Source: an uncultured Candidatus Poseidoniales archaeon (lineage in GTDB: Archaea; Thermoplasmatota; Poseidoniia; Poseidoniales; Thalassarchaeaceae). From it: a stretch of DNA of 64,000 nucleotides. How positions within the stretch are numbered: position 1 is the first letter of the stretch; every line of letters starts with the position of its first letter. Below the pieces are notes generated by a model. That model did not search any database. It was not told the origin of the DNA and worked only from the letters and a program-made list of their open reading frames with translations. Positions 1-64,000 of this stretch are shown one piece after another. The translations under genes were made by a program, and so were the position numbers. The stretch is from positions 1 through 64,000 of the forward strand of contig CAJJBW010000005.1 in assembly GCA_905182515.1 (NCBI GenBank), written 5' to 3'.

Positions 1-214
1 AGTGAGTGAAACAATTTCCCAAGTCTTGAGTTCCAAGAACCACCATTACATTATTTTCTGGTGTTGGTTGTTTGGGATCTACAATCACTTCAGCCGAAGT
101 TGGTGCAACCAAAGTTGATAGCGCTAAAATAGTTGCGAGAACAATTGAGAGTGAGACACGCCCTGCTTCCATGTTGCTGACTCCCAAGTGCTCTCGTTTG
201 ATACTTACCCTCAT
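1..214 (-). CDS. Secreted protein, N-terminal part only
   Basis: This is the first 71 codons of a minus-strand gene that runs off the left edge without a stop. The N-terminus reads as a signal peptide: basic residues, then a hydrophobic run (SIVLATILALSTLVA) and a likely cleavage site after PTSA, so the product should be exported. It begins 10 bases after the ftsZ stop on the same strand and is probably cotranscribed with ftsZ. A second ATG at 172 has a better-placed GGGAG ribosome binding site 8 bases upstream and may be the true start. The visible mature part is too short to assign a family. Confidence 0.6.
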   Translation of the reverse strand, partial: MRVSIKREHLGVSNMEAGRVSLSIVLATILALSTLVAPTSAEVIVDPKQPTPENNVMVVLGTQDLGNCFTH

Positions 215-224
215 TTGTTTTTAC

Positions 225-1352
225 TCAATCAAATCTCTGAAAGTCACTTTCTGACTTACTTTGAACCTTTTTTGCTATATTTAGCGCTTCACCAAGCATG
301 TCAGCACTAAGCATTTCATTATTCAGACGTTCACTAATTACTCCTGTAATTATCGACATCACTTTGATTGTGTCTCCAAAAGCCGGATCTTGCCTTGCTC
401 CAAATATTACAGTAGCCTCGGTCGAAAGTCTTGCAGTCATTAATTCGACGACTTGATTTGCTTGTTCCAATGTCATATAGGGGCCTCCGGTTACATGTAT
501 TAGGGCACCCGTAGCTCCATCAATTTCAATATCTAAAAGAGGATGATTGAGAGATTCATGAACAACTTCTTCTGGACCCTGATCACTTTCTCCGTACAGC
601 ATCATAGTTACCCCGCCTCCTTTCATTATTGTTCTTACATCTGCAAAGTCTAAGTTAATTAAACTAGGTAATGTTATTGTTTCTACTACTCCCTTCACTA
701 TTTCAGCGATTAATTGGTCCATTATGCTAAATGCCTCATCCATTGGAAGATTCGGCACATAGTGAAGAAGTCTATTATTGTCTAGAACAAGTACTGCATC
801 AGCAGTATCTCGAACTGCATTTAATCCTTCTAATGCTCTTTTCATCCTCATTTTACGCTCCACAGAAAACGGAGTAGTTACTACTGCCACAACTAATGCG
901 CCGGCTTTCTTTGCCTCTTCGGCAACAACTGGGGCAATTCCTGTGCCAGTACCTCCTCCTAGGCCAGCTGTAACAAATACTAAATCTGCTCCTTCAACTA
1001 TTTTTGCAATTACATCTCTTCCAGCTTCCGCGCATCTCCTGCCCATCGCTGGATCTCCTCCTGCACCTAAACCTCTGGTGATATGTCTACCAACGAGTAA
1101 TTTTTGCATTGCTCGAGTATTATCTAAATGTTGTTTATCGGTATTTATTGCAACAGTTATAGCCCCCTCTACTCCGATGTGAGTTATACGATTCATAGTA
1201 TTATTACCAGAACCACCGCAACCACAAACTAATATTCTTGGATCAGGTGGCCCATACTCTTCCAATTCCCTATCTGTAAGTGCTGTTGGTATCCTTCTAG
1301 AAGAATTTCCATAACTTGTTGCTCCAACTGAACTTATGGGTACCTCTGCCAT
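225..1352 (-). CDS. ftsZ: Cell division GTPase FtsZ
   Basis: Tubulin-superfamily GTPase that polymerises at midcell to form the division ring. The 375-residue product shows the glycine-rich nucleotide-binding segment GCGGSGNN near residues 44-51, the tubulin signature GGGTGTG at 132-138 and the downstream LDNNRLL region. Length is normal for archaeal FtsZ. The N-terminus carries about 35 residues before the first strand. GGGGGAG lies just before the ATG at 1352. The gene faces away from the tRNA gene, with about 220 bases of spacer that presumably hold its promoter. No second ftsZ is seen in the window. Confident by motif. Confidence 0.97.
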   Translation of the reverse strand: MAEVPISSVGATSYGNSSRRIPTALTDRELEEYGPPDPRILVCGCGGSGNNTMNRITHIGVEGAITVAINTDKQHLDNTRAMQKLLVGRHITRGLGAGGDPAMGRRCAEAGRDVIAKIVEGADLVFVTAGLGGGTGTGIAPVVAEEAKKAGALVVAVVTTPFSVERKMRMKRALEGLNAVRDTADAVLVLDNNRLLHYVPNLPMDEAFSIMDQLIAEIVKGVVETITLPSLINLDFADVRTIMKGGGVTMMLYGESDQGPEEVVHESLNHPLLDIEIDGATGALIHVTGGPYMTLEQANQVVELMTARLSTEATVIFGARQDPAFGDTIKVMSIITGVISERLNNEMLSADMLGEALNIAKKVQSKSESDFQRFD

Positions 1353-1574
1353 ATTTCTCCCCCATGCATCCCCGGCATTACTGCCTTACAAATCAACAGT
1401 GGATTCTTTCCCTTCTTAATAGTTGAGGGAAAGTATCGTCCTCTGAGGCTGTTTTCATGAGTTATTTTTTACCACGGATTACCTAGATTTAATGGCAGTT
1501 GAATAATTTTAGATTTCATTTTAACCCTTTACATTGGAAAGCAAGATAAAGCAATGTACGTTCGTCTAAGATAT

Positions 1575-1688
1575 CCGAGCTTAGCTCAGTTGGCTAGAGC
1601 ACCTGACTGTAGACTGGAAATAACAACTTCGGTTGTTGGCCAAATGGCCATCAGGGGGTCCCCGGTTCAAGTCCGGGAGCTCGGACCA
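1575..1688 (+). tRNA. tRNA-Tyr (GUA) with intron and encoded CCA
   Basis: The cloverleaf can be folded by hand. The acceptor stem CCGAGCT pairs with AGCTCGG, followed by discriminator A and an encoded CCA (1686-1688). The D arm is GCTC/GAGC, the anticodon stem CCTGA/TCAGG and the T stem CCCGG/CCGGG with loop TTCAAGT. The anticodon GTA at 1609-1611 gives tyrosine. A 37-base intron follows position 37, the canonical archaeal site, so the mature RNA is 77 nt including CCA. No clear TATA box was found upstream; an A/T-rich stretch near 1545-1552 is a weak candidate. Confidence 0.95.
1613..1649 (+). other. tRNA-Tyr intron
   Basis: These 37 bases interrupt the anticodon loop between positions 37 and 38. 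They contain a perfect hairpin AACAAC-TTCG-GTTGTT. The rest of the intron can pair around both splice sites, as expected for a bulge-helix-bulge cut by the archaeal splicing endonuclease. The exact boundaries are inferred from the cloverleaf and could shift by one base. Confidence 0.85.
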
Positions 1689-2116
1689 CTAATTTCTCAC
1701 AGCTCCCAAGAAATATCTATTCCTGGGATTTTAAATCCTAAAATATATTCGTTGGTCCTTGCCGGAAATAATATTTCTTACAGTCCATCTCAGTAACTTT
1801 GTTTTTGCCATCTCTCTCTTTTCAAAATTTGGTCAAACATCTACGATTATATCTTAATGTCTTAGCAGCATTCCATTTATGAGGGTATTTCAATATAACT
1901 TTAGTTCTCTAACCTGCGATCATGATCATCTATAAATCAACCTTTTTTATTTTTTAAAATTTAATCTTTAGATGATTTTTCTAATTTTTTTTACATGCAT
2001 TCAAAGCTGCAGATTCAATCAAAAGAATAACGTTAGTATGCAGTTGCACGATTCAGTCTTGTGCAAGTAGGCTCATAAAGGAGTGTAAAGTCGGCGAGTC
2101 GCTAGGAGGTATGTAA
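1689..2116 (+). other. Intergenic spacer between tRNA-Tyr and L15e
   Basis: This is the only stretch over 300 bases without a gene. It is A/T-rich. T-runs near 1939-1995 could stop transcription from the tRNA side. A near-palindrome GGATTTTAAATCC lies about 40 bases after the tRNA. The last 15 bases carry a strong AGGAGGT ribosome binding site (2104-2110) for L15e. I saw no convincing ORF, RNA fold or unambiguous TATA box. Confidence 0.5.
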
Positions 2117-2704
2117 ATGAGTCTAAACCAATATATCAGGGCCATATGGAAGCAACCTAAACAAAATATTCCTAGTCGCCATAGAGTCGAGAGAATGGCT
2201 AGTTGGAGGAAAGAACCGGTTTTCCAAAGAATTGAAAAACCTACTAGAATAGATGCAGCTCGTAGAGTTGGATACAGGGCTAAACAAGGGGTCGTAGTAA
2301 TACGAACTAGAATACGCCGTGGTGGATTAAGGAAAGGTAAAATCCATATGAAAAGAAAACCATCTAAAGCTGGTATTACCAAAATAACAATGGCCAAGTC
2401 AACTCAAAGAATGGCTGAAGAGAGAACTAGTAAGAGATATCCAAATCTTGAAGTTCTTAATTCATATTGGGTAGGCGAAGATGGAAAAAATAAATTCTTT
2501 GAGATTATTATGTTAGATCCTCATCATCCAGCAATAAAAGCAGATAAGCAATACAATTGGATTTCAACTGGCAACAGCCACAGAGGAAGAGCCGCTCGCG
2601 GTAAGACTAGTGCTGGAAAGAGAGGCAGAGGATTATTCAATAAAGGTAAGGGTGCAGAAAAACTCCGCCCTAGTCTCAAGGCTAATAGAAATCGCGGTAA
2701 ATGA
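2117..2704 (+). CDS. rpl15e: 50S ribosomal protein L15e
   Basis: Archaeal/eukaryotic large-subunit protein L15e, which binds 23S rRNA. The 195 residues match the family in length and character: highly basic, an N-terminal segment with WRKEP and TRIDAARRVGYRAKQG, and a glycine/arginine-rich C-terminus (RGKTSAGKRGRGLFNKGKG). The ATG at 2117 has AGGAGGT 6 bases upstream. An earlier ATG at 2111 is followed at once by TAA and is not used. L15e is absent from bacteria, so the gene supports an archaeal origin. Confidence 0.97.
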   Translation: MSLNQYIRAIWKQPKQNIPSRHRVERMASWRKEPVFQRIEKPTRIDAARRVGYRAKQGVVVIRTRIRRGGLRKGKIHMKRKPSKAGITKITMAKSTQRMAEERTSKRYPNLEVLNSYWVGEDGKNKFFEIIMLDPHHPAIKADKQYNWISTGNSHRGRAARGKTSAGKRGRGLFNKGKGAEKLRPSLKANRNRGK

Positions 2705-2751
2705 TTCTATCATCCGTCATATTGATGGTTTGAACCTCACGGGTAGTGTTA

Positions 2752-3012
2752 ATGGTAGACTACTACGTCTCTGAAATCCGAGGTCTTCCTGTGATACTTC
2801 CAGATGGAAGAATGATTGGCACTGTCAATGATACGATCGTAGTAATTGGAGAAGAATCTATAAAATGCAGTCATATTTTCGTTGCTAATCCTCCTAGCGA
2901 TATGGTGGAAGGACGCGTACATGTTTCGATACCTTGGCATTGGATAAGATCTATTGGGGACGTCATCGTTCTTCGTTGGTTTCCTCCTACACCCATCCCT
3001 CGTGATTTATGA
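2752..3012 (+). CDS. PRC-barrel domain protein
   Basis: A small (86-residue) single-domain protein of the PRC-barrel type: strands around SEIRGLPVILPDGRMIGTVNDTIV, then a second half ending in a WHWIRSIGDVIVLRW segment. Archaeal PRC-barrel proteins are small beta-barrels with suggested roles in RNA or division complexes; none can be proved here. ATG 2752 is taken; an in-frame GTG at 2746 is possible, and neither has a strong ribosome binding site. It lies between L15e and the RNase Z-like gene, with short gaps and the same strand. A second PRC-barrel gene follows cdc48 at 62330. Confidence 0.8.
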   Translation: MVDYYVSEIRGLPVILPDGRMIGTVNDTIVVIGEESIKCSHIFVANPPSDMVEGRVHVSIPWHWIRSIGDVIVLRWFPPTPIPRDL

Positions 3013-3033
3013 AATTTTCTGGATATTGAAAAG

Positions 3034-4029
<996 letters not shown>

Positions 4030-4075
4030 ACGTGATTGCGATACGATTCAAAAGGAATGTCGAAACGGTTCACCA

Positions 4076-6298
4076 ATGCGAAATCAGTCGGCGAGCATAT
4101 TTGCCATTCTACTCTTACTCCTATCTTCATCGCATATTCATGCGGAATCAAAAGGCGTAATAACAAATTGTATTAATTCAGATATTGATAATTTACCTGG
4201 TACTTGGGATTTAGAGGACCAAAGTTGTGTTAGAATAGATTTAGGGGAATTAGAACAAAACACAGTACTTTCTTTTGACATTTCAACAAGTGAAGAGATT
4301 GATATTATTTTATTTCCATCAAATTCACTCCAAGTTTATTTGAATGAACAATCTTACCGCAGTGAGTCAGTATGGCAAAGTGAATCAACATTCGAGAGCT
4401 TCAATGGCGATGGAGAATGGCATTGGACAGTTCCTGATGATAGAGATAAAACAAGATGGTATTTGATAATTGATAATTTTGCTCACCCTGGAGATGAAGG
4501 ACAAGGTAGCCAAGGTGGCCAAGAAGTAGAAATTTCATTTAATACACAGTTAATTATTCCTGCAGCATTCACTCTTTCAGACTCTATAGTTCGTGTGGAA
4601 ACTAATACCCAATCAATAGCACATGGCCCCTTCATAGTAGATGCTGGCACATACGTCCAAATATTTGCAAGAACAATGGAAGGTAATCCAGATATTTTTA
4701 TCATGACTGAAACACAAATGAACCTTTACACATCTGGAGGAACAGCAGCCTCTAGGATCATCGAGGCAGACATGCTCTTAGTTTCAAGTGAAAGATATCA
4801 ACCCTGGCTAGTTCCTGAAATTTATGAGGGTGCAAAACTGTACGTTATTGTTGATAATAGGGCAGGTCCTGGCGGAGGAGGTGCAGGAACTACAATTGCA
4901 GGTGTAACTATTACAATTACGCTAGATCCAATTTTGAATCCAGTAATATCTACAATTGATAACCAGGATTCATATAATGTCGGTGAAGTAATTTCTTTCT
5001 CTGCATTAGACACTCCAAATAGATCTAATCAGGTATCGGAATCTGGTTATTCATGGGATATAAATGAAGATGGAATCAATGATTTTTTTGGACCTTATCT
5101 TGATTATACCTGGCCAAACCCAGATAATATATCTTTAAAACTCAATATTATTTCTACTAGTGGAATAATTACTAGTAAAATTTTACCAATAGAAATTGTA
5201 GATAATTCCCCTCCTAATGCGTCTATCTCAGTTGATGGAGATATACAAAAGGGCTTTGATCAAACAATTTTAATAAGCGCCTCATTCTCTGATAACTGGG
5301 GCATCGATAGAACTGAATGGCTAGTCGATGGCAATATAGAACAAAGTAACTATTCTATTCTAGAAACCTCTTCTTCATTTTCTTTTGTTTTTAGTTCTGA
5401 GTACTCATCAGGAGAACATCTTATTGAATTCATAGTTACAGATAAATCTGGTAAATCTTCTAATGATGTAGTAAAAGTAATACTTTCTGACATCACTCCT
5501 CCTGTATTCAGAGAGTATTCAAATTCAATCTCTGAAGATGTTGGTGTCCCTATAAGTTTCCAAGTAACTGCAGACGATTCCGAATCTTCAGGCATTACTT
5601 ATACTTGGATATTTAATCAAGGTTCTGATGATCAAGTACAATTTTCAGGTATGTTGGTTACTTATGATTTTAAAATTACAGGGGCACAAAGGGTAATATG
5701 TATAGCTGAAAATGATGCTGGGCTTTCTAGTGAGGCAGAAATAATCGTTAATATTTTACAACCAACTAAGGAGGAAGAAGACCTAGATCCAACCTTCTTC
5801 AAAATTTTGATTATAATCGTTTTAATAACTTTCTCTATTGTCGTGGTTAAAATAATACAAAGAAGAGTAAGGGTAAGGTCCGAAGAATTGTCTAATGATA
5901 ATGATGAAGAAAACATCGAAGAAAATCATCCCCCTACTGTTGATGAACAAAAACAAATGTGGGGTGAAAACTCTAGTATGTTTCCAAATCAACCACCTAG
6001 TCAGGAAACACAACCATTAATCCCAGATATTGACATAGAGGCTTTACTCGCTGGCTCACAGGCAAAATCTACTAAATCTACAAATCAATTCGATGATGAT
6101 TTATTAAACGATTTAATGGATGAAAAAATAAATATAAATACTGAAAATATTGTAAAAGAAAAACTTTCCAATCGTCTAATAACGAAAAATTGTTCATCGT
6201 GTAACTTATTATTCTCAGTCCAACTTCCTGAGGATATAGATTTAGCTCGTACTGCATGCCCAAAATGTGGATCGATTGAGGAAGTCAGCATTCTCTAA
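4076..6298 (+). CDS. Exported PKD/Ig-like protein with cytoplasmic zinc-ribbon tail
   Basis: A 740-residue membrane-anchored protein. From ATG 4076 the N-terminus is a clear signal peptide (MRNQSASIFAILLLLLSSS, cleavage near HAES). The long extracellular part has a beta-rich N-terminal domain with a glycine-rich GQGSQGGQ turn and a repeat-like GPGGGGAGTT turn. Several PKD/Ig-like domains follow (SYSWDINEDGINDF, TDKSGKSS, ITYTWIF). One transmembrane helix lies near residues 575-595 and is followed by a basic stop-transfer RRVRVR. The cytoplasmic tail of about 140 residues is acidic and ends in a zinc-ribbon-like CSSC...CPKC. A longer start at 4016 would overlap the previous gene and bury the signal peptide. 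Function not recognised. Confidence 0.85.
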   Translation: MRNQSASIFAILLLLLSSSHIHAESKGVITNCINSDIDNLPGTWDLEDQSCVRIDLGELEQNTVLSFDISTSEEIDIILFPSNSLQVYLNEQSYRSESVWQSESTFESFNGDGEWHWTVPDDRDKTRWYLIIDNFAHPGDEGQGSQGGQEVEISFNTQLIIPAAFTLSDSIVRVETNTQSIAHGPFIVDAGTYVQIFARTMEGNPDIFIMTETQMNLYTSGGTAASRIIEADMLLVSSERYQPWLVPEIYEGAKLYVIVDNRAGPGGGGAGTTIAGVTITITLDPILNPVISTIDNQDSYNVGEVISFSALDTPNRSNQVSESGYSWDINEDGINDFFGPYLDYTWPNPDNISLKLNIISTSGIITSKILPIEIVDNSPPNASISVDGDIQKGFDQTILISASFSDNWGIDRTEWLVDGNIEQSNYSILETSSSFSFVFSSEYSSGEHLIEFIVTDKSGKSSNDVVKVILSDITPPVFREYSNSISEDVGVPISFQVTADDSESSGITYTWIFNQGSDDQVQFSGMLVTYDFKITGAQRVICIAENDAGLSSEAEIIVNILQPTKEEEDLDPTFFKILIIIVLITFSIVVVKIIQRRVRVRSEELSNDNDEENIEENHPPTVDEQKQMWGENSSMFPNQPPSQETQPLIPDIDIEALLAGSQAKSTKSTNQFDDDLLNDLMDEKININTENIVKEKLSNRLITKNCSSCNLLFSVQLPEDIDLARTACPKCGSIEEVSIL

Positions 6299-6356
6299 CT
6301 GCGTTTATAATAACATTACAAAGTTGATGTTTTTTTATACGCATGAAGGGCAATAG

Positions 6357-6365
6357 CATATATCA
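6357..6365 (+). promoter_or_regulatory. Probable TATA box for the 1463-residue protein gene
   Basis: CATATATCA is centred about 26 bases before ATG 6387 and no ribosome binding site lies between. That spacing fits an archaeal promoter giving a leaderless mRNA that starts at or near the ATG. Inferred from sequence only. Confidence 0.5.
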
Positions 6366-6386
6366 TACCTATTCTAGGTCATCTAT

Positions 6387-9300
6387 ATGGGCAAGCACCA
6401 CTCGCTAGTAATTCCTAGTTTTACTATGGCGCCATCTAAGCTTGCTTCACTTCTAATGTTACTATTTTTATTACCTCTATTTTCTCCATTTGCCGCTGTA
6501 GAGGGTGAAGCTAGAATTGAATCTAATGATTTTGAAATATTGGATGAATTAACTGAACTTCTTACAGATAGGCAAAATATCATAGATACAAATATCATAG
6601 GTTCTATTGCACAACCAAAAATTGATAATATAGCCAATTCAGTGAGAGATTCAGGAGATTCAGATCCACTTTCCAATATTGGTTCAGGAATAGATACTGC
6701 TACGTTAATTCAAACCTCTCCTCCATCGCCTAACCATCCAGATGTATATGATTTAGCTATTAGCGGGGCAAGTCGCCCAGGTGAAGTTAGTAATATTTGG
6801 CAAACCTTGATCAATGTTACGGACTACATTATTTGGACTAAATACACTAACATTAATGGAGAAATCATAGAGAATTTTGAAACAGTAACATTCTCTGCAT
6901 CTTTACTTTCTTTATTCAATATAAATACTGATCCACTTCTTCATGCAATAGATATTGATGATGATGGCGATGATGACATTCAAGTTGGACTTTCTGTTTC
7001 TTGGGAATTTGCTGGAGGATGGGGGATTGACGGAGATACTCTCTGGATTGAACCGGGCATTGTATTTTCAGTAAAAGTATTAGAGGATAGTACATCTGAT
7101 TCTGATTGGAACGATTTAAAATTCTTACAAGTTTCCCTTATTAAGGCATTCGCCTATTCATCTAGTGATTCAGTTTTAGCACTAGGAGATGGTGAGAGTT
7201 ATATATGGGTTGTAGATTCTAAATTTACTTCAGCACCTTATGATTTCTCACTTGAAATAGGGATTGAAAGATTCTATTTTGATATTTCAGAGGCAGGTAT
7301 TGGTTTACTCGCGGCACTAACTCTTGGCTTGGTCGACATAGGGCAAGATGAAACTGGCATAACCTTTGCATCAATCGCAGCACCATATTCGATCAGACTA
7401 AATAATGCTGGTCAATCTACTTGCCCCTCAAGATATTCCCCCACTGAATTATACAATAACTCTTCAGAAGACATAAATTGTGGACTTTCTGTCGGTCTTG
7501 GTTATATTCATTTTTCTCCGCCTAAGTCGGATGAAACAAGAGATGTATGGGAATTAGCATATATTGATGCATCTTTTCACCCCAGTGGACAATCATATAA
7601 TCTTCCTTCAGAAGCAGAGATAGTGATTAGGACTGACAGCGTTTTACCAACCTCTACAGGATTAGGAGGGGATAAGAGCTTAACGACAATAGAATACTGG
7701 GCTGATAGAAAGGCTGACTTACATCTCCATTTCCATGAAAATCGATCAAATCTCCCTTCTTCAGAATCAGATGGTGATTATGGAAATGTCACAGATTCCT
7801 TGGGTTGGTTTAGAGGAATGCCAGAAGGTTCAATGTCTCCAAATGAAATATCTAGAATTTTCAGATTATTGGGTTCCGAAGACTCTCCAGATTTGCCAGG
7901 AGGCCAACCTGAAAGATTGGGATTAATAATAGGCGTTAAGAATTATTCACGCGATACAAGCCAGAATGTAGATGATCCTACTTTGCCAATTAATCCTGCA
8001 AACCCTCCTAATAGTGTAATTATACTTAGGTCAAAGCAATCAATAGATTCTATTAATTATAATTCATGGTTTTCTAGAGGAGGAATTAAAGAAGATCATC
8101 GGGCAATTCACATTAATGCATCATCAATACCAACTACATTGTTGGTATACGGGTCTTTTGAATTAGGTGGTTCTACCGACCCTGATACAAGTTTTGACAG
8201 TACTACTGATTTAGATTTTATTTCTAAGATAGTGGACTCTGTAATACTTAATCTAGTTGATTTATTTCTTGATACAGGAAATGTACTAAATGATGTGCCC
8301 TCTATTATTGTTGATCTACTAAGTGGTAGCTCAAGTTCTGGAAGTTTCGATGGACAATCTATTCATTTATTAATGACTAATAATCTTAGAGAAGATAGAA
8401 CTATGATGCCCCTACAATCTATTCAGTTGAATATTGGATCATCGCCTCACCCAACAATATTGGGAGATCATATCATAATTTCAAAAGACTCAGACTTGCG
8501 ACTCATTCAAGGCGTCAACGGGCCAGTTGAACCATTAGTTCCTATTGCCGCCAGCCTCAGATTTAGTGGATTTATGGCAGCCTCATTGGCCAATAACAAT
8601 GAAACTAATGAGCAAAAAATAAATTTATTTACGGATTCACAAAATCCACTCACCCTATCCTTTATAGAACATAATTTTGGTTCGCTTGAGGGTGCGTCTC
8701 ATCATGCTATTACTTATTCAGATGTACCCAATGAAATATCAATAACATTGAATGAAAATTCTCTGCAATACACCGCTTCAACGGGAATTGATTCTGTTAA
8801 ATATTCTGGTAACGATGGAATTCAATACCAAGCAGCCAACTTCATTGGTCTTCCAGCCACCTTCTCTTCATCATTTGGAAATATCTTATCTTGGAATTCT
8901 GATACTCCAATAACTGCAATTGAGGTTCAAATATCTAATTCTTCAGCACCAGTTACAATGCCCGGTGATCATTTCTTATTCCACAATGACCCTCATACCG
9001 GGCAAGTGAGTTTATCATCTAGAATTTCTGGATTAAAGGAAATAAAATGGATTTCCCCTCAGGAAGAAGGGGCAACAGGAGCGGCAGGAGAGGGTACAGC
9101 ATCTATGAAAATATCAAACCCAAACCCGATGAGAATTAGTGTAGAACAAGCCCCTACCAACGATGATAGTAATCTTTCAGTACTGGCTGAAATTAGTCCC
9201 CTGCCTTCGTCGGTATCTTTGAAAATACCAACTGGAACTGCTATTGGACCAGGTTTACTGATTCCTAATTTTGACACTTCTCAAGGTTTATCGGGTTTAG

Positions 9301-10778
9301 CCGCATTTATTGGAGGATTCTCAGATTTAGGTCGTTCTGTAAATGAAGTCTTGTCAGGAATTACATCCGATATTTCAACAGGTTCTGGAACTGGGGCTGA
9401 GAATTTTTCATTTGGAATAGGATTAGCCACGGATTTAGATGAACCCGAGTTGTTTGATCTTGTTGTAGAATCATTCCATGGAGCCCAGAAAAAAGAAATT
9501 CTTCCATGGGTCCACGGTGTTTCTTTTGAGGCCCATCCAAAGGGCATAGGAGAAGGATTTCACCTAAGGCTATGGATTCCTAAACTACCTAATTCTGTCG
9601 AATTATCTATATCTAGGGAAACAACAGAAGATGGTCAAACATGGTCAATATTTGCAGAGTTAGAATCATGGAAACCTCAACATAATGAATTAATGTTAGT
9701 TATTAGTGGGATCAATGGTCAAGACTTATTTGTTACACTGAAAGGGCTGAGAGTTGGAGAATTCACCAAATTAAGCCTTGATTCTATTTTTGTAATAACC
9801 ACTGTAGGTGAAATAACGGAGGTATCAACCACTACTTTATATGATTTATCCAACCGTCTTGATTGGATGCATGTATTATTGATTAATCGTGCTGCAGGTT
9901 CTCGTACTGAAATAATGATAAAAGATATCCCTGAATCAATAGCATTACAAGCTAGTTTAGGTACTGCAATTTCTATTGATATGACAGTACCAGAACAATA
10001 TAGGACATCAGAGGGTTTTGCAGTAGGTTCAATGATGCTACAACAGATGCAGTGGATGGATGGAATTTGGTGGCCAGCAACAATTTTCCTGACCGACGTC
10101 CCAGGGTCAATGAGTTTGACTACAGAACCTGATCTGAATTTTGATATAACTAAAAATTTAGCATTCCAAGGCACCCCTATCCTTGATTTTACAGCTTCAG
10201 ATGCCGGAATGTCTCTCTATATCGAAGCATTTGGGCGTGCCATAAATACTAGAGGTGACGTTGTTTTACTCGCCCAAGGTATGTCAGATAGGATGATAAT
10301 AAAGCCTACTGATTCATTTGGTTTACAAATCAGATCAGGTGGCAATGGGGTTGAAAAAATATATCTTCGCTTTGGTAATAGCCCCACTAGTCCTCCAATA
10401 ATTATTGATGAAATGGAAGCGTTAGGGGAGAACTTAAAGAGCGCTACAATACATATCAGAGAAATTGCTGGGCCATATAGTATCATTGACATTGATGATG
10501 TACAAGGTGGAAGAATAATTGCCTCAGCTAGATTATATGCAAATATTGGAGATAAAAACATTGGATTGAAAGGAGTGCTTATTGATGCTCAAATAACAGG
10601 GGGAGTACCTGCTGGGACTACATTTGGAATAAATGGCTTAGCATCAGATTTATCTATCCTTTCAATTATTCCGGGAGTATCTGGTTCGACAAGACACATA
10701 ATGGCTCCAGAACCGCTTTCATCGGGGATTCTAACGGTACTATCTGCTTTTGGAGGAGATAATTATGAGTCTTCTTGA
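6387..10778 (+). CDS. Giant secreted protein of unknown function
   Basis: A 1463-residue exported protein. Residues 15-38 form a signal peptide (SKLASLLMLLFLLPLFSPFAA). No transmembrane helix was seen near the C-terminus, so it is secreted or held by partners. An aspartate-rich stretch (DIDDDGDDDIQ, residues 189-199) looks able to bind calcium. From residue 580 a short strand motif of the form hxPxxhxLxh recurs at about 580, 779, 821, 939, 1067, 1180 and 1237, suggesting degenerate beta repeats. The end is rich in glycine and hydrophobic residues. It overlaps the next gene by 14 bases, so the two are probably cotranslated. I recognise no catalytic motif and assign no function. Confidence 0.85.
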   Translation: MGKHHSLVIPSFTMAPSKLASLLMLLFLLPLFSPFAAVEGEARIESNDFEILDELTELLTDRQNIIDTNIIGSIAQPKIDNIANSVRDSGDSDPLSNIGSGIDTATLIQTSPPSPNHPDVYDLAISGASRPGEVSNIWQTLINVTDYIIWTKYTNINGEIIENFETVTFSASLLSLFNINTDPLLHAIDIDDDGDDDIQVGLSVSWEFAGGWGIDGDTLWIEPGIVFSVKVLEDSTSDSDWNDLKFLQVSLIKAFAYSSSDSVLALGDGESYIWVVDSKFTSAPYDFSLEIGIERFYFDISEAGIGLLAALTLGLVDIGQDETGITFASIAAPYSIRLNNAGQSTCPSRYSPTELYNNSSEDINCGLSVGLGYIHFSPPKSDETRDVWELAYIDASFHPSGQSYNLPSEAEIVIRTDSVLPTSTGLGGDKSLTTIEYWADRKADLHLHFHENRSNLPSSESDGDYGNVTDSLGWFRGMPEGSMSPNEISRIFRLLGSEDSPDLPGGQPERLGLIIGVKNYSRDTSQNVDDPTLPINPANPPNSVIILRSKQSIDSINYNSWFSRGGIKEDHRAIHINASSIPTTLLVYGSFELGGSTDPDTSFDSTTDLDFISKIVDSVILNLVDLFLDTGNVLNDVPSIIVDLLSGSSSSGSFDGQSIHLLMTNNLREDRTMMPLQSIQLNIGSSPHPTILGDHIIISKDSDLRLIQGVNGPVEPLVPIAASLRFSGFMAASLANNNETNEQKINLFTDSQNPLTLSFIEHNFGSLEGASHHAITYSDVPNEISITLNENSLQYTASTGIDSVKYSGNDGIQYQAANFIGLPATFSSSFGNILSWNSDTPITAIEVQISNSSAPVTMPGDHFLFHNDPHTGQVSLSSRISGLKEIKWISPQEEGATGAAGEGTASMKISNPNPMRISVEQAPTNDDSNLSVLAEISPLPSSVSLKIPTGTAIGPGLLIPNFDTSQGLSGLAAFIGGFSDLGRSVNEVLSGITSDISTGSGTGAENFSFGIGLATDLDEPELFDLVVESFHGAQKKEILPWVHGVSFEAHPKGIGEGFHLRLWIPKLPNSVELSISRETTEDGQTWSIFAELESWKPQHNELMLVISGINGQDLFVTLKGLRVGEFTKLSLDSIFVITTVGEITEVSTTTLYDLSNRLDWMHVLLINRAAGSRTEIMIKDIPESIALQASLGTAISIDMTVPEQYRTSEGFAVGSMMLQQMQWMDGIWWPATIFLTDVPGSMSLTTEPDLNFDITKNLAFQGTPILDFTASDAGMSLYIEAFGRAINTRGDVVLLAQGMSDRMIIKPTDSFGLQIRSGGNGVEKIYLRFGNSPTSPPIIIDEMEALGENLKSATIHIREIAGPYSIIDIDDVQGGRIIASARLYANIGDKNIGLKGVLIDAQITGGVPAGTTFGINGLASDLSILSIIPGVSGSTRHIMAPEPLSSGILTVLSAFGGDNYESS

Positions 10779-11319
10779 GAAACTTAGGCGCGATAGCAAT
10801 GAAGATCTTGAGGCCGACATTGCTCATGAAATACTTGATAGATTAGAAGCATCTAGGGAAAAAATCTCTCCTCAAAGAGTAATTTTTGCTTCAGCTGTCA
10901 CATTTTCACTTCTATTAGTGTCTATTTTCACTTTAGTAATAGTCGTCCCATATGACAGAGTAAGTGTCGATGTTGTTTATCGTCAAGGTGGTTCCGGGCA
11001 TGTTATATTAGCACAATTAGATAACCAAGGTAGTCGCGAAATTGGTGATATTTCACTTTCTTTAAGATTCATAGATTATGAGGGTTCTGAATTGGGAAGG
11101 ACAGATTTTTTCCTTGATACTTTACCTGCGCATAGTTTCTATGCTGGAGATAATTTGGAACTAATCGTTAATGGTGCCTCGGTTTGGGAGGAGTATGGCA
11201 TAGAAATTCTGCTTGAATATAGTTATTACAATGGCCGAGGGGATGAAAGATGGTCGCATGAGGTTGGTAATTGGACAATGGAACTCTTCACTGACCGCGC
11301 CCCAATTAGTATATTTTAG
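10765..11319 (+). CDS. Single-span membrane protein with extracellular domain
   Basis: A 184-residue protein with a charged cytoplasmic start (SLLEKLRRDSNEDLEADIAHE). One transmembrane helix lies around residues 36-58 (FASAVTFSLLLVSIFTLVIVV), followed by a beta-rich outer domain. ATG 10765 is preceded by GGAGGAG; an earlier in-frame ATG at 10750 is less likely. The 14-base overlap with the giant secreted protein suggests that the two act together, for example as anchor and partner. No family recognised. It ends about 80 bases before the subtilisin-like protease. Confidence 0.8.
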   Translation: MSLLEKLRRDSNEDLEADIAHEILDRLEASREKISPQRVIFASAVTFSLLLVSIFTLVIVVPYDRVSVDVVYRQGGSGHVILAQLDNQGSREIGDISLSLRFIDYEGSELGRTDFFLDTLPAHSFYAGDNLELIVNGASVWEEYGIEILLEYSYYNGRGDERWSHEVGNWTMELFTDRAPISIF

Positions 11320-11401
11320 AGAATGGTTAAACATGATAACTGTCTATTTTGTAATATCAAACTACCAATACTATCAAATTAAATCTTAGGTGGCGTAATT
11401 T

Positions 11402-14400
11402 ATGAACCAACGTATGGTCATCTTAGTCTTAGGTTTATTTTTATTTTCATATCTTCCTATTTCTGATTATGATGAATTTGAAAACTCTTCAGAAAGTAGT
11501 TTTTTAAATCTAGATTTTATAAGGACAGAAATATCTCCAAACCCTGATACAATGAGTAATTTGGATATTTCTTCGGTTTACTTTGGCCCTGAAGATACAA
11601 GAGATACCCGAGCAGATTCTTCAATAGGAGTTTATACAAACAATGGACTTATTCCTATTACTTCAATGAAATCAGAATTAACATTAACACGTTCTGATCT
11701 AATGATTGTATTGATTGAAGGGGATGTAGGATTATGGGATGCAAGAATTGAAATTTATGAATCTGCCAATGTAGAGATACGTGCTACAATTCCTCCATCT
11801 GGATTCTTAGTTCAAGGATCACAAGATGAGTTGAATAAAATAAGTAAATTATCATTTATTTCTACAAGTCATACAGTACCCGTAGGATTACTTGTTGATC
11901 CAAATCTTTACAATTATGGTTCCAATGAAAAAATTATTATTGAATTATCTGGGTGGAAAGATTCTGATTTGATTAGATCGGATTCACCAGGCTTGGGGCT
12001 TGAGGGTAGTATTTCGGAAATATCATCAGAATTTATGATTAACTCATTTTCACCTCAAAATGGTATTTTTATTGGAGAAATTAACATTTCTGACTTGGTT
12101 AAAATAGCCATTTATCCTGCAGTTTCATATGTTTCTCCTGTTTATGAAATTTTGACATTTAATAATCAAGCTAGAGTACATATGGGCATAAACACTGTTG
12201 CAAATACTTACGTTACTGGACTTAATGGCAGTGGCCATAGAGTGGCCGTTGCTGATACAGGAATTGATCAGGATCATGGCGATTTTGGAGACAGAATTAC
12301 TCAGGTCGTCAATGTGGCCGGAGATTCTTCTACAGCTGATACGAATGATGGACATGGAACTCATGTTGCTTGTACAGTTTTGGGAGATGGTACAAGAACT
12401 AGTTCATATGAAGGAATAGCCCCTCAATCAGAATTATATTTTCAAGCAATGGAGGTTGATGATAGTGGGCAACTTTCCAATAGTGGAATATATGGGATGT
12501 TGAACAGTGCTTATAACTCAGGAGGAGCAAGATTTCATACTAATAGTTGGGGCTCACAAACAGGCGGGGCATATACTACACAATCAGAAGATGCTGATGA
12601 TAGAACTTCAACATGGGATCAGTATTGGTTGTATGAAGGTATGACAGTTTTATTTGCTGCAGGGAATGAGAGAGATGATGGCATTTCTTCACCAGGGACT
12701 GCAAAAAATGTCATTACAGTTGGAGGGCATGTGAATAGATATAGTGGCGCACCGGATGAGATGTACTATTATAGTAGCAGAGGACCTACAGATGATGGAA
12801 GAATAAAACCCGATGTTACCGGCCCCGGAGATTATGTTAGATCATGTTTGGCACAGGAAGCAGAAGATGCAACAACAAATATTGGGGACTCTTATTATAT
12901 TGAATACAGTGGAACTTCAATGGCAACTCCTGCCACTGCAGGGGCATCAGTTCTAGTAAGGGAATATATCATGGAAATTGCAGAGCGTCCCGCGCCCCAA
13001 GGGGCACTCATCAAAGCAATGCTGATACTTGGTGCAGAAGATATGGGCACTAGAGATATACCAAATGTCGATGAAGGATGGGGCCGGATAAATTTAGTAA
13101 ATACTTTAATTCCTGATGAAGATATTGGTATTTTTGTTGATGATAGATCAAGACTTTCAAGTGGCCAAGTAAATGAATATACTTTCGATGTAACTAGGGC
13201 AGGAGAGCCACTAAAAGTTGTAGTTGCATGGTCAGATTATCCAGGATCTAGTAGCTCTAGTATACAACTTAGAAATGATTTAGACCTAGAAGTAGTTTCC
13301 CCAAACGGCCAAATTACTTACTTGGGTAATGATTTCAATAATGGGCGATCAACTACAGGAGGTTCCAAAGATAATAGGAATAATGTCGAAGTTGTATTGA
13401 TCGATAGTGCTACAACCGGAATTTGGACAGTAAAAGTTAGAGATGCTCAACATGGAGGGAGCCGTACTTATCAGCCATATTCAATTGCAGTAAGGGGGGT
13501 AAATGTTAATGATTTAACTCCTGATCCAACATTTATTGCAGGTTCCTTTGAGATATCAACACCAATTCCTCAAGTTGGGGAAGAAGTTGAAATTTTGATA
13601 ACTATACAAAATCAAGGGGCAGGATCATTCACAGGAATACCTGTTACTGCATATGCAAATTCTAACCCAATTGGAACGCAAACAATAAGTATGTCACCTG
13701 GTGGTTCTGAAGAATTAACATGGTATTGGACCCCTATCTCGGATGATGAAGGAGAAGTTGAAATTTCTTTCTATATAGATCCAAATGATAGTCTTGAAGA
13801 ACTCTCTGAGGTTAATAACTTCATTTCTGCCTTAATTCTTGTAAGTACGCCAGGTATTCGTGTATCTTCTGAAAATCCATTAGTAACTCTCGGTGATGCT
13901 TCAGATTCCACAACTCAATGGGAATTGATAATTACCAATACTGCCTTATTTGAGACAAATGCAACAATTTCCGTTTCACAACCTATCAGAATTAGAGATG
14001 GCGTTGAATTCGATTGGTTCCGCTCCTTTACAAATGTTAATTTTAATCTAGATGCCTCAGAAAATATACCCATTATGCTTACAATGGCCCATCCTGCACC
14101 GCCACAACCTGGGTTATACAAAATGATAGTAAATGGAAATGACGTTGAAAATAATATCGATTCAGAATTAGAAATATATTTTGATGTCCCTGTTTTGGCG
14201 CAACCTCAGATATTGCTTCCTTCATCTGAAATTATAGTAAACTCTATTTCTAATACGCAGTTCTCCTTTGATATCAAGAATAATGGTAATGGTGCCCAAA
14301 CTTATGATGTATCATTAATTTCTCCTGCCGGTTGGGATTTAGGATTTGATAAAATTGGCCCATTTGAAGGTTCAGAATACGGTTCAACAGGGACTTTAGT

Positions 14401-15850
14401 AAAAGGAGACTCAGTCTCAATTGGCGTAACTATTGAGTCACCAGGTGTTATGATAAATGCCGATAGTCAATTTATTGCGGAAATATTAGTTGAATCTAGA
14501 GTTAGTGATGACACATGGACTACCGAAATTCCTCTAATTATTGATATAATAGACGAAGTACAAATCTCCTTTGATTCAGGAGAAATTGACGATCAGTTAT
14601 TATCTGACGGTAACTATGAATTAATATTGGAAATATCTAACAAGGGGAACCGAGAAATTACTATACAACCAATACAAAGGTCACTACCAGGGGGATGGAT
14701 TTTAACAGGTCTTGAAGAATTTACCATTGAAATAGATCAAAAATTACAATTCCCCTTGTCCTTGTCTGGTAACGGCAAAGCAAAAAGTGGAGAACTAGAA
14801 TTACGTTTCATTTCTGATAATGATTTTTCAATTGATTGGAATTATACTCTAGATGTGATATCAGGGGCCATCCCTATCGTTGAATTCTTTAAGGTAGAAA
14901 TTCCAAATGGCCAATCTTCCGATGAACCTTTAGGAGTGGACTTCCATCCTGTAGGGGCCCCAGGTTTCGATTTAGGGTGGACAATTACTAACGTCGGAAC
15001 TGTAAGTTGGGAGCCTAATGCCATGATGGAATTACCTAACTCTGATTGGTATTCATCTTGTTCAACAAATCCTTCAAAGATATATCCCGGCGAATCATCG
15101 AGAGTGTGGTGTACTGTAGTCATACCACTTTCTGCTGCATCTGGATCTGAACCGTTAGTCACTTTAATCATGGAAGATGGAGGTGTTGAAACACGTGACA
15201 CTATTTCTCTATTAGTTGAAGAAGTAAGTAAAGTAAGATGGACCTTAATCCAACAAAGTGATGTATACGAAGGAAATTCCAATACTATGTACTTTGAACT
15301 GCAAAATATTGGTAATTCAGTAATTTCAGATAGAATTGTAGTTTCAGGGCCAAATGACTGGGAAATTAGAATTCTGGATGGTATAATGATAAATTTACAG
15401 CCAGATGAAATTAAATCTGTACAGATTGAATTTACTCCAAATAGCGGGGGGGATGGCTTTATTACTCTGTCATTAGGGGATTCAGTAGGAAATTCTGATT
15501 ACAGTAAGGCCATTCCAATATCTGTAAAAGGAACAGATGCAGAAGAAACATTTCCATTTTTTATAGTTGGTTTATTTTCTTTAATAATAATCTCTCTATT
15601 AGGAGGGGCATTATTTGCTTATCAAAAAAATGATGGCGATTTAAAGAGTATTCTTAACAATTTACGGGTGTCTGGGACAAAGGTCGAACCAGTGACAAAC
15701 TTTGTTAATTTTGAAGAAAATATTGAAGAAAAAACAACCCTTAATGATACTTCTAATAACTTGGAAAAATATGATGAATACCCCGGTTGGTTATGGGATT
15801 CAAAAAAAGAATCATGGACCCCTGATCCCGACCATGATGATTCACAATAA
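11402..15850 (+). CDS. Membrane-anchored subtilisin-like serine protease (S8) with CARDB-type repeats
   Basis: A cell-surface protease of 1482 residues. After a signal peptide (residues 4-20) and a propeptide-like region of about 250 residues, the S8 catalytic domain shows Asp285 in VAVADTGID, His318 in DGHGTH, the oxyanion Asn381 in HTNSWG and Ser506 in SGTSMATP. A jelly-roll P-domain-like section follows (residues 590-700). Several CARDB or NEW3-type Ig-like repeats then run to about residue 1375. A transmembrane helix near 1386-1408 leads to a short cytoplasmic tail with GWLWDSKKESWTPDPD. The catalytic triad is complete, so it should be active against extracellular protein. GGTGG lies about 9 bases before the ATG. 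Confidence 0.93.
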   Translation: MNQRMVILVLGLFLFSYLPISDYDEFENSSESSFLNLDFIRTEISPNPDTMSNLDISSVYFGPEDTRDTRADSSIGVYTNNGLIPITSMKSELTLTRSDLMIVLIEGDVGLWDARIEIYESANVEIRATIPPSGFLVQGSQDELNKISKLSFISTSHTVPVGLLVDPNLYNYGSNEKIIIELSGWKDSDLIRSDSPGLGLEGSISEISSEFMINSFSPQNGIFIGEINISDLVKIAIYPAVSYVSPVYEILTFNNQARVHMGINTVANTYVTGLNGSGHRVAVADTGIDQDHGDFGDRITQVVNVAGDSSTADTNDGHGTHVACTVLGDGTRTSSYEGIAPQSELYFQAMEVDDSGQLSNSGIYGMLNSAYNSGGARFHTNSWGSQTGGAYTTQSEDADDRTSTWDQYWLYEGMTVLFAAGNERDDGISSPGTAKNVITVGGHVNRYSGAPDEMYYYSSRGPTDDGRIKPDVTGPGDYVRSCLAQEAEDATTNIGDSYYIEYSGTSMATPATAGASVLVREYIMEIAERPAPQGALIKAMLILGAEDMGTRDIPNVDEGWGRINLVNTLIPDEDIGIFVDDRSRLSSGQVNEYTFDVTRAGEPLKVVVAWSDYPGSSSSSIQLRNDLDLEVVSPNGQITYLGNDFNNGRSTTGGSKDNRNNVEVVLIDSATTGIWTVKVRDAQHGGSRTYQPYSIAVRGVNVNDLTPDPTFIAGSFEISTPIPQVGEEVEILITIQNQGAGSFTGIPVTAYANSNPIGTQTISMSPGGSEELTWYWTPISDDEGEVEISFYIDPNDSLEELSEVNNFISALILVSTPGIRVSSENPLVTLGDASDSTTQWELIITNTALFETNATISVSQPIRIRDGVEFDWFRSFTNVNFNLDASENIPIMLTMAHPAPPQPGLYKMIVNGNDVENNIDSELEIYFDVPVLAQPQILLPSSEIIVNSISNTQFSFDIKNNGNGAQTYDVSLISPAGWDLGFDKIGPFEGSEYGSTGTLVKGDSVSIGVTIESPGVMINADSQFIAEILVESRVSDDTWTTEIPLIIDIIDEVQISFDSGEIDDQLLSDGNYELILEISNKGNREITIQPIQRSLPGGWILTGLEEFTIEIDQKLQFPLSLSGNGKAKSGELELRFISDNDFSIDWNYTLDVISGAIPIVEFFKVEIPNGQSSDEPLGVDFHPVGAPGFDLGWTITNVGTVSWEPNAMMELPNSDWYSSCSTNPSKIYPGESSRVWCTVVIPLSAASGSEPLVTLIMEDGGVETRDTISLLVEEVSKVRWTLIQQSDVYEGNSNTMYFELQNIGNSVISDRIVVSGPNDWEIRILDGIMINLQPDEIKSVQIEFTPNSGGDGFITLSLGDSVGNSDYSKAIPISVKGTDAEETFPFFIVGLFSLIIISLLGGALFAYQKNDGDLKSILNNLRVSGTKVEPVTNFVNFEENIEEKTTLNDTSNNLEKYDEYPGWLWDSKKESWTPDPDHDDSQ

Positions 15851-15951
15851 TCAGTGTTATTATTCTTAATTTTTATATTTTAATGCATCGAAAACTAAAT
15901 TTGGATATACATTTATTCCAAAGTCCTTTGAGTAAAGATTGATTCCGCGAT

Positions 15952-18651
15952 ATGATGAGAGACAATTCTGTGGTCACGTTTATGATTACTTTAATGCTAA
16001 TTACCATATCACTTCCACTTGTATCAGCATCCGTCAGTGTTGCTTTATCTGCCAATCCTACAAGTCAATCTGCAACATCGGACAATGCGGCTGAATATAC
16101 CATAACAATCCAAAATTCTGGAGATGATGATGCTACTGTTTCACTATCTACTTCTCAAGCAGCCGATTGTAATGGGTATACTTCGAGTCTTGAAGATCAA
16201 GTAGTGTCTGTAAATGCGGGATCTTCTGAATCTACGACCTTGACAGTGTCTCTAGGTGAAAGCGCTGGAGATAGTTGTGAAACTACGGTTTCTGCATCTG
16301 CAGTTGGACAATCCCCGACAGACACAGATACCGATGATATAACTGTAGAAACTACTAATGAAGATGGAGGCGGCCAATATTCAGTCCAAATATCTGTCCA
16401 AGGCAATGATCCGCAATTGATAAATTATGATAGTGAAGAAGATGGAGATCAAGTAAAGTGGGAACTTATTGTTGAAAATACTGGCGAACAATCTTCCGCT
16501 ATGCAAATAGAAGTTATATCCGATGGTGATTGTGACTCTGATGGCCTTAGCGCAACTTCAGATAAGCAAACAACTGGTAATTTGGGTTCCGGAGATACTG
16601 AACAAGTAGAAATAACAGTCGACATACCTGATGAAGGTGCCACTGAAGCCGATTCTCATTGTTTCATAATTAAAGCCACAGTTACTCAAGACCCCAATGC
16701 GGCTGATAGAGCAGAAGATAATATAACTCTAACAGTCAAAATACCTCAACTTAAGGAATGCGAAGCATCATTACAAAAAACAGCGCATAGTTTAGATCCT
16801 TTAGAGTCAGCTTCAAATTATATTGCGTTAACAAATATTGGCAATACAGAATGGACCGTGTCCGCCGTTGCAACTTCAGATGAACATGATGTTCAAGATT
16901 GGGTTGACTTCGAGGCCCCGCTTAGCAAACTCCTAAGTGAACCAGGTGGGAGTCAAGATTCTCATACTTTTAGTTTTACAATAACTCCCGATGACTCTGT
17001 GGAGCCCGGTACTATTCCTGTATATATTCAAGGTCGAGCAGGAACTTCTGTAGGTTGTCAAGAGATAGTATATGTTACAGTTGGTCAAAGTAAAGATGCA
17101 TCTATCTCATTAAGTACTTCCAAGATATCAAATGCAGAACCAGGAACAACTCAGAGAATTCAGGTTGCTATTTCCAACACTGGTAATGGCCAGGACACCT
17201 ATGCTGTAGGTACATCAGGTCTTCCTTCGGGCTGGCAAGTCTCGATGTCTCAAAGTAGTGTAACTATAGATGGAAAGCACTGTGGTCCTAATAATTGCAA
17301 TAAACAGAGTTTGGATGCCGATATTATGATACCCAGCGGGGCTTTAGCAAATATTCAATATAGCCTATCATTTTATGTAAATTCAGGGGGAAATCAGCAT
17401 GACGTCATAACTCTTGACGTTACTGTAGCAGCCGTTCATTCCGTAACTACTACACTTGCTTCGGATGCGCAAACAGGTAAATTTGCACAAATTGTTCAAT
17501 TCCCCCTATCGATAGAGAATATAGGAAATATTAGAGATACTTTGGTTTTGGAAGTTTGTAATCCTAATATCAACTCCACCTGCTCAGCACCTGCATGGAA
17601 TTCGTCATTTTCCAATTCACAAGGAAATTCTATTTCAAGTATCACTTTAGATCCTGAAGAAATTGGAGATATCTTCGTTGATATTCAAGTCGAAGACCCC
17701 TTTGATAATAGTGAGGAAGTTTTTGAAATTAGAGTGGGAATAATTGGATCATCTTTCCAGTCTACAGAAATTGTTAAAGTAACGGTGTCAAACTATAACT
17801 ATAGTATGGCTATATCTTTTGAAAGCCCAGGGGAAAACCCATCTTCATCTGAACTCTCACTTCCTCCGGGTGGCTCTCATAGCACTTCATTTTGGATTGA
17901 TAACACTGGTAATGGAGGAGTAGATGAAGCAATCATCTCAATCAGTGGAATGGATTCTTCGGTATTTAGATCAATAAAAATAGATGGCGTAACCTCAAAT
18001 AATGAAATTTTAATCCCTGCAGAATCTAGAGTTTTAGTTGAAATCGAATTAGAAGTTATCGAAGGAATTGAAAGTGGAAATTCAGGCACAATTACAGTTA
18101 GTGTTTCCTCAAAGAAAAATACAGCCCAAATGTCCTCAATAACTTTCAATATTGATGTAATTATTATTCATGACTTGCAATATACTATGGATTCTTCTCC
18201 TGAGGAATTATCTGTCAAATATCCTCAACGTGCAACATTTACTATTTACGTAACTAACAATGGAAACACCATTGAAAAAGTAGAAATAATTACTCCTGCA
18301 CCTCTCAGGGAATGGTCTGTGGATGTAGTTCCTGATGATTTTTTATTAAATCCAGGGCAAACTAAAGAAGTTGAGATAAGAGTAACATCTCCTGTTGGTC
18401 TGAAAGATGATGATACTTACAAATTTACATTAATAATACAACCAGAAGATACACCAGTTGCAGGACAACCGATTGAACTGACTGTCCGTACTGAAGTATC
18501 AAAATTAAATTTAGCAAATGGTATTCTAGGTGAGATATTAGTTTATGGATCAATAATAATTGGCTCAATCCTAGTTCTTACATTGTTCTTAAGAGCAAGA
18601 AAAGAGAATAAAATTATTTCAGAAGCGCTACTCGATGAACAACAAGATTGA
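15952..18651 (+). CDS. Membrane-anchored surface protein with CARDB/NEW3-like repeats
   Basis: An 899-residue exported protein. The signal peptide (VVTFMITLMLITISLPLVSA) is followed by about seven Ig-like repeats with the recurring phrase 'hxNxGNxxDxhxh' (for example ISNTGNGQDTY, IENIGNIRDTL, VTNNGNTIEKV), as in COG1470-type archaeal surface proteins. A transmembrane helix near residues 865-885 and a short charged tail anchor it. Several cysteines are scattered in the ectodomain. A second ATG three bases on is equally possible. It follows the protease on the same strand and shares its repeat type, so the two may sit in the same surface layer. It probably has a structural or adhesive role; no enzyme motif is seen. 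Confidence 0.85.
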   Translation: MMRDNSVVTFMITLMLITISLPLVSASVSVALSANPTSQSATSDNAAEYTITIQNSGDDDATVSLSTSQAADCNGYTSSLEDQVVSVNAGSSESTTLTVSLGESAGDSCETTVSASAVGQSPTDTDTDDITVETTNEDGGGQYSVQISVQGNDPQLINYDSEEDGDQVKWELIVENTGEQSSAMQIEVISDGDCDSDGLSATSDKQTTGNLGSGDTEQVEITVDIPDEGATEADSHCFIIKATVTQDPNAADRAEDNITLTVKIPQLKECEASLQKTAHSLDPLESASNYIALTNIGNTEWTVSAVATSDEHDVQDWVDFEAPLSKLLSEPGGSQDSHTFSFTITPDDSVEPGTIPVYIQGRAGTSVGCQEIVYVTVGQSKDASISLSTSKISNAEPGTTQRIQVAISNTGNGQDTYAVGTSGLPSGWQVSMSQSSVTIDGKHCGPNNCNKQSLDADIMIPSGALANIQYSLSFYVNSGGNQHDVITLDVTVAAVHSVTTTLASDAQTGKFAQIVQFPLSIENIGNIRDTLVLEVCNPNINSTCSAPAWNSSFSNSQGNSISSITLDPEEIGDIFVDIQVEDPFDNSEEVFEIRVGIIGSSFQSTEIVKVTVSNYNYSMAISFESPGENPSSSELSLPPGGSHSTSFWIDNTGNGGVDEAIISISGMDSSVFRSIKIDGVTSNNEILIPAESRVLVEIELEVIEGIESGNSGTITVSVSSKKNTAQMSSITFNIDVIIIHDLQYTMDSSPEELSVKYPQRATFTIYVTNNGNTIEKVEIITPAPLREWSVDVVPDDFLLNPGQTKEVEIRVTSPVGLKDDDTYKFTLIIQPEDTPVAGQPIELTVRTEVSKLNLANGILGEILVYGSIIIGSILVLTLFLRARKENKIISEALLDEQQD

Positions 18652-18740
18652 CATTACTTCAGATTGTCCGCCGGATACACTTATGTTTAGTTTTCAGGTG
18701 GGCTTGTTTGTTGCCCTCTACTGGGCGGCGTGGTGTCACT

Positions 18741-19187
18741 ATGTCCGTACCTGAAGATTACATCGCAGTCGCTGTTATGGCACTGGTTGGAATAGGATTT
18801 CCTGTAGGTAGTTTCATTGCATCAAGGTTATTGAGGCCAACTCCAGATCCTAATGACAAAACACAACTTCGATCATGGTTATTGCCCGGATATGAGACAG
18901 ACCAAACTCTCTATGTTCGCCGCCACAGCACCTATGAGTGTGGTTCAGAACCTGTTGGTGATGCACATATAAATTTTCATTTCCAATATTATTGGTATGC
19001 GATTATATTTTTAGTTTTTGATATAGCATTTATGTTTTTAGCATTTGGCGGAGTAATCACGGTCCAAGAGGGTGTTCTATCAGATTCAGAAGTATATAGT
19101 GCATTAACAACCCTTGTGGTATTCATTACTTTGATGAGTTTGGGCGTTTGGCATGTTTTTAGAAAAAGAGGCAGAATTTACATTTGA
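18741..19187 (+). CDS. nuoA: NADH-quinone oxidoreductase (complex I) subunit A
   Basis: Small membrane subunit of complex I with three transmembrane helices. The loop after helix 1 carries the conserved YECGSEPVG motif (cysteine near the quinone channel), followed by FQYYWYAIIFLVFDIAFMF. The product is 148 residues. An upstream in-frame extension to 18648 encodes polar, unrelated residues and is not taken. It heads an unbroken run of twelve nuo genes. The stop codon lies inside TGAGGTG, the ribosome binding site of nuoB. Confidence 0.96.
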   Translation: MSVPEDYIAVAVMALVGIGFPVGSFIASRLLRPTPDPNDKTQLRSWLLPGYETDQTLYVRRHSTYECGSEPVGDAHINFHFQYYWYAIIFLVFDIAFMFLAFGGVITVQEGVLSDSEVYSALTTLVVFITLMSLGVWHVFRKRGRIYI

Positions 19188-19196
19188 GGTGTTTTA

Positions 19197-19793
19197 GTGT
19201 CAGAAGATGGTCAGAATTATACTATGTTTAACAGCCGAATGTTGGTTGATACTGTTGGTGACACTACTGACGCAGCATTAGGTGCCAGTGGAATTAGGGA
19301 TGTAATTGGAGTTTTAGCAGGCCGTTTATTCAATTGGGGACAAAGAAAGTCATTATTTCCGTTACACTTGGGTATAAAATGCTGTGCACTTGAAATGGCG
19401 GCAGCTGGGGCTAGCCGTTTTGATGCAGAAAGATTTGGTGTATTCTTCAGATCTAGCCCTAGGCAATGTGATGTTTTGTTAGTCAATGGCCCTATAAGTA
19501 AAAAATTTGCTGATCCAATTGTTCGCCTTTGGGAGCAAATGCCGGAACCTAAATGGTGTATTGCTATGGGAGAATGTGCAATTTCGGGTGGCCCTTATTT
19601 CCAATCTTATAATGTATTAGAAGGCGTAGATACAGTGATCCCAGTTGATATTTATATTCCTGGCTGCCCACCTCGTCCCGAAGCTTTGATAGACGGTTTT
19701 GGAAAGTTACGTGAAAAAATTATCCGAATAGGTGCAGTGCCGAGTCATTCTAGGACAGACAGTGTGGCGCCAATAATAATTGGAGATGAATGA
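19197..19793 (+). CDS. nuoB: Complex I subunit B (Fe-S cluster N2)
   Basis: This subunit holds the terminal 4Fe-4S cluster N2, which passes electrons to quinone. The ligands are visible: Cys62-Cys63 in KCCALEM, Cys127 in MGECAISGG and Cys157 in IYIPGCPPRPEAL. The product is 198 residues. The start is a GTG preceded by GAGGTG. The stop TGA overlaps the ribosome binding site of nuoC. Confidence 0.97.
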   Translation: MSEDGQNYTMFNSRMLVDTVGDTTDAALGASGIRDVIGVLAGRLFNWGQRKSLFPLHLGIKCCALEMAAAGASRFDAERFGVFFRSSPRQCDVLLVNGPISKKFADPIVRLWEQMPEPKWCIAMGECAISGGPYFQSYNVLEGVDTVIPVDIYIPGCPPRPEALIDGFGKLREKIIRIGAVPSHSRTDSVAPIIIGDE

Positions 19794-19803
19794 GGTAATT
19801 CTT

Positions 19804-20457
19804 ATGAATGGAGTATCCGAAGAATCTCAGATATCTGCAGCCGAAGATATGGTGAATGAAATTGGTAAAATGGTTGGAGTTTCCTCCTTTGTTGACAAAA
19901 GGGCAAATGGTACACAAGTTAGGCCTGTGGTCAATCTTACAATTTCTCCTGACAACTGGCGTAAAGTAGCAGAGTCTTTATTCACAGATTATGGTATTGA
20001 TTATTGTTCTATGATAACTGGAATTCATTGGCCTGATTCATCTGATAAACAGTGGGAAGTAGTGTATCATTTCCTAAGGACAGGTGTTAAAAATCCTCCA
20101 ATCGTCGATGGCGTGGTGGAGCCAATAATAACAAATTCTTCTGAGTTAGAAGGTTCAGATGTCCCTTTAGAGATTCAGATAAGCATACCAATTTCAGAGA
20201 CTAGAAATCCTAAAGTTGCAAGTGTACAAGATATTTGGGTCGGGGCCGATTGGAATGAAAAAGAAACATGGGATTTGGTAGGTATCGATTTTGAAGGACA
20301 TGAGGGTATGCGCCGTGTGCTGCAGCCTCATGAAACTCCAAAAGGTTATCACCCTCTTCAAAAGCAACACAAATTAAGATATCACAATTTTGAGGAAATG
20401 TATGACGATGTCCAAGGTTTCAAAAGAAAACCTGCAGATTCTGAGAGAGTTAAGTGA
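19804..20457 (+). CDS. nuoC: Complex I subunit C
   Basis: 30-kDa-type subunit of the peripheral arm, separate from NuoD rather than fused. It shows the closing signature DWNEKETWDLVGIDFEGH followed by MRRVLQPHETPKGYHPL. ATG 19804 is chosen because TGAGGTAA lies 6 bases upstream; a start at 19780 would run 14 bases into nuoB. The product is 217 residues. Confidence 0.95.
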   Translation: MNGVSEESQISAAEDMVNEIGKMVGVSSFVDKRANGTQVRPVVNLTISPDNWRKVAESLFTDYGIDYCSMITGIHWPDSSDKQWEVVYHFLRTGVKNPPIVDGVVEPIITNSSELEGSDVPLEIQISIPISETRNPKVASVQDIWVGADWNEKETWDLVGIDFEGHEGMRRVLQPHETPKGYHPLQKQHKLRYHNFEEMYDDVQGFKRKPADSERVK

Positions 20458-20466
20458 GGTGAAAAA

Positions 20467-21603
20467 ATGGCAGAAATGTGGATTTCAATGGGCCCGCAAC
20501 ATCCTATGACGCATGGTCTATGGACATTGAAGGTAAAAGTTGATGGAGAAACGGTAGTTGATACTGAACCAGATTTAGGATATATCCATAGAGGTGTTGA
20601 AAAAATTTGTGAATCACGTGATTTTACCCAAATAACAACATATTGCGATAGATTATGTTACGCGAGTGCCAATACATGGTCTCATGCTTACATCTATGCT
20701 GCCGAAGATCTCCTTGGCGTGCAAGTCCCAGAGAGGGCAGAATATATCCGTCTTGTAGCAGTTGAATTACAAAGAATTGCAAGCCACCTGATGTGGCTCG
20801 GTGCATATGGACCAGATATTGGAAATCTAACAGTAATGGTATGGTGCCTTAGAGAAAGAGAAATGATGATGGATTTATTACAAGAACTGGGTGGTTCAAG
20901 GATGCATTACAACTTCCCTCGAGTTGGAGGTGTAAAGCGTGACCTACCTCATGGTTTTGCAATGCGCGCACGTCATAAACTGAGATTATTTTTAGATCGT
21001 ATCCAAGAGTATGAATCCCTTTTTGATGAAAGTACTATATTTTTAATCCGGAGCCAAGGAGTCGGATATGCAAAACCAGAGGAAATGATAAATCATGGAG
21101 TATCAGGGCCAAATCTTAGAGCTGGAGGGGTAAATCATGATATTAGAACCTCACATCCATATTCAGTATATTCAGAACTTGACTGGGCACCAGCAGTTGA
21201 ACGTTCTTCCATCAAAGGAGCAGATTGCTATGATCGGTATCGAATCAGGGTTGAAGAAATGAGGCAAAGTGCAGATTTAGTATTGCAAGCATTAGATAAG
21301 ATGCCCGGAGGTGCAGAAACTCACCACGAATCAGGAGATCCTAAAATATTAGCAAAAGCCCCTTCTCGTGCTCCTGAAGGTACATATGGATCACATCACT
21401 TTGAAGATAGTAGGGGTGAATCAATGTTCTATTTAGCAGGAGGTGGAGAAGGAAGAGGTAAAATGCCTTATCGAGTCTCAATCAGATCCCCTATATTTAT
21501 CACAATTCCATTTGCATCCAAATGCATGATAGGTTACAAAGTTGCAGACATACCTGCAATTATGGGTTCTTTTGATCCCTGTATTGGGGAAACAGATAGG
21601 TGA
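20467..21603 (+). CDS. nuoD: Complex I subunit D
   Basis: 49-kDa-type subunit lining the quinone pocket with NuoB. The N-terminal GPQHPMTHGLW loop, the segment LGYIHRGVEK and the conserved GVGYA motif are present. The C-terminus ends in FDPCIGETDR, as in the family. The 378 residues are standard length. The start follows TGAGGTG, which contains the nuoC stop. A 4-base spacer separates it from the likely nuoH start. Confidence 0.97.
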   Translation: MAEMWISMGPQHPMTHGLWTLKVKVDGETVVDTEPDLGYIHRGVEKICESRDFTQITTYCDRLCYASANTWSHAYIYAAEDLLGVQVPERAEYIRLVAVELQRIASHLMWLGAYGPDIGNLTVMVWCLREREMMMDLLQELGGSRMHYNFPRVGGVKRDLPHGFAMRARHKLRLFLDRIQEYESLFDESTIFLIRSQGVGYAKPEEMINHGVSGPNLRAGGVNHDIRTSHPYSVYSELDWAPAVERSSIKGADCYDRYRIRVEEMRQSADLVLQALDKMPGGAETHHESGDPKILAKAPSRAPEGTYGSHHFEDSRGESMFYLAGGGEGRGKMPYRVSIRSPIFITIPFASKCMIGYKVADIPAIMGSFDPCIGETDR

Positions 21604-21607
21604 TTTT

Positions 21608-23104
21608 TTGGCTAGTAGTGATTGGTTAAACATTCGTGGTTGGACTGAATCCATCATTGGCTGGTCCATGGATGCTACTCATGATTTGCTGCCATCTTCA
21701 ATGCAATCTGAATTTGCTACTATTCAACCGGCATTGGAATCCTTTTTCATTGCTACAATAATGTGTACAGTAGTTTTTGCAGTGATGATGCTTACTCTTA
21801 TGGTGGTCCCCTATATTGAACGGAAATTCATAGCCAGGTTAATGGATAGAATTGGCGCTACTACTTCACTACGTAGTCTATGGATAGGTGAGGGCAATGC
21901 AACCGCTGGAGATTGGTGGAATAAGTTACCAATGGGACTAGGCAAACCTATTGGATTCGTCAATAAGAAATTGAATGCATCTTTTGGAAATGACCACCCG
22001 GAAAAAACTATTTCTAGGGTTAATAATCGTGGCTATCACGGGATATGGTTTTTATTTCCTGGATTCTTTCAAGCCCTTGCTGACTTCATGAAATTTGCTA
22101 CAAAAGAACACATGGTCCCAGATAAGGCAGACAAATTAGTTTTTGAAGTTGCACCAGTGATAATAATCTCAACTACAATAATGGTTTTCGCATTTGTGCC
22201 CTTTGGACCTCACATATGGGCAGCAAATCCTGACTTGTCATTAATTTTTATGATGGCAATATTTGGCGTTGCACCATTAGGAGTTTTCTTTGCAGGATGG
22301 GCATCTAACAACAAATACACACTTATTGGCGGAATGCGCTCTGCTGCACAATTAACGGCTTATGAAATACCGCTATTAATTACTGTTTTGAGCATCGCTG
22401 TAGTAAGCGGATCATTCAATATATTGGAGATCATTGATTTCCAAATAGAAACATCTAACACCTGGAATATCTTTATTCTGCCATTAGGTGCGGTATTATT
22501 TCTTGTAACTATGATTGCAGAAGTTGAACGTATCCCATTTGATATGCCTGAGGCAGAAGCAGAATTAGTTGAGGGATGGTGGACTGAATATGGGGGGATA
22601 CGATGGGGGCTTATGTTTGCTGTTGAAATGATGAGGGCTTATGCTGCTTGCATCTTGTTCGCTATGTTCTTCTTAGGAGGTTGGGAGTTTCCATTCCAAG
22701 ATTCTTTATCCTCTTTACCTTTTATAGGCTCTTCGTTTGGATTAATTTTTACCATTATTCCTGGATTAGTTTGGGTTTTATTAAAAGCATGGATTTTGTT
22801 TGCATTTTTTGTTTGGATTAGAGCCTCTTTACATAGAATTCGTACAGATCAAATATTAGAATTTGGATGGTTATACCTTCTTCCACTTTCTCTTGTAAAT
22901 CTTGTAATAGCTACTTTCTTACGGCTTGAAGTATGGTCTGAATCCGGATGGCCTATTTGGACGGCGCCATTATTATCATTAATTGCCATCTTCTTCTTCG
23001 TAATATATGCAATAGATGAAGATGAAGAAGCTTTAGCCAAATCACGCAGACCATATAGTACTCAAACATTATCCAAAGCATACCCAGGTAGTCAAAGAAA
23101 ATAG
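21608..23104 (+). CDS. nuoH: Complex I subunit H, with loop insertion
   Basis: Membrane subunit joining the two arms and forming much of the quinone channel. The family motifs YIERKFIARLMDRIG, FMKFATKEHMVPDKADK and VERIPFDMPEAEAELVEGW are present, with about eight transmembrane helices. Between the ERK motif and the next conserved block there are about 60 more residues than usual (about 21857-22046), on the cytoplasmic side near the quinone site. A TTG at 21608 after AGGTGAT is the likely start; a longer frame from 21542 overlaps nuoD. The product is about 498 residues, against about 330 in bacteria; the rest of the excess lies at the N-terminus and between helices. Confidence 0.94.
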   Translation: MASSDWLNIRGWTESIIGWSMDATHDLLPSSMQSEFATIQPALESFFIATIMCTVVFAVMMLTLMVVPYIERKFIARLMDRIGATTSLRSLWIGEGNATAGDWWNKLPMGLGKPIGFVNKKLNASFGNDHPEKTISRVNNRGYHGIWFLFPGFFQALADFMKFATKEHMVPDKADKLVFEVAPVIIISTTIMVFAFVPFGPHIWAANPDLSLIFMMAIFGVAPLGVFFAGWASNNKYTLIGGMRSAAQLTAYEIPLLITVLSIAVVSGSFNILEIIDFQIETSNTWNIFILPLGAVLFLVTMIAEVERIPFDMPEAEAELVEGWWTEYGGIRWGLMFAVEMMRAYAACILFAMFFLGGWEFPFQDSLSSLPFIGSSFGLIFTIIPGLVWVLLKAWILFAFFVWIRASLHRIRTDQILEFGWLYLLPLSLVNLVIATFLRLEVWSESGWPIWTAPLLSLIAIFFFVIYAIDEDEEALAKSRRPYSTQTLSKAYPGSQRK

Positions 23105-23115
23105 GAGGTGAATTA

Positions 23116-24087
23116 GTGACAAATCCAGAATATAATACAGGCCATCCACACGCAACTCCAAATTTTCGTAATCTTGTTATCAGGCCTATGTGGATAACAA
23201 TGAAGACAGCATTACGTACAATTCCTTACATCGGTAAAGCCAAATTCTTGAAAAATAATTACCATAATCAAAGAGCAAATATGATGGATGAATTTACATC
23301 ACAAAGAATTGGAAACAATCACCCTTCAAAAGGCCATATATATTCTGCAGATAGAGAATCTTCTCCTGCATTACCATTCTTGGAACGCCCTGTAACTATT
23401 ATGTTTCCATATGAGAGACTTGAAGATATGGAGCCGTGGCTCTTCGTTCCTGGAAATTATAACGGACGTATAGGTATTGTATGGGAAACTTGTACTGCTT
23501 GCAAAGCATGCATCAAAGCATGTCCAAACGACTGCTTACATATGACTAGTGAAACAAGAGTCAACGTCCTAGACACTACTAATGAAGGGGATGAATGGCA
23601 TGGTTATGGTAGTGAGTTAGAAGCCGGAGGATTAGCCGCTCGAGAAAAAGAAACTTTTAAACAGATAGAAGATGAATTTGATTTGGTAAATGCTCACAAA
23701 GCCCCTCCTCAACAGTACGACTTCGCAGAAATTATTGATATTACTGGCGATACCGCCACAGTTCGTTGGCAAGATGGATCAGGTATAGAAGAAATAGATA
23801 CTTCCGTGTTAAAACCTGCAGAGCAAGATATTGTATCAGGCAGAATAGATTTAGGTCGTTGTATGTTTTGCGGCTTGTGTGCCGAAGCTTGCCCCTTTGA
23901 ATCGTTCTTTATGACAAATGAGTATGATGGCATGACCGGATATAATCGTGAGCAATTATGGATGGATGCTAGCCGCACTCGTTTATTGCCAGCCGTCCAT
24001 CAAGAGAGAGTAGATATGGAACTCGCTAAGAGGGCTGAGAAAGAGAAAAAAAAGCGTGCTAAGAAGGCCGCTAAATTGGAGGCATAA
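23116..24087 (+). CDS. nuoI: Complex I subunit I (two 4Fe-4S clusters), with large insertion
   Basis: Ferredoxin-like subunit carrying clusters N6a and N6b. The ligands are Cys126, 129, 132, 136 (CTACKACIKACPNDC) and Cys249, 252, 255, 259 (CMFCGLCAEACPF). The conserved RPVTIMFPYERL leads into the first cluster. The two motifs are 113 residues apart, about 84 more than in E. coli NuoI. The insert is acidic and contains a small-barrel-like stretch (FAEIIDITGDTATVRW). The C-terminus is a lysine-rich tail. The GTG start follows a perfect GGAGGTGA. The 323 residues are nearly double the usual length. Confidence 0.95.
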   Translation: MTNPEYNTGHPHATPNFRNLVIRPMWITMKTALRTIPYIGKAKFLKNNYHNQRANMMDEFTSQRIGNNHPSKGHIYSADRESSPALPFLERPVTIMFPYERLEDMEPWLFVPGNYNGRIGIVWETCTACKACIKACPNDCLHMTSETRVNVLDTTNEGDEWHGYGSELEAGGLAAREKETFKQIEDEFDLVNAHKAPPQQYDFAEIIDITGDTATVRWQDGSGIEEIDTSVLKPAEQDIVSGRIDLGRCMFCGLCAEACPFESFFMTNEYDGMTGYNREQLWMDASRTRLLPAVHQERVDMELAKRAEKEKKKRAKKAAKLEA

Positions 24088-24089
24088 TT

Positions 24090-24356
24090 TTGCTAATTGA
24101 TTTTCAAGCAATAGTTTTTGTTATTATGTCATTATTGGCTATAAGTGGAGCACTGGGGTGCGTCTTCTCAAAAAGAGTAGCACATTCTTTACTCTCACTT
24201 ATGCTGACTTTTATTGCTGTTGCAGGGGTTTTTGTCCTTGCAGGGGCAGAAATGTTAGCTGCAATCCAAATTTTAGTTTATCTTGGCTCTGTTATGCTGG
24301 TCGTTCAATTTGGCGTCATGCTTACTAGACGTAAAATTCAGGAGGCTGACTATTAA
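24090..24356 (+). CDS. nuoJ: Complex I subunit J, N-terminal half
   Basis: 88 residues with three hydrophobic helices matching the first part of NuoJ, including AIQILVYLGSVMLVVQFGVML. The start is TTG 24090 after TTGGAGG. The C-terminal helices are encoded by the next gene, as in haloarchaea where nuoJ is also split. The stop shares one base with the next ATG. Confidence 0.9.
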   Translation: MLIDFQAIVFVIMSLLAISGALGCVFSKRVAHSLLSLMLTFIAVAGVFVLAGAEMLAAIQILVYLGSVMLVVQFGVMLTRRKIQEADY

Positions 24357-24694
24357 TGAGGGCACTTTCTGCTGTTACTTCAGTTGGCGTTTTTATATTT
24401 GTTCTTCTCTTACTACAAGAAGTAAATTCCCATCCAATGTGGGGCCCTTCAGGAATTCCTCCTACTACTATTGATTTTGCAGACTCAATTTTCAATGAAT
24501 GGGCATTTGTTACTATTATCTTAGGGGCACTTCTCGCAATGGCGATGATTGGAGCCTCATATTTAGTTAGAGACGAACGTTTGATAAACTTAGTATGGGA
24601 TATTCGAGGAGAAATTTCTGATGATATCGAAAATATTCAAAATAAAAAAATATTTACCCCTGATCATAATTTTACTTCTAAGGAGGAAGAATGA
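24356..24694 (+). CDS. nuoJ2: Complex I subunit J, C-terminal half
   Basis: 112 residues with two transmembrane helices (SAVTSVGVFIFVLLLLQEV and FVTIILGALLAMAMIGASYLV), corresponding to the distal part of NuoJ. It overlaps both neighbours by a few bases, so translation is probably coupled. The polar tail contains AAGGAGGAAGA, the ribosome binding site of nuoK. Confidence 0.85.
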   Translation: MRALSAVTSVGVFIFVLLLLQEVNSHPMWGPSGIPPTTIDFADSIFNEWAFVTIILGALLAMAMIGASYLVRDERLINLVWDIRGEISDDIENIQNKKIFTPDHNFTSKEEE

Positions 24695-24996
24695 TGATAG
24701 ATCCTAGTTGGATAGTTGGTCTTGGGGTAATATTATTTGGCATCGGCCTATTAGGTACTTTTTATCATAAAAATGCAATAGTTGTTCTAATGTGTATTGA
24801 GCTAATGCTAAACTCTGCAAATTTAAATTTCGTTGCTGGAGCAATGTACTATTCTGATGTAAATGGCTGGGTATTCACTGCCATTGCTATAGCGATAGCA
24901 GCGGCAGAAGTAGCAATAGGTCTTGCAATTTTACTTTCAATGTATAGCACTCAAGAAACAATCTCTCTTGAAGATGCTAACATACTGAGGAACTGA
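24691..24996 (+). CDS. nuoK: Complex I subunit K
   Basis: A 101-residue subunit with three transmembrane helices. The conserved glutamate in VLMCIELMLNSANLNF and the second one in AAAEVAIGLAILL, both used in proton transfer, are present. ATG 24691 overlaps the end of the previous gene and follows GGAGGA. Confidence 0.96.
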   Translation: MMIDPSWIVGLGVILFGIGLLGTFYHKNAIVVLMCIELMLNSANLNFVAGAMYYSDVNGWVFTAIAIAIAAAEVAIGLAILLSMYSTQETISLEDANILRN

Positions 24997-25002
24997 GGTG
25001 TA

Positions 25003-27297
25003 ATGATGGGGCAAAATAAACATGAATATCCATTAATTTATCCACTAATTCCATTATTACTTATTGTTCCAATAATGAAATACGCATTAGGTATGGATTC
25101 TTTCGATGCAGCCTTTTTAATTATACTAGTTCCTCTACTAGTTTTTCCAACAATTCTTCTAATTGGTCAAATATATAATAAAAATATTATGTGGAAAGAA
25201 AAATACAAAGAAGGCGGAGTTTTAGCCTTAGGCGCCCTTGGAGTGTCCCTTTATGTTGCGATATGGATACTATTCGATTACTTATCAGAAAATCAACAAT
25301 TTTCTCATCATACAGTGGTTGAATGGTTTCAATGGATTACTTTTGACTTCCTTCAATCCGATTATACTATTCATCCCGAAACAAGAATTATTGGAGTAGG
25401 AATTTGGATAGATTCGATAAGTTTAATGATTTTGTTTGTAGCAACTTTCCTTTGTTTTCTAATATGTTGGTTTAGTATGGGGTACATGAATACCGATCCA
25501 ATTAATGAAGATCGGAATCATCGTTTTTATGCCGAATTCGTTCTTTTTAGTATGGGAATGTTTGGAATGGTATTGGCTGATAGTTTTCTCTGGCTATTCA
25601 TATTCTGGGAAATTATGGGGCTTTGTTCATATCTTTTAATTGGTTTTTATTATTGGAAAGTAAGTGCTGCCTATGCTGCAAAGAAAGCATTCTTGACGAC
25701 TAGAGTAGGAGATGTTTTTTTGATGGTAGGATTATTAATTTTGTATGATATTTACGGTTCATTAAGCTTCGAAGTTATCTTTGATGATCCTTCCACAGGA
25801 GTTGCAGGGGCGTTAGTTGAGTCCAATCAATTGTTCTGGGCTTTGTTATTATTATTTGTAGGCGCAGTTGGAAAATCTGCACAATTCCCTCTGCATGTCT
25901 GGTTACCTGATGCTATGGAGGGCCCGACTCCTGTTTCTGCGCTAATTCATGCGGCTACAATGGTTAATGCTGGCCTTTACCTTGTGGCACGCATGGTCCC
26001 GTTTGTTGATGTACATCATAATGGACTGGCTGGCTTGGAAGAATTAGGTATAATTATTGCATATATAGGCGGGATAACTGCATTTATGGCCGCCTCAATC
26101 GCGTTTGTTCAAAATGATATTAAGAAAGTTCTAGCATATTCAACAATGAGTCAACTGGCATATATTTTTACTGGTCTGGGGGTAGCTCTATGGTTCTATA
26201 ACACAGGTCATCACCATGCAGCAACTATTGCTTTTGGTGCTTCCATGTTCCATCTTTTCAACCATGCTATGGCTAAGGGAATGTTATTCATGGCAAGTGG
26301 TTCTGTAATTCATGAAGTTCATCATGCACACGATCATATTCATAAAGGACAAAATAATAATAATTTTGATCCACAAGATATGCGGAATATGGGCGGATTA
26401 GCCTCAAAGATGCCCATTACTGCCACGGCAATGATGTTTGGATCAATGTCAATTATTGGTGTACCATTAATTGGAGGATTTTGGTCCAAAGAAGGAATAA
26501 TTGCTGAAACTTGGAAAGCGGCGCTAGAAGAGGAGCCCTTGATGTTTTTACCGGCTATTCTAATTTTAGCCACAGCAGGTATGACAGGTTTCTATATGTC
26601 GAGAATGTGGCTAATGACATTTGCAGGCGAACCAAAAAGTGATGTTATTGACCATGTTCATGAATCAACCCCCTGGATTAGAGAGCCCTTGTTAATTCTT
26701 ACAATCATTACAGCAATAGGCGGCTTTATATTGTCATTATTTGGAATTATTGATTTCTTAGCTTCTGAAACGGATCATCTGAAAATGCACGGTGGTATAA
26801 TTTCTTCAGTTTTGGATACGCTAGAACATGCTTTCCTTCCAAATGATATGAATACAAGATTAATTGGATGGATTACTATCTTCTTATCTTTCATAATTGG
26901 CCCTATTATGGCGGCCAGAATTCATGGAGGTAATTTGAAAGAGGGCGAAAAGGCAAACCCTTTGATCGGTTGGTTGGTATCGCTATCTAGTAAATTTGGA
27001 TCTCAAGATGTATCTGAATTATCTAACTCACAAATGTCCAAGGCCCTCCAAAATAGGCTTTACTTCGATGACATGTATGAATATATTATCTCAAAATCTA
27101 TTATCCCTTTTGCTAATTTATCTGCTTGGTTTGATCGCACAATCATCGATGGAATGATAAAACAAATTGAATCAAAAGCAGTCCTCGGTTCATTACAAAT
27201 TCGGAGAGTTACAACAGGTAGTGCACGAGACTATATTCTTATGGCTGCGGTCGGAACGCTTTCTATATTTATTTTAATTTGGGGGATGGGATCTTGA
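25003..27297 (+). CDS. nuoL: Complex I subunit L (antiporter-like)
   Basis: The largest membrane subunit, 764 residues, with the long lateral helix at the C-terminus. Seen: FIFWEIMGLCSYLLIGFYYW, GKSAQFPLHVWLPDAMEGPTPVS and KKVLAYSTMSQLAY, which carry the pump's glutamate and lysines, plus histidine-rich stretches after HHAATIAFGASMFHLFNHA. The start is one of two adjacent ATGs (25003 or 25006) after TGAGGTG, which contains the nuoK stop. Confidence 0.97.
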   Translation: MMGQNKHEYPLIYPLIPLLLIVPIMKYALGMDSFDAAFLIILVPLLVFPTILLIGQIYNKNIMWKEKYKEGGVLALGALGVSLYVAIWILFDYLSENQQFSHHTVVEWFQWITFDFLQSDYTIHPETRIIGVGIWIDSISLMILFVATFLCFLICWFSMGYMNTDPINEDRNHRFYAEFVLFSMGMFGMVLADSFLWLFIFWEIMGLCSYLLIGFYYWKVSAAYAAKKAFLTTRVGDVFLMVGLLILYDIYGSLSFEVIFDDPSTGVAGALVESNQLFWALLLLFVGAVGKSAQFPLHVWLPDAMEGPTPVSALIHAATMVNAGLYLVARMVPFVDVHHNGLAGLEELGIIIAYIGGITAFMAASIAFVQNDIKKVLAYSTMSQLAYIFTGLGVALWFYNTGHHHAATIAFGASMFHLFNHAMAKGMLFMASGSVIHEVHHAHDHIHKGQNNNNFDPQDMRNMGGLASKMPITATAMMFGSMSIIGVPLIGGFWSKEGIIAETWKAALEEEPLMFLPAILILATAGMTGFYMSRMWLMTFAGEPKSDVIDHVHESTPWIREPLLILTIITAIGGFILSLFGIIDFLASETDHLKMHGGIISSVLDTLEHAFLPNDMNTRLIGWITIFLSFIIGPIMAARIHGGNLKEGEKANPLIGWLVSLSSKFGSQDVSELSNSQMSKALQNRLYFDDMYEYIISKSIIPFANLSAWFDRTIIDGMIKQIESKAVLGSLQIRRVTTGSARDYILMAAVGTLSIFILIWGMGS

Positions 27298-28928
27298 GTT
27301 TAGACGTTTTAACAATAATTACTATTACTCCAATATTCACTGGACTAATTTTACTCCTGATGCCTCAAATATTGCCAAAAGAAATATCCTCTAATTTGGT
27401 AAAAGTTACTCGTAATATTAGTATGGGGATTGCCTTGGGGATATTTGTAATAGCTACTATGCTATTTTTCGGATTTATTGGAGATATAGATTGGACAAAC
27501 ATTATGCAAGGTAATTATGTACTAAAGAACGATCCTTTCTCACTTATTTCTTCAATAGGCGTTCAATGGAAAGTTGGTACAGATGCATTATCATTCCCAA
27601 TGATTTGGCTCACGACTTTACTAATCCCTATTTCTATGTTGGTGGAATGGGATGCAAAAAGAGGACATCTCTTCCATCCTCTATTATTAATTATGGAAGG
27701 AGCCCTATTGGGTGTTTTTGTTTCATTGGATTTATTTGTATTCTACGTATTTTGGGAATTAACATTAATTCCTATGTTCTTACTCATTCTAGTGTGGGGT
27801 GGAAATGATAGAAAATATGCGGCTATGAAATTCTTTATTTATACATTCACTGCTAGTGTTTTTATGTTAATTGGAATTTTAATTATGTATTTCCACACTA
27901 ATCCAATTTCAGGACTTGGTTCTATGACGGGGCATCATTTCGATCTTGTTGAAATGGTTGCTCAAGAAAATTTAATTCCAAGTGAAGGCCTAAGGCATTT
28001 TGTATGGATTCTTCTTCTTGTAGGGTTCGCTACTAAGATGCCCAGCGTCCCTGTTCATACTTGGCTGCCTGATGCTCACGTGCAGGCACCTACTGCTGGT
28101 TCAATGTTATTGGCAGGTGTGATGTTGAAAATGGGGGCATATGGATTCCTTCGAATAGCCGTAACTCTATTTCCTGAATCTACAATAGTTTTCATACCTT
28201 TATTGATTTTCTTAGGTATGGCCAGCCTAGTTTATGGTGCTTGGGTTTGCATGGGCCAAACCAATCTAAAAAGAATGGTTGCTTATTCTTCTGTGTCGCA
28301 CATGGGATTAATATTCCTTGGAATTGCTACTATGCAACCCTTAGGTATCGCAGGAGCATTATTTATGATGTTCGCACATGGAATAATTAGTCCCCTATTA
28401 TTCGCAGTTGCAGGGGCATTCAAACATCATTATCATACCCTTGAAATAGGTTCAATGAGGGGGATAGCCCATCATTCTCCCTATTTATCGGGTCATATGA
28501 TGTTAGGTTGGATGGCTAGTCTCGGCCTTCCTTTGATGGCAGGATTTGTTGCTGAAGTAGCAATTTTAATAGCATTCTGGATGGAATTTGGCTGGTTAGT
28601 TATGCTACCTGCATTAACGTTAGTGATAACCGCGACCTACTATCTAACATCAATGCAACGAACTATATTTGAGTCTGATGATCCTCATCATGGAATACTT
28701 CCTGATACTCTTAATGGTGAGCAACCTCGTGATATCACATGGCATGAAAATACAGGTATGTTTATTCTTGGATTGTTGACCATTTTATTCGGAATATTCC
28801 CATTTATATTTTGGGATATGATGTCATCTTGGAGCACCGGTTTTGTGACAGAAACATTAGTTGAAGCAATGCAAAATAAGGATACATGGAATTCTAATAT
28901 TGATTGGCTAATGGAGGTTTTAAAATGA
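27294..28928 (+). CDS. nuoM: Complex I subunit M (antiporter-like)
   Basis: Proton-pumping subunit of about 544 residues. Motifs: FYVFWELTLIPMFLLILVWGG (essential glutamate), KMPSVPVHTWLPDAHVQAPTAGS and LKRMVAYSSVSHMGL. TTG 27294 overlaps the nuoL stop (TTGA) and follows GGGGGATGG; a frame from TTG 27279 is also open. The first ATG comes only at 27360, after the start of helix 1. Confidence 0.95.
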   Translation: MSLDVLTIITITPIFTGLILLLMPQILPKEISSNLVKVTRNISMGIALGIFVIATMLFFGFIGDIDWTNIMQGNYVLKNDPFSLISSIGVQWKVGTDALSFPMIWLTTLLIPISMLVEWDAKRGHLFHPLLLIMEGALLGVFVSLDLFVFYVFWELTLIPMFLLILVWGGNDRKYAAMKFFIYTFTASVFMLIGILIMYFHTNPISGLGSMTGHHFDLVEMVAQENLIPSEGLRHFVWILLLVGFATKMPSVPVHTWLPDAHVQAPTAGSMLLAGVMLKMGAYGFLRIAVTLFPESTIVFIPLLIFLGMASLVYGAWVCMGQTNLKRMVAYSSVSHMGLIFLGIATMQPLGIAGALFMMFAHGIISPLLFAVAGAFKHHYHTLEIGSMRGIAHHSPYLSGHMMLGWMASLGLPLMAGFVAEVAILIAFWMEFGWLVMLPALTLVITATYYLTSMQRTIFESDDPHHGILPDTLNGEQPRDITWHENTGMFILGLLTILFGIFPFIFWDMMSSWSTGFVTETLVEAMQNKDTWNSNIDWLMEVLK

Positions 28929-30622
28929 ATTCCCTAAATGATATACCACTCGATATTCTCATTCCTGAAGTGATCATGACAATTGGTATGTTGATGATGA
29001 TAGTTATTCCAAATCTTGGCGATGCAAAAATAAGATTACCCCTTACAAGAACTCATATTCCTGTATTAATCGGGGGAACTAGGTTTAGCCTAGTTAGTAA
29101 TCCAGTTATTCCAAGTATTATAGCAATCATTACATTCGCTTCAGCTTCGTTAATGTCATTAGTTATGTTATTGGAGAATAAAACTGCTACTGCGCCCCCT
29201 ATTATTGAGATTAATCAATTTACTAGTTTATTTTCAATGATATTTACCTTTGCTTTATTGCTTACTTCCATATCTGCATTTTACAGATTACCTTCAAAAT
29301 CTGATGCTAAAATACCAAATGATAAGGACACAACTGCCTCCAAAAATTCTAAAATTACAATATTGATGAACAACCGTAGGCAAGTTGATTTCTACATTTT
29401 ATTATTAATGGTAGGTTTAGGGATGTGTTTGGTCGCTAAATCAACCCATTTGTTTATGCTTTTCGTGTGTCTTGAATTAGCCTCATTATCTTCATATGTT
29501 TTAGTTGGTTTTCACAAAGAAAGTCAAATAGGTGGCGAAGCAGGAACTAAATATTTTATTGTTGGTTCTGTGGCTTCAGCAATCGGAATTTATGGGATGT
29601 CACTTTTGTATCTATGGAATGGTAATCTTGAGATTGCATCATTAACAAATGCATGGCAAAATATGGATTCTTTGGATCCCTTTGCAGGTATCGGCATGGG
29701 ATTAATGTTAGTTGCATTTGGTTTCAAGGTTGGAGCCGCGCCATTTCATTTAGCAACCCCTGATGCTTATTCTGGGGCATCCTCTCCAGTCGCTGGACTT
29801 TTGGCTACGGCATCCAAGGCTATGGGCTTTGTAGCAATGATGAGGATTCTTCTCATCATCACAATGCCAGAGTCTGGAGAAGAAGCATATTGGATGTTTG
29901 CACTGGCAATAATATCTGTTATTACTATGACATGGGGCAATCTTGCTGCCCTTACTAGCGATAACCCAAAGAGGATGTTAGCATACTCTAGCGTAGCACA
30001 TGCTGGCTACATGATGGCTGCACTATCAGCAATTGGTACCGGGTTAGGGGATTTTGAATCAAATACGTTAATTTTAACTGCAATAATCTTTCATCTAACA
30101 ATATTAGTTTTATTCAAATTTGGAGCCTTTATGGTGCTTACTCTAATTGAAAATGAAGGAAGTAGCCATACTATATCTGGATTAAATGGATTAGTTCGTA
30201 GGGATCCAATTATCGCTTTATCAATGTTCATTTTTATGCTATCATTGGCTGGCGTCCCTCCTCTTTCAGGGTTCTTATCTAAATTGTTAATGATAAATGG
30301 AATAATTAACCTCTCTGCTGGTACTGGGAGCATCACTTCAGTAGCTGTCTTTACATGGATCACTAGTGTAAATATGATTTTTTGGTTAGCGATCGCAATT
30401 GTAATAAACAGTGCAATATCTTTATTTTACTACCTTAGGATAGGTTTGATTATGTTCTTTGAAGATCCAATTACCGATGATCCTTTGGACCGCGCAATCT
30501 ATCTCAGACTCACGATTGTACTTTGCGCTCTACTGACTTTATTATGTGGTATAGGACCACTATCTGAATCTTTACTAGGGATTGTTAATGAAGCAGCACA
30601 ATCTTTTCTTTTAGTAAGATAA
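28925..30622 (+). CDS. nuoN: Complex I subunit N (antiporter-like)
   Basis: Third antiporter-like pump subunit, 565 residues. It shows MLFVCLELASLSSYVLVGF, FKVGAAPFHLATPDAYSGA and KRMLAYSSVAHAGYM with the expected glutamate and lysines. ATG 28925 overlaps the nuoM stop (ATGA) and follows GGAGG. It ends the operon; nuoE, nuoF and nuoG, the NADH-oxidising module, are not in this window. Confidence 0.96.
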   Translation: MNSLNDIPLDILIPEVIMTIGMLMMIVIPNLGDAKIRLPLTRTHIPVLIGGTRFSLVSNPVIPSIIAIITFASASLMSLVMLLENKTATAPPIIEINQFTSLFSMIFTFALLLTSISAFYRLPSKSDAKIPNDKDTTASKNSKITILMNNRRQVDFYILLLMVGLGMCLVAKSTHLFMLFVCLELASLSSYVLVGFHKESQIGGEAGTKYFIVGSVASAIGIYGMSLLYLWNGNLEIASLTNAWQNMDSLDPFAGIGMGLMLVAFGFKVGAAPFHLATPDAYSGASSPVAGLLATASKAMGFVAMMRILLIITMPESGEEAYWMFALAIISVITMTWGNLAALTSDNPKRMLAYSSVAHAGYMMAALSAIGTGLGDFESNTLILTAIIFHLTILVLFKFGAFMVLTLIENEGSSHTISGLNGLVRRDPIIALSMFIFMLSLAGVPPLSGFLSKLLMINGIINLSAGTGSITSVAVFTWITSVNMIFWLAIAIVINSAISLFYYLRIGLIMFFEDPITDDPLDRAIYLRLTIVLCALLTLLCGIGPLSESLLGIVNEAAQSFLLVR

Positions 30623-30662
30623 ATATGCTCAACTTCACATAGGTGACTCTCAACCGAGACAC

Positions 30663-31199
30663 GTGGCACGTAGGGAAGAGAAAGTTGATGCTGAACTTCT
30701 TGCACGTCTAGAATCAGGTACTGGAGATCGTATTAGGGTGCCATTACCTAATAGAAAAGTAAATGAGATGTTTGCAATAGCGGATCAAATTCTTGGCGGC
30801 CGACGTGTCCGTTCAGTATGTGAAGATGGGCAAACCCGTCTAGCAAGAATACCAGGTAAGATGCGTAGGAGGCAATGGGTAAGGGAAGGAGATTTGATTA
30901 CGTTACAACCTTGGGAATTTCAGGATGTAAAAGCAAATGTATGTATGAGATATACTAAGACTCAATCATTGTACCTCTCAAGAAAAGGTGTTTTACCAGA
31001 AATAGTCGATGTGTTCGGAATGTCAGATGACTCACAGATAAATAATAACAATAAAGATGCCAAATCTAAAGAAATTATTCCAGAAGAAATTTTAGCAAAT
31101 GAAGAAGTATCCGATGACGTAGAAATAGAAGAAGTAAAGAGTACTCCTGCTCCAGTTACCAAAGATGCAGACGATGACATCGACTCATTCTTTGGGTGA
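30663..31199 (+). CDS. eif1A: Translation initiation factor aIF1A with acidic C-terminal tail
   Basis: OB-fold initiation factor that binds the small-subunit A site. Residues 25-118 carry the family core (NRKVNEMFAIADQILGGRRVR, RIPGKMRRRQWVREGDLITLQPW). A GTG at 30663 is the start. The protein is 178 residues, about 60 longer than most archaeal aIF1A. The extra part is a low-complexity acidic tail ending DADDDIDSFFG. It heads the aIF1A-Rio1-KH gene set, a combination typical of archaeal ribosome biogenesis loci. Confidence 0.95.
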   Translation: MARREEKVDAELLARLESGTGDRIRVPLPNRKVNEMFAIADQILGGRRVRSVCEDGQTRLARIPGKMRRRQWVREGDLITLQPWEFQDVKANVCMRYTKTQSLYLSRKGVLPEIVDVFGMSDDSQINNNNKDAKSKEIIPEEILANEEVSDDVEIEEVKSTPAPVTKDADDDIDSFFG

Positions 31200-31205
31200 A
31201 AATAG

Positions 31206-32090
31206 ATGACTAAAAAAAAAGAATGGGATTTGGAACCAGACTTTGATGCCCTTATGAAGGGTGAAAAGAAGCATGAATGGATATCTGAACCAAGGTTTAA
31301 AAAAATGTTTAATGAAGTTGAACATGGCCTACAGGGAGTTATGGGTAAAGGACGTTATGAATGGGTAGATCGTAGAGTTTTTGATCAAGTTTTTGATAGT
31401 TCTACATTGTTAGCCATCCATAAGATGATGCAGAAGGGAGATATTGAGACAATCGAGTATCCGATAGCACGAGGCAAAGAAGCCCATGTATTCTATGCCA
31501 CTAGTAATCAGGGCCCAGTAGCTGTAAAAATATTCCACACTACAAATGCTGTATTCAAAAGCTTAGCCAAATATATCGATGGAGATCCACGGTTCGGAGG
31601 GCTATCTCGCCGTCATAGAGAATTAGTAAATATATGGGTCCGCAAAGAATATAGAAATCTAAAGAGAATGAGGAAAAATGGTCTGCAAGTTCCAATGCCC
31701 ATTTCCCATTTTAAGAATGTGTTAATCATGGAATTTATAGGCGAAGAAAAAGCTAGCCCAAGATTAAGAGATGTTACTTTGGATGATCCTTATGAAGTAT
31801 TTTCCCAACTTCTTGACATTGTTGCAATAAACTGGCAAACCTGCAATTTAGTTCATGCTGATTTCAGTGAGTATAACATTTTGATAAAAAATAATGATAT
31901 TTGGGTAATAGACGTCGGGCAAGCAGTAACTGATCAGCATCCAAACGCTCAAGAATTCTTAGTAAGAGATGTAACAAGACTCGTAGAATGGATTAACCGC
32001 CAAGGTTTTGAGGTAAATATTGCGGATTGTTTAGTTAGGGTTTTAGACGATCCAGTTCCAATTTTACCACCACTTCCGGGCGGAGATTAA
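31206..32090 (+). CDS. rio1: RIO1-type atypical protein kinase
   Basis: Kinase/ATPase of the RIO family, acting in maturation of the small ribosomal subunit. The 294 residues include the lysine of VAVKIF (Lys108), the catalytic loop HADFSEYNIL (Asp219) and the metal-binding IDVGQA (Asp236). The sequence QGPVAVKIFHTTNAVFKS and the RIO1-type flexible loop fit RIO1 rather than RIO2. It is 6 bases after aIF1A, with GGGTGA overlapping the stop. Confidence 0.95.
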   Translation: MTKKKEWDLEPDFDALMKGEKKHEWISEPRFKKMFNEVEHGLQGVMGKGRYEWVDRRVFDQVFDSSTLLAIHKMMQKGDIETIEYPIARGKEAHVFYATSNQGPVAVKIFHTTNAVFKSLAKYIDGDPRFGGLSRRHRELVNIWVRKEYRNLKRMRKNGLQVPMPISHFKNVLIMEFIGEEKASPRLRDVTLDDPYEVFSQLLDIVAINWQTCNLVHADFSEYNILIKNNDIWVIDVGQAVTDQHPNAQEFLVRDVTRLVEWINRQGFEVNIADCLVRVLDDPVPILPPLPGGD

Positions 32091-32115
32091 ATCTGATGAC
32101 TTTCTGACGGTGACA

Positions 32116-32847
32116 ATGGAGCATCTAGCGCGTATACCCAAAGATCGCATCGCAGTACTTATTGGAAAGCGTGGGGTAACCCGCAAGATGATTGAAAATG
32201 CATGCGATGGTAAGTTAAATATAGACTCAGTATCAGGAGAAGTTAACATTATTTGGAATTCTGAAGATGTAGATCCAATAGTACGTATGAAGATGCCTGA
32301 TGTAATTATGTCAATTGGAAGGGGATTAGCTCCGAAAAGGGCCCTACAACTTATTGAAGATGATATATTTCTAAGGATGTTTGATATCAGAGAATGGGTC
32401 GGGAGACAACCAAATCAAATAAGAAGAATGAGAAGTCGTTTAATTGGAACAAATGGGAGAATAAGGAGTTTAATTGAGGAACTTTCTGGTTGTGAAATAG
32501 CGATTTATGGCTCAACAGTCTTAATAATTGGTGATAATGAAGGCCTCGCAATTTCTGTTCCTGCAATAGAAGGCATACTCAGAGGTTCAGAACATGGTAC
32601 TGTATTATATGGCCTGGAACAAGATAGAAGAAGGCAAAGAATTCAATCAAGAAGTTTAGAATCATTTCAGGATAAATCTCAGGAACCGCAATCTGGCTTC
32701 GATGTGTTAGTTCCAGGTTTAGCCGATGCGCGCCGTAAGGCCGAGCGTAAATTTACTAACTCGCAAGTTGATCCTCAAAACGAAGAAGAAATATCAAATA
32801 TGCTGCAACTCGCTGAAGATGAAGAAATAGTGTACGAAGAAGAATAA
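32116..32847 (+). CDS. Dim2/Pno1-like KH-domain RNA-binding protein
   Basis: A 243-residue protein with two KH domains. The first has I-GKRG (residues 16-20) and the second IGTNGRIRSLIEELSG. Archaeal Dim2/Pno1 homologues bind the 3' end of 16S rRNA with aIF1A and RIO kinases as partners, and the gene order here matches. The C-terminus is a charged, acidic tail. ATG 32116 follows GGTGA; a GTG at 32110 is an alternative. Confidence 0.92.
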   Translation: MEHLARIPKDRIAVLIGKRGVTRKMIENACDGKLNIDSVSGEVNIIWNSEDVDPIVRMKMPDVIMSIGRGLAPKRALQLIEDDIFLRMFDIREWVGRQPNQIRRMRSRLIGTNGRIRSLIEELSGCEIAIYGSTVLIIGDNEGLAISVPAIEGILRGSEHGTVLYGLEQDRRRQRIQSRSLESFQDKSQEPQSGFDVLVPGLADARRKAERKFTNSQVDPQNEEEISNMLQLAEDEEIVYEEE

Positions 32848-32889
32848 AAAAACCGCCATATCTAAGCGGAGAATCTCTTCGCCCGGACC

Positions 32890-34170
32890 ATGCCTAATCA
32901 TCTAGAGGAGTTATATGATTATGAAAAATTGTCAATAAATATTATTTTAGCGACGTCAATAATATTTTTAATTGGACTATTCCTAAACTTTTTAGATTTT
33001 TCAAATCCTCTAACTGATTTTATTTATGAGTATTATCTTAATCCTATATTTGATGAGGAATTTTCCGATGCAGGCTATAATACAGTTAATACAATGACTT
33101 ATGCATTTATATTAGCAATGTTTGTTGTTGCTTTAGCCGCGTTCTTAAGATATTTTGACATAGATTCTAGTGATTATTCTATAATCGCATTATTCCCTTA
33201 TGTTCTATGGGCCTCATTTGGAGAAGTTGTGGAAGATGCACAAATGTTTGATTCTGATTTGGCCGTATATTTTGTTAGTCCAGGAATCCATTTTCAGACC
33301 GCTACTTGGGTGATTATATCGGGTACTCTGGCATATTTAATTGCTAATAATTCTAAAGACAACGATAATTTGGAATCAAAATTAACTACGTTCTCTAGTA
33401 TTTTGATACTTTCACATTTCCTCATATATTCCTGGTCAATTTCCAATAGCCATACAGTCATTGATAATGATATCAACTTAGCTCCTCTGAAGATAATCGG
33501 GTTACTTGCTGTTTTTCTGCCACAAATTTTACAAAAATCAATGAGAGTATTTACTCCAATCCAGAGAGTCGTATACGTTGTTGGAATTGGAGGCTCATTA
33601 GTATTTTTCGGAGCACTCTCTTCATACGCAATGAGCGTACCAAGTGATGAATTAACTCTGTGGCCATTATTAGTGGTCATAGGTCTGCCTTCAATATCGG
33701 CATACTTGATGTATATTATTGGAGAAAATTCTGCAAAAGAATTGTATGAAAATGGATTAATTGCTGGGGTATTGCCAGTTTCCATGACTGAAGAAGAATA
33801 TATTAATTCACAATCTGAAGAAAAAGACTTAATCGAGAAACTAAGGAAAAGAGCAATTGGGGCTTACCCTGTAGTATTTTTAGCAGTTGCCGGCCAATTT
33901 CTTGATGGATTAGCAACATGGATTGGTATTGATTATTTTAATTACTCGGAGAAACATGTATTATCTGCTTGGATAATTGATAAATTTGATACTGCAGCAG
34001 GCTTCACGGTAGTAAAGTTAGGCCTAGGGGGTTTAATATGGTATTTCTTCACCATTTCCAACTTCGAGTATCGACAACAACACCTTAGATTATTAATCGG
34101 ATTAGCTATGTTAGTGGTTGGAATGGCCCCTGGTCTTAGAGATGTTTTCCGATTATCATTAGGAGTCTAA
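32890..34170 (+). CDS. DUF63 family multi-pass membrane protein
   Basis: A 426-residue protein with about nine transmembrane helices and family-like motifs (FVSPGIHFQTATWVI, GQFLDGLATWIGID). DUF63 proteins are archaeal and of unknown function. A charged cytoplasmic loop (residues 295-320) sits before the last helices. No ribosome binding site is seen before the ATG. The 42-base gap from the KH gene contains CCGC/GCGG inverted segments. Confidence 0.75.
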   Translation: MPNHLEELYDYEKLSINIILATSIIFLIGLFLNFLDFSNPLTDFIYEYYLNPIFDEEFSDAGYNTVNTMTYAFILAMFVVALAAFLRYFDIDSSDYSIIALFPYVLWASFGEVVEDAQMFDSDLAVYFVSPGIHFQTATWVIISGTLAYLIANNSKDNDNLESKLTTFSSILILSHFLIYSWSISNSHTVIDNDINLAPLKIIGLLAVFLPQILQKSMRVFTPIQRVVYVVGIGGSLVFFGALSSYAMSVPSDELTLWPLLVVIGLPSISAYLMYIIGENSAKELYENGLIAGVLPVSMTEEEYINSQSEEKDLIEKLRKRAIGAYPVVFLAVAGQFLDGLATWIGIDYFNYSEKHVLSAWIIDKFDTAAGFTVVKLGLGGLIWYFFTISNFEYRQQHLRLLIGLAMLVVGMAPGLRDVFRLSLGV

Positions 34171-34237
34171 TTTCATTATATAAATTTAAAAAATAGTACA
34201 ATTGAATAATTACACGTTATGTGAGGGGTTGAAGAAA

Positions 34238-35848
34238 ATGGAGAGACTACCAACTAGAGTCGACATCTCAGATGAAGATTTCACACGGCGTAAAGAAAAA
34301 AATCTTTCGCTTATCAATGATCTAAATGAGAAAATATCTCAAATTAAACTTGGTGGAGGGGAAAAATATGTTGCCCGTCATAGGAATAGGAATAAGAAAT
34401 TAGCAAGAGAGAGAATATCTGACATTTGCGACCCCGGGACTCCATTTTTGGAATTATCACCACTCGCTGCTCATGACCTCTATGATGGCAAAGCATATTC
34501 TGCAGGTATAATCACGGGAATAGGAGTTGTTAATGGAAATGAATGTATGTTTGTGGCCAATGATGCTACTGTTAAGGGAGGTTCATATTACCCAATGACT
34601 GTTAAGAAACATATTAGAGCGCAAGAAATTGCAGAAGAAAATAATTTGACCTGTATTTACTTGGTTGATTCCGGAGGAGCATTCCTTCCTATGCAAGACG
34701 AAGTTTTTCCGGACAAGCTTCATTTTGGTCGAATTTTTAGGAATCAGGCTTTATTATCAAGCAAAGGCATCTCTCAAGTTGCTGCAGTTCTAGGTTCATG
34801 CACTGCTGGAGGGGCATATATTCCTGCAATGTCCGATGAATCCATAATAGTGAAAGAAAATGGAACAATATTCCTTGCAGGCCCTCCACTGGTTAAATCA
34901 GCTACAGGTGAAGAAGTTTCTGCTGAAGAATTAGGTGGCGCCGATGTTCATACTCGAGATTCAGGTGTGGCGGATCATTTTGCTGAAGATGAACCAGAGG
35001 CATTAAGAATGGTAAGAAATATAGTTGAAAATCTAAATATCAAACCAAAGCATAGGCTAAATACTTCTCAAAATGAAGAGCCTTCATATGATTCAGATGA
35101 AATATTGGGAATTATTCCAACAGATAATAGGACTACTTATGATGTTAGGGAAATAATATCACGGATTGTAGATGGTTCGCGTTTTCATGAATTTAAAAAT
35201 CGTTATGGTCAAACACTTGTGTGTGGATTTGCTAAGATACATGGGTACCCCGTAGGTATTATTGCAAATAACGGAATACTTTTTTCTGAGTCATCTCTAA
35301 AGGGCGCCCATTTCGTTGAGTTATGCGGTCAACGAGGGATACCACTAATCTTCTTACAAAATATAACGGGATTTATGGTTGGAAAGGATGCAGAATCCGG
35401 CGGAATAGCTAAAGATGGAGCTAAATTAGTAACCGCTGTTTCTTGTGTTCCTGTTCCTAAGTTTACTGTGGTGATTGGTGGATCACATGGTGCTGGAAAT
35501 TATGGCATGTGCGGGCGTGCTTATGACCCTCGTTTCCTCTTTATGTGGCCAAATTCACGAATATCAGTTATGGGTGGCCCACAAGCTGCAGATGTACTAA
35601 CGACCGTAAAGCAAGATCAAAGATCAAGAGAAGGCGAGTCCCCAATGTCTGGGAACGCTTTGAATGATTTCAGAAATCCAATACTCGAGAAGTATGAAAC
35701 TGAAGGCTCACCATATTATTCTACGGCGAGGATATGGGATGATGGAATCATTGATCCACGCGATACCCGTGATATACTCGGACTTTGTATTTCAGCTAGT
35801 TTGAATGCTCCAATGCCAGATCAAAATTATGGCGTATTTAGGATGTGA
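34238..35848 (+). CDS. mccB: Acyl-CoA carboxylase beta subunit, methylcrotonyl-CoA carboxylase type
   Basis: Carboxyltransferase subunit that moves CO2 from biotin to the acyl-CoA. The 536-residue protein matches the MCC-beta pattern: [37 protein letters not shown] and the C-terminal [18 protein letters not shown]. Methylcrotonyl-CoA (leucine degradation) is the probable substrate; geranyl-CoA is an alternative. ATG 34238 follows GTGAGGGG. It is the first gene of a four-gene set with a hydratase, a biotin carboxylase and a biotin carrier, in the same order as bacterial liuB-liuC-liuD. Confidence 0.93.
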
Positions 35849-35871
35849 TATTTTTGAAAGTATGGGAAAAA

Positions 35872-36723
35872 ATGCCAAATACGGAACTATGTGATTTAAA
35901 AATAGTTGGATCATTAGCATATTTAAATATTCAACGTGAAGAGGTATACAATGCGCTGAATGAGCAATTAATTACCGAAATCATACAGGTACTAAAATGG
36001 ACTAAAGATCACTCAGTAGCTACAAAAAAGTCTATATTTGATACAGGCGGAAATGAATACCTCAGAGTATTAATACTGTCCTCTAAAGGTAAACATTTCT
36101 GTGCGGGTGCTGATATTAACATGATGAGGGATGCAGGATCTAAATCGGTTGAAGAAAATAGGGCCGACTCTATAAGACTGGATAATTTATTCAACTCTCT
36201 TTGGGCTCATCCTTGTTTTACAATTGGCTGTATTCAAGGGGTGGCACTGGGAGGTGGTGCAGGGCTGGTTGCATGCCTTGATCATGTAATTGCATCATCC
36301 AATTCAAAAATTGCCTTATCCGAAGCAAAATTAGGTATTTTACCTGCAGTAATTGGACCATATGTTTATCGTAAAATAGGTAGTTCACATTTTCGTCGTT
36401 TATCTATACTCGCCAGTAAGATAGATGCAAATGAAGCGCAAAGAATAGGTTACATTAACGATATTGTAAAATCTCCAGATTTATTCGAATTTTCATTAAA
36501 TGAAGTAATTTCAGAGGTTATGTCTACTGGGCCAATGGCGGCATATGAGGCAAAAAAACTTACTTTAGTCTTTGATAGGTGGCAAGGTAGTGACGAGGAA
36601 CTTCGCCAATGGACCCTTGATAAGACTAGTGAAATGCGGAGCTCTGAAGAAGGGCAAGAGGGACTTTCTTCTTTCTTAGAACGTAGAAATCCAGAATGGA
36701 ATAAAGAAAATTTGGAGGAATAA
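35872..36723 (+). CDS. liuC: Enoyl-CoA hydratase/isomerase family, probable methylglutaconyl-CoA hydratase
   Basis: Crotonase-fold enzyme with the oxyanion segments KGKHFCAGADINMM and GVALGGGAGLVACLDHVIA, then LSEAKLGILPAVIGPYV, which resembles methylglutaconyl-CoA hydratases. It would hydrate the product of the carboxylase encoded on both sides of it. ATG 35872 gives an N-terminus like family members; a GTG at 35845, overlapping the previous stop, is possible. The product is 283 residues. Confidence 0.88.
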   Translation: MPNTELCDLKIVGSLAYLNIQREEVYNALNEQLITEIIQVLKWTKDHSVATKKSIFDTGGNEYLRVLILSSKGKHFCAGADINMMRDAGSKSVEENRADSIRLDNLFNSLWAHPCFTIGCIQGVALGGGAGLVACLDHVIASSNSKIALSEAKLGILPAVIGPYVYRKIGSSHFRRLSILASKIDANEAQRIGYINDIVKSPDLFEFSLNEVISEVMSTGPMAAYEAKKLTLVFDRWQGSDEELRQWTLDKTSEMRSSEEGQEGLSSFLERRNPEWNKENLEE

Positions 36724-36724
36724 T

Positions 36725-38281
36725 ATGATCCCTAATTGGATGCAAAATTCGCCCACTCCCTTTTCATCAATATTGGTTGCAAATAGGGGAGAAATAGCGG
36801 TCAGAATAATTCATGCTGCTAAGGAAGCAGGACTAAGAGGTATAGCCGTATATTCAGATTCTGACATAAATTCATTACATGCCGAAATTGCGGATGAATC
36901 TATTCATTTACCTGGAAAAACTTTATCAGAAACATATTTGAATATCGAAGCAATAATTTCTGCCGCAAAATCTTCGGGTGCTGAGGCGGTACATCCCGGC
37001 TATGGATTTCTTTCAGAAAGAGCAAATTTTGCAAGAAAAGTATCTGATGCTGGCTTAGTATGGATTGGCCCTTCTCCTGAATCAATAGAAGTAATGGGAG
37101 ATAAAATATCTGCAAGAAAAAAAATGATTGATTTCGGAGTCCCAATTATTCCAGGAGAAGAATTAGTTATTACAAATAGTCAGAATTACATGGAGCCATT
37201 AGCCGCTGCAGCCGCTAGAGTCGGATATCCCTTACTTCTCAAGGCAAGTGCAGGAGGGGGAGGAAAAGGAATGCGCGCTGTCTATGAGCCAAAATTACTT
37301 AAAAATCAATACGAGGCTGCATCAAGGGAAGCCGCAGCAGCATTTGGCGATGGAACAGTATATGTCGAACGCCTTCTAAGCAAGTCTAGACATATAGAAA
37401 TACAAGTTTTATGCGATAAACATGGAAACTCTATACATCTAAATGAGAGAGATTGCTCCCTCCAGAGGCGGCACCAAAAAGTAATAGAAGAAACACCTTG
37501 TCTAATATTGTCTGATGAATTGCGTCAATCAATGGGTAAATCTGCTATTATTGCAGCCAAGTCTGTAAATTATATTGGTGCAGGGACTGTCGAATTTCTT
37601 CTTTCGACTAAGGGGGAATTTTTCTTTCTTGAGATGAATACTCGTTTACAAGTGGAACACCCAATTACTGAATTAGTTACTGGCATTGATATTGTTCAGA
37701 AGCAATTTGAAATTGCGGCAGGAATGGAATTAGGGATTATACAAGAAGAAATCAATATAAATGGACATTCAATAGAGGCACGTATATATGCTGAAAATCC
37801 TTCAAATGGATTCTTACCTGCTACTGGAATTCTTTCAAAATGGGATACCCCCTCAAGTCCCGGTGTGAGGATAGATTCTGGTTTCCGTGAAGGAGATAAA
37901 ATAACTGTAGATTTCGACCCTATGCTTGCTAAGTTAATCGTTCATTCATCATCAAGAGAGGCTGCAATTAGGAGATTGGACACCGCTCTTTCAGATTTTA
38001 TCGCATTAGGCGTTATCACTAATATTGGCTTTCTGAAAGACGTAATTAATGATAATGCCTTTTCTAATGGCATGGTAACTACTGATTTTCTTGATAATGC
38101 ACCCGATGAATTATTCTCCGAAGCAGCCATCGATCCTTCTCATTTGATAGCAATAGCATCAAGTGCCCAAAAATTAGGTCTTGATAAGATAAATTACGAC
38201 CAAAAAAATTATGTTTTATCAGACGATTATAATGGCCATGGTAGTGATCCATTCAGGACACTTTCTCGGAATTTTCCATGA
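36725..38281 (+). CDS. mccA: Biotin carboxylase part of the acyl-CoA carboxylase alpha subunit
   Basis: ATP-grasp biotin carboxylase that charges biotin with bicarbonate. N-terminal SILVANRGEIAVRII, the glycine loop SAGGGGKGMR, the catalytic MNTRLQVEHPITE and the C-terminal domain to about residue 450 are all present. The reading frame continues into the linker (GSDPFRTLSRNFP) and stops at TGA 38279. The next gene, with the biotinyl domain, is in the same frame 12 bases on. The 518 residues plus the next 166 equal a typical fused alpha subunit. GGAGGAATAAT precedes the ATG. Confidence 0.95.
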   Translation: MIPNWMQNSPTPFSSILVANRGEIAVRIIHAAKEAGLRGIAVYSDSDINSLHAEIADESIHLPGKTLSETYLNIEAIISAAKSSGAEAVHPGYGFLSERANFARKVSDAGLVWIGPSPESIEVMGDKISARKKMIDFGVPIIPGEELVITNSQNYMEPLAAAAARVGYPLLLKASAGGGGKGMRAVYEPKLLKNQYEAASREAAAAFGDGTVYVERLLSKSRHIEIQVLCDKHGNSIHLNERDCSLQRRHQKVIEETPCLILSDELRQSMGKSAIIAAKSVNYIGAGTVEFLLSTKGEFFFLEMNTRLQVEHPITELVTGIDIVQKQFEIAAGMELGIIQEEININGHSIEARIYAENPSNGFLPATGILSKWDTPSSPGVRIDSGFREGDKITVDFDPMLAKLIVHSSSREAAIRRLDTALSDFIALGVITNIGFLKDVINDNAFSNGMVTTDFLDNAPDELFSEAAIDPSHLIAIASSAQKLGLDKINYDQKNYVLSDDYNGHGSDPFRTLSRNFP

Positions 38282-38290
38282 GGTAATAAT

Positions 38291-38791
38291 ATGGAATGGA
38301 GTATAGGTGATGATGAAAAAAGATATACTACTGACATGGTAGATGTCGGAGGCAATCTCGAAATGACTTTCTTAAAAAGTGATGAAGAAATAATTTCCAT
38401 ACCCAATATATCCATAAGTCGGGATTCTAAGTCTGATAGACTTTGGATTAATATTATGGGTAAATCTCAATTAGCACATGTTGTAAAAGTTAAAGATTCA
38501 TGGTGGATCCACTTAAATGGCAGGATTCATGTTGTAAAATCACATGAAATTGGCAGTGCTAAGTCAAAACATAATGAAGGCAGTTTAGTTGCCCCTATGC
38601 CTGGAACTATAATTGAAATACTTGTCAAAGAAGGCCAAAAAGTTCGTCAAGGACAAACCCTCATGGTCATGGAAGCGATGAAAATGGAACATAAGATACA
38701 ATCTCCAAAAGATGGAGAAGTTTCCCTAATCAGTAATAAAGTAGGGCAAAGAGTTGATATGGGTGCCATATTGGTTGAAATAACTGAATGA
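38291..38791 (+). CDS. Biotin carboxyl carrier part of the carboxylase alpha subunit
   Basis: 166 residues. The first 90 resemble the linker (BT) domain of methylcrotonyl-CoA carboxylase alpha. Residues 97-166 are a biotinyl domain with MEAMKMEH, where Lys131 would be biotinylated. ATG 38291 follows TGAGGTAA, made partly from the upstream stop codon. It ends one base before the convergent serS stop. Confidence 0.93.
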   Translation: MEWSIGDDEKRYTTDMVDVGGNLEMTFLKSDEEIISIPNISISRDSKSDRLWINIMGKSQLAHVVKVKDSWWIHLNGRIHVVKSHEIGSAKSKHNEGSLVAPMPGTIIEILVKEGQKVRQGQTLMVMEAMKMEHKIQSPKDGEVSLISNKVGQRVDMGAILVEITE

Positions 38792-38792
38792 T

Positions 38793-40073
38793 TTACTGAA
38801 TTGGTTCTAGAAATTGCTGATTGTTCATCAAAGATCTTAGCACATCAGGAATTCTCACTTTCCCTTCTTTATTTTGATATTGTTCTATTATTGCAACCAA
38901 AGCCCTGCTAGTTGCTACGGCAGTAGAGTTTAATGTATGGACAGCTGAATTACCATCGGATGTTCTATAACGCATCCTTAATCTATTTGCTTGATAATCT
39001 GTACAGTTCGAACATGATACCACTTCTTTGTACTCTCCTGCGCCTGGAAGCCACGCTTCTAGGTCATATTTTTTGGATGCCACAGTACCCATGTCTCCAG
39101 TACAAATATTAACGACTCGATAATGTAATTCTAGACTGTCCCACAAATCTATCGCATTTTTCAACAAATCTTCATGATGTTTCCAAGATTCATCTGGATG
39201 GCAAATTATCACTTGTTCAATTTTAGTAAATTGATGAACTCTCCAAATTCCTCTATCCGAAAGGCCATGGGCGCCAACTTCTCTCCTAAAGCATTGTGAG
39301 ATTCCTACTAATTTTATTGGTAACTCTGAAGGCTCAATTATTTCATCCATCCTCATTGCTGTCAATGGGTGCTCGCTAGTTGCGATTAGGTAGTATTTAT
39401 CAGGTTCTATTCCGTACATTACTGTCTCAAAATCACTAAGATCAGTAACCCCTTCATATGCCTTTTTATTCATCATTAAAGGTGGTTGAACGAGAACATA
39501 TTCCCTATTTATTAAGAAATTAGAGCAATAAACTTGTAATGCCATTTCTAATCTGGCTAAATCCCCTTTAAGAAAATAGAATCTGCTTCCAGATATTTTT
39601 GCCGCCCTTGCTAAATCTACCCATCCATTTTCTTCCAGCATTTCATTGTGATTTTTTGCTTGGAAATTAAACTCTATTTTCTTACCATGGATGCTATGTA
39701 GGGTATTTTTCTGATCATCCTCTCCAACAGGTACACTGGGGTGTAGTAAATTAGGTACTTTCATTCTAACTATGTCTCTCTTACTTAAGCATTCATCAGC
39801 TAATAAGACTAATTTTTCAATTTCAGAGCCTATGTTTGAAACTTTTCTAATCACTTCGTTAATCGCTTCAGAATTTCCTGATTTCTTTGCTTCCCCAATC
39901 TCTCTTGCTGCAGTATTTTTTTCTTTTCTTAATATGTCTGCATCATATCGTACCTTTCTCCATTCATTGTCTAACTGTATGACTTCATTGATATTATCAT
40001 GCGGAATTTTGCGCTTGTCATGATCAGTACGTATATCATCAGAATTATTTCTGAACATGCTTATGTCTAACAT
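38793..40073 (-). CDS. serS: Seryl-tRNA synthetase
   Basis: Class II synthetase charging tRNA-Ser, common type rather than the rare methanogen form. It has an N-terminal coiled-coil arm (residues 30-110), then motif 2 (CFRREVGAHGLSDRGIWRVHQFTKIEQ region) and motif 3 (NSTAVATSRALVAIIEQY). The 426 residues are standard. It reads on the minus strand, with its stop one base from the biotin carrier gene. Confidence 0.97.
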   Translation of the reverse strand: MLDISMFRNNSDDIRTDHDKRKIPHDNINEVIQLDNEWRKVRYDADILRKEKNTAAREIGEAKKSGNSEAINEVIRKVSNIGSEIEKLVLLADECLSKRDIVRMKVPNLLHPSVPVGEDDQKNTLHSIHGKKIEFNFQAKNHNEMLEENGWVDLARAAKISGSRFYFLKGDLARLEMALQVYCSNFLINREYVLVQPPLMMNKKAYEGVTDLSDFETVMYGIEPDKYYLIATSEHPLTAMRMDEIIEPSELPIKLVGISQCFRREVGAHGLSDRGIWRVHQFTKIEQVIICHPDESWKHHEDLLKNAIDLWDSLELHYRVVNICTGDMGTVASKKYDLEAWLPGAGEYKEVVSCSNCTDYQANRLRMRYRTSDGNSAVHTLNSTAVATSRALVAIIEQYQNKEGKVRIPDVLRSLMNNQQFLEPIQ

Positions 40074-40126
40074 AGTACCATTGTCTAGGAATCATCAATC
40101 AGACTTCAATTAATCGGAGATTCTTA

Positions 40127-41200
40127 TCAGAAGAACGTTATGTTGTGCCATAATTGATCAAAACCAATTGCAATAGTTCCGAATATTATGTATCCAAGAA
40201 TACTGCCTCCATTGAGTAATGGAAGTCCAGCCTGAGGTTTACCTCTAGCAACTTGTGTCATGAGTGCCAGATATCCACATAATCCCCCAAAAAGAGTTCC
40301 TAGGCCAACTAACATTGGCCCAAGATGAATTGGAATAGTGGGTTCTCCCCACATGTCAAATACTACTGGGCCAATCTCTGGTAAGAAAGTAACACTTGAT
40401 ATTACTAATATCCCTGGGAAAATTACATCTCCGAGTCCCATAAATAAGGCGTCTCTTGATTTTTTTTCTGTTTTGTTGTGGCTATTGTCTTTTAATGTAA
40501 TATTATCATCTTGCATTATTTTTTCATTTTCTTTTCTAAATGAATATCCTCTTTCTTTTGGAGCAACTAATAAAACAGGTAATTTCAAATCAATCATTGT
40601 ATCGGCCAATTCAAGCATATGTTTACTTTTATTCACTGCCCAATGGTCATAAAATGCCGCTATTATCATAAATATTATTATTAGTATGGGGGTAAATGCT
40701 ACTCCAAGCAACGTTATGACTCCGGCCCCAACTAAGACTCCAACTCCGTTAACTACATACCACTCTGGAAACTTATGTAATAGTGTCATCAACCCAATTG
40801 TTGATAATATTGCAAACATATTCAATAGAGTTGGCGATATGTCAAATTCAGTTGAAATCATAACTATCCATCTTAAAATTAAAGCAATTGGCCAAATTGT
40901 ATAGAACAAACTGATTCCCAGTGCTAACATTATAAATCCCTTTATCAAGTAATTAAGACCCTTTCTTGCCAACCAAATAATAATAACCGTAAATAAAAAT
41001 ATCATAAATAACTCAAAGAAAATGAATTTTAATTCTGTTGTTCCTTCTTCGCCAAAAGCACGAACTTCCTCAAAATTATATATCGGCTGAATAAATAAAC
41101 TAATTAGAATTGTTCCGATAAACATACTAGCCATGCCAGTCATTGAAACCCATTGTTCACGCATTGCTTGGAATATTTGCGAAGCACTCTCCCCTTCCAT
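40127..41200 (-). CDS. Presenilin-like intramembrane aspartyl protease (A22 family)
   Basis: A polytopic membrane protease of 357 residues. The two catalytic aspartates are visible in AAFYDHWA (Asp185, YD motif) and GLGDVIFPG (Asp258, GxGD motif). The loop AGLPLLNGG corresponds to the PAL motif. About nine helices are predicted, with a long hydrophilic loop between the aspartates, as in archaeal presenilin homologues. ATG 41200 is chosen because a longer frame would cross into the divergent folC start. The 42-base gap to folC must hold both promoters. Confidence 0.88.
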   Translation of the reverse strand: MEGESASQIFQAMREQWVSMTGMASMFIGTILISLFIQPIYNFEEVRAFGEEGTTELKFIFFELFMIFLFTVIIIWLARKGLNYLIKGFIMLALGISLFYTIWPIALILRWIVMISTEFDISPTLLNMFAILSTIGLMTLLHKFPEWYVVNGVGVLVGAGVITLLGVAFTPILIIIFMIIAAFYDHWAVNKSKHMLELADTMIDLKLPVLLVAPKERGYSFRKENEKIMQDDNITLKDNSHNKTEKKSRDALFMGLGDVIFPGILVISSVTFLPEIGPVVFDMWGEPTIPIHLGPMLVGLGTLFGGLCGYLALMTQVARGKPQAGLPLLNGGSILGYIIFGTIAIGFDQLWHNITFF

Positions 41201-41242
41201 ACATTCCACGACATTCAATACACATTTCACTTTGACCCATCC

Positions 41243-42472
41243 ATGGACCAACAAGGCCAAGATGCTCCATGTCCAAGAGTATGGCTTACAAATAGAATTA
41301 GTGCGGGTATGAAGTTAGGATTAGAAAACTGTGACGAGATGCTAAAAAGATTAGGAAATCCTCAGAATTGTTTCACCTCAATACATGTTGCAGGTACTAA
41401 TGGAAAAGGCTCACTCTGTGCTAATTTGTCTGCCCTAGCCTCTAAGAATGACTTATTAGTTGGTTTTTTCTCTTCTCCTCATTTAATTACTGTAGAAGAA
41501 AGAATAAGGGTCGATGGTAGGCCCTTGAATCCAAAAATATTTGATAAATATCTATTTTCAGTTTTGGAGGCATCATTGATTAAACCTAATATCGAACCTA
41601 CATTTTTTGAAACTACATTTTTAATTTCCATGCTCGCATTTTCTGAAGCAAAAATAGATATTGCAATAATTGAAACTGGCTTAGGAGGTAGACTGGATGC
41701 AACTAGATTGGTAAATGCAAGTGTATGTGCAATTACTACAATATCCTATGATCATTCTGAAATTTTGGGTAACTCTTTAGTAGAAATAGCAAAGGAAAAG
41801 GCTGCAATTTATAGGCCAGACAAGCTTTTATTTTCATTATATCACTCAGATATAGAAGTTAGAAAGGTATTTGAAAATATTGCTGGCAAAGATTTAAAGT
41901 GGTTCAAACCAAATTCAAATAATGGATGGGACATTTCCAAGGAATATGCTATGACGATAGCACTCCACTTAGGTTGGACGATAAAAGAATATGAAATTAG
42001 TTGGCCAGGAAGGTCTCCAAATGCTATTGAATGGATACCTGGAATAAAATCAATAGTAAGTGCAGCACATAATTTTGAGAGCATTAAAAATGATTTAGAA
42101 ATAGTTAATGGCGAGTATTTAATGTTATTAGGAATGACTGGAAAATCTAACCTTAATGAAATTTTATCGGCATTTAATAAATCTTCAAATTGCCTATATT
42201 CGATAATAACTGAACCATCAGGGGGGAGAAATCTTGCAACCCCCTCTGAGGTCATAATTGCTAAATTAAAAAAACTCGGATATCATGAGATAGAGGCCCA
42301 GAATAATCCTATTAGGGCATTTAAGCAATTAGAATTAAGGGCAAAAAAACTTAATTCACAAGTTTTGATAATAGGTAGTATATATTTAATTGGTGAGATT
42401 ATGAACTATATTATTAAAAGAGATAAACTAAATCTATACGATTTATTAATAATCCATCCTCCTTCAAAGTAG
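41243..42472 (+). CDS. folC: Folylpolyglutamate synthase / dihydrofolate synthase (Mur ligase family)
   Basis: ATP-dependent ligase adding glutamate to folates. P-loop VAGTNGKGS, then FFSSPHLITVEERI and the magnesium-binding IDIAIIETGLGGRLDATR, are diagnostic. Length is about 409 residues. ATG 41243 is preferred; a later ATG at 41309 is possible. The gene lacks a strong ribosome binding site, and a possible leaderless start was not resolved. It is followed after 5 bases by the deaminase gene, so the two form a nucleotide/folate pair. Confidence 0.93.
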   Translation: MDQQGQDAPCPRVWLTNRISAGMKLGLENCDEMLKRLGNPQNCFTSIHVAGTNGKGSLCANLSALASKNDLLVGFFSSPHLITVEERIRVDGRPLNPKIFDKYLFSVLEASLIKPNIEPTFFETTFLISMLAFSEAKIDIAIIETGLGGRLDATRLVNASVCAITTISYDHSEILGNSLVEIAKEKAAIYRPDKLLFSLYHSDIEVRKVFENIAGKDLKWFKPNSNNGWDISKEYAMTIALHLGWTIKEYEISWPGRSPNAIEWIPGIKSIVSAAHNFESIKNDLEIVNGEYLMLLGMTGKSNLNEILSAFNKSSNCLYSIITEPSGGRNLATPSEVIIAKLKKLGYHEIEAQNNPIRAFKQLELRAKKLNSQVLIIGSIYLIGEIMNYIIKRDKLNLYDLLIIHPPSK

Positions 42473-42477
42473 ACAAT

Positions 42478-42945
42478 ATGATTAGCAACTCTCGTACGCC
42501 GATGTATATGGCTGAAAAGTGGGACCTACGTTTTATTGAACTTGCAAAACATATCTCCACATGGAGCAAAGATCCTTCAACCAAAGTGGGATGTGTAATC
42601 GTTGGAGAGGATAGGGAAATTAGATCAACTGGTTTCAATGGTTTTCCAAGAGGAATTGAAGATACATTGGAAAGACTCGAAGATCGAAATCAGAAATATC
42701 CAATGATATGTCATGCAGAAGAAAATGCAATCATGCACGCTGCTCGGATAGGAGTCTCTCTCAAGGGTACAATGGCATACGTTACTTGGCCGCCTTGTTC
42801 TAGGTGTACAAGATCTCTGATTCAAGCAGGTATTCGCGAAGTTATTTACCCTTCAGATGTCCAAATACCAGAACGCTGGCAAGTAGATTTTGATATAGCA
42901 TCAAATATGATGAATGAAGCAGGAATTATTGTAAGAATGGCATAA
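42478..42945 (+). CDS. dCMP deaminase family zinc enzyme
   Basis: A 155-residue zinc-dependent deaminase. The catalytic motif HAEENAI (His79, Glu81) and the zinc cysteines of PPCSRC (Cys107, Cys110) are present, with the ST-KVGCVIVG N-terminal strand of dCMP deaminases. It would convert dCMP to dUMP, the substrate for thymidylate synthesis that also uses folate. CMP/guanine-type relatives cannot be excluded by eye. It starts 5 bases after folC. Confidence 0.9.
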   Translation: MISNSRTPMYMAEKWDLRFIELAKHISTWSKDPSTKVGCVIVGEDREIRSTGFNGFPRGIEDTLERLEDRNQKYPMICHAEENAIMHAARIGVSLKGTMAYVTWPPCSRCTRSLIQAGIREVIYPSDVQIPERWQVDFDIASNMMNEAGIIVRMA

Positions 42946-42961
42946 AATTTTGGTCGATAAA

Positions 42962-44062
42962 ATGGCACAGATACAAAAACCATTCACATTTTTACGTACA
43001 GGACATGTAGTTAGGAATAGGACAGTTCTTGCTGCAATGACTAATAAACAAAGTAATGATGATGGCACAATATCTTCCGAAGAAATATCATGGCTGTGTA
43101 GAAGGGCAGAAGGAGGTTTTGGAATTGTCACAACTGCCGCAACCCATGTTTCTAAAGATGGTCAAGGTTGGGATGGTGAATTTGGAATTTTCAACGACTC
43201 ACATATTGCTGGATTAAAGTTATTAACAGACAATCTAAGATCTAAAGGTGCAATTAGTATTGCCCAAATATTCCATGGAGGAATGAGGTCACCTCAAAGA
43301 CTAACAGGCGTTCAACCAATTTCAGCTAGTAAAAATAAGTGTTCTGAATCACTCTATGGCTTCTCAAGATCTGCATCTGAACAAGATATTGTCAGATTAA
43401 TTAATGATTTTTCTGATGCGGCATTAAGGTGTGCTAATTCTGGTTTTGATGGTATTGAATTACATGGTGCCCATGGATATCTGATATCTCAATTCCTAGG
43501 TTCCAAAACTAATCGACGTAACGATTCATGGGGTGGAGATATTATTTATCGTGCTAAATTTTTAATAGAAATTTTACGCTCAATAAAACTAAAGGTACCA
43601 GATAATTTTATCATTGGCGTCCGAATTTCACCCGAAATTGAAAAAATAGGCATCAATCTTCATGATAGTATCAAATTAGCTGAGATATTAAGGGACGAAG
43701 AAATAGATTTCCTCCATTTGTCCTGTGGAGATTCTTTTTCTCGTTCGATTTGTGAGCCAGAAGATCCTCGTTTTATTACAGAATGGTTCACTACTTCGAT
43801 CTCTCAACTTCCTCCGATTATATCTACGGGCGCAGTTTGGAATTCCAAAGATGTAAATTCATTAATCAGCCAAGGTGCAGATTTTATTGGTGTAGCAAGA
43901 GTGGGTATCGCGCATCCAGATTGGCCAAAAAAAATATTAAATGAGAAATATGAACCAAAGGAACCTCCATTCACCGAAACTCAACTTAGGGACGTTAAAT
44001 TAAGTCAACCATTTATTGATTATATGAAGGTGTGGGATAATTTTGTTTCGGCCGATACATAA
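42962..44062 (+). CDS. NADH:flavin oxidoreductase, Old Yellow Enzyme family
   Basis: FMN-binding TIM-barrel oxidoreductase. Signature segments: NRTVLAAMTNKQ at the N-terminus, QIFHGGMRS, and the active-site block IELHGAHGYLISQFLGSKTNRRNDSWGG. The 366 residues are shorter than 2,4-dienoyl-CoA reductase, and no Fe-S domain is present, so the type is a simple ene-reductase. Substrate unknown. ATG 42962 is used; an upstream TTG at 42950 is unlikely. Confidence 0.9.
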   Translation: MAQIQKPFTFLRTGHVVRNRTVLAAMTNKQSNDDGTISSEEISWLCRRAEGGFGIVTTAATHVSKDGQGWDGEFGIFNDSHIAGLKLLTDNLRSKGAISIAQIFHGGMRSPQRLTGVQPISASKNKCSESLYGFSRSASEQDIVRLINDFSDAALRCANSGFDGIELHGAHGYLISQFLGSKTNRRNDSWGGDIIYRAKFLIEILRSIKLKVPDNFIIGVRISPEIEKIGINLHDSIKLAEILRDEEIDFLHLSCGDSFSRSICEPEDPRFITEWFTTSISQLPPIISTGAVWNSKDVNSLISQGADFIGVARVGIAHPDWPKKILNEKYEPKEPPFTETQLRDVKLSQPFIDYMKVWDNFVSADT

Positions 44063-44118
44063 TTTATTATTTATTATATGTTAATATGTTTAATCTAAAA
44101 ATTCCAAGAAGGTGTGAA

Positions 44119-44967
44119 ATGTTCCAAGATGCTCTTATTGCCGGCCTGTTTGCTGGAGTTGTGGCCATATCTGTTACTTTACTAGTGGAAAAATTAGGAG
44201 GGGCCATTGGAGGTATCTTGGGTACGATACCAACGACGATAGTGCCGGCTTCAATAGGTGTAGCATTAGCAACTGACATTGTTGATTTTCGAATGAGCAT
44301 GGCTGTCGTCCCGTTGGGGATGCTAATAAATGGAATTTTTCTGGCAAATTGGAAAATTTTACCCACATATTTTAATCATACTGAGAATAAATATACCACA
44401 TTAATTATAATTATTTTTATATCATTATTTATATGGTTATTCTGTGGCTTAATAATATTAAATTTAATTAATTTAGCTAGTATTGCGGGCATACCTCCTT
44501 TAATAATAGGGTTAATTGGTTTACTATTAGTCGCAATTCTTGGAATTACAATGTGTTGGCATATAGGGCCAACTCCTTCAAGTAAAAACAAAGTAAACAT
44601 ATATGTTTTACTTTCAAGGGGTATGATGGCTGCATTTGCAATAGGTATTGCAGTTTGGATATCCGGCCTTGGATATCCTTTGATAGCAGGTCTTGCAACC
44701 GTTTTCCCGGCCATATTTCTTACTAGTATGGTTGCACTTTGGATTTCGCAAGGTCCGTCTGTGCCAATGGGAGCTGCAGGGCCAATGATGTTAGGCGGGG
44801 CATCTGTTGCTCTATATTCGATAATAGCGATATGGTCCTTTCCTATGTTTGGAATTTTCCAAGGCACATTATTGGCATGGGCCGGATCGATAATTTTTTG
44901 GTCATTTCCCAGTTTCCAATTCGTTAGGTGGCGTCAAAGAAAATCAAAAATTATTGATTTTCAATAA
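44119..44967 (+). CDS. Multi-pass membrane protein of unknown function
   Basis: A 282-residue protein with about nine hydrophobic helices, small residues in a first-helix motif (GGAIGGILGTIPTTIVPASIG) and a matching second half (GYPLIAGLATVFPAIFLTSMVALWISQG). The two halves look loosely repeated, as in transporters with inverted repeats. ATG 44119 follows AAGGTGTGAA; an ATG at 44086 is less likely. The C-terminus is basic and overlaps by 24 bases, tail to tail, with the kinase-like gene on the other strand. Not recognised as a named family. Confidence 0.75.
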   Translation: MFQDALIAGLFAGVVAISVTLLVEKLGGAIGGILGTIPTTIVPASIGVALATDIVDFRMSMAVVPLGMLINGIFLANWKILPTYFNHTENKYTTLIIIIFISLFIWLFCGLIILNLINLASIAGIPPLIIGLIGLLLVAILGITMCWHIGPTPSSKNKVNIYVLLSRGMMAAFAIGIAVWISGLGYPLIAGLATVFPAIFLTSMVALWISQGPSVPMGAAGPMMLGGASVALYSIIAIWSFPMFGIFQGTLLAWAGSIIFWSFPSFQFVRWRQRKSKIIDFQ

Positions 44968-45501
44968 TTTTTCCCATATTTGGTCTAATTTTTCATTTAA
45001 TTGTTGTATGGAACCGTCATTTATGATTTGCATATCTGCTAATAATGCAGTAGCATCCAGCGCCTGTCCAGCTTCATCTTTGGAATTAATTTCTTTGTTT
45101 TCTTGTTTTTTGAATAATTCTCTATTCAGTGGATCACCCGGTCTAGCCCGACTTTGCAATCTTTCCCATCTTTTATCTTCACTTGCTTTGACTTCTAAGA
45201 GTACAAAGTCTCCTCTTGATCTTAATTTTTCTACTTCCATAGTTGTCCTTATTGAATCCACTACTGCATTTTCTCCATCTAATATATCTAGTAACATTTC
45301 AGCTAATATTCCTCCTCCTCCTTCTCTTCGCAAGTCCCTTCCTCCCTCGATTAATGAATCTCTATTAATCTCCTTTTCTTGCTCTCTAAGCCACGCTCTT
45401 ATTGAATCCGAACAAGAAACGCTCTTCATTCCTTTATTAGCAAACCACTTCACCAATGTCGATTTACCAGATGCATTTCTACCTGTCAGGCCTATTAGCA
45501 T
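44944..45501 (-). CDS. P-loop kinase-like protein (UPF0200/dephospho-CoA kinase-like)
   Basis: A 185-residue nucleotide-binding protein. Walker A GRNASGKST lies close to the N-terminus. Then come CSDSIRAWLREQ, DSIRTTMEVEKLR and the mobile RPGDPLN segment. These resemble the archaeal UPF0200 group of predicted nucleotide or CoA kinases. The start at ATG 45501 puts the P-loop where the family has it; a longer frame from 45567 overlaps the helicase by 29 bases. It is cotranscribed after the helicase. Substrate unknown. Confidence 0.8.
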   Translation of the reverse strand: MLIGLTGRNASGKSTLVKWFANKGMKSVSCSDSIRAWLREQEKEINRDSLIEGGRDLRREGGGGILAEMLLDILDGENAVVDSIRTTMEVEKLRSRGDFVLLEVKASEDKRWERLQSRARPGDPLNRELFKKQENKEINSKDEAGQALDATALLADMQIINDGSIQQLNEKLDQIWEKLLKINNF

Positions 45502-45538
45502 ATTATCTCTGACTGGGGCAAGGGAGATATTGATTTCG

Positions 45539-48538
45539 TTAAGACCAGTACCTTCTAGTGCTTGCATATTTTAATTCTGCAGTATGAATTGAACGTAACA
45601 GAGAAATCCGATCTCCGGGGATATGCCCTCTTAGTATCCTTGTGGCTGTTTCTTCTCCAATTCCTCTCCCCATTAGGCATATTATCCCTTCTAAACCATG
45701 TATTTTTATTAATTCAGCATTTTTCATTATTTTACCTCTCACTCTGAAGTCTTTACTTTCAACCATTTCTTTCAATCTATTTTCCATTCTTTCTGGCGAG
45801 CAGGCTAACATAGTACCTCCACATAAAGAACACGGCAATAATCTATCATTCATTTTTTCCACTCTCTTTCTAGTTCTATCGTTACAATTAATACAAATCA
45901 AACTTACTCTTTCATTTAATAATCGCAACTCAAGCCTTTCTCTCAATTCTTTATCAGACCAAGAAGGTAGTAACAAATCTTTTTCTGCTTTAGGGGATAT
46001 CCCTAATGGGCCAGGAGGCGTGTGAATTATTTTAATCAAATTATCTTGTATTGATTTTAGAGTGTCAATGGATCCTTCTATATCCATTCTTTCATGAAAT
46101 AATTTGTCTAAAGCTTCTTCTATTACTGGCGTTCCTTTGTATCTTTTCATTAAACCATTCAAATTAACTTTTCTGGGGTCAACACCTTTCTTCAATACTC
46201 CCATTTTTTTGGCTACTTGTACTACTCTCCATCGAACTGTACGACTATTTGGTATCGTCATTCTAAGTATTGAAGCAAGTGCAACAGCAGGCGTACCTTC
46301 TAACCACTCTATGATATCTTTTGGAGTGGTGCCTGGTATTTGAAAAGATATTCTATATGGATCTATTATGGTCCTTCCCATTTTACCTTCTCTCATAGAT
46401 CCCATTGCTTGGATAAAATGAGCCAAAGTTTCATTTATTTTTGATCCCTTACAAGTATTCAATACTATGGTCCCTTGATGTTCTTCTATTGTCATTGTTC
46501 GATCATCGGGAATTTCACCAGTAGAGTCAAGATGGTCTGCAACAGTTGACACAAGGATATCTCTGGCTGAATCACTTAGTGGATATTCACTCAATTTTCT
46601 ATAATCCTTACTTTTAGTTAGGGCCCCTATTGATATTGCCGTACTTCTTCTCAATCTTCCAACTTCTTCGGCAATAACTCTGGGCACTGGAGGTAATTCG
46701 CCAGACCACACTGGCGCAGAACCACTTTCTTTAACAGGTCCAACTAACAATTCTTCTTGCTCAGGGTCAGCATCAATTATTTCCCACGTTCTTCCTGCCA
46801 TGACAAATCTCCTGGTTTGCCCTAATGATTCTTCACTATTGTCGTTTAAAGAAAGTACGAAAGCCTCATCTACCGAACCTAAGGTTTTTCTCGTCACTGC
46901 ATCCCTTACTCTGTAAGAAGTTTCATCAGGAATCATTGAGATATGATCCATTCTTGTTTTACCAAGTCTCCCTGCAGGAGAAAACCAACCATTTTTAAGA
47001 TATTCGGGAAGTACTCTAAGGAGTCTTTGTAGCCATATATTTTTATCTTTTTCAGAATGTTCTTCTTCCCATGAGGGTCTTTCAGCAGGAAAATCATCTC
47101 CAATTTTTGCTGCTAATTCTTTCCATAGTTTTTTACTCCAAATTGTTGGGTCGGAATCTTTAGGCTCTTCTATCAACCTAATCAACCACCTATCGTCAAG
47201 GACTCTTAGCACGGATAATGTATTTTCATTATTCCAATCATTGAATATTGAGACCTTTTCCAATATACCTGTAGCATTTTCGGGAGTGACAAAACCTTTT
47301 TCTATTGACATTTGTAGAAATTGATTAGCGGCAACAATCTTTGGATTTGTACGCCAAGAAACTTCTCCTATTTCACCTGCCATTGCTTTTCTAGCAATTA
47401 CTGCACACTCTGATATTCCATCAACTTCCCATGCAAGTATCTCTCCTGCACCAGTTCCTCCGAGATAATGCTCGGCTCTTCCAACACGTTGTAATAAACT
47501 ATCAACAGATCTCGGACTTTGAAGTTGATGGACCTTTTTTATTGAGCCTATATCTATGCCTAATTCTAGACTACTAGTACAAATTAATCCATGTAATTCA
47601 CCATTTCTCAACGACTCCTCTACTTCTCTTCTAGTTTCAGCAGCCAAACTCCCATGATGAATTCCTATATTTAATTCTGGAGATAATCTCATTAACCTTT
47701 GCGATACTGTTTCAGCCGTATTTCTTGAATTAACAAAAACCAATGCAGGAGAATCTTCAATCAAAGTTTTGGTAAGTCTTCTAAATGCAGCTATTGAATC
47801 TGAGGATATCTTCCATTCAACAGATAATAATTCATCTTCAGAAGTTACCGGCTCTTTGTGAACTATTACTTTAGTTTCTCTAGGTGCTGGCCCCATTATC
47901 GCCTCTCCTTCTTCAGAGAACCATTTTGCCACTTCATTGGGATTACCCACTGTAGCCGATAATCCAACAATTTGTATCTTATTTTTTGAATAATCTTGGA
48001 TTCTTTGTAATCCAACTAGTAATTGTGATCCTCTTTCAGAACCAGCCATGTCATGCACCTCATCTAGAATAATAGCTTTAACGCCTGATAAATGCTCTCT
48101 TAGGCGACTCCCCAGAAGCATTATTTGCATAGTTTCTGGAGTTGTAACGAGTAAATTGGGAGGTTTTTTTGACTGCCTCAATCTTTCTTTTTGAGTTGTA
48201 TCTCCATGACGCAATCCAACAGTTAACTCCAATGGTACTAACATTTTTGATAATCTCCTATCAATGTCTCTATTCAATGCTCTAAGTGGTGTAATGTATA
48301 AAATTGAGAGGCCACTCCATTTTTCTTTCAAACATCTTGATATTAATGGTAAAACTGCAGATTCAGTTTTTCCACTTCCTGTTGGTGCAACCATCAACCT
48401 GTCTTTACCAGATGATAAATCGGGAATAGACGCTTTCTGGATAGGAGTTAAATCCCAGCCTAGGTCACTTATCAGATCATTTACTCTAGGATGTAAATGC
48501 TCAGATGCCCCCTTCATGTCACCCCGTCTAAGGGACAT
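45539..48538 (-). CDS. Lhr-type DEAD/DEAH superfamily 2 helicase with C-terminal zinc motif
   Basis: A 999-residue ATP-dependent helicase. Walker A APTGSGKTES (residues 51-60), the DEVHD Walker B, LSATVGNP (motif III) and the C-terminal RecA domain with QLQSPRSVDSLLQRVGRAEH match Lhr-family enzymes. After the winged-helix and Lhr-core region comes a cysteine cluster (CINC, CSLCGG) that could bind zinc, then a helix-hairpin-helix-like stretch near MGRGIGEETATRI. Lhr enzymes repair or remodel nucleic acids. Arrangement of the extreme C-terminus is unusual. A TATA-like element for the divergent gene lies just upstream. Confidence 0.9.
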   Translation of the reverse strand: MSLRRGDMKGASEHLHPRVNDLISDLGWDLTPIQKASIPDLSSGKDRLMVAPTGSGKTESAVLPLISRCLKEKWSGLSILYITPLRALNRDIDRRLSKMLVPLELTVGLRHGDTTQKERLRQSKKPPNLLVTTPETMQIMLLGSRLREHLSGVKAIILDEVHDMAGSERGSQLLVGLQRIQDYSKNKIQIVGLSATVGNPNEVAKWFSEEGEAIMGPAPRETKVIVHKEPVTSEDELLSVEWKISSDSIAAFRRLTKTLIEDSPALVFVNSRNTAETVSQRLMRLSPELNIGIHHGSLAAETRREVEESLRNGELHGLICTSSLELGIDIGSIKKVHQLQSPRSVDSLLQRVGRAEHYLGGTGAGEILAWEVDGISECAVIARKAMAGEIGEVSWRTNPKIVAANQFLQMSIEKGFVTPENATGILEKVSIFNDWNNENTLSVLRVLDDRWLIRLIEEPKDSDPTIWSKKLWKELAAKIGDDFPAERPSWEEEHSEKDKNIWLQRLLRVLPEYLKNGWFSPAGRLGKTRMDHISMIPDETSYRVRDAVTRKTLGSVDEAFVLSLNDNSEESLGQTRRFVMAGRTWEIIDADPEQEELLVGPVKESGSAPVWSGELPPVPRVIAEEVGRLRRSTAISIGALTKSKDYRKLSEYPLSDSARDILVSTVADHLDSTGEIPDDRTMTIEEHQGTIVLNTCKGSKINETLAHFIQAMGSMREGKMGRTIIDPYRISFQIPGTTPKDIIEWLEGTPAVALASILRMTIPNSRTVRWRVVQVAKKMGVLKKGVDPRKVNLNGLMKRYKGTPVIEEALDKLFHERMDIEGSIDTLKSIQDNLIKIIHTPPGPLGISPKAEKDLLLPSWSDKELRERLELRLLNERVSLICINCNDRTRKRVEKMNDRLLPCSLCGGTMLACSPERMENRLKEMVESKDFRVRGKIMKNAELIKIHGLEGIICLMGRGIGEETATRILRGHIPGDRISLLRSIHTAELKYASTRRYWS

Positions 48539-48560
48539 AAAGAAAACCCTCTGTTCCAGA

Positions 48561-48568
48561 ATATATAA
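48561..48568 (+). promoter_or_regulatory. Probable TATA box for the 48596 gene
   Basis: ATATATAA lies about 28-32 bases before ATG 48596, and no ribosome binding site lies between. This fits a leaderless mRNA for the plus-strand gene, on the far side of the divergent helicase start. Confidence 0.45.
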
Positions 48569-48595
48569 TTATTACAAATTTTACCTTACAAACTT

Positions 48596-49135
48596 ATGGT
48601 GAAAGGAACTATGTTTATCAATGCATACGGACTAGTAATTAAAATGGCACGCGCTAGCAGAAATGAAGTTGGCCCATTTAAAAAATTGTGGGATTCCCAA
48701 AGAGAAAACCATTTCCAAATAGTAGGTGTCGTAACTCTATTATCTTTAGCAACTTTAATTTGGACTTTTTCCTTCCTTTTTTTCCTTGGAGGGACCGCAG
48801 ATCCTGAAAGAAATCATTTAGTCCCATATCATTGGTTAGGGTTACTAGTTTCTCTTATTATACTATTTTTTAGTGCCCCTGAATTCTTATTCTTTTTAAA
48901 TCAAAAGGAAACATTGGAAGATATATTAAATTTAGAATCAAGATCAGAAGTACTCAAAAGACGAAAAGAAGCAGAAACTGCTGCTGATTTATTGGGTGGT
49001 AGATATGTGGCAAGATTAAAAGGTCTTTATGAAGAATTAGGAATCAAAGTAAAAGGAAAGAGATATAGTATGAAATCATTACCCTCAAAGAGGGGAATCT
49101 CAATTAAGGTAGATGATTCAGAAGAGGAGGAATGA
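48596..49135 (+). CDS. Two-span membrane protein of unknown function
   Basis: A 179-residue protein with two transmembrane helices (VVTLLSLATLIWTFSFLFFL and LGLLVSLIILFFSAPEFLFF). A long charged, partly coiled C-terminal region (EDILNLESRSEVLKRRKEAE) is presumably cytoplasmic. Starts at 48611 or 48644 are possible; 48596 is chosen because it fits the TATA box spacing. It ends two bases before the signal peptidase start and may assist it. Family not recognised. Confidence 0.65.
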   Translation: MVKGTMFINAYGLVIKMARASRNEVGPFKKLWDSQRENHFQIVGVVTLLSLATLIWTFSFLFFLGGTADPERNHLVPYHWLGLLVSLIILFFSAPEFLFFLNQKETLEDILNLESRSEVLKRRKEAETAADLLGGRYVARLKGLYEELGIKVKGKRYSMKSLPSKRGISIKVDDSEEEE

Positions 49136-49136
49136 A

Positions 49137-50012
49137 GTGCCTACTTCAAACTCTTCGAATGACAATGATAAACTTGAATATGGAATGGTTAGGGATTGGT
49201 TAAGGGAAGCCTGTTTGGCTGTAGGATTAGTTATTTTGATTCTTGGAGGGTTATGGGTTGCAACTGGGCAATTCCCTCCAATGGTTGTCGTAGAATCAGG
49301 GTCCATGATGCACAATACAGAAGACGGTTCTCTAGGGGCAATTGACCCTGGTGATTTGGTTATAGTCATGAACCCAACAAGAAAAAACATCATTACATAT
49401 GTGGAAGCCACCCATAAAGAGAATCAAAATTTTGGTTACAAAAGTCATGGCATGTACGGTGATGTGATAATATATAATAAAAATGGAGGGGCCGATACGC
49501 CAGTAATTCATCGAGCAATATTAAAAGTGGTATTGAATCATACAATTGAAGATCAGAAAACGTGGGATGTACCTGGAACAAGTTTAGTAAACGTTAGTAG
49601 TATCAATTGGGTATTGAATTATCCTTGTAATTATCATGGGGGCACTTATAACCTTGAAATAAAAGATTGGACGCCTAATCATTCTGGTTATATCACCACG
49701 GGGGATAATCCTAATACAAATGGGTGTAAGATTGATCAAATAGTTGCAACTGGACAAGATGGAAGAAATGGGTTAAAGGATGAATTCGGCAATCCTGTAA
49801 CTGCCGTCAAAGATGATTGGATTATGGGAATCGCCTCATCTGAAATTCCTTGGATAGGTTCAATTAAATTATTAACTTCAGGGACACATTCTTTTGTTAC
49901 AGGAGAAACATGGTTTAATTTATCATTAACTATATTTGTTGTCCTTTTGTCTCCAACTATTCTTGAGTCATTTACTAATAATCAAAAATCAAATAATGAT
50001 GAAGAAGAGTAA
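49137..50012 (+). CDS. sipW: Signal peptidase I, archaeal/ER type
   Basis: Membrane-bound protease that removes signal peptides, needed for the many exported proteins here. One N-terminal helix (LAVGLVILILGGLWVA) is followed by the catalytic Ser56 in ESGSMMH. The conserved GDVIIYN and the histidine in PVIHRAI replace the bacterial lysine, and TTGDNPNTNG supplies the aspartate. A second helix near the C-terminus (SLTIFVVLLSPTILES) anchors the end. The GTG start at 49137 has an ideal GGAGGAA; a start at 49113 overlaps the previous gene. The stop abuts the convergent site-2 protease stop exactly. Confidence 0.92.
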   Translation: MPTSNSSNDNDKLEYGMVRDWLREACLAVGLVILILGGLWVATGQFPPMVVVESGSMMHNTEDGSLGAIDPGDLVIVMNPTRKNIITYVEATHKENQNFGYKSHGMYGDVIIYNKNGGADTPVIHRAILKVVLNHTIEDQKTWDVPGTSLVNVSSINWVLNYPCNYHGGTYNLEIKDWTPNHSGYITTGDNPNTNGCKIDQIVATGQDGRNGLKDEFGNPVTAVKDDWIMGIASSEIPWIGSIKLLTSGTHSFVTGETWFNLSLTIFVVLLSPTILESFTNNQKSNNDEEE

Positions 50013-51563
50013 TCATATATATGACATTATTATTGGTATTATGAGAATAAACAAGAATAAAAAACTACTATTATTACTAATTTTATCGGCCCAAGATTCT
50101 AATTTTATTGGATGAATATCTCTTTTCAATATGGAATCCATGCCTATCAGAAGTGAATGAACTCCATCTCTAAGTAAATGCCCACCATCAAAAGGTATCA
50201 TCGGGATTAAGTTTGCAAAACCCAAAAGGAAATTTATCCAAGCGAGCCAAAACAAAAAAGTAAACAACATTATCATGCCCTCGGTACCAATCATTGAAGC
50301 AATCAAACCATCTCCAGCAGCAAGCATTGCTTGTTCTCTTAAATCCATCACTTGACCTTCTCTTGCTAATGGTACCCCTAGCATAATTATTGGCATTAAT
50401 AAGGTTATAACAATGGCAGGAAGAACTCCATTTTCTTTAAATCCAGTTATTATTTTTGCATAAATCTCAACTTCTTCTATTGAACTTTTTAATCCTCTAA
50501 CTCCCAAAAAAGAAATATTAGAATCAGGGCCAATGTTTTGTGAAATGAGATATTCTTCTTTAAGTTCTTCACAACTTATATTTTTTTTGCATAGGCCCAT
50601 TTCCCATTCATAACGGTCTATAAGCGTGATAGCAACAAATCTCTCTTTTTCTTCAACACTTTCATTTAGGTTTTCTGAACTCCAAGGGCCAGACAATACT
50701 GTGAATATTACTTCTTCGCCGGGTGTAAAGTTAGACATTTTTTCACTAAAGGAATCGTAATCCGGCACAGCCTCTCCATTCATATGAGTAATTATTTCAT
50801 AAGGTAAGAGCCCTCCTTCTTCCGCCGCAGTATCTGATATTATTACTTCTGCATGGACGCCCGGATTTTCCGCAACAAACCCTGCGGCTGTTGAAGATAG
50901 TAGGATAATCACAACATATGTTGCAACTAGATTAATGGATGGGCCCGCTGCAAATAACCGCATCCTATCTCTTCTGGGCGCTCTATGCATTTCTTCTTGT
51001 TCCGGTTCTGCAAATGCCCCCATTGGCAACGGTCCAACTAATAAGAGCCCAAAACTCCGAATTCTCATGCCATGTGCTCTAGCCTGTATTCCATGGCTAT
51101 ACTCATGAATAACTATCGCTATTATTAGTGCTAAAACAGGCCACCAAAATGGTACAAAACTCGTGATCCCTGGTATCAATAACAAATCTTGAGGAGGGAT
51201 TGGGTCATTCGAGGGGTTTGTGACACTCGTTCCAAAACTCAGAAGCAATAATAATATCACCCCCAACATTACGATAAAACAAACCCAAATTGATATTTCG
51301 CCATATATTCTCCAAAATTTCCTTTTACTCGAGATTAAATCTAAGATTTTTTGTCCTTGCTTGGTTCTTAGCATTAGTATGATCCCCAACACTCTTGATG
51401 CGTCCAATTTATCTAAAATACCATTTTCTTCGAGAAAAATTAAACCAAAATACCAAGTTGCAATTACTAATACAACTAATGGAGAATTACTAATTTGATA
51501 TAAAATTAATAAGAATATTAAAGGAACCAGCAGGCCATTCCTCTTCCTTTCTTGCTCTTTCAT
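50013..51563 (-). CDS. Site-2 protease-like intramembrane metalloprotease (M50) with PDZ domain
   Basis: A zinc protease of 516 residues cutting membrane-spanning segments. HEYSHG (His153, Glu154, His157) provides the zinc site, and FDGGHLLRDG near residue 460 provides the third ligand. A PDZ domain lies between (residues 235-330, LLPYEIITHMNGEAVPDY). Several transmembrane helices precede and follow. Members often release transcription or signalling factors from membranes; no substrate can be named. Divergent from the small coiled-coil gene. Confidence 0.92.
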   Translation of the reverse strand: MKEQERKRNGLLVPLIFLLILYQISNSPLVVLVIATWYFGLIFLEENGILDKLDASRVLGIILMLRTKQGQKILDLISSKRKFWRIYGEISIWVCFIVMLGVILLLLLSFGTSVTNPSNDPIPPQDLLLIPGITSFVPFWWPVLALIIAIVIHEYSHGIQARAHGMRIRSFGLLLVGPLPMGAFAEPEQEEMHRAPRRDRMRLFAAGPSINLVATYVVIILLSSTAAGFVAENPGVHAEVIISDTAAEEGGLLPYEIITHMNGEAVPDYDSFSEKMSNFTPGEEVIFTVLSGPWSSENLNESVEEKERFVAITLIDRYEWEMGLCKKNISCEELKEEYLISQNIGPDSNISFLGVRGLKSSIEEVEIYAKIITGFKENGVLPAIVITLLMPIIMLGVPLAREGQVMDLREQAMLAAGDGLIASMIGTEGMIMLFTFLFWLAWINFLLGFANLIPMIPFDGGHLLRDGVHSLLIGMDSILKRDIHPIKLESWADKISNNSSFLFLFILIIPIIMSYI

Positions 51564-51645
51564 AGATAGGGGTTAGTACGTACCTTCTTCAATCCGTTGC
51601 TCATTATATCACAAATAAGATTACCAATGACTACTTCGGCGAATT

Positions 51646-51828
51646 ATGGTCGAGATACTTACCGATGTAGGAAATAATTTGAAAGCTTCTACTATTTCTT
51701 TGGAAAAAAAGTTAGAAAGTGTTAAGAAAATATTGCATCAAGCACAATTGGAAGGAATAAAAACACAAATATCAGACTTAGATAGAAATTTTACTCAAAT
51801 AGAGAAAAACCTATCAGGACTCAATTAA
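51646..51828 (+). CDS. Small coiled-coil protein
   Basis: A 60-residue ORF of heptad-like composition (ISLEKKLESVKKILHQAQLEG...ISDLDRNFTQIEKNL). It lies in a 250-base gap between divergent and convergent neighbours and overlaps the Hjc gene's end by 15 bases. No ribosome binding site precedes it. The helical, low-noise sequence makes a real gene more likely than not. Function unknown. Confidence 0.5.
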   Translation: MVEILTDVGNNLKASTISLEKKLESVKKILHQAQLEGIKTQISDLDRNFTQIEKNLSGLN

Positions 51829-52395
51829 TGTTGAAATATCTGTTGAATATTCACTCAATGGTTTTTCAATATTGTTCAAATTATCTGAACCACAAACTAA
51901 TGCTATGAATCTATTAAGTGGCATACCTTTATCCCATCCTAAATATGGAGTCCCATTTCTAGTTAATGGCAAAGTAGGTATCTTTCTGGATAACTTCCTT
52001 AACTTTCCTGTTAAGTTTCCTCCCTCAACTCTCATTATTCTCCAACTATCTCCTCTTACTCTTTTTAGCCTATATGCATACAAAGGCATCAAATTACATC
52101 TTTCTCCAACTTCCTTTAGTGCATTATATTGATGTACTGTTCTTCCTGAAAGGTATAATTTATTTTCTTTTGATGATTTAACTTCTATTGGAAAACACAT
52201 ATCTCCTCTCAATACTAACAAATCACCAGTTCCTTCTGAGCCACTTCCTGGTGCCCTTACAACTAAAAAAGGTCGTTTCATAACTTGCATTGTTTGGGCT
52301 CTTTCAAGCTCCGTACATGATCTTGTAACGGCCCTGACTCCCTTCAACTCTCCTGCTAAAACCGATCGTAATTCTCTTTCGTAATTTACTCCCAC
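51814..52395 (-). CDS. hjc: Hjc-type Holliday junction resolvase
   Basis: Archaeal four-way-junction nuclease. The catalytic residues of the nuclease fold are visible: YERELR (Glu6/Glu8), RAPGSGSEGTGD (Asp58) and PIEVKSS (Glu71, Lys73). The N-terminal 120 residues are the conserved core. The rest, to 193, is an extension of unclear role. The start is weakly supported by a ribosome binding site but agrees with the family N-terminus. Confidence 0.85.
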   Translation of the reverse strand: MGVNYERELRSVLAGELKGVRAVTRSCTELERAQTMQVMKRPFLVVRAPGSGSEGTGDLLVLRGDMCFPIEVKSSKENKLYLSGRTVHQYNALKEVGERCNLMPLYAYRLKRVRGDSWRIMRVEGGNLTGKLRKLSRKIPTLPLTRNGTPYLGWDKGMPLNRFIALVCGSDNLNNIEKPLSEYSTDISTLIES

Positions 52396-52522
52396 GAGTA
52401 CAGCCTATTGTGAGGGTACTTTACTACATCGATTAGAAAGAATACTAATTTTCGATTCCTTATGGTTTAGATTATGGTCAAATATAGTTTTTTGAGAGGA
52501 TATCTTAGTTTAGTTAAAACAC

Positions 52523-53293
52523 TTGTATCATACTCCATGGAATGTGAAAAGGGTTGCCATAAGGACTCAAGATTTCCAATTAGCTTATAGATTAATTAAA
52601 AAATTTAAAGATTTAAAGATTCCTCACATACAATTAGGGCACAATCAAAATGTTCCTAAGAATGTTTTTTGTTGGTTTGGTTCCTTTGAGGAAGTACAAT
52701 GTTCAAATGACAAAAGAGGAATAGCCTGCAATGCCAATAATGTAAGTAATACTATCAATAAAACGCTGAATAGACTGTTCGCGGGACCTGATGTTAAAGT
52801 TTTGAATTTTGGAGTAGATACCGGCCCTAGGCCAGGTTTAGCATGGTTTGCTGATAATAGGTTTATTGGATGCATGCAACTTGAATATGTGGATGAAGTA
52901 GCAAATAAAATAAGTCAAATCATAGGGCATATTTCACCAAAGTATCCTAATAAATCTTTAGTTAGAGTTGGAAATGGCCCTAGGACAATAAGTAATAGAA
53001 TCGTTAATTCGTGCCTTAATTATGGATTTGATGTTGAGCTGGTTGATGAGAATAATACTTCTTCGGGTTCAAGGCATGATCACGTATCCTCTGCTAAAAG
53101 TATAGGTTCAAAGTCAGGAGTTTCTATTTCAAATAGGCTAAAAGTATCGCCAACTAGGGGTGAAGTCAGAGAAATACAAAGAATAAGCAGACTCCTAAGC
53201 GAAGGTAAAACAACTATACCTTCAAAATTAGCCGCATCGGTTGCTATTGGTAATTTATCATTAATAGAAGCAGTAAATCTTCACTCGCAATAA
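52523..53293 (+). CDS. RNase H-fold protein resembling YqgF/RuvC nucleases
   Basis: A 256-residue protein. Residues 92-200 read like an RNase H fold of the RuvC/YqgF kind: NFGVDTGPRPGLAWF (Asp99), VRVGNGPRT, ELVDENNTSSG (Asp/Glu175-176) and DHVSSAKSIG (Asp186). The N-terminal 90 residues and the C-terminal part are not recognised; the latter has a helix-rich end that may bind DNA. TTG 52523 is used, and GTG 52544 is possible. A TATA-like AAATATA lies near 52480. It is divergent from hjc. Nuclease activity is an inference from spacing of acidic residues. Confidence 0.65.
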   Translation: MYHTPWNVKRVAIRTQDFQLAYRLIKKFKDLKIPHIQLGHNQNVPKNVFCWFGSFEEVQCSNDKRGIACNANNVSNTINKTLNRLFAGPDVKVLNFGVDTGPRPGLAWFADNRFIGCMQLEYVDEVANKISQIIGHISPKYPNKSLVRVGNGPRTISNRIVNSCLNYGFDVELVDENNTSSGSRHDHVSSAKSIGSKSGVSISNRLKVSPTRGEVREIQRISRLLSEGKTTIPSKLAASVAIGNLSLIEAVNLHSQ

Positions 53294-53294
53294 T

Positions 53295-53972
53295 TTACTC
53301 GAATTTACCTTTACGGAAATCCCTAGTTCTTTCTATTCCAGGCATTTGGTCTTCTCCTTCTCTGTAAATTGTTTTCATATTATTAAGAAAGTTATCTTCA
53401 TGAGTAACTATCAATACCATTCTTACGCCTGGATCTTCTTCAGCATCCATCCATTGTAGTATTATTTCCATAGTTTTCCTAGCTCCTTCACGATGAGGAT
53501 AAGCAAAAACATCCATGCCAAGAGGAGGTAAGACAAGAGTCTCTCTGGGCTCTAATTTTGATACTTGTTCAAATAATGCTTTATATGAATTATCTAACAA
53601 CTCTCTTCTAAAATTGTCCTGAGTAGGCCTCCTACAATCTGGTCCTACAACATGAACTAAATTTTCTGCCGGCAAATTAAATCCTGGTGATGAAACAGCC
53701 TCTCCAACTCCACATGGTTGTAAATTTGTCTTTCTCCTTTCTTTAGCAATATTTGTACAGAACTCCCTAAGTTCCGGGCCAGCGGCTAATTGCATCCTTT
53801 CATCTAACCCCTCTCTTCCTGCTAGTCTATTATTTGCAGGTATTACCATTATGTCACCTTTAATAGTTGTAATGTTGCCAAATACTACTCTAACTTGACC
53901 ATGTTTGCATTCTCGTACTATTACTACTTCTGCCATATTTTCACGAGATGAGGTCATCGGATATCTACTCAT
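53295..53972 (-). CDS. Macro domain (ADP-ribose-binding) protein
   Basis: A 225-residue protein with a macro domain: GNITTIKGDIMVIPANNRLAG, the GVGEAVSSPGF loop and HVVGPDCR. These bind ADP-ribose or its derivatives, and some remove ADP-ribose from proteins. ATG 53972 follows GAGG; an ATG at 53936 (MAEVV) is also possible. It stands alone between divergent neighbours. Confidence 0.85.
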   Translation of the reverse strand: MSRYPMTSSRENMAEVVIVRECKHGQVRVVFGNITTIKGDIMVIPANNRLAGREGLDERMQLAAGPELREFCTNIAKERRKTNLQPCGVGEAVSSPGFNLPAENLVHVVGPDCRRPTQDNFRRELLDNSYKALFEQVSKLEPRETLVLPPLGMDVFAYPHREGARKTMEIILQWMDAEEDPGVRMVLIVTHEDNFLNNMKTIYREGEDQMPGIERTRDFRKGKFE

Positions 53973-53989
53973 CGCCTCTATTATTGCTA

Positions 53990-53997
53990 ATTTATAG
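53990..53997 (+). promoter_or_regulatory. Probable TATA box for the RAM-domain gene
   Basis: ATTTATAG is centred about 44 bases before GTG 54037 and 23 before the alternative TTG 54016. It fits a plus-strand archaeal promoter with a short leader. Weak evidence. Confidence 0.35.
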
Positions 53998-54036
53998 CGA
54001 AGACTTGATGCGCTTTTGCCCTTTCGAAGAGTTTAC

Positions 54037-54270
54037 GTGTCGTCAGGTTATGTTCTAATTAATGTTGAACCAGGGTCAGAATCTAATGTATTTGACGAAC
54101 TATCTCAATTAGAATTTATTTCAGACATTAATCATCTTTTTGGCGATTATGATATAATTATCAAAATAGAGGAAGATGGCATTGGAATCATAGCCGGATT
54201 AGTTGTAGGTTCTATTCGCCCAATCAAAGGAATACTCAATACCAAAACTCTGGCATGTGCAGAATTTTGA
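54037..54270 (+). CDS. Stand-alone Lrp/AsnC ligand-binding (RAM) domain
   Basis: A 77-residue protein with the alpha-beta sandwich of Lrp effector domains (GYVLINVEPGSE, then DINHLFGDYDIIIKIE) but without a DNA-binding helix-turn-helix. Such small proteins bind amino acids or regulate full-length relatives. GTG 54037 gives a typical N-terminus; TTG 54016 is an alternative. Confidence 0.85.
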   Translation: MSSGYVLINVEPGSESNVFDELSQLEFISDINHLFGDYDIIIKIEEDGIGIIAGLVVGSIRPIKGILNTKTLACAEF

Positions 54271-54372
54271 CCTCCTCCATCGCCGGCAATACTAATTAGG
54301 GGCACAGTAAGCCTTTTATCCGCCCAAAAGTTAATTATCTAATATAGCAGCGAAAGATTTGGAGATATGCAA

Positions 54373-54636
54373 ATGAATGAAAAGAAATATTTTGTTTTAA
54401 TGAAAGGTGGAAAGGATACTACACAAGTGTTCCATAGTAAACAACCCCGGGGGGCTGCTTTGAAAGCAGCATCAAGAGGCGAGACTGACATAAGTCTAAG
54501 GGAAAGAGGAACAAACCGTGTGCACGTATTCAAGGGTGAAAAAAATATGGTATCGAAACCAGCTAGCGCACCAGATTGGTTACCTGATAAAATTAATAAG
54601 GCAAATGTCAAGAAAATCCGCATAGATAGAATGTAA
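54373..54636 (+). CDS. Non-histone chromosomal protein MC1
   Basis: A small (87-residue) basic DNA-binding protein of the MC1 family, which bends and compacts DNA. KYFVLMKGGKDTTQVF, KQPRGAALKAASRG and RERGTNRVHVFKG align with known MC1 sequences, and PDWLPDKINKANVKK forms the C-terminus. ATG 54373 is 8 bases after GGAG; an upstream ATG at 54367 is too close. MC1 is known mainly from Methanosarcina and haloarchaea. Confidence 0.9.
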   Translation: MNEKKYFVLMKGGKDTTQVFHSKQPRGAALKAASRGETDISLRERGTNRVHVFKGEKNMVSKPASAPDWLPDKINKANVKKIRIDRM

Positions 54637-54654
54637 TTACTAAGTTTATTACTC

Positions 54655-55419
54655 TTATTTTCTAATTCCTAATTTCTTAGCCAATATGGCTAAAGGATCG
54701 TAATATTCTGTCACTATTCTTTCCTTTAGAGGTATTATTGCATTGTCTGTAATATTTATTCCAGCCGGGCATACTTCTGTACAACATCTAGTGATGTTAC
54801 AATACCCTATTCCAAAATCTTCTTTTATTTCTGGAATCCTATTCTCCACATCCAATGGATGCATTTCTAATCCTGCTAACCTAACAAAAAATCTAGGTCC
54901 AGCAAATTCATCGAATTTTTGATGCTCTCTTAATACATGACAAGAATTTACACACAACATACATTCTATGCATGATCTAAATTCTTGAACCCTGTTTGCT
55001 TCTTTCTGATTAAATTCCCAATCTAATTCTTCCGGGCCATTAATCGGCACCATCTTTTTATTCATTTCATATGCCCAAGAATTATCTGTTACCAAGTCCT
55101 TTGTAAGTGGGAAAGCTTGCATCGGCTTAACTAAAACAGCGTCTCCTTCATTAGTTTCTTGCAATACATCTTCCATCCTAGTCATACACATCAAACGTGG
55201 TTTGCCATTTACTTCTGCAGAACAAGAACCACATTTGCCTGCCTTACAATTCCATCTACATGACAAATCAGGTGCGTGTTCTGCTTGAATTCTATGAATG
55301 ACATCTAATACCACCATTCCTTCGTCCATTTCAACAGTGTAATCTACCATTTCACCATTTATGTCTCCATGCTGATCGGGCTCTCCCCGAAAAATTTTGA
55401 ATGTCACATTTTCGCCCAT
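54655..55419 (-). CDS. sdhB: Succinate dehydrogenase iron-sulfur subunit
   Basis: Electron-transfer subunit of complex II. The 2Fe-2S ligands (NCKAGKCGSC and Cys78 in RLMCM), the 4Fe-4S motif CIECMLCVNSC and the CCTEVCPAG motif for the 3Fe-4S cluster are present. ATG 55419 follows GAGGAG; a GTG at 55425 overlaps the sdhA stop. 254 residues. Third gene in sdhC-sdhA-sdhB order on the minus strand. Confidence 0.95.
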   Translation of the reverse strand: MGENVTFKIFRGEPDQHGDINGEMVDYTVEMDEGMVVLDVIHRIQAEHAPDLSCRWNCKAGKCGSCSAEVNGKPRLMCMTRMEDVLQETNEGDAVLVKPMQAFPLTKDLVTDNSWAYEMNKKMVPINGPEELDWEFNQKEANRVQEFRSCIECMLCVNSCHVLREHQKFDEFAGPRFFVRLAGLEMHPLDVENRIPEIKEDFGIGYCNITRCCTEVCPAGINITDNAIIPLKERIVTEYYDPLAILAKKLGIRK

Positions 55420-55421
55420 TT

Positions 55422-57251
55422 TCACTCCTCCTCATGTAAATCATCAGTATCTAATAACTGCTTTAATTCTTCTTTTATAGGGGGGTATCTTCTGTGTTCT
55501 ATTGCCATCGTATCCTTTTTAGTTATTACACTATTTACTTTCCCCCAGTATGTGTAATCGGGTACTGGAAAGTCATCTCTAGTGTGACCTCCTCGCGACT
55601 CCTCTCTGTGGAGTGCGGCCAAAGCACACATTCTACTAACATCTATCATTGCACTAATTTCTAATGCCTGATGCCATCCAGGGTTGTAGATTTTACTACT
55701 TCCTGATGTTGTATTCTTTGAACGAATTTCTAATTCATCCAGATCTAATAATGCTTCCTTTAGGAGTTTTTCCGTTCTAATTATTCCTACTTTATTCTGC
55801 ATCATCTCTCGCAAGTCTTCTACAACTTTTGCTGGATTTTCACCATCTTTTCGATTTAGTGGAGCCAAGGTTTCATAAATTACTTCATCAATTTCAGATT
55901 GATTAATTATTAGAAATTCCTTCAAGTCCTTGGCCTTTGTAGAGGCATTTTCTCCGGCGATTTTTCCAAATACAATTAAGTCTGAAAGTGAATTTCCTCC
56001 TAATCGATTCGCCCCATGCAACCCGGTGGCTGCCTCACCTGCTGCATACATCCTAGGTATGGTAGTTTCTTGAGTTTCTGGGTGAACTTTAATCCCGCCC
56101 ATTACATAATGAGCAGTAGGTCCAACTTCCATTTTTTCAGTTGTAATATCTACGGCTGCCAACTCTTTGAATTGATGATACATCCCAGGTAATTTTTTCT
56201 TTACTTGCTCAGGATCTCTCCAAGATATATCTAAATATGCACCTCCGTGGGTACTTGACCTTCCAGCATCTCTTTCAGCATTTATTGCTTTAGCAACAAC
56301 ATCTCTGGTCAATAATTCTGGAGGCCTCCGTACTGTTGCTAATTTTCCATCAACAATTTCAGAAACCCATTCTAAGGCTTCTTTTTCGGTATCTGCAAAC
56401 TCATCTTTGTACATCTCAGGAACATAATCAAACATAAATCTGCTACCTTCCGAATTAGTAAGCATCCCTCCTTCTCCTCTGACGCCTTCTGTTACTAGAA
56501 TGCCCTTTACTGATGGTGGCCATATCATCCCTGTAGGGTGGAATTGAATAAATTCCATATCTCCCATCTCTGCTCCAGCCCAATATGCTAATGCATAACC
56601 TTCTCCAGTATATTCCCATGAACCAGAACAAACTGACCAACATCTTGTGGCTCCTCCGGTTGCCATTACGATTGTTTTAGCTTTGAACACGTGTAAAGTT
56701 CCATCATTCCTGTTGTAAGCAAAACATCCGGATGCTTCACCATCCGTCTTGAATATTTTCCTAACTGTATATTCCATGAATACATCCATTCCCATGTGTA
56801 CACCTTTTTCTTGTAACGTGCGTATTAATTCTAGTCCCGTGGCATCTCCTATGTGGGCTAGCCGTGGGTAAGTATGTCCTCCAAAATTTCTTTGATTGGT
56901 GAGTCCTTTTTCTGTTCTATCAAAAATGGCGCCCCATGTTTCCAATTCTCTGATTCTATCTGGGGCTTGTTGAGCATGTATTTTTGCCATTCGCCAATCA
57001 TTGAGGTATTTCCCTCCTTTCATAGTATCTCTAAAATGGACTTTCCAGTTATCTCTAGGGTCTTTATTTCCTAAGGCTGCAGCAGCCCCTCCTTCTGCCA
57101 TTACAGTATGTGCTTTACCAAGCATGGATTTACAAATCATTGCTACGCTTGCTCCATTCTTACTGGCTTCTATGGCCGCCCTTAATCCAGCCCCTCCTGC
57201 TCCAATTATGACAACATCATGTTCGTGAATAGTGTATTTTTCTGCCATCAT
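55422..57251 (-). CDS. sdhA: Succinate dehydrogenase flavoprotein subunit
   Basis: FAD-containing catalytic subunit oxidising succinate to fumarate. The dinucleotide fold VIIGAGGAGLRAAIEAS, the histidine in GKAHTVMAEGG (site of covalent FAD) and the active-site region FIQFHPTGM are seen. The 609 residues are a normal length. Two ATGs in a row at 57251 and 57248; GAGGTT precedes them. Confidence 0.96.
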   Translation of the reverse strand: MMAEKYTIHEHDVVIIGAGGAGLRAAIEASKNGASVAMICKSMLGKAHTVMAEGGAAAALGNKDPRDNWKVHFRDTMKGGKYLNDWRMAKIHAQQAPDRIRELETWGAIFDRTEKGLTNQRNFGGHTYPRLAHIGDATGLELIRTLQEKGVHMGMDVFMEYTVRKIFKTDGEASGCFAYNRNDGTLHVFKAKTIVMATGGATRCWSVCSGSWEYTGEGYALAYWAGAEMGDMEFIQFHPTGMIWPPSVKGILVTEGVRGEGGMLTNSEGSRFMFDYVPEMYKDEFADTEKEALEWVSEIVDGKLATVRRPPELLTRDVVAKAINAERDAGRSSTHGGAYLDISWRDPEQVKKKLPGMYHQFKELAAVDITTEKMEVGPTAHYVMGGIKVHPETQETTIPRMYAAGEAATGLHGANRLGGNSLSDLIVFGKIAGENASTKAKDLKEFLIINQSEIDEVIYETLAPLNRKDGENPAKVVEDLREMMQNKVGIIRTEKLLKEALLDLDELEIRSKNTTSGSSKIYNPGWHQALEISAMIDVSRMCALAALHREESRGGHTRDDFPVPDYTYWGKVNSVITKKDTMAIEHRRYPPIKEELKQLLDTDDLHEEE

Positions 57252-57258
57252 AATAACC

Positions 57259-58086
57259 TCAGAAAATAATCCAATAAGGATCTATTATAACCCCTTCTGA
57301 AACTGCCCATACAAATAAATCACCTAGAAAAACCATTGCAAGACTAGTCCAAAACCAAAAAGCATGATTAACATTAATATTAGTTATTTTGATATGTATT
57401 GCACCCATTATTCCAGACAAACCACCTCTCCATTGATTCATACTTCCTCCGAATAAATGCCTAAAAGCATGGCATGAGCCAACATACATGAACAAGAGTC
57501 CAGACTCTGTTGCTAAGACTAATGTGCCGACAGAAAATCCAAAACCACTATCTAATGTGCCGACAGAAAATCCAAAACCTCTATCTGCTCCGTCAAAATG
57601 CATTGTTTGATAGACGTCAAAAACTTTCATTGAGAGTATTATTATTGCTAGGTACAGCATATATCGATGGATATTATTAAGGACGAATAATCCTGTTTCT
57701 CCTTTGTACCCAATGCGATAGTTTATTTCCGGCTTTGATACTACACAAGCAGTTGGATTTTGAAAGAATACTCTATGGTATACCCGGCGCATGTAATAAC
57801 AAGTTCCTCTAAACCCAAAGGGTATCCATAGTACTAATAATGCCGAATTCATCCAACTAGGAGTTTGCAGGTGAAATAAATGTATTACATCTGGGGAAAA
57901 AATTGGGGAAGTAACTCGATGATTATCATATTGAATATCTCCATCCCACAAAATCACTCGTAATGCGGTATAAGAAACAGCTACGATCAATGCGAATGCC
58001 ATCCAAAATGGTTGCATCCACCATTTATCAATCCGATCTGTAATTCCAAATCCTCTTTCAATTGGAAGTTTTACCGAATCTGCCAC
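57259..58086 (-). CDS. sdhC: Succinate dehydrogenase membrane subunit (single, SdhC-like)
   Basis: Membrane anchor and quinone-binding subunit, 275 residues, about five helices. TCYYMRRVYHRVFF resembles the CYYYRKAYYRSF motif of single-subunit SdhC proteins in several bacteria. Histidines in HLFHLQ, NNIHRYM and HAFRHLF could ligate heme. No sdhD was found. A short in-frame duplication lies near residue 170. GTG start at 58086 after AGGAAG. Confidence 0.85.
   Translation of the reverse strand: MADSVKLPIERGFGITDRIDKWWMQPFWMAFALIVAVSYTALRVILWDGDIQYDNHRVTSPIFSPDVIHLFHLQTPSWMNSALLVLWIPFGFRGTCYYMRRVYHRVFFQNPTACVVSKPEINYRIGYKGETGLFVLNNIHRYMLYLAIIILSMKVFDVYQTMHFDGADRGFGFSVGTLDSGFGFSVGTLVLATESGLLFMYVGSCHAFRHLFGGSMNQWRGGLSGIMGAIHIKITNINVNHAFWFWTSLAMVFLGDLFVWAVSEGVIIDPYWIIF
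57521..57586 (-). repeat. Tandem 33-bp duplication inside sdhC
   Basis: Two adjacent 33-base copies (57521-57553 and 57554-57586) differ at one base (57547 versus 57580). They encode GFGFSVGTLxS-type units of 11 residues in tandem, in frame. Confidence 0.93.
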
Positions 58087-58182
58087 TACACAAACTTCCT
58101 AACGAGATATGCGAATAGTGAAGAGGCAATAAGTGATTGCTTTTTGTAAAATTATACAAATGATATAATTAATTTAAAAAAA

Positions 58183-58190
58183 TTTATAAC
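58183..58190 (+). promoter_or_regulatory. Probable TATA box for the small zinc-ribbon gene
   Basis: TTTATAAC is centred about 27 bases before ATG 58214 in an A/T-rich stretch, with no ribosome binding site. It fits a leaderless archaeal transcript. Confidence 0.55.
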
Positions 58191-58213
58191 ATAATTAGTT
58201 TTAACCCTTCTTC

Positions 58214-58324
58214 ATGGACGAATTTAGCGATATTGAAATTTCAATTTGCACTAATTGTGGATACATGCTTGGTGCCTGGATGCCAACCACGCCATGTCCG
58301 GAATGCGGGACTCCTCTCCTTTAA
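58214..58324 (+). CDS. Small zinc-ribbon protein (36 residues)
   Basis: A short gene that a length filter would miss. The product has CTNCG and CPECG, 16 residues between the first cysteines of each pair, a classic zinc ribbon, and ends in TPLL. The four cysteines and the promoter argue that it is real. It overlaps the convergent aldehyde dehydrogenase stop by four bases. Function unknown; small zinc ribbons often bind RNA or other proteins. Confidence 0.65.
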   Translation: MDEFSDIEISICTNCGYMLGAWMPTTPCPECGTPLL

Positions 58325-59949
58325 GCCAAAGACGAATAATCTACATCTGCCGCTTCTATATCAATTTCTTCTACGTCCATTTGAGCGAGTTGTAATTTAC
58401 CCGATAGTTCGTCATTAACTGCATGCCAATAAGAATAGGATTCAATTACCCATATGCCCGATTCTCTAGTTCCGTTGCCACTCCCTTTTACTCCTCCAAA
58501 GGGGAGATGTGCTTCAGCACCTGTTGTTGAATTGTTTATTCCAGTCATCCCAGCTTTAATTCCTGTCTTGAATCTATATGCTTCTAACCTATCATTTGTA
58601 TATATGGCACTTGAAAGTCCATAGGGGGATGCATTTGCCAAGTACAATGCATGTTCAAAATCCGTTGCCTTCACTAAAGTTATGGCTGGTCCAAATATTT
58701 CTTCATGGAAGCATGCCATGTCTTCTGTTACATTATCATAAACATGAGGCCACATATATACGCCTTCTTCGGGTATTCCTAGAAAATTATCTGGTTTATT
58801 TTCAGACGTTATTCTGCCTTTGCCCCATAATTTTATTGCCCCACTGGAATCACACATTTCTAATGTCTTCAAGAAATCAGTTGCATATCTTTCAGAAAGC
58901 ATAGGGCCATATAATACTCCATCATTTCTCATGGAATCTCCGATAGTAGTAGACCTAACTTTATCCATTAATTTTTCAACAAATTCATCATATATTTCTT
59001 CATGGATTATTAAATTTCCAAGACTAGTACATCGTTGCCCAGCTGTTCCAAAACCAGCCCAATAGGCCCCTTCTACGGCATTTTCAATATTTGCACTAGG
59101 CATTATTACTAGTGGATTTTTACCACCTAATTCTAAACTGGCAGATACTAGATTCCTTCCGCAAACTTCTCCAATCATTTTCCCTACTGAGGTACTGCCG
59201 GTGAAGCTGATTTTATTCAAAAGTCCTTCATCAACTGCATCAACAAGGTATTGACCAGCTCCACTGCCTTTTCCATGTACCAAATTAATAACTCCATTTG
59301 GCAATCCTGATTCATGCATAATTCTAGTTAGCATAAATGAAAGAAGTGGCGCATCCTGCGGAGATTTCCAAACACAGGTATTTCCACACATTATAGCAGG
59401 TATCATCTTCCAAAAAGGAACTGCTGCGGGAAAATTACATGCATTAATTATTCCACAAACACCCAATGGCCTCCTGTAAGTAAATAATTCTTTATCTGGT
59501 AGCTCTGAATTAACTGTTTGCCCATATAATCGACGCCCTTCTGATTGAAAGAACAGACACGTGTCAATTGCCTCTTGTACAGATCCTGCACTTTCTTTCA
59601 ATGTCTTCCCTATCTCTCTTGTTTCTACTCGTACGATATCATCCTTATATTGCATCAATAACCTGCCCATATTGCCAATTATTTGACCTCTAGTTGGGGC
59701 AGGTGTTGTCGACCAAGTCGAAAAAGCATTTCTTGCGGCTTTAATCGCATCATGGACATCTTCTTTGGTGGAAAGAGGGAATTCTCCTAGACAATCTTTT
59801 AGCCTTGCAGGATTATGACTCTCAAACAATTTGCCATCACTAGATAATTTTAATTCACCATTAATAATATTGTAGCCTTTGACTTTAACATTGTCATCTG
59901 GATTGTCACTTTCTATAATTTCAAAACCTGTCTCTAAAACATGAGTCAT
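58321..59949 (-). CDS. NAD(P)-dependent aldehyde dehydrogenase
   Basis: A 542-residue ALDH-superfamily enzyme. The cofactor motif FTGSTSVGK, the catalytic glutamate in LELGGKNP and the nucleophile in GQRCTS are present, with FGPAITLV and PFGGVKGSG towards the end. A 20-residue tail with alternating acids follows. The substrate is not obvious; the sequence has features of the ALDH7/semialdehyde group. It stands alone on its strand. Confidence 0.9.
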   Translation of the reverse strand: MTHVLETGFEIIESDNPDDNVKVKGYNIINGELKLSSDGKLFESHNPARLKDCLGEFPLSTKEDVHDAIKAARNAFSTWSTTPAPTRGQIIGNMGRLLMQYKDDIVRVETREIGKTLKESAGSVQEAIDTCLFFQSEGRRLYGQTVNSELPDKELFTYRRPLGVCGIINACNFPAAVPFWKMIPAIMCGNTCVWKSPQDAPLLSFMLTRIMHESGLPNGVINLVHGKGSGAGQYLVDAVDEGLLNKISFTGSTSVGKMIGEVCGRNLVSASLELGGKNPLVIMPSANIENAVEGAYWAGFGTAGQRCTSLGNLIIHEEIYDEFVEKLMDKVRSTTIGDSMRNDGVLYGPMLSERYATDFLKTLEMCDSSGAIKLWGKGRITSENKPDNFLGIPEEGVYMWPHVYDNVTEDMACFHEEIFGPAITLVKATDFEHALYLANASPYGLSSAIYTNDRLEAYRFKTGIKAGMTGINNSTTGAEAHLPFGGVKGSGNGTRESGIWVIESYSYWHAVNDELSGKLQLAQMDVEEIDIEAADVDYSSLA

Positions 59950-60085
59950 GTACCTGCGATGGACCCGGCTTTCATAATCCTGCTGAGTATTAATATTTTC
60001 AATAGTAATAAAATTAAAAGACAGTTTTTAGTTAGTAGGTTTAATTACCCCAAAGTTTCAGAACCCATTGTTAGGGGCGATTCGA

Positions 60086-62320
60086 GTGGCAGCAGATACA
60101 ACAGATACAACAGATTCTCTCACTTTGAGGGTCGCAAAAGCAATTCCGAGTGATGTAGGGCATGGGCGCGCCAGAGTTCCCTTCGATAATGATTTAAATC
60201 TTAAGCCCGGAGATATTGTAAAAATCTCAGGAGATCAAGATACAGCTGCTATTGTTTGGAGATGTAGGCCCGAAGATGCTAATTTAGGAGTCATTAGGAT
60301 AGACGGAATAATAAGGAAAAATGCCGGAGTAAGCCTTGGCGACAGAGTCACTATTTCCAAGGTAGAGACACAACCTTGCACTAGATTGGTATTGAGTCCA
60401 GTAATGGCCAAACAACAAAAAGTTAGATTCGGCCCTGGCATAGAAGGCTTTGCCCGTAGAGGACTTAACAAAAGGCCAGTCGTGGCAGGAGATAGAATAT
60501 TCATACCTGGAATGACGTTATTTGCTGAAGCTCTACCATTTGCGATAGTACAAACTAGTCCAAAAGGAATTGTGCAGGTCCTCCCGGATACGGAGATTAT
60601 AATCAAAGAAGAACCAGTGGGCCAAGAAGAACAAGAAATTGTACATTCAATTTCATATGAAGATATAGGAGGGATAGGGCAACAATTACAAAATATCAGG
60701 GAGATGGTTGAACTACCTCTGAAACACCCTATATTGTTCCGAAGATTAGGCATAGACCCTCCGCGTGGCGTTCTACTTCATGGGCCACCTGGTACAGGCA
60801 AGACTCTGATAGCAAAAGCAGTAGCATCTGAAACAAATGCCCATTTCCAATCAATAAATGGCCCAGAAATAATTTCTAAATACTATGGTGAAAGTGAAAA
60901 ACAACTAAGAGAAATTTTCGATGAAGCAGCAGCCAACTCTCCTGCTATAATCTTCATAGATGAGTTAGATAGTATTGCCCCAAAAAGGGAAGATGTAAGT
61001 GGTGAAGTTGAGCGTAGAGTTGTAGCTCAATTGCTGACACTTCTTGATGGTATGCAAGGAAGGGACAACGTCGTAGTCATAGGAGCTACTAATCGAAGAG
61101 ACGCTATAGATCCTGCTTTACGCCGCCCAGGTAGATTTGATAGAGAATTAGAGATTGGAGTCCCAGATAAAAATGGAAGGGCAGAAATAATTGGTATTCA
61201 CACCAGAGATATGCCGATTAGTGATGATTTTAACTTAGAATGGATTTTAGAAAATACTTATGGATTCGTAGGGGCAGATATTTCTGCTTTAGTTCGTGAA
61301 TCTGCAATGAAGGCTCTCCGAAGGTATTTACCTGAAATGAATCTAGATGAGGATGAAATACCTCCTGAAGTGATAGAAAAAATGGAGGTAAAAATGGAGG
61401 ACTTCCATTTAGCAATAAAAGACATAGAACCAAGTGCACTTAGGGAAGTATATATCGAAGTGCCTCAAGTAAGTTGGGATCAGGTTGGAGGACTAGAGGA
61501 AGTCAAAGAAAGACTCAAAGAAAGTATAGAATGGCCTCTTAACAGGCCAGAATCATTCGAACATTTTGGAATTAAGCCTCCTAGGGGGATAATACTGTTT
61601 GGTGCACCAGGTACGGGAAAAACTTTGATTGCGAAAGCAATAGCAAATGAAGCAAAGGCCAATTTCATCACAATTAAAGGTCCAGAATTAATATCTAAGT
61701 GGGTCGGAGAATCTGAAAAAGCAGTAAGAGAAGTATTTAAGAAGGCAAAACAAGCTAGCCCTTCAATTATCTTTTTAGATGAATTTGAAAGTATTGCTGG
61801 TATAAGGAGAAATAATTCTGGCGATGGATCCGATTCAATGAACAGGGTCGTAAATCAGTTACTTAGTAGTATGGATGGAGTGGAGTCAATGGAAGGAGTA
61901 ATTGTTGTTGCAGCAACTAATAGGCCAGAAATGATTGATCCAGCATTACTTCGTTCGGGCCGATTTGAACGTGTTTTGCACATACCCCCTCCCGATAAGA
62001 AATCCATTAAAGAAATTCTCAGAATACATACTGCAGAGATGCCGTTAGGTAAATTCAATCTAGATGATATTTCATCCAAATTAGAAAATTATACCGGGGC
62101 GGATGTTGAAGCAATATGTAGGGAAGCAGCATTAATTGCTATGCGCGCAGATAAGAAAACCGTTTCAAAGAAATTCTTTGAACAGGCAGTTGATAGAGTT
62201 AGGCCAACTATTACTCCTGAAATGATGGAATATTATGGTCGCATGGAATCAACCCTAACTAGTGGATTAGAATCTGTCAAAAGGTCATCAAATAACTCAT
62301 CAGGGATGGAATCTGTCTGA
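60086..62320 (+). CDS. cdc48: CDC48/VCP-type AAA ATPase
   Basis: Hexameric unfoldase with an N-domain and two AAA modules, 744 residues. D1 has GPPGTGKT (residues 233-240) and FIDELDS. D2 has GAPGTGKT (506-513) and LDEFES. The start is probably GTG 60086 after AGGGGCGA; TTG 60068 is open in frame. The stop lies in TGAGGTC, the ribosome binding site of the PRC-barrel gene. It probably delivers substrates to the proteasome. Confidence 0.95.
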
Positions 62321-62329
62321 GGTCTATGA

Positions 62330-62572
62330 ATGCCTACAACCTTCAGCCTAGAAATTTTACGTCGAGAAGTTGTAGATGTAGCTGGAGAGTTCTTGGGCAC
62401 TCTTGCAGATTTTAGTGTCGACATTACAACTGGAAATGTTGTTGCAATATTGGTGGCATTAGAGCCAGATTTAGATCCGAGTCTTATGCCGTGGCCAATA
62501 ATAGAGGGATTACTTTCAATACCTGTTGAAGAAGTAGATAAAATTGGAACTAAAGTTCAATTGAAGCGCTGA
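62330..62572 (+). CDS. PRC-barrel domain protein
   Basis: An 80-residue protein with the small-barrel pattern (LRREVVDVAGEFLGTLADFSVD, then VEEVDKIGTKVQLKR). It starts 9 bases after cdc48, with TGAGGTC from the cdc48 stop as ribosome binding site, so the pair is probably translated together. Function unknown. It resembles the PRC-barrel gene at 2752 in type only. Confidence 0.8.
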   Translation: MPTTFSLEILRREVVDVAGEFLGTLADFSVDITTGNVVAILVALEPDLDPSLMPWPIIEGLLSIPVEEVDKIGTKVQLKR

Positions 62573-62675
62573 CTTCGGATGTGCATCGATGATGCGCCTT
62601 GGTTCATGACTTCACAACGGTCTTAAGATGAACTTAATGCTCGATGATTGATATTAAGTATCGGTGGTCTTGTAT

Positions 62676-64000
62676 ATGGTTGATTGGAAACGTATTTCTC
62701 GAAGATTGACTTCGCAGAAATATCGTCGCAATGCACTGGTTTTTTCTTTTTGGGGTTTGTTATTCACATTGGTCTTATCTATTGCATTTTCTTATGTCGT
62801 CCCAGGTGAAACACAACAATCAGCATACGGTGATGATTGGAATGATCTAGGATCTTTTAGAGATGAACTAAATAATTTAGGAATACCTACAACCGCTTTA
62901 GTTTCTAGCCCATTACTGCTAAGTGAAGTCGAATATCCTGAAGAATCTATATTTATAATATCTGGAGTGGAGAGAGACACTATATCTCTACCAAGATTTA
63001 CAGGTGATGAAGATATTATTCAATTTTCTGAGGGTGATGGCTATACATCTTCAGAGATAGTGGCAATTGCAAACTTTGTTGAACAAGGTGGGACTGTATT
63101 GCTGATGGATGATTTCGGATATTCAAGTAACTTAGCAAGTAAATTCGGGTTGGAATACACTGGACACAGTTTGTATGATGGAGAAGCTTATGATAGAGAA
63201 TTAGGATATAATTTTGTATGGGTAAATACTACGTCAACATATAATTTTACATCAACCCCAGGGTCACAAAGTTCTGTCAATCCATGTATTCGTGACTTAG
63301 ATAATGATGGAACTATTGATTTATTGGACGCTGATCCTTCAAATCCAAATACTACAAACCAAGTAATAAACCTGAGAAATGTAGGATTGTGTGCACATAG
63401 ATTCGATAGCGAAACCGGAGAGTGGGATTTTTCCGAGCAGTATAATTTGTTAACGAACGGTCTTTCGGCCTTTGAAAAAACATCAGCATATAATCCCTCT
63501 GAGCACCGCTATGTAGTGGCAAAGACAACTTTAGATTCATGGTTAGATAATAATGATGATGGAAATTATACTATTGGAGGTTATGAGGCGCTTGGCCTTC
63601 AAGGGGACGAACAAGGGCCGTTTCCAGTTTATGTACGATATTGTGACAACATTCTTTGCAGATCTGCTAACTCTGGAAGAGTACATTTTGTTTCAGATGG
63701 TTCAATGTTAATCAATTCACTTTATGACCCTGAATTCAATGAATTTTATTCAGGTAAAATCCCGGCAAATGATAATCGAAAATGGGCCCTTGATATTATA
63801 GCTGAATCATTATTAATTGGAAATTCTGGGACTAATGTCAGCTCAAATTCCTTGGTTATTTTTGATGAGAGTCGGCATCAACAACAAACTATATTTGGTG
63901 ATACTTACAATTTAATCTACTACTTACTAATATATTTCACAAATGACTGGATGGCAATGGTAATATTATTTATGATTTTATTTATATCCCTAGAAGCAAT
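62676..64000 (+). CDS. DUF4350-like membrane protein, N-terminal part
   Basis: An open frame of 441 codons reaching the right edge. The N-terminus has an arginine-rich cytoplasmic start and a helix (ALVFSFWGLLFTLVLSIAFSYVV). A large outer domain contains GGTVLLMDDFG, as in glutamine amidotransferase-like DUF4350 domains. A DNDGTIDLLDADPSNP stretch looks calcium-binding. NSLVIFDESRH and a second helix (WMAMVILFMILFIS) lie at the cut end. No stop codon was seen. The gene's start has no clear ribosome binding site. Confidence 0.75.
   Translation, partial: MVDWKRISRRLTSQKYRRNALVFSFWGLLFTLVLSIAFSYVVPGETQQSAYGDDWNDLGSFRDELNNLGIPTTALVSSPLLLSEVEYPEESIFIISGVERDTISLPRFTGDEDIIQFSEGDGYTSSEIVAIANFVEQGGTVLLMDDFGYSSNLASKFGLEYTGHSLYDGEAYDRELGYNFVWVNTTSTYNFTSTPGSQSSVNPCIRDLDNDGTIDLLDADPSNPNTTNQVINLRNVGLCAHRFDSETGEWDFSEQYNLLTNGLSAFEKTSAYNPSEHRYVVAKTTLDSWLDNNDDGNYTIGGYEALGLQGDEQGPFPVYVRYCDNILCRSANSGRVHFVSDGSMLINSLYDPEFNEFYSGKIPANDNRKWALDIIAESLLIGNSGTNVSSNSLVIFDESRHQQQTIFGDTYNLIYYLLIYFTNDWMAMVILFMILFISLEA

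Follow-up and report, generated by a model that had tools for sequence, protein, structure and literature searches.

The OB-fold core of the archaeal translation initiation factor aIF1A occupies the A site of the 30S subunit. In eukaryotes, the homologous core of eIF1A is followed by a disordered acidic tail whose hydrophobic tip is conserved, and the contact between eIF1A and the GTPase eIF5B promotes subunit joining (PMC3434475; PMC4231746). According to one review, archaeal aIF1A is without the acidic extension (PMC6412873); another states that no contact between aIF1A and aIF5B has been demonstrated in archaea (PMC7531240). Ordinary archaeal proteins, such as those of P. abyssi (4MNO) and M. 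jannaschii (1JT8), share the sequence and fold of their core with the protein described here and end at or near that core. The archaeal ribosomal stalk provides a second point of comparison: a conserved phenylalanine of the stalk occupies a hydrophobic pocket of aEF1A, and the same holds for aEF2, aIF5B and ABCE1 (PMC6791870), while the C-terminus of the stalk is disordered but turns helical upon GTPase binding (PMC11624264).

Here we describe a form of aIF1A, extending across the order Poseidoniales, whose C-terminus carries a stalk-like motif of independent origin. This order, also known as Marine Group II, is marine and abundant worldwide. No description of such an aIF1A tail was found in the literature that we searched, and a whole marine order departs from the rule that archaeal aIF1A is devoid of an acidic extension (PMC6412873).

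The aIF1A gene of the window and its product

The window analysed is a stretch of 64,000 nucleotides from an uncultured member of the Thalassarchaeaceae (contig CAJJBW010000005.1, forward strand), and its aIF1A gene is present as a single copy in the source genome assembly, which is approximately 71% complete. The product scored above the cut-offs of both curated profiles (TIGR00523, 107.7 bits against 102.9; PF01176, 60.7 bits against 30.2), which, together with matches of its OB-fold core to aIF1A entries in the PDB, places it in the aIF1A/eIF1A family. Solved archaeal aIF1A structures matched the protein over the core alone. The eIF-1a family was the only one that Pfam found in the protein; neither the stalk family PF00428 nor an N-terminal dimerisation domain was present, and the protein may act like a stalk tail, yet it is not itself a ribosomal stalk protein. 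The core ends at about residue 121 and is followed by 57 residues that are acidic and finish with the letters DADDDIDSFFG, the C-terminus of the open reading frame being ...TKDADDDIDSFFG directly before the TGA stop. An AlphaFold2 model built from 47 sequences gave a confident core, a linker with pLDDT values of about 50-65, and a tip at which the value rises to 72 and a short helical turn is formed. The features of the locus are collected in Table 1.

Table 1. Features of the aIF1A locus (positions are those of the window).
Feature	Position	Strand	Description and support
aIF1A gene	30663..31199	+	178 aa; starts with GTG and stops with TGA; scores for TIGR00523 and PF01176 exceed the cut-offs
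OB-fold and helical core	30726..31016	+	Ordinary aIF1A, approximately residues 22-118; Pfam/NCBIfam matches; PDB 1jt8, 4mno, 5jb3; pLDDT mostly >90
Acidic disordered linker	31026..31175	+	Approximately 50 aa; length and sequence free to vary in relatives (relatives' sequences); pLDDT about 50-65
Terminal motif DIDSFFG-stop	31176..31199	+	Stalk-like register [ILVM]xx[FLM]F[GA]; conservation in relatives; pLDDT 72 in the last block
GGGTGA, end of the aIF1A gene (Gly codon and stop)	31194..31199	+	Putative Shine-Dalgarno-like site for the RIO1 gene, 6 nt upstream of its ATG (31206)
RIO1-type kinase	31206..32090	+	294 aa; follows aIF1A in the likely operon; NF041310 215.9 bits, below the equivalog cut-off
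arCOG04150 KH-domain protein	32110..32847	+	245 aa; third gene, universal in archaea; TIGR03665 159.2 bits against a cut-off of 114.2

The genes for aIF1A, the RIO1-type kinase and the KH-domain protein are likely to form an operon, in which the stop codon of aIF1A and the start of the kinase gene are 6 nt apart. Among the 73 relatives whose aIF1A also ends with DIDSFFG, the final glycine codon is GGG in 62 and the stop codon is TGA in 67. Since GGGTGA sits where a Shine-Dalgarno site for the RIO1 gene would be expected, this last codon and the stop may be constrained for reasons other than the peptide.

Distribution and conservation of the tail

We found aIF1A in 292 of 319 Poseidoniales genomes, and the acidic tail was present in every intact protein extracted. 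Outside the order, aIF1A ended 0-19 residues past the same core end point in 40 Thermoplasmatota genomes from 29 families; neither the three genomes of the sister order MGIII among these nor the other 37 had such a tail or tip. Because the proteins outside the order end so soon after the core, the extension can be regarded as both real and unusual. The initial annotation, an aIF1A with a long acidic tail ending in DDDIDSFFG, is confirmed. It had left undecided whether the tail was gained independently or is shared with eukaryotes. Within Thermoplasmatota the tail is confined to the Poseidoniales, which argues for independent gain and against shared descent, and the simplest reading of the sequences compared within the phylum is that it was gained once, on the Poseidoniales stem and separately from eukaryotes. 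Inheritance from eukaryotes or from an archaeal ancestor is rejected within the phylum on the strength of the tail-less proteins of MGIII and the 37 other genomes. The matches to eIF1A structures in the PDB ended by residue 136 of the query, short of the tip, and gave no sign of common descent with the eukaryotic tail; a scan of IMG/VR returned no relative that would point to a viral origin.

Conservation was assessed in 123 distinct Poseidoniales aIF1A proteins with a stop codon, the tails of which range from 22 to 125 aa (median 53) and average 43% acidic and 2.6% basic residues. The pattern [ILVM]xx[FLM]F[GA]-stop forms the exact end of 106 of these proteins, compared to an expectation of 0.005 from shuffled tails, and 73 of the 123 share the identical end DIDSFFG. 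The non-matching remainder includes eight proteins ending with DIDSLFGPA and one ending with LDDLFE. In the 73 proteins with DIDSFFG the linkers are 33-85 aa long and their pairwise identity is 30%; shuffled linkers reach 24% and the core 86%. Free variation is a property of the linkers and spares the end, and the outcome that would have spoken against the initial annotation, freely varying tails with no conserved terminal motif, is not what relatives show. The codons for DIDSFF in these 73 sequences vary synonymously only (Ile is encoded in three ways, Ser in four, and Asp and Phe in two each), and thus purifying selection acts on the peptide. None of 311 Poseidoniales genomes contained the pattern DxDx[FL]FG-stop more than once, and it lay at aIF1A wherever the places were compared. 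In a sample of C-termini from 47 crude genes of the window and 177 genes from ten 20-kb stretches of one relative, aIF1A was the sole gene to combine an acidic tail with a terminal hydrophobic-F end.

Motifs of a hydrophobic residue followed by F or W are also enriched along the tails (242 observed versus 45 by shuffling), with up to six per tail. Poseidoniaceae and Thalassarchaeaceae genus g4 also have copies inside the tail, among them DDDLFG, DDLFAD and DDMFSS, and the tails of Poseidoniaceae hold several DDLFG or DDLFA copies. In the tails of the latter family (L226-L237, L297, L133-L146) DDLFG, DDLFAD and DDMFGS stand in an acidic context and vary by genus in number and spacing, a variation that resembles an expanding short repeat.

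The Thalassarchaeaceae genera g2 and g9 (eight genomes; L212-L217, L223, L242) possess acidic tails from which the terminal motif is mostly absent, and the exact tip is therefore not essential everywhere. These tails keep one conserved internal DDxGIW or DDGIWDM close to the core, and in one g9 genome the protein ends with SLDDLFE; either the internal motif substitutes for the tip in these genera or the function is relaxed there. Two further relatives have interrupted genes. One (G206) carries a single in-frame TAG inside the core (L240:455-457) behind which tail and tip are intact; this is probably a degraded copy or an error of assembly. The premature end in the other (G289; L062/L241), with DIDSFFG-stop just downstream, looks like a sequence error.

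Likeness to the ribosomal stalk and candidate partners

The best match to the aIF1A tip that we found is the C-terminus of the ribosomal stalk of the same organisms, a much closer likeness than those proposed in the initial annotation, which missed it. All 30 Poseidoniales aP1 sequences end with GLG[SD]LFG after an acidic run (typically an acidic stretch and then GFEGLGSLFG), and 29 aP0 sequences end with GLGDLFG or GLGSLFG, again after an acidic run. The aIF1A tip takes the forms IDSFFG, IDALFA, IDSLFG, LEDLFG, LEALFG, LESMFG, LANLFA and LAGMFG. Like aP1 and aP0, it thus presents an acidic run and [IL]xx[LMF]F[GA] at the extreme C-terminus, with hydrophobic residues at i, i+3 and i+4, an invariant second F and a small last residue. 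The two differ in that the aIF1A tail is borne by a 30S initiation factor and not by a 50S protein, the globular parts being unrelated, and in that it is rich in D whereas the stalk tail is rich in E; the G-F-x-G that precedes the core motif in the stalk is missing from aIF1A.

We suggest, with about even confidence, that the aIF1A tail is a stalk-like short linear motif which tethers a translational GTPase, the likeliest being aIF5B, whose gene is present and conserved in Poseidoniales. The AlphaFold2 model, in which the tail is disordered and a helical turn forms at the tip alone, counts in favour of such a motif. Against it, the motif is short and the likeness is one of register and context; most g2 and g9 tails do not end with the tip, the overlap with a Shine-Dalgarno-like site accounts in part for the final Gly codon and stop, and aEF1A or aEF2 might be drawn to a stalk-like motif no less readily than aIF5B. 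A flexible acidic tether would reach out from the aIF1A core in the 30S A site, and the I/L-x-x-F/L-F-G tip would dock in the hydrophobic stalk-binding groove of the GTPase; late in initiation, aIF5B would in this manner be recruited to, or kept on, the 30S complex. When the 50S subunit arrives, its stalk, which carries the same motif, would displace the aIF1A tip and take over aIF5B. The internal DDLFG and DDLFA copies of Poseidoniaceae would raise the local number of motifs, as do the multiple copies on the true stalk. If so, a factor bound to the other subunit makes use of the stalk motif, and the small subunit has a GTPase-catching arm of its own.

The more specific proposal, that Poseidoniales invented a direct link between aIF1A and aIF5B which uses the stalk-like tail and the stalk-binding groove rather than domain IV and is convergent with that between eIF1A and eIF5B, is put forward tentatively and at somewhat less than even confidence. 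Poseidoniales may then also break the rule that no contact between aIF1A and aIF5B has been shown in archaea (PMC7531240). Should the tail bind aIF5B through its stalk-like motif, there would be at least two origins, of different chemistry, for a factor 1A that tethers the subunit-joining GTPase.

The parallel with eIF1A and eIF5B drawn in the initial annotation remains plausible at the level of function, as both tails are acidic, disordered extensions of a homologous OB core with a conserved hydrophobic tip, and the probable partner in Poseidoniales, aIF5B, would correspond to eIF5B. What has weakened is the literal equivalent of the DIDDI contact, in which DIDSFFG would bind domain IV of aIF5B at the site that in eIF5B receives the very end of the eIF1A tail and, by convergence and not inheritance, would promote subunit joining. 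Acidic composition and terminal hydrophobic residues are indeed common to both tails; the terminal Ile of eIF1A and the C-terminal helix of eIF5B are needed for subunit joining (PMC4231746), and the eukaryotic tail, variable in length and sequence, retains its terminal eIF5B motif in most lineages (PMC6122471). However, the Poseidoniales tip ends with F-F-G or L-F-A, and its aromatic F with a final G or A resembles the stalk more than it does a terminal Ile. Moreover, Poseidoniales aIF5B retains the archaeal C-terminal segment (..EKEVLDELITIHRKDSNFWGL), aligning with archaeal proteins as far as residues 594-601, whereas the longest eukaryotic matches end at about 564-567. A supplementary aIF5B helix has been reviewed as occupying the site expected for aIF1A (PMC7531240), and the site on domain IV seems to be covered by the archaeal helix, a difference from eukaryotic eIF5B. 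Because the Poseidoniales proteins keep this archaeal C-terminal helix, mimicry of DIDDI at domain IV becomes less likely, and we consider it rather improbable.

Other explanations can be weighed against the same observations. The high acidity and scarcity of basic residues would suit a tail whose tip folds back onto the OB fold of aIF1A or the 30S surface, or competes there, and regulates ribosome binding by autoinhibition or nucleic-acid mimicry, but the tail lacks confident order in the AlphaFold2 model, and acidity alone explains neither the invariant IDSFFG tip nor the several DDLFG copies, which makes this an improbable account. A different partner, for instance aIF2, RNA polymerase/Spt5 or the neighbouring ribosome-assembly kinase RIO1, has a comparably low likelihood in our view: short linear motifs are readily repurposed and the RIO1 and KH genes lie downstream, yet independent support for any such partner is lacking and the nearest relatives of the motif in the same genomes are the stalk tails. 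That the tail merely confers solubility, with no partner and no specificity, would agree with the free drift in linker composition and with the genera that lack the tip, but is very hard to reconcile with a terminal motif whose amino acids are strongly constrained while its codons vary synonymously, of a kind not seen at the ends of the other sampled genes; a solubility tail is disfavoured for most of the order and might hold for g2 and g9.

Least credible of all is the recruitment of PCNA through a PIP box, a resemblance pointed out in the initial annotation which did not withstand comparison. The aIF1A tip of Thalassarchaeaceae does share with PIP peptides the spacing of a hydrophobic residue, two further residues and FF. 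It lacks the glutamine, however, and the FF is not kept, Poseidoniaceae tips having LF or MF in its place. Position -9 is D or E in 103 of the 106 motif-bearing tails and never Q, so that the consensus Qxx[ILM]xx[FYH][FYW] is not matched at its key position. FEN1, which served as a control, shows what genuine PIP ends look like in the same genomes, and in Thalassarchaeaceae these are different (QTSLFDF, QASIFDF, KPTLFDF or similar, i.e. Q/K-x-[ST]-[LI]-F-D-F). A factor of the 30S A site is not known to have a role involving PCNA, which also counts against a PIP box.

The gene upstream of FEN1 (L290:2-1483, L294:2-1489) encodes a protein of approximately 495 aa with no Pfam match and a repetitive acidic tail of the DDFDEDDFDDDDF type, which is another acidic aromatic tail in Poseidoniales. 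Two observations concern aIF5B itself. An aIF5B-like protein from Poseidoniaceae genus g15 (G088; L287:111-2142) scored far below its relatives, and its divergent C-terminus lacks the FWG that is usual there. In other Poseidoniaceae aIF5B sequences (L279-L282) the TIGR00491 match falls into two parts at about model position 345, which points to a lineage insertion separating domains of the protein.
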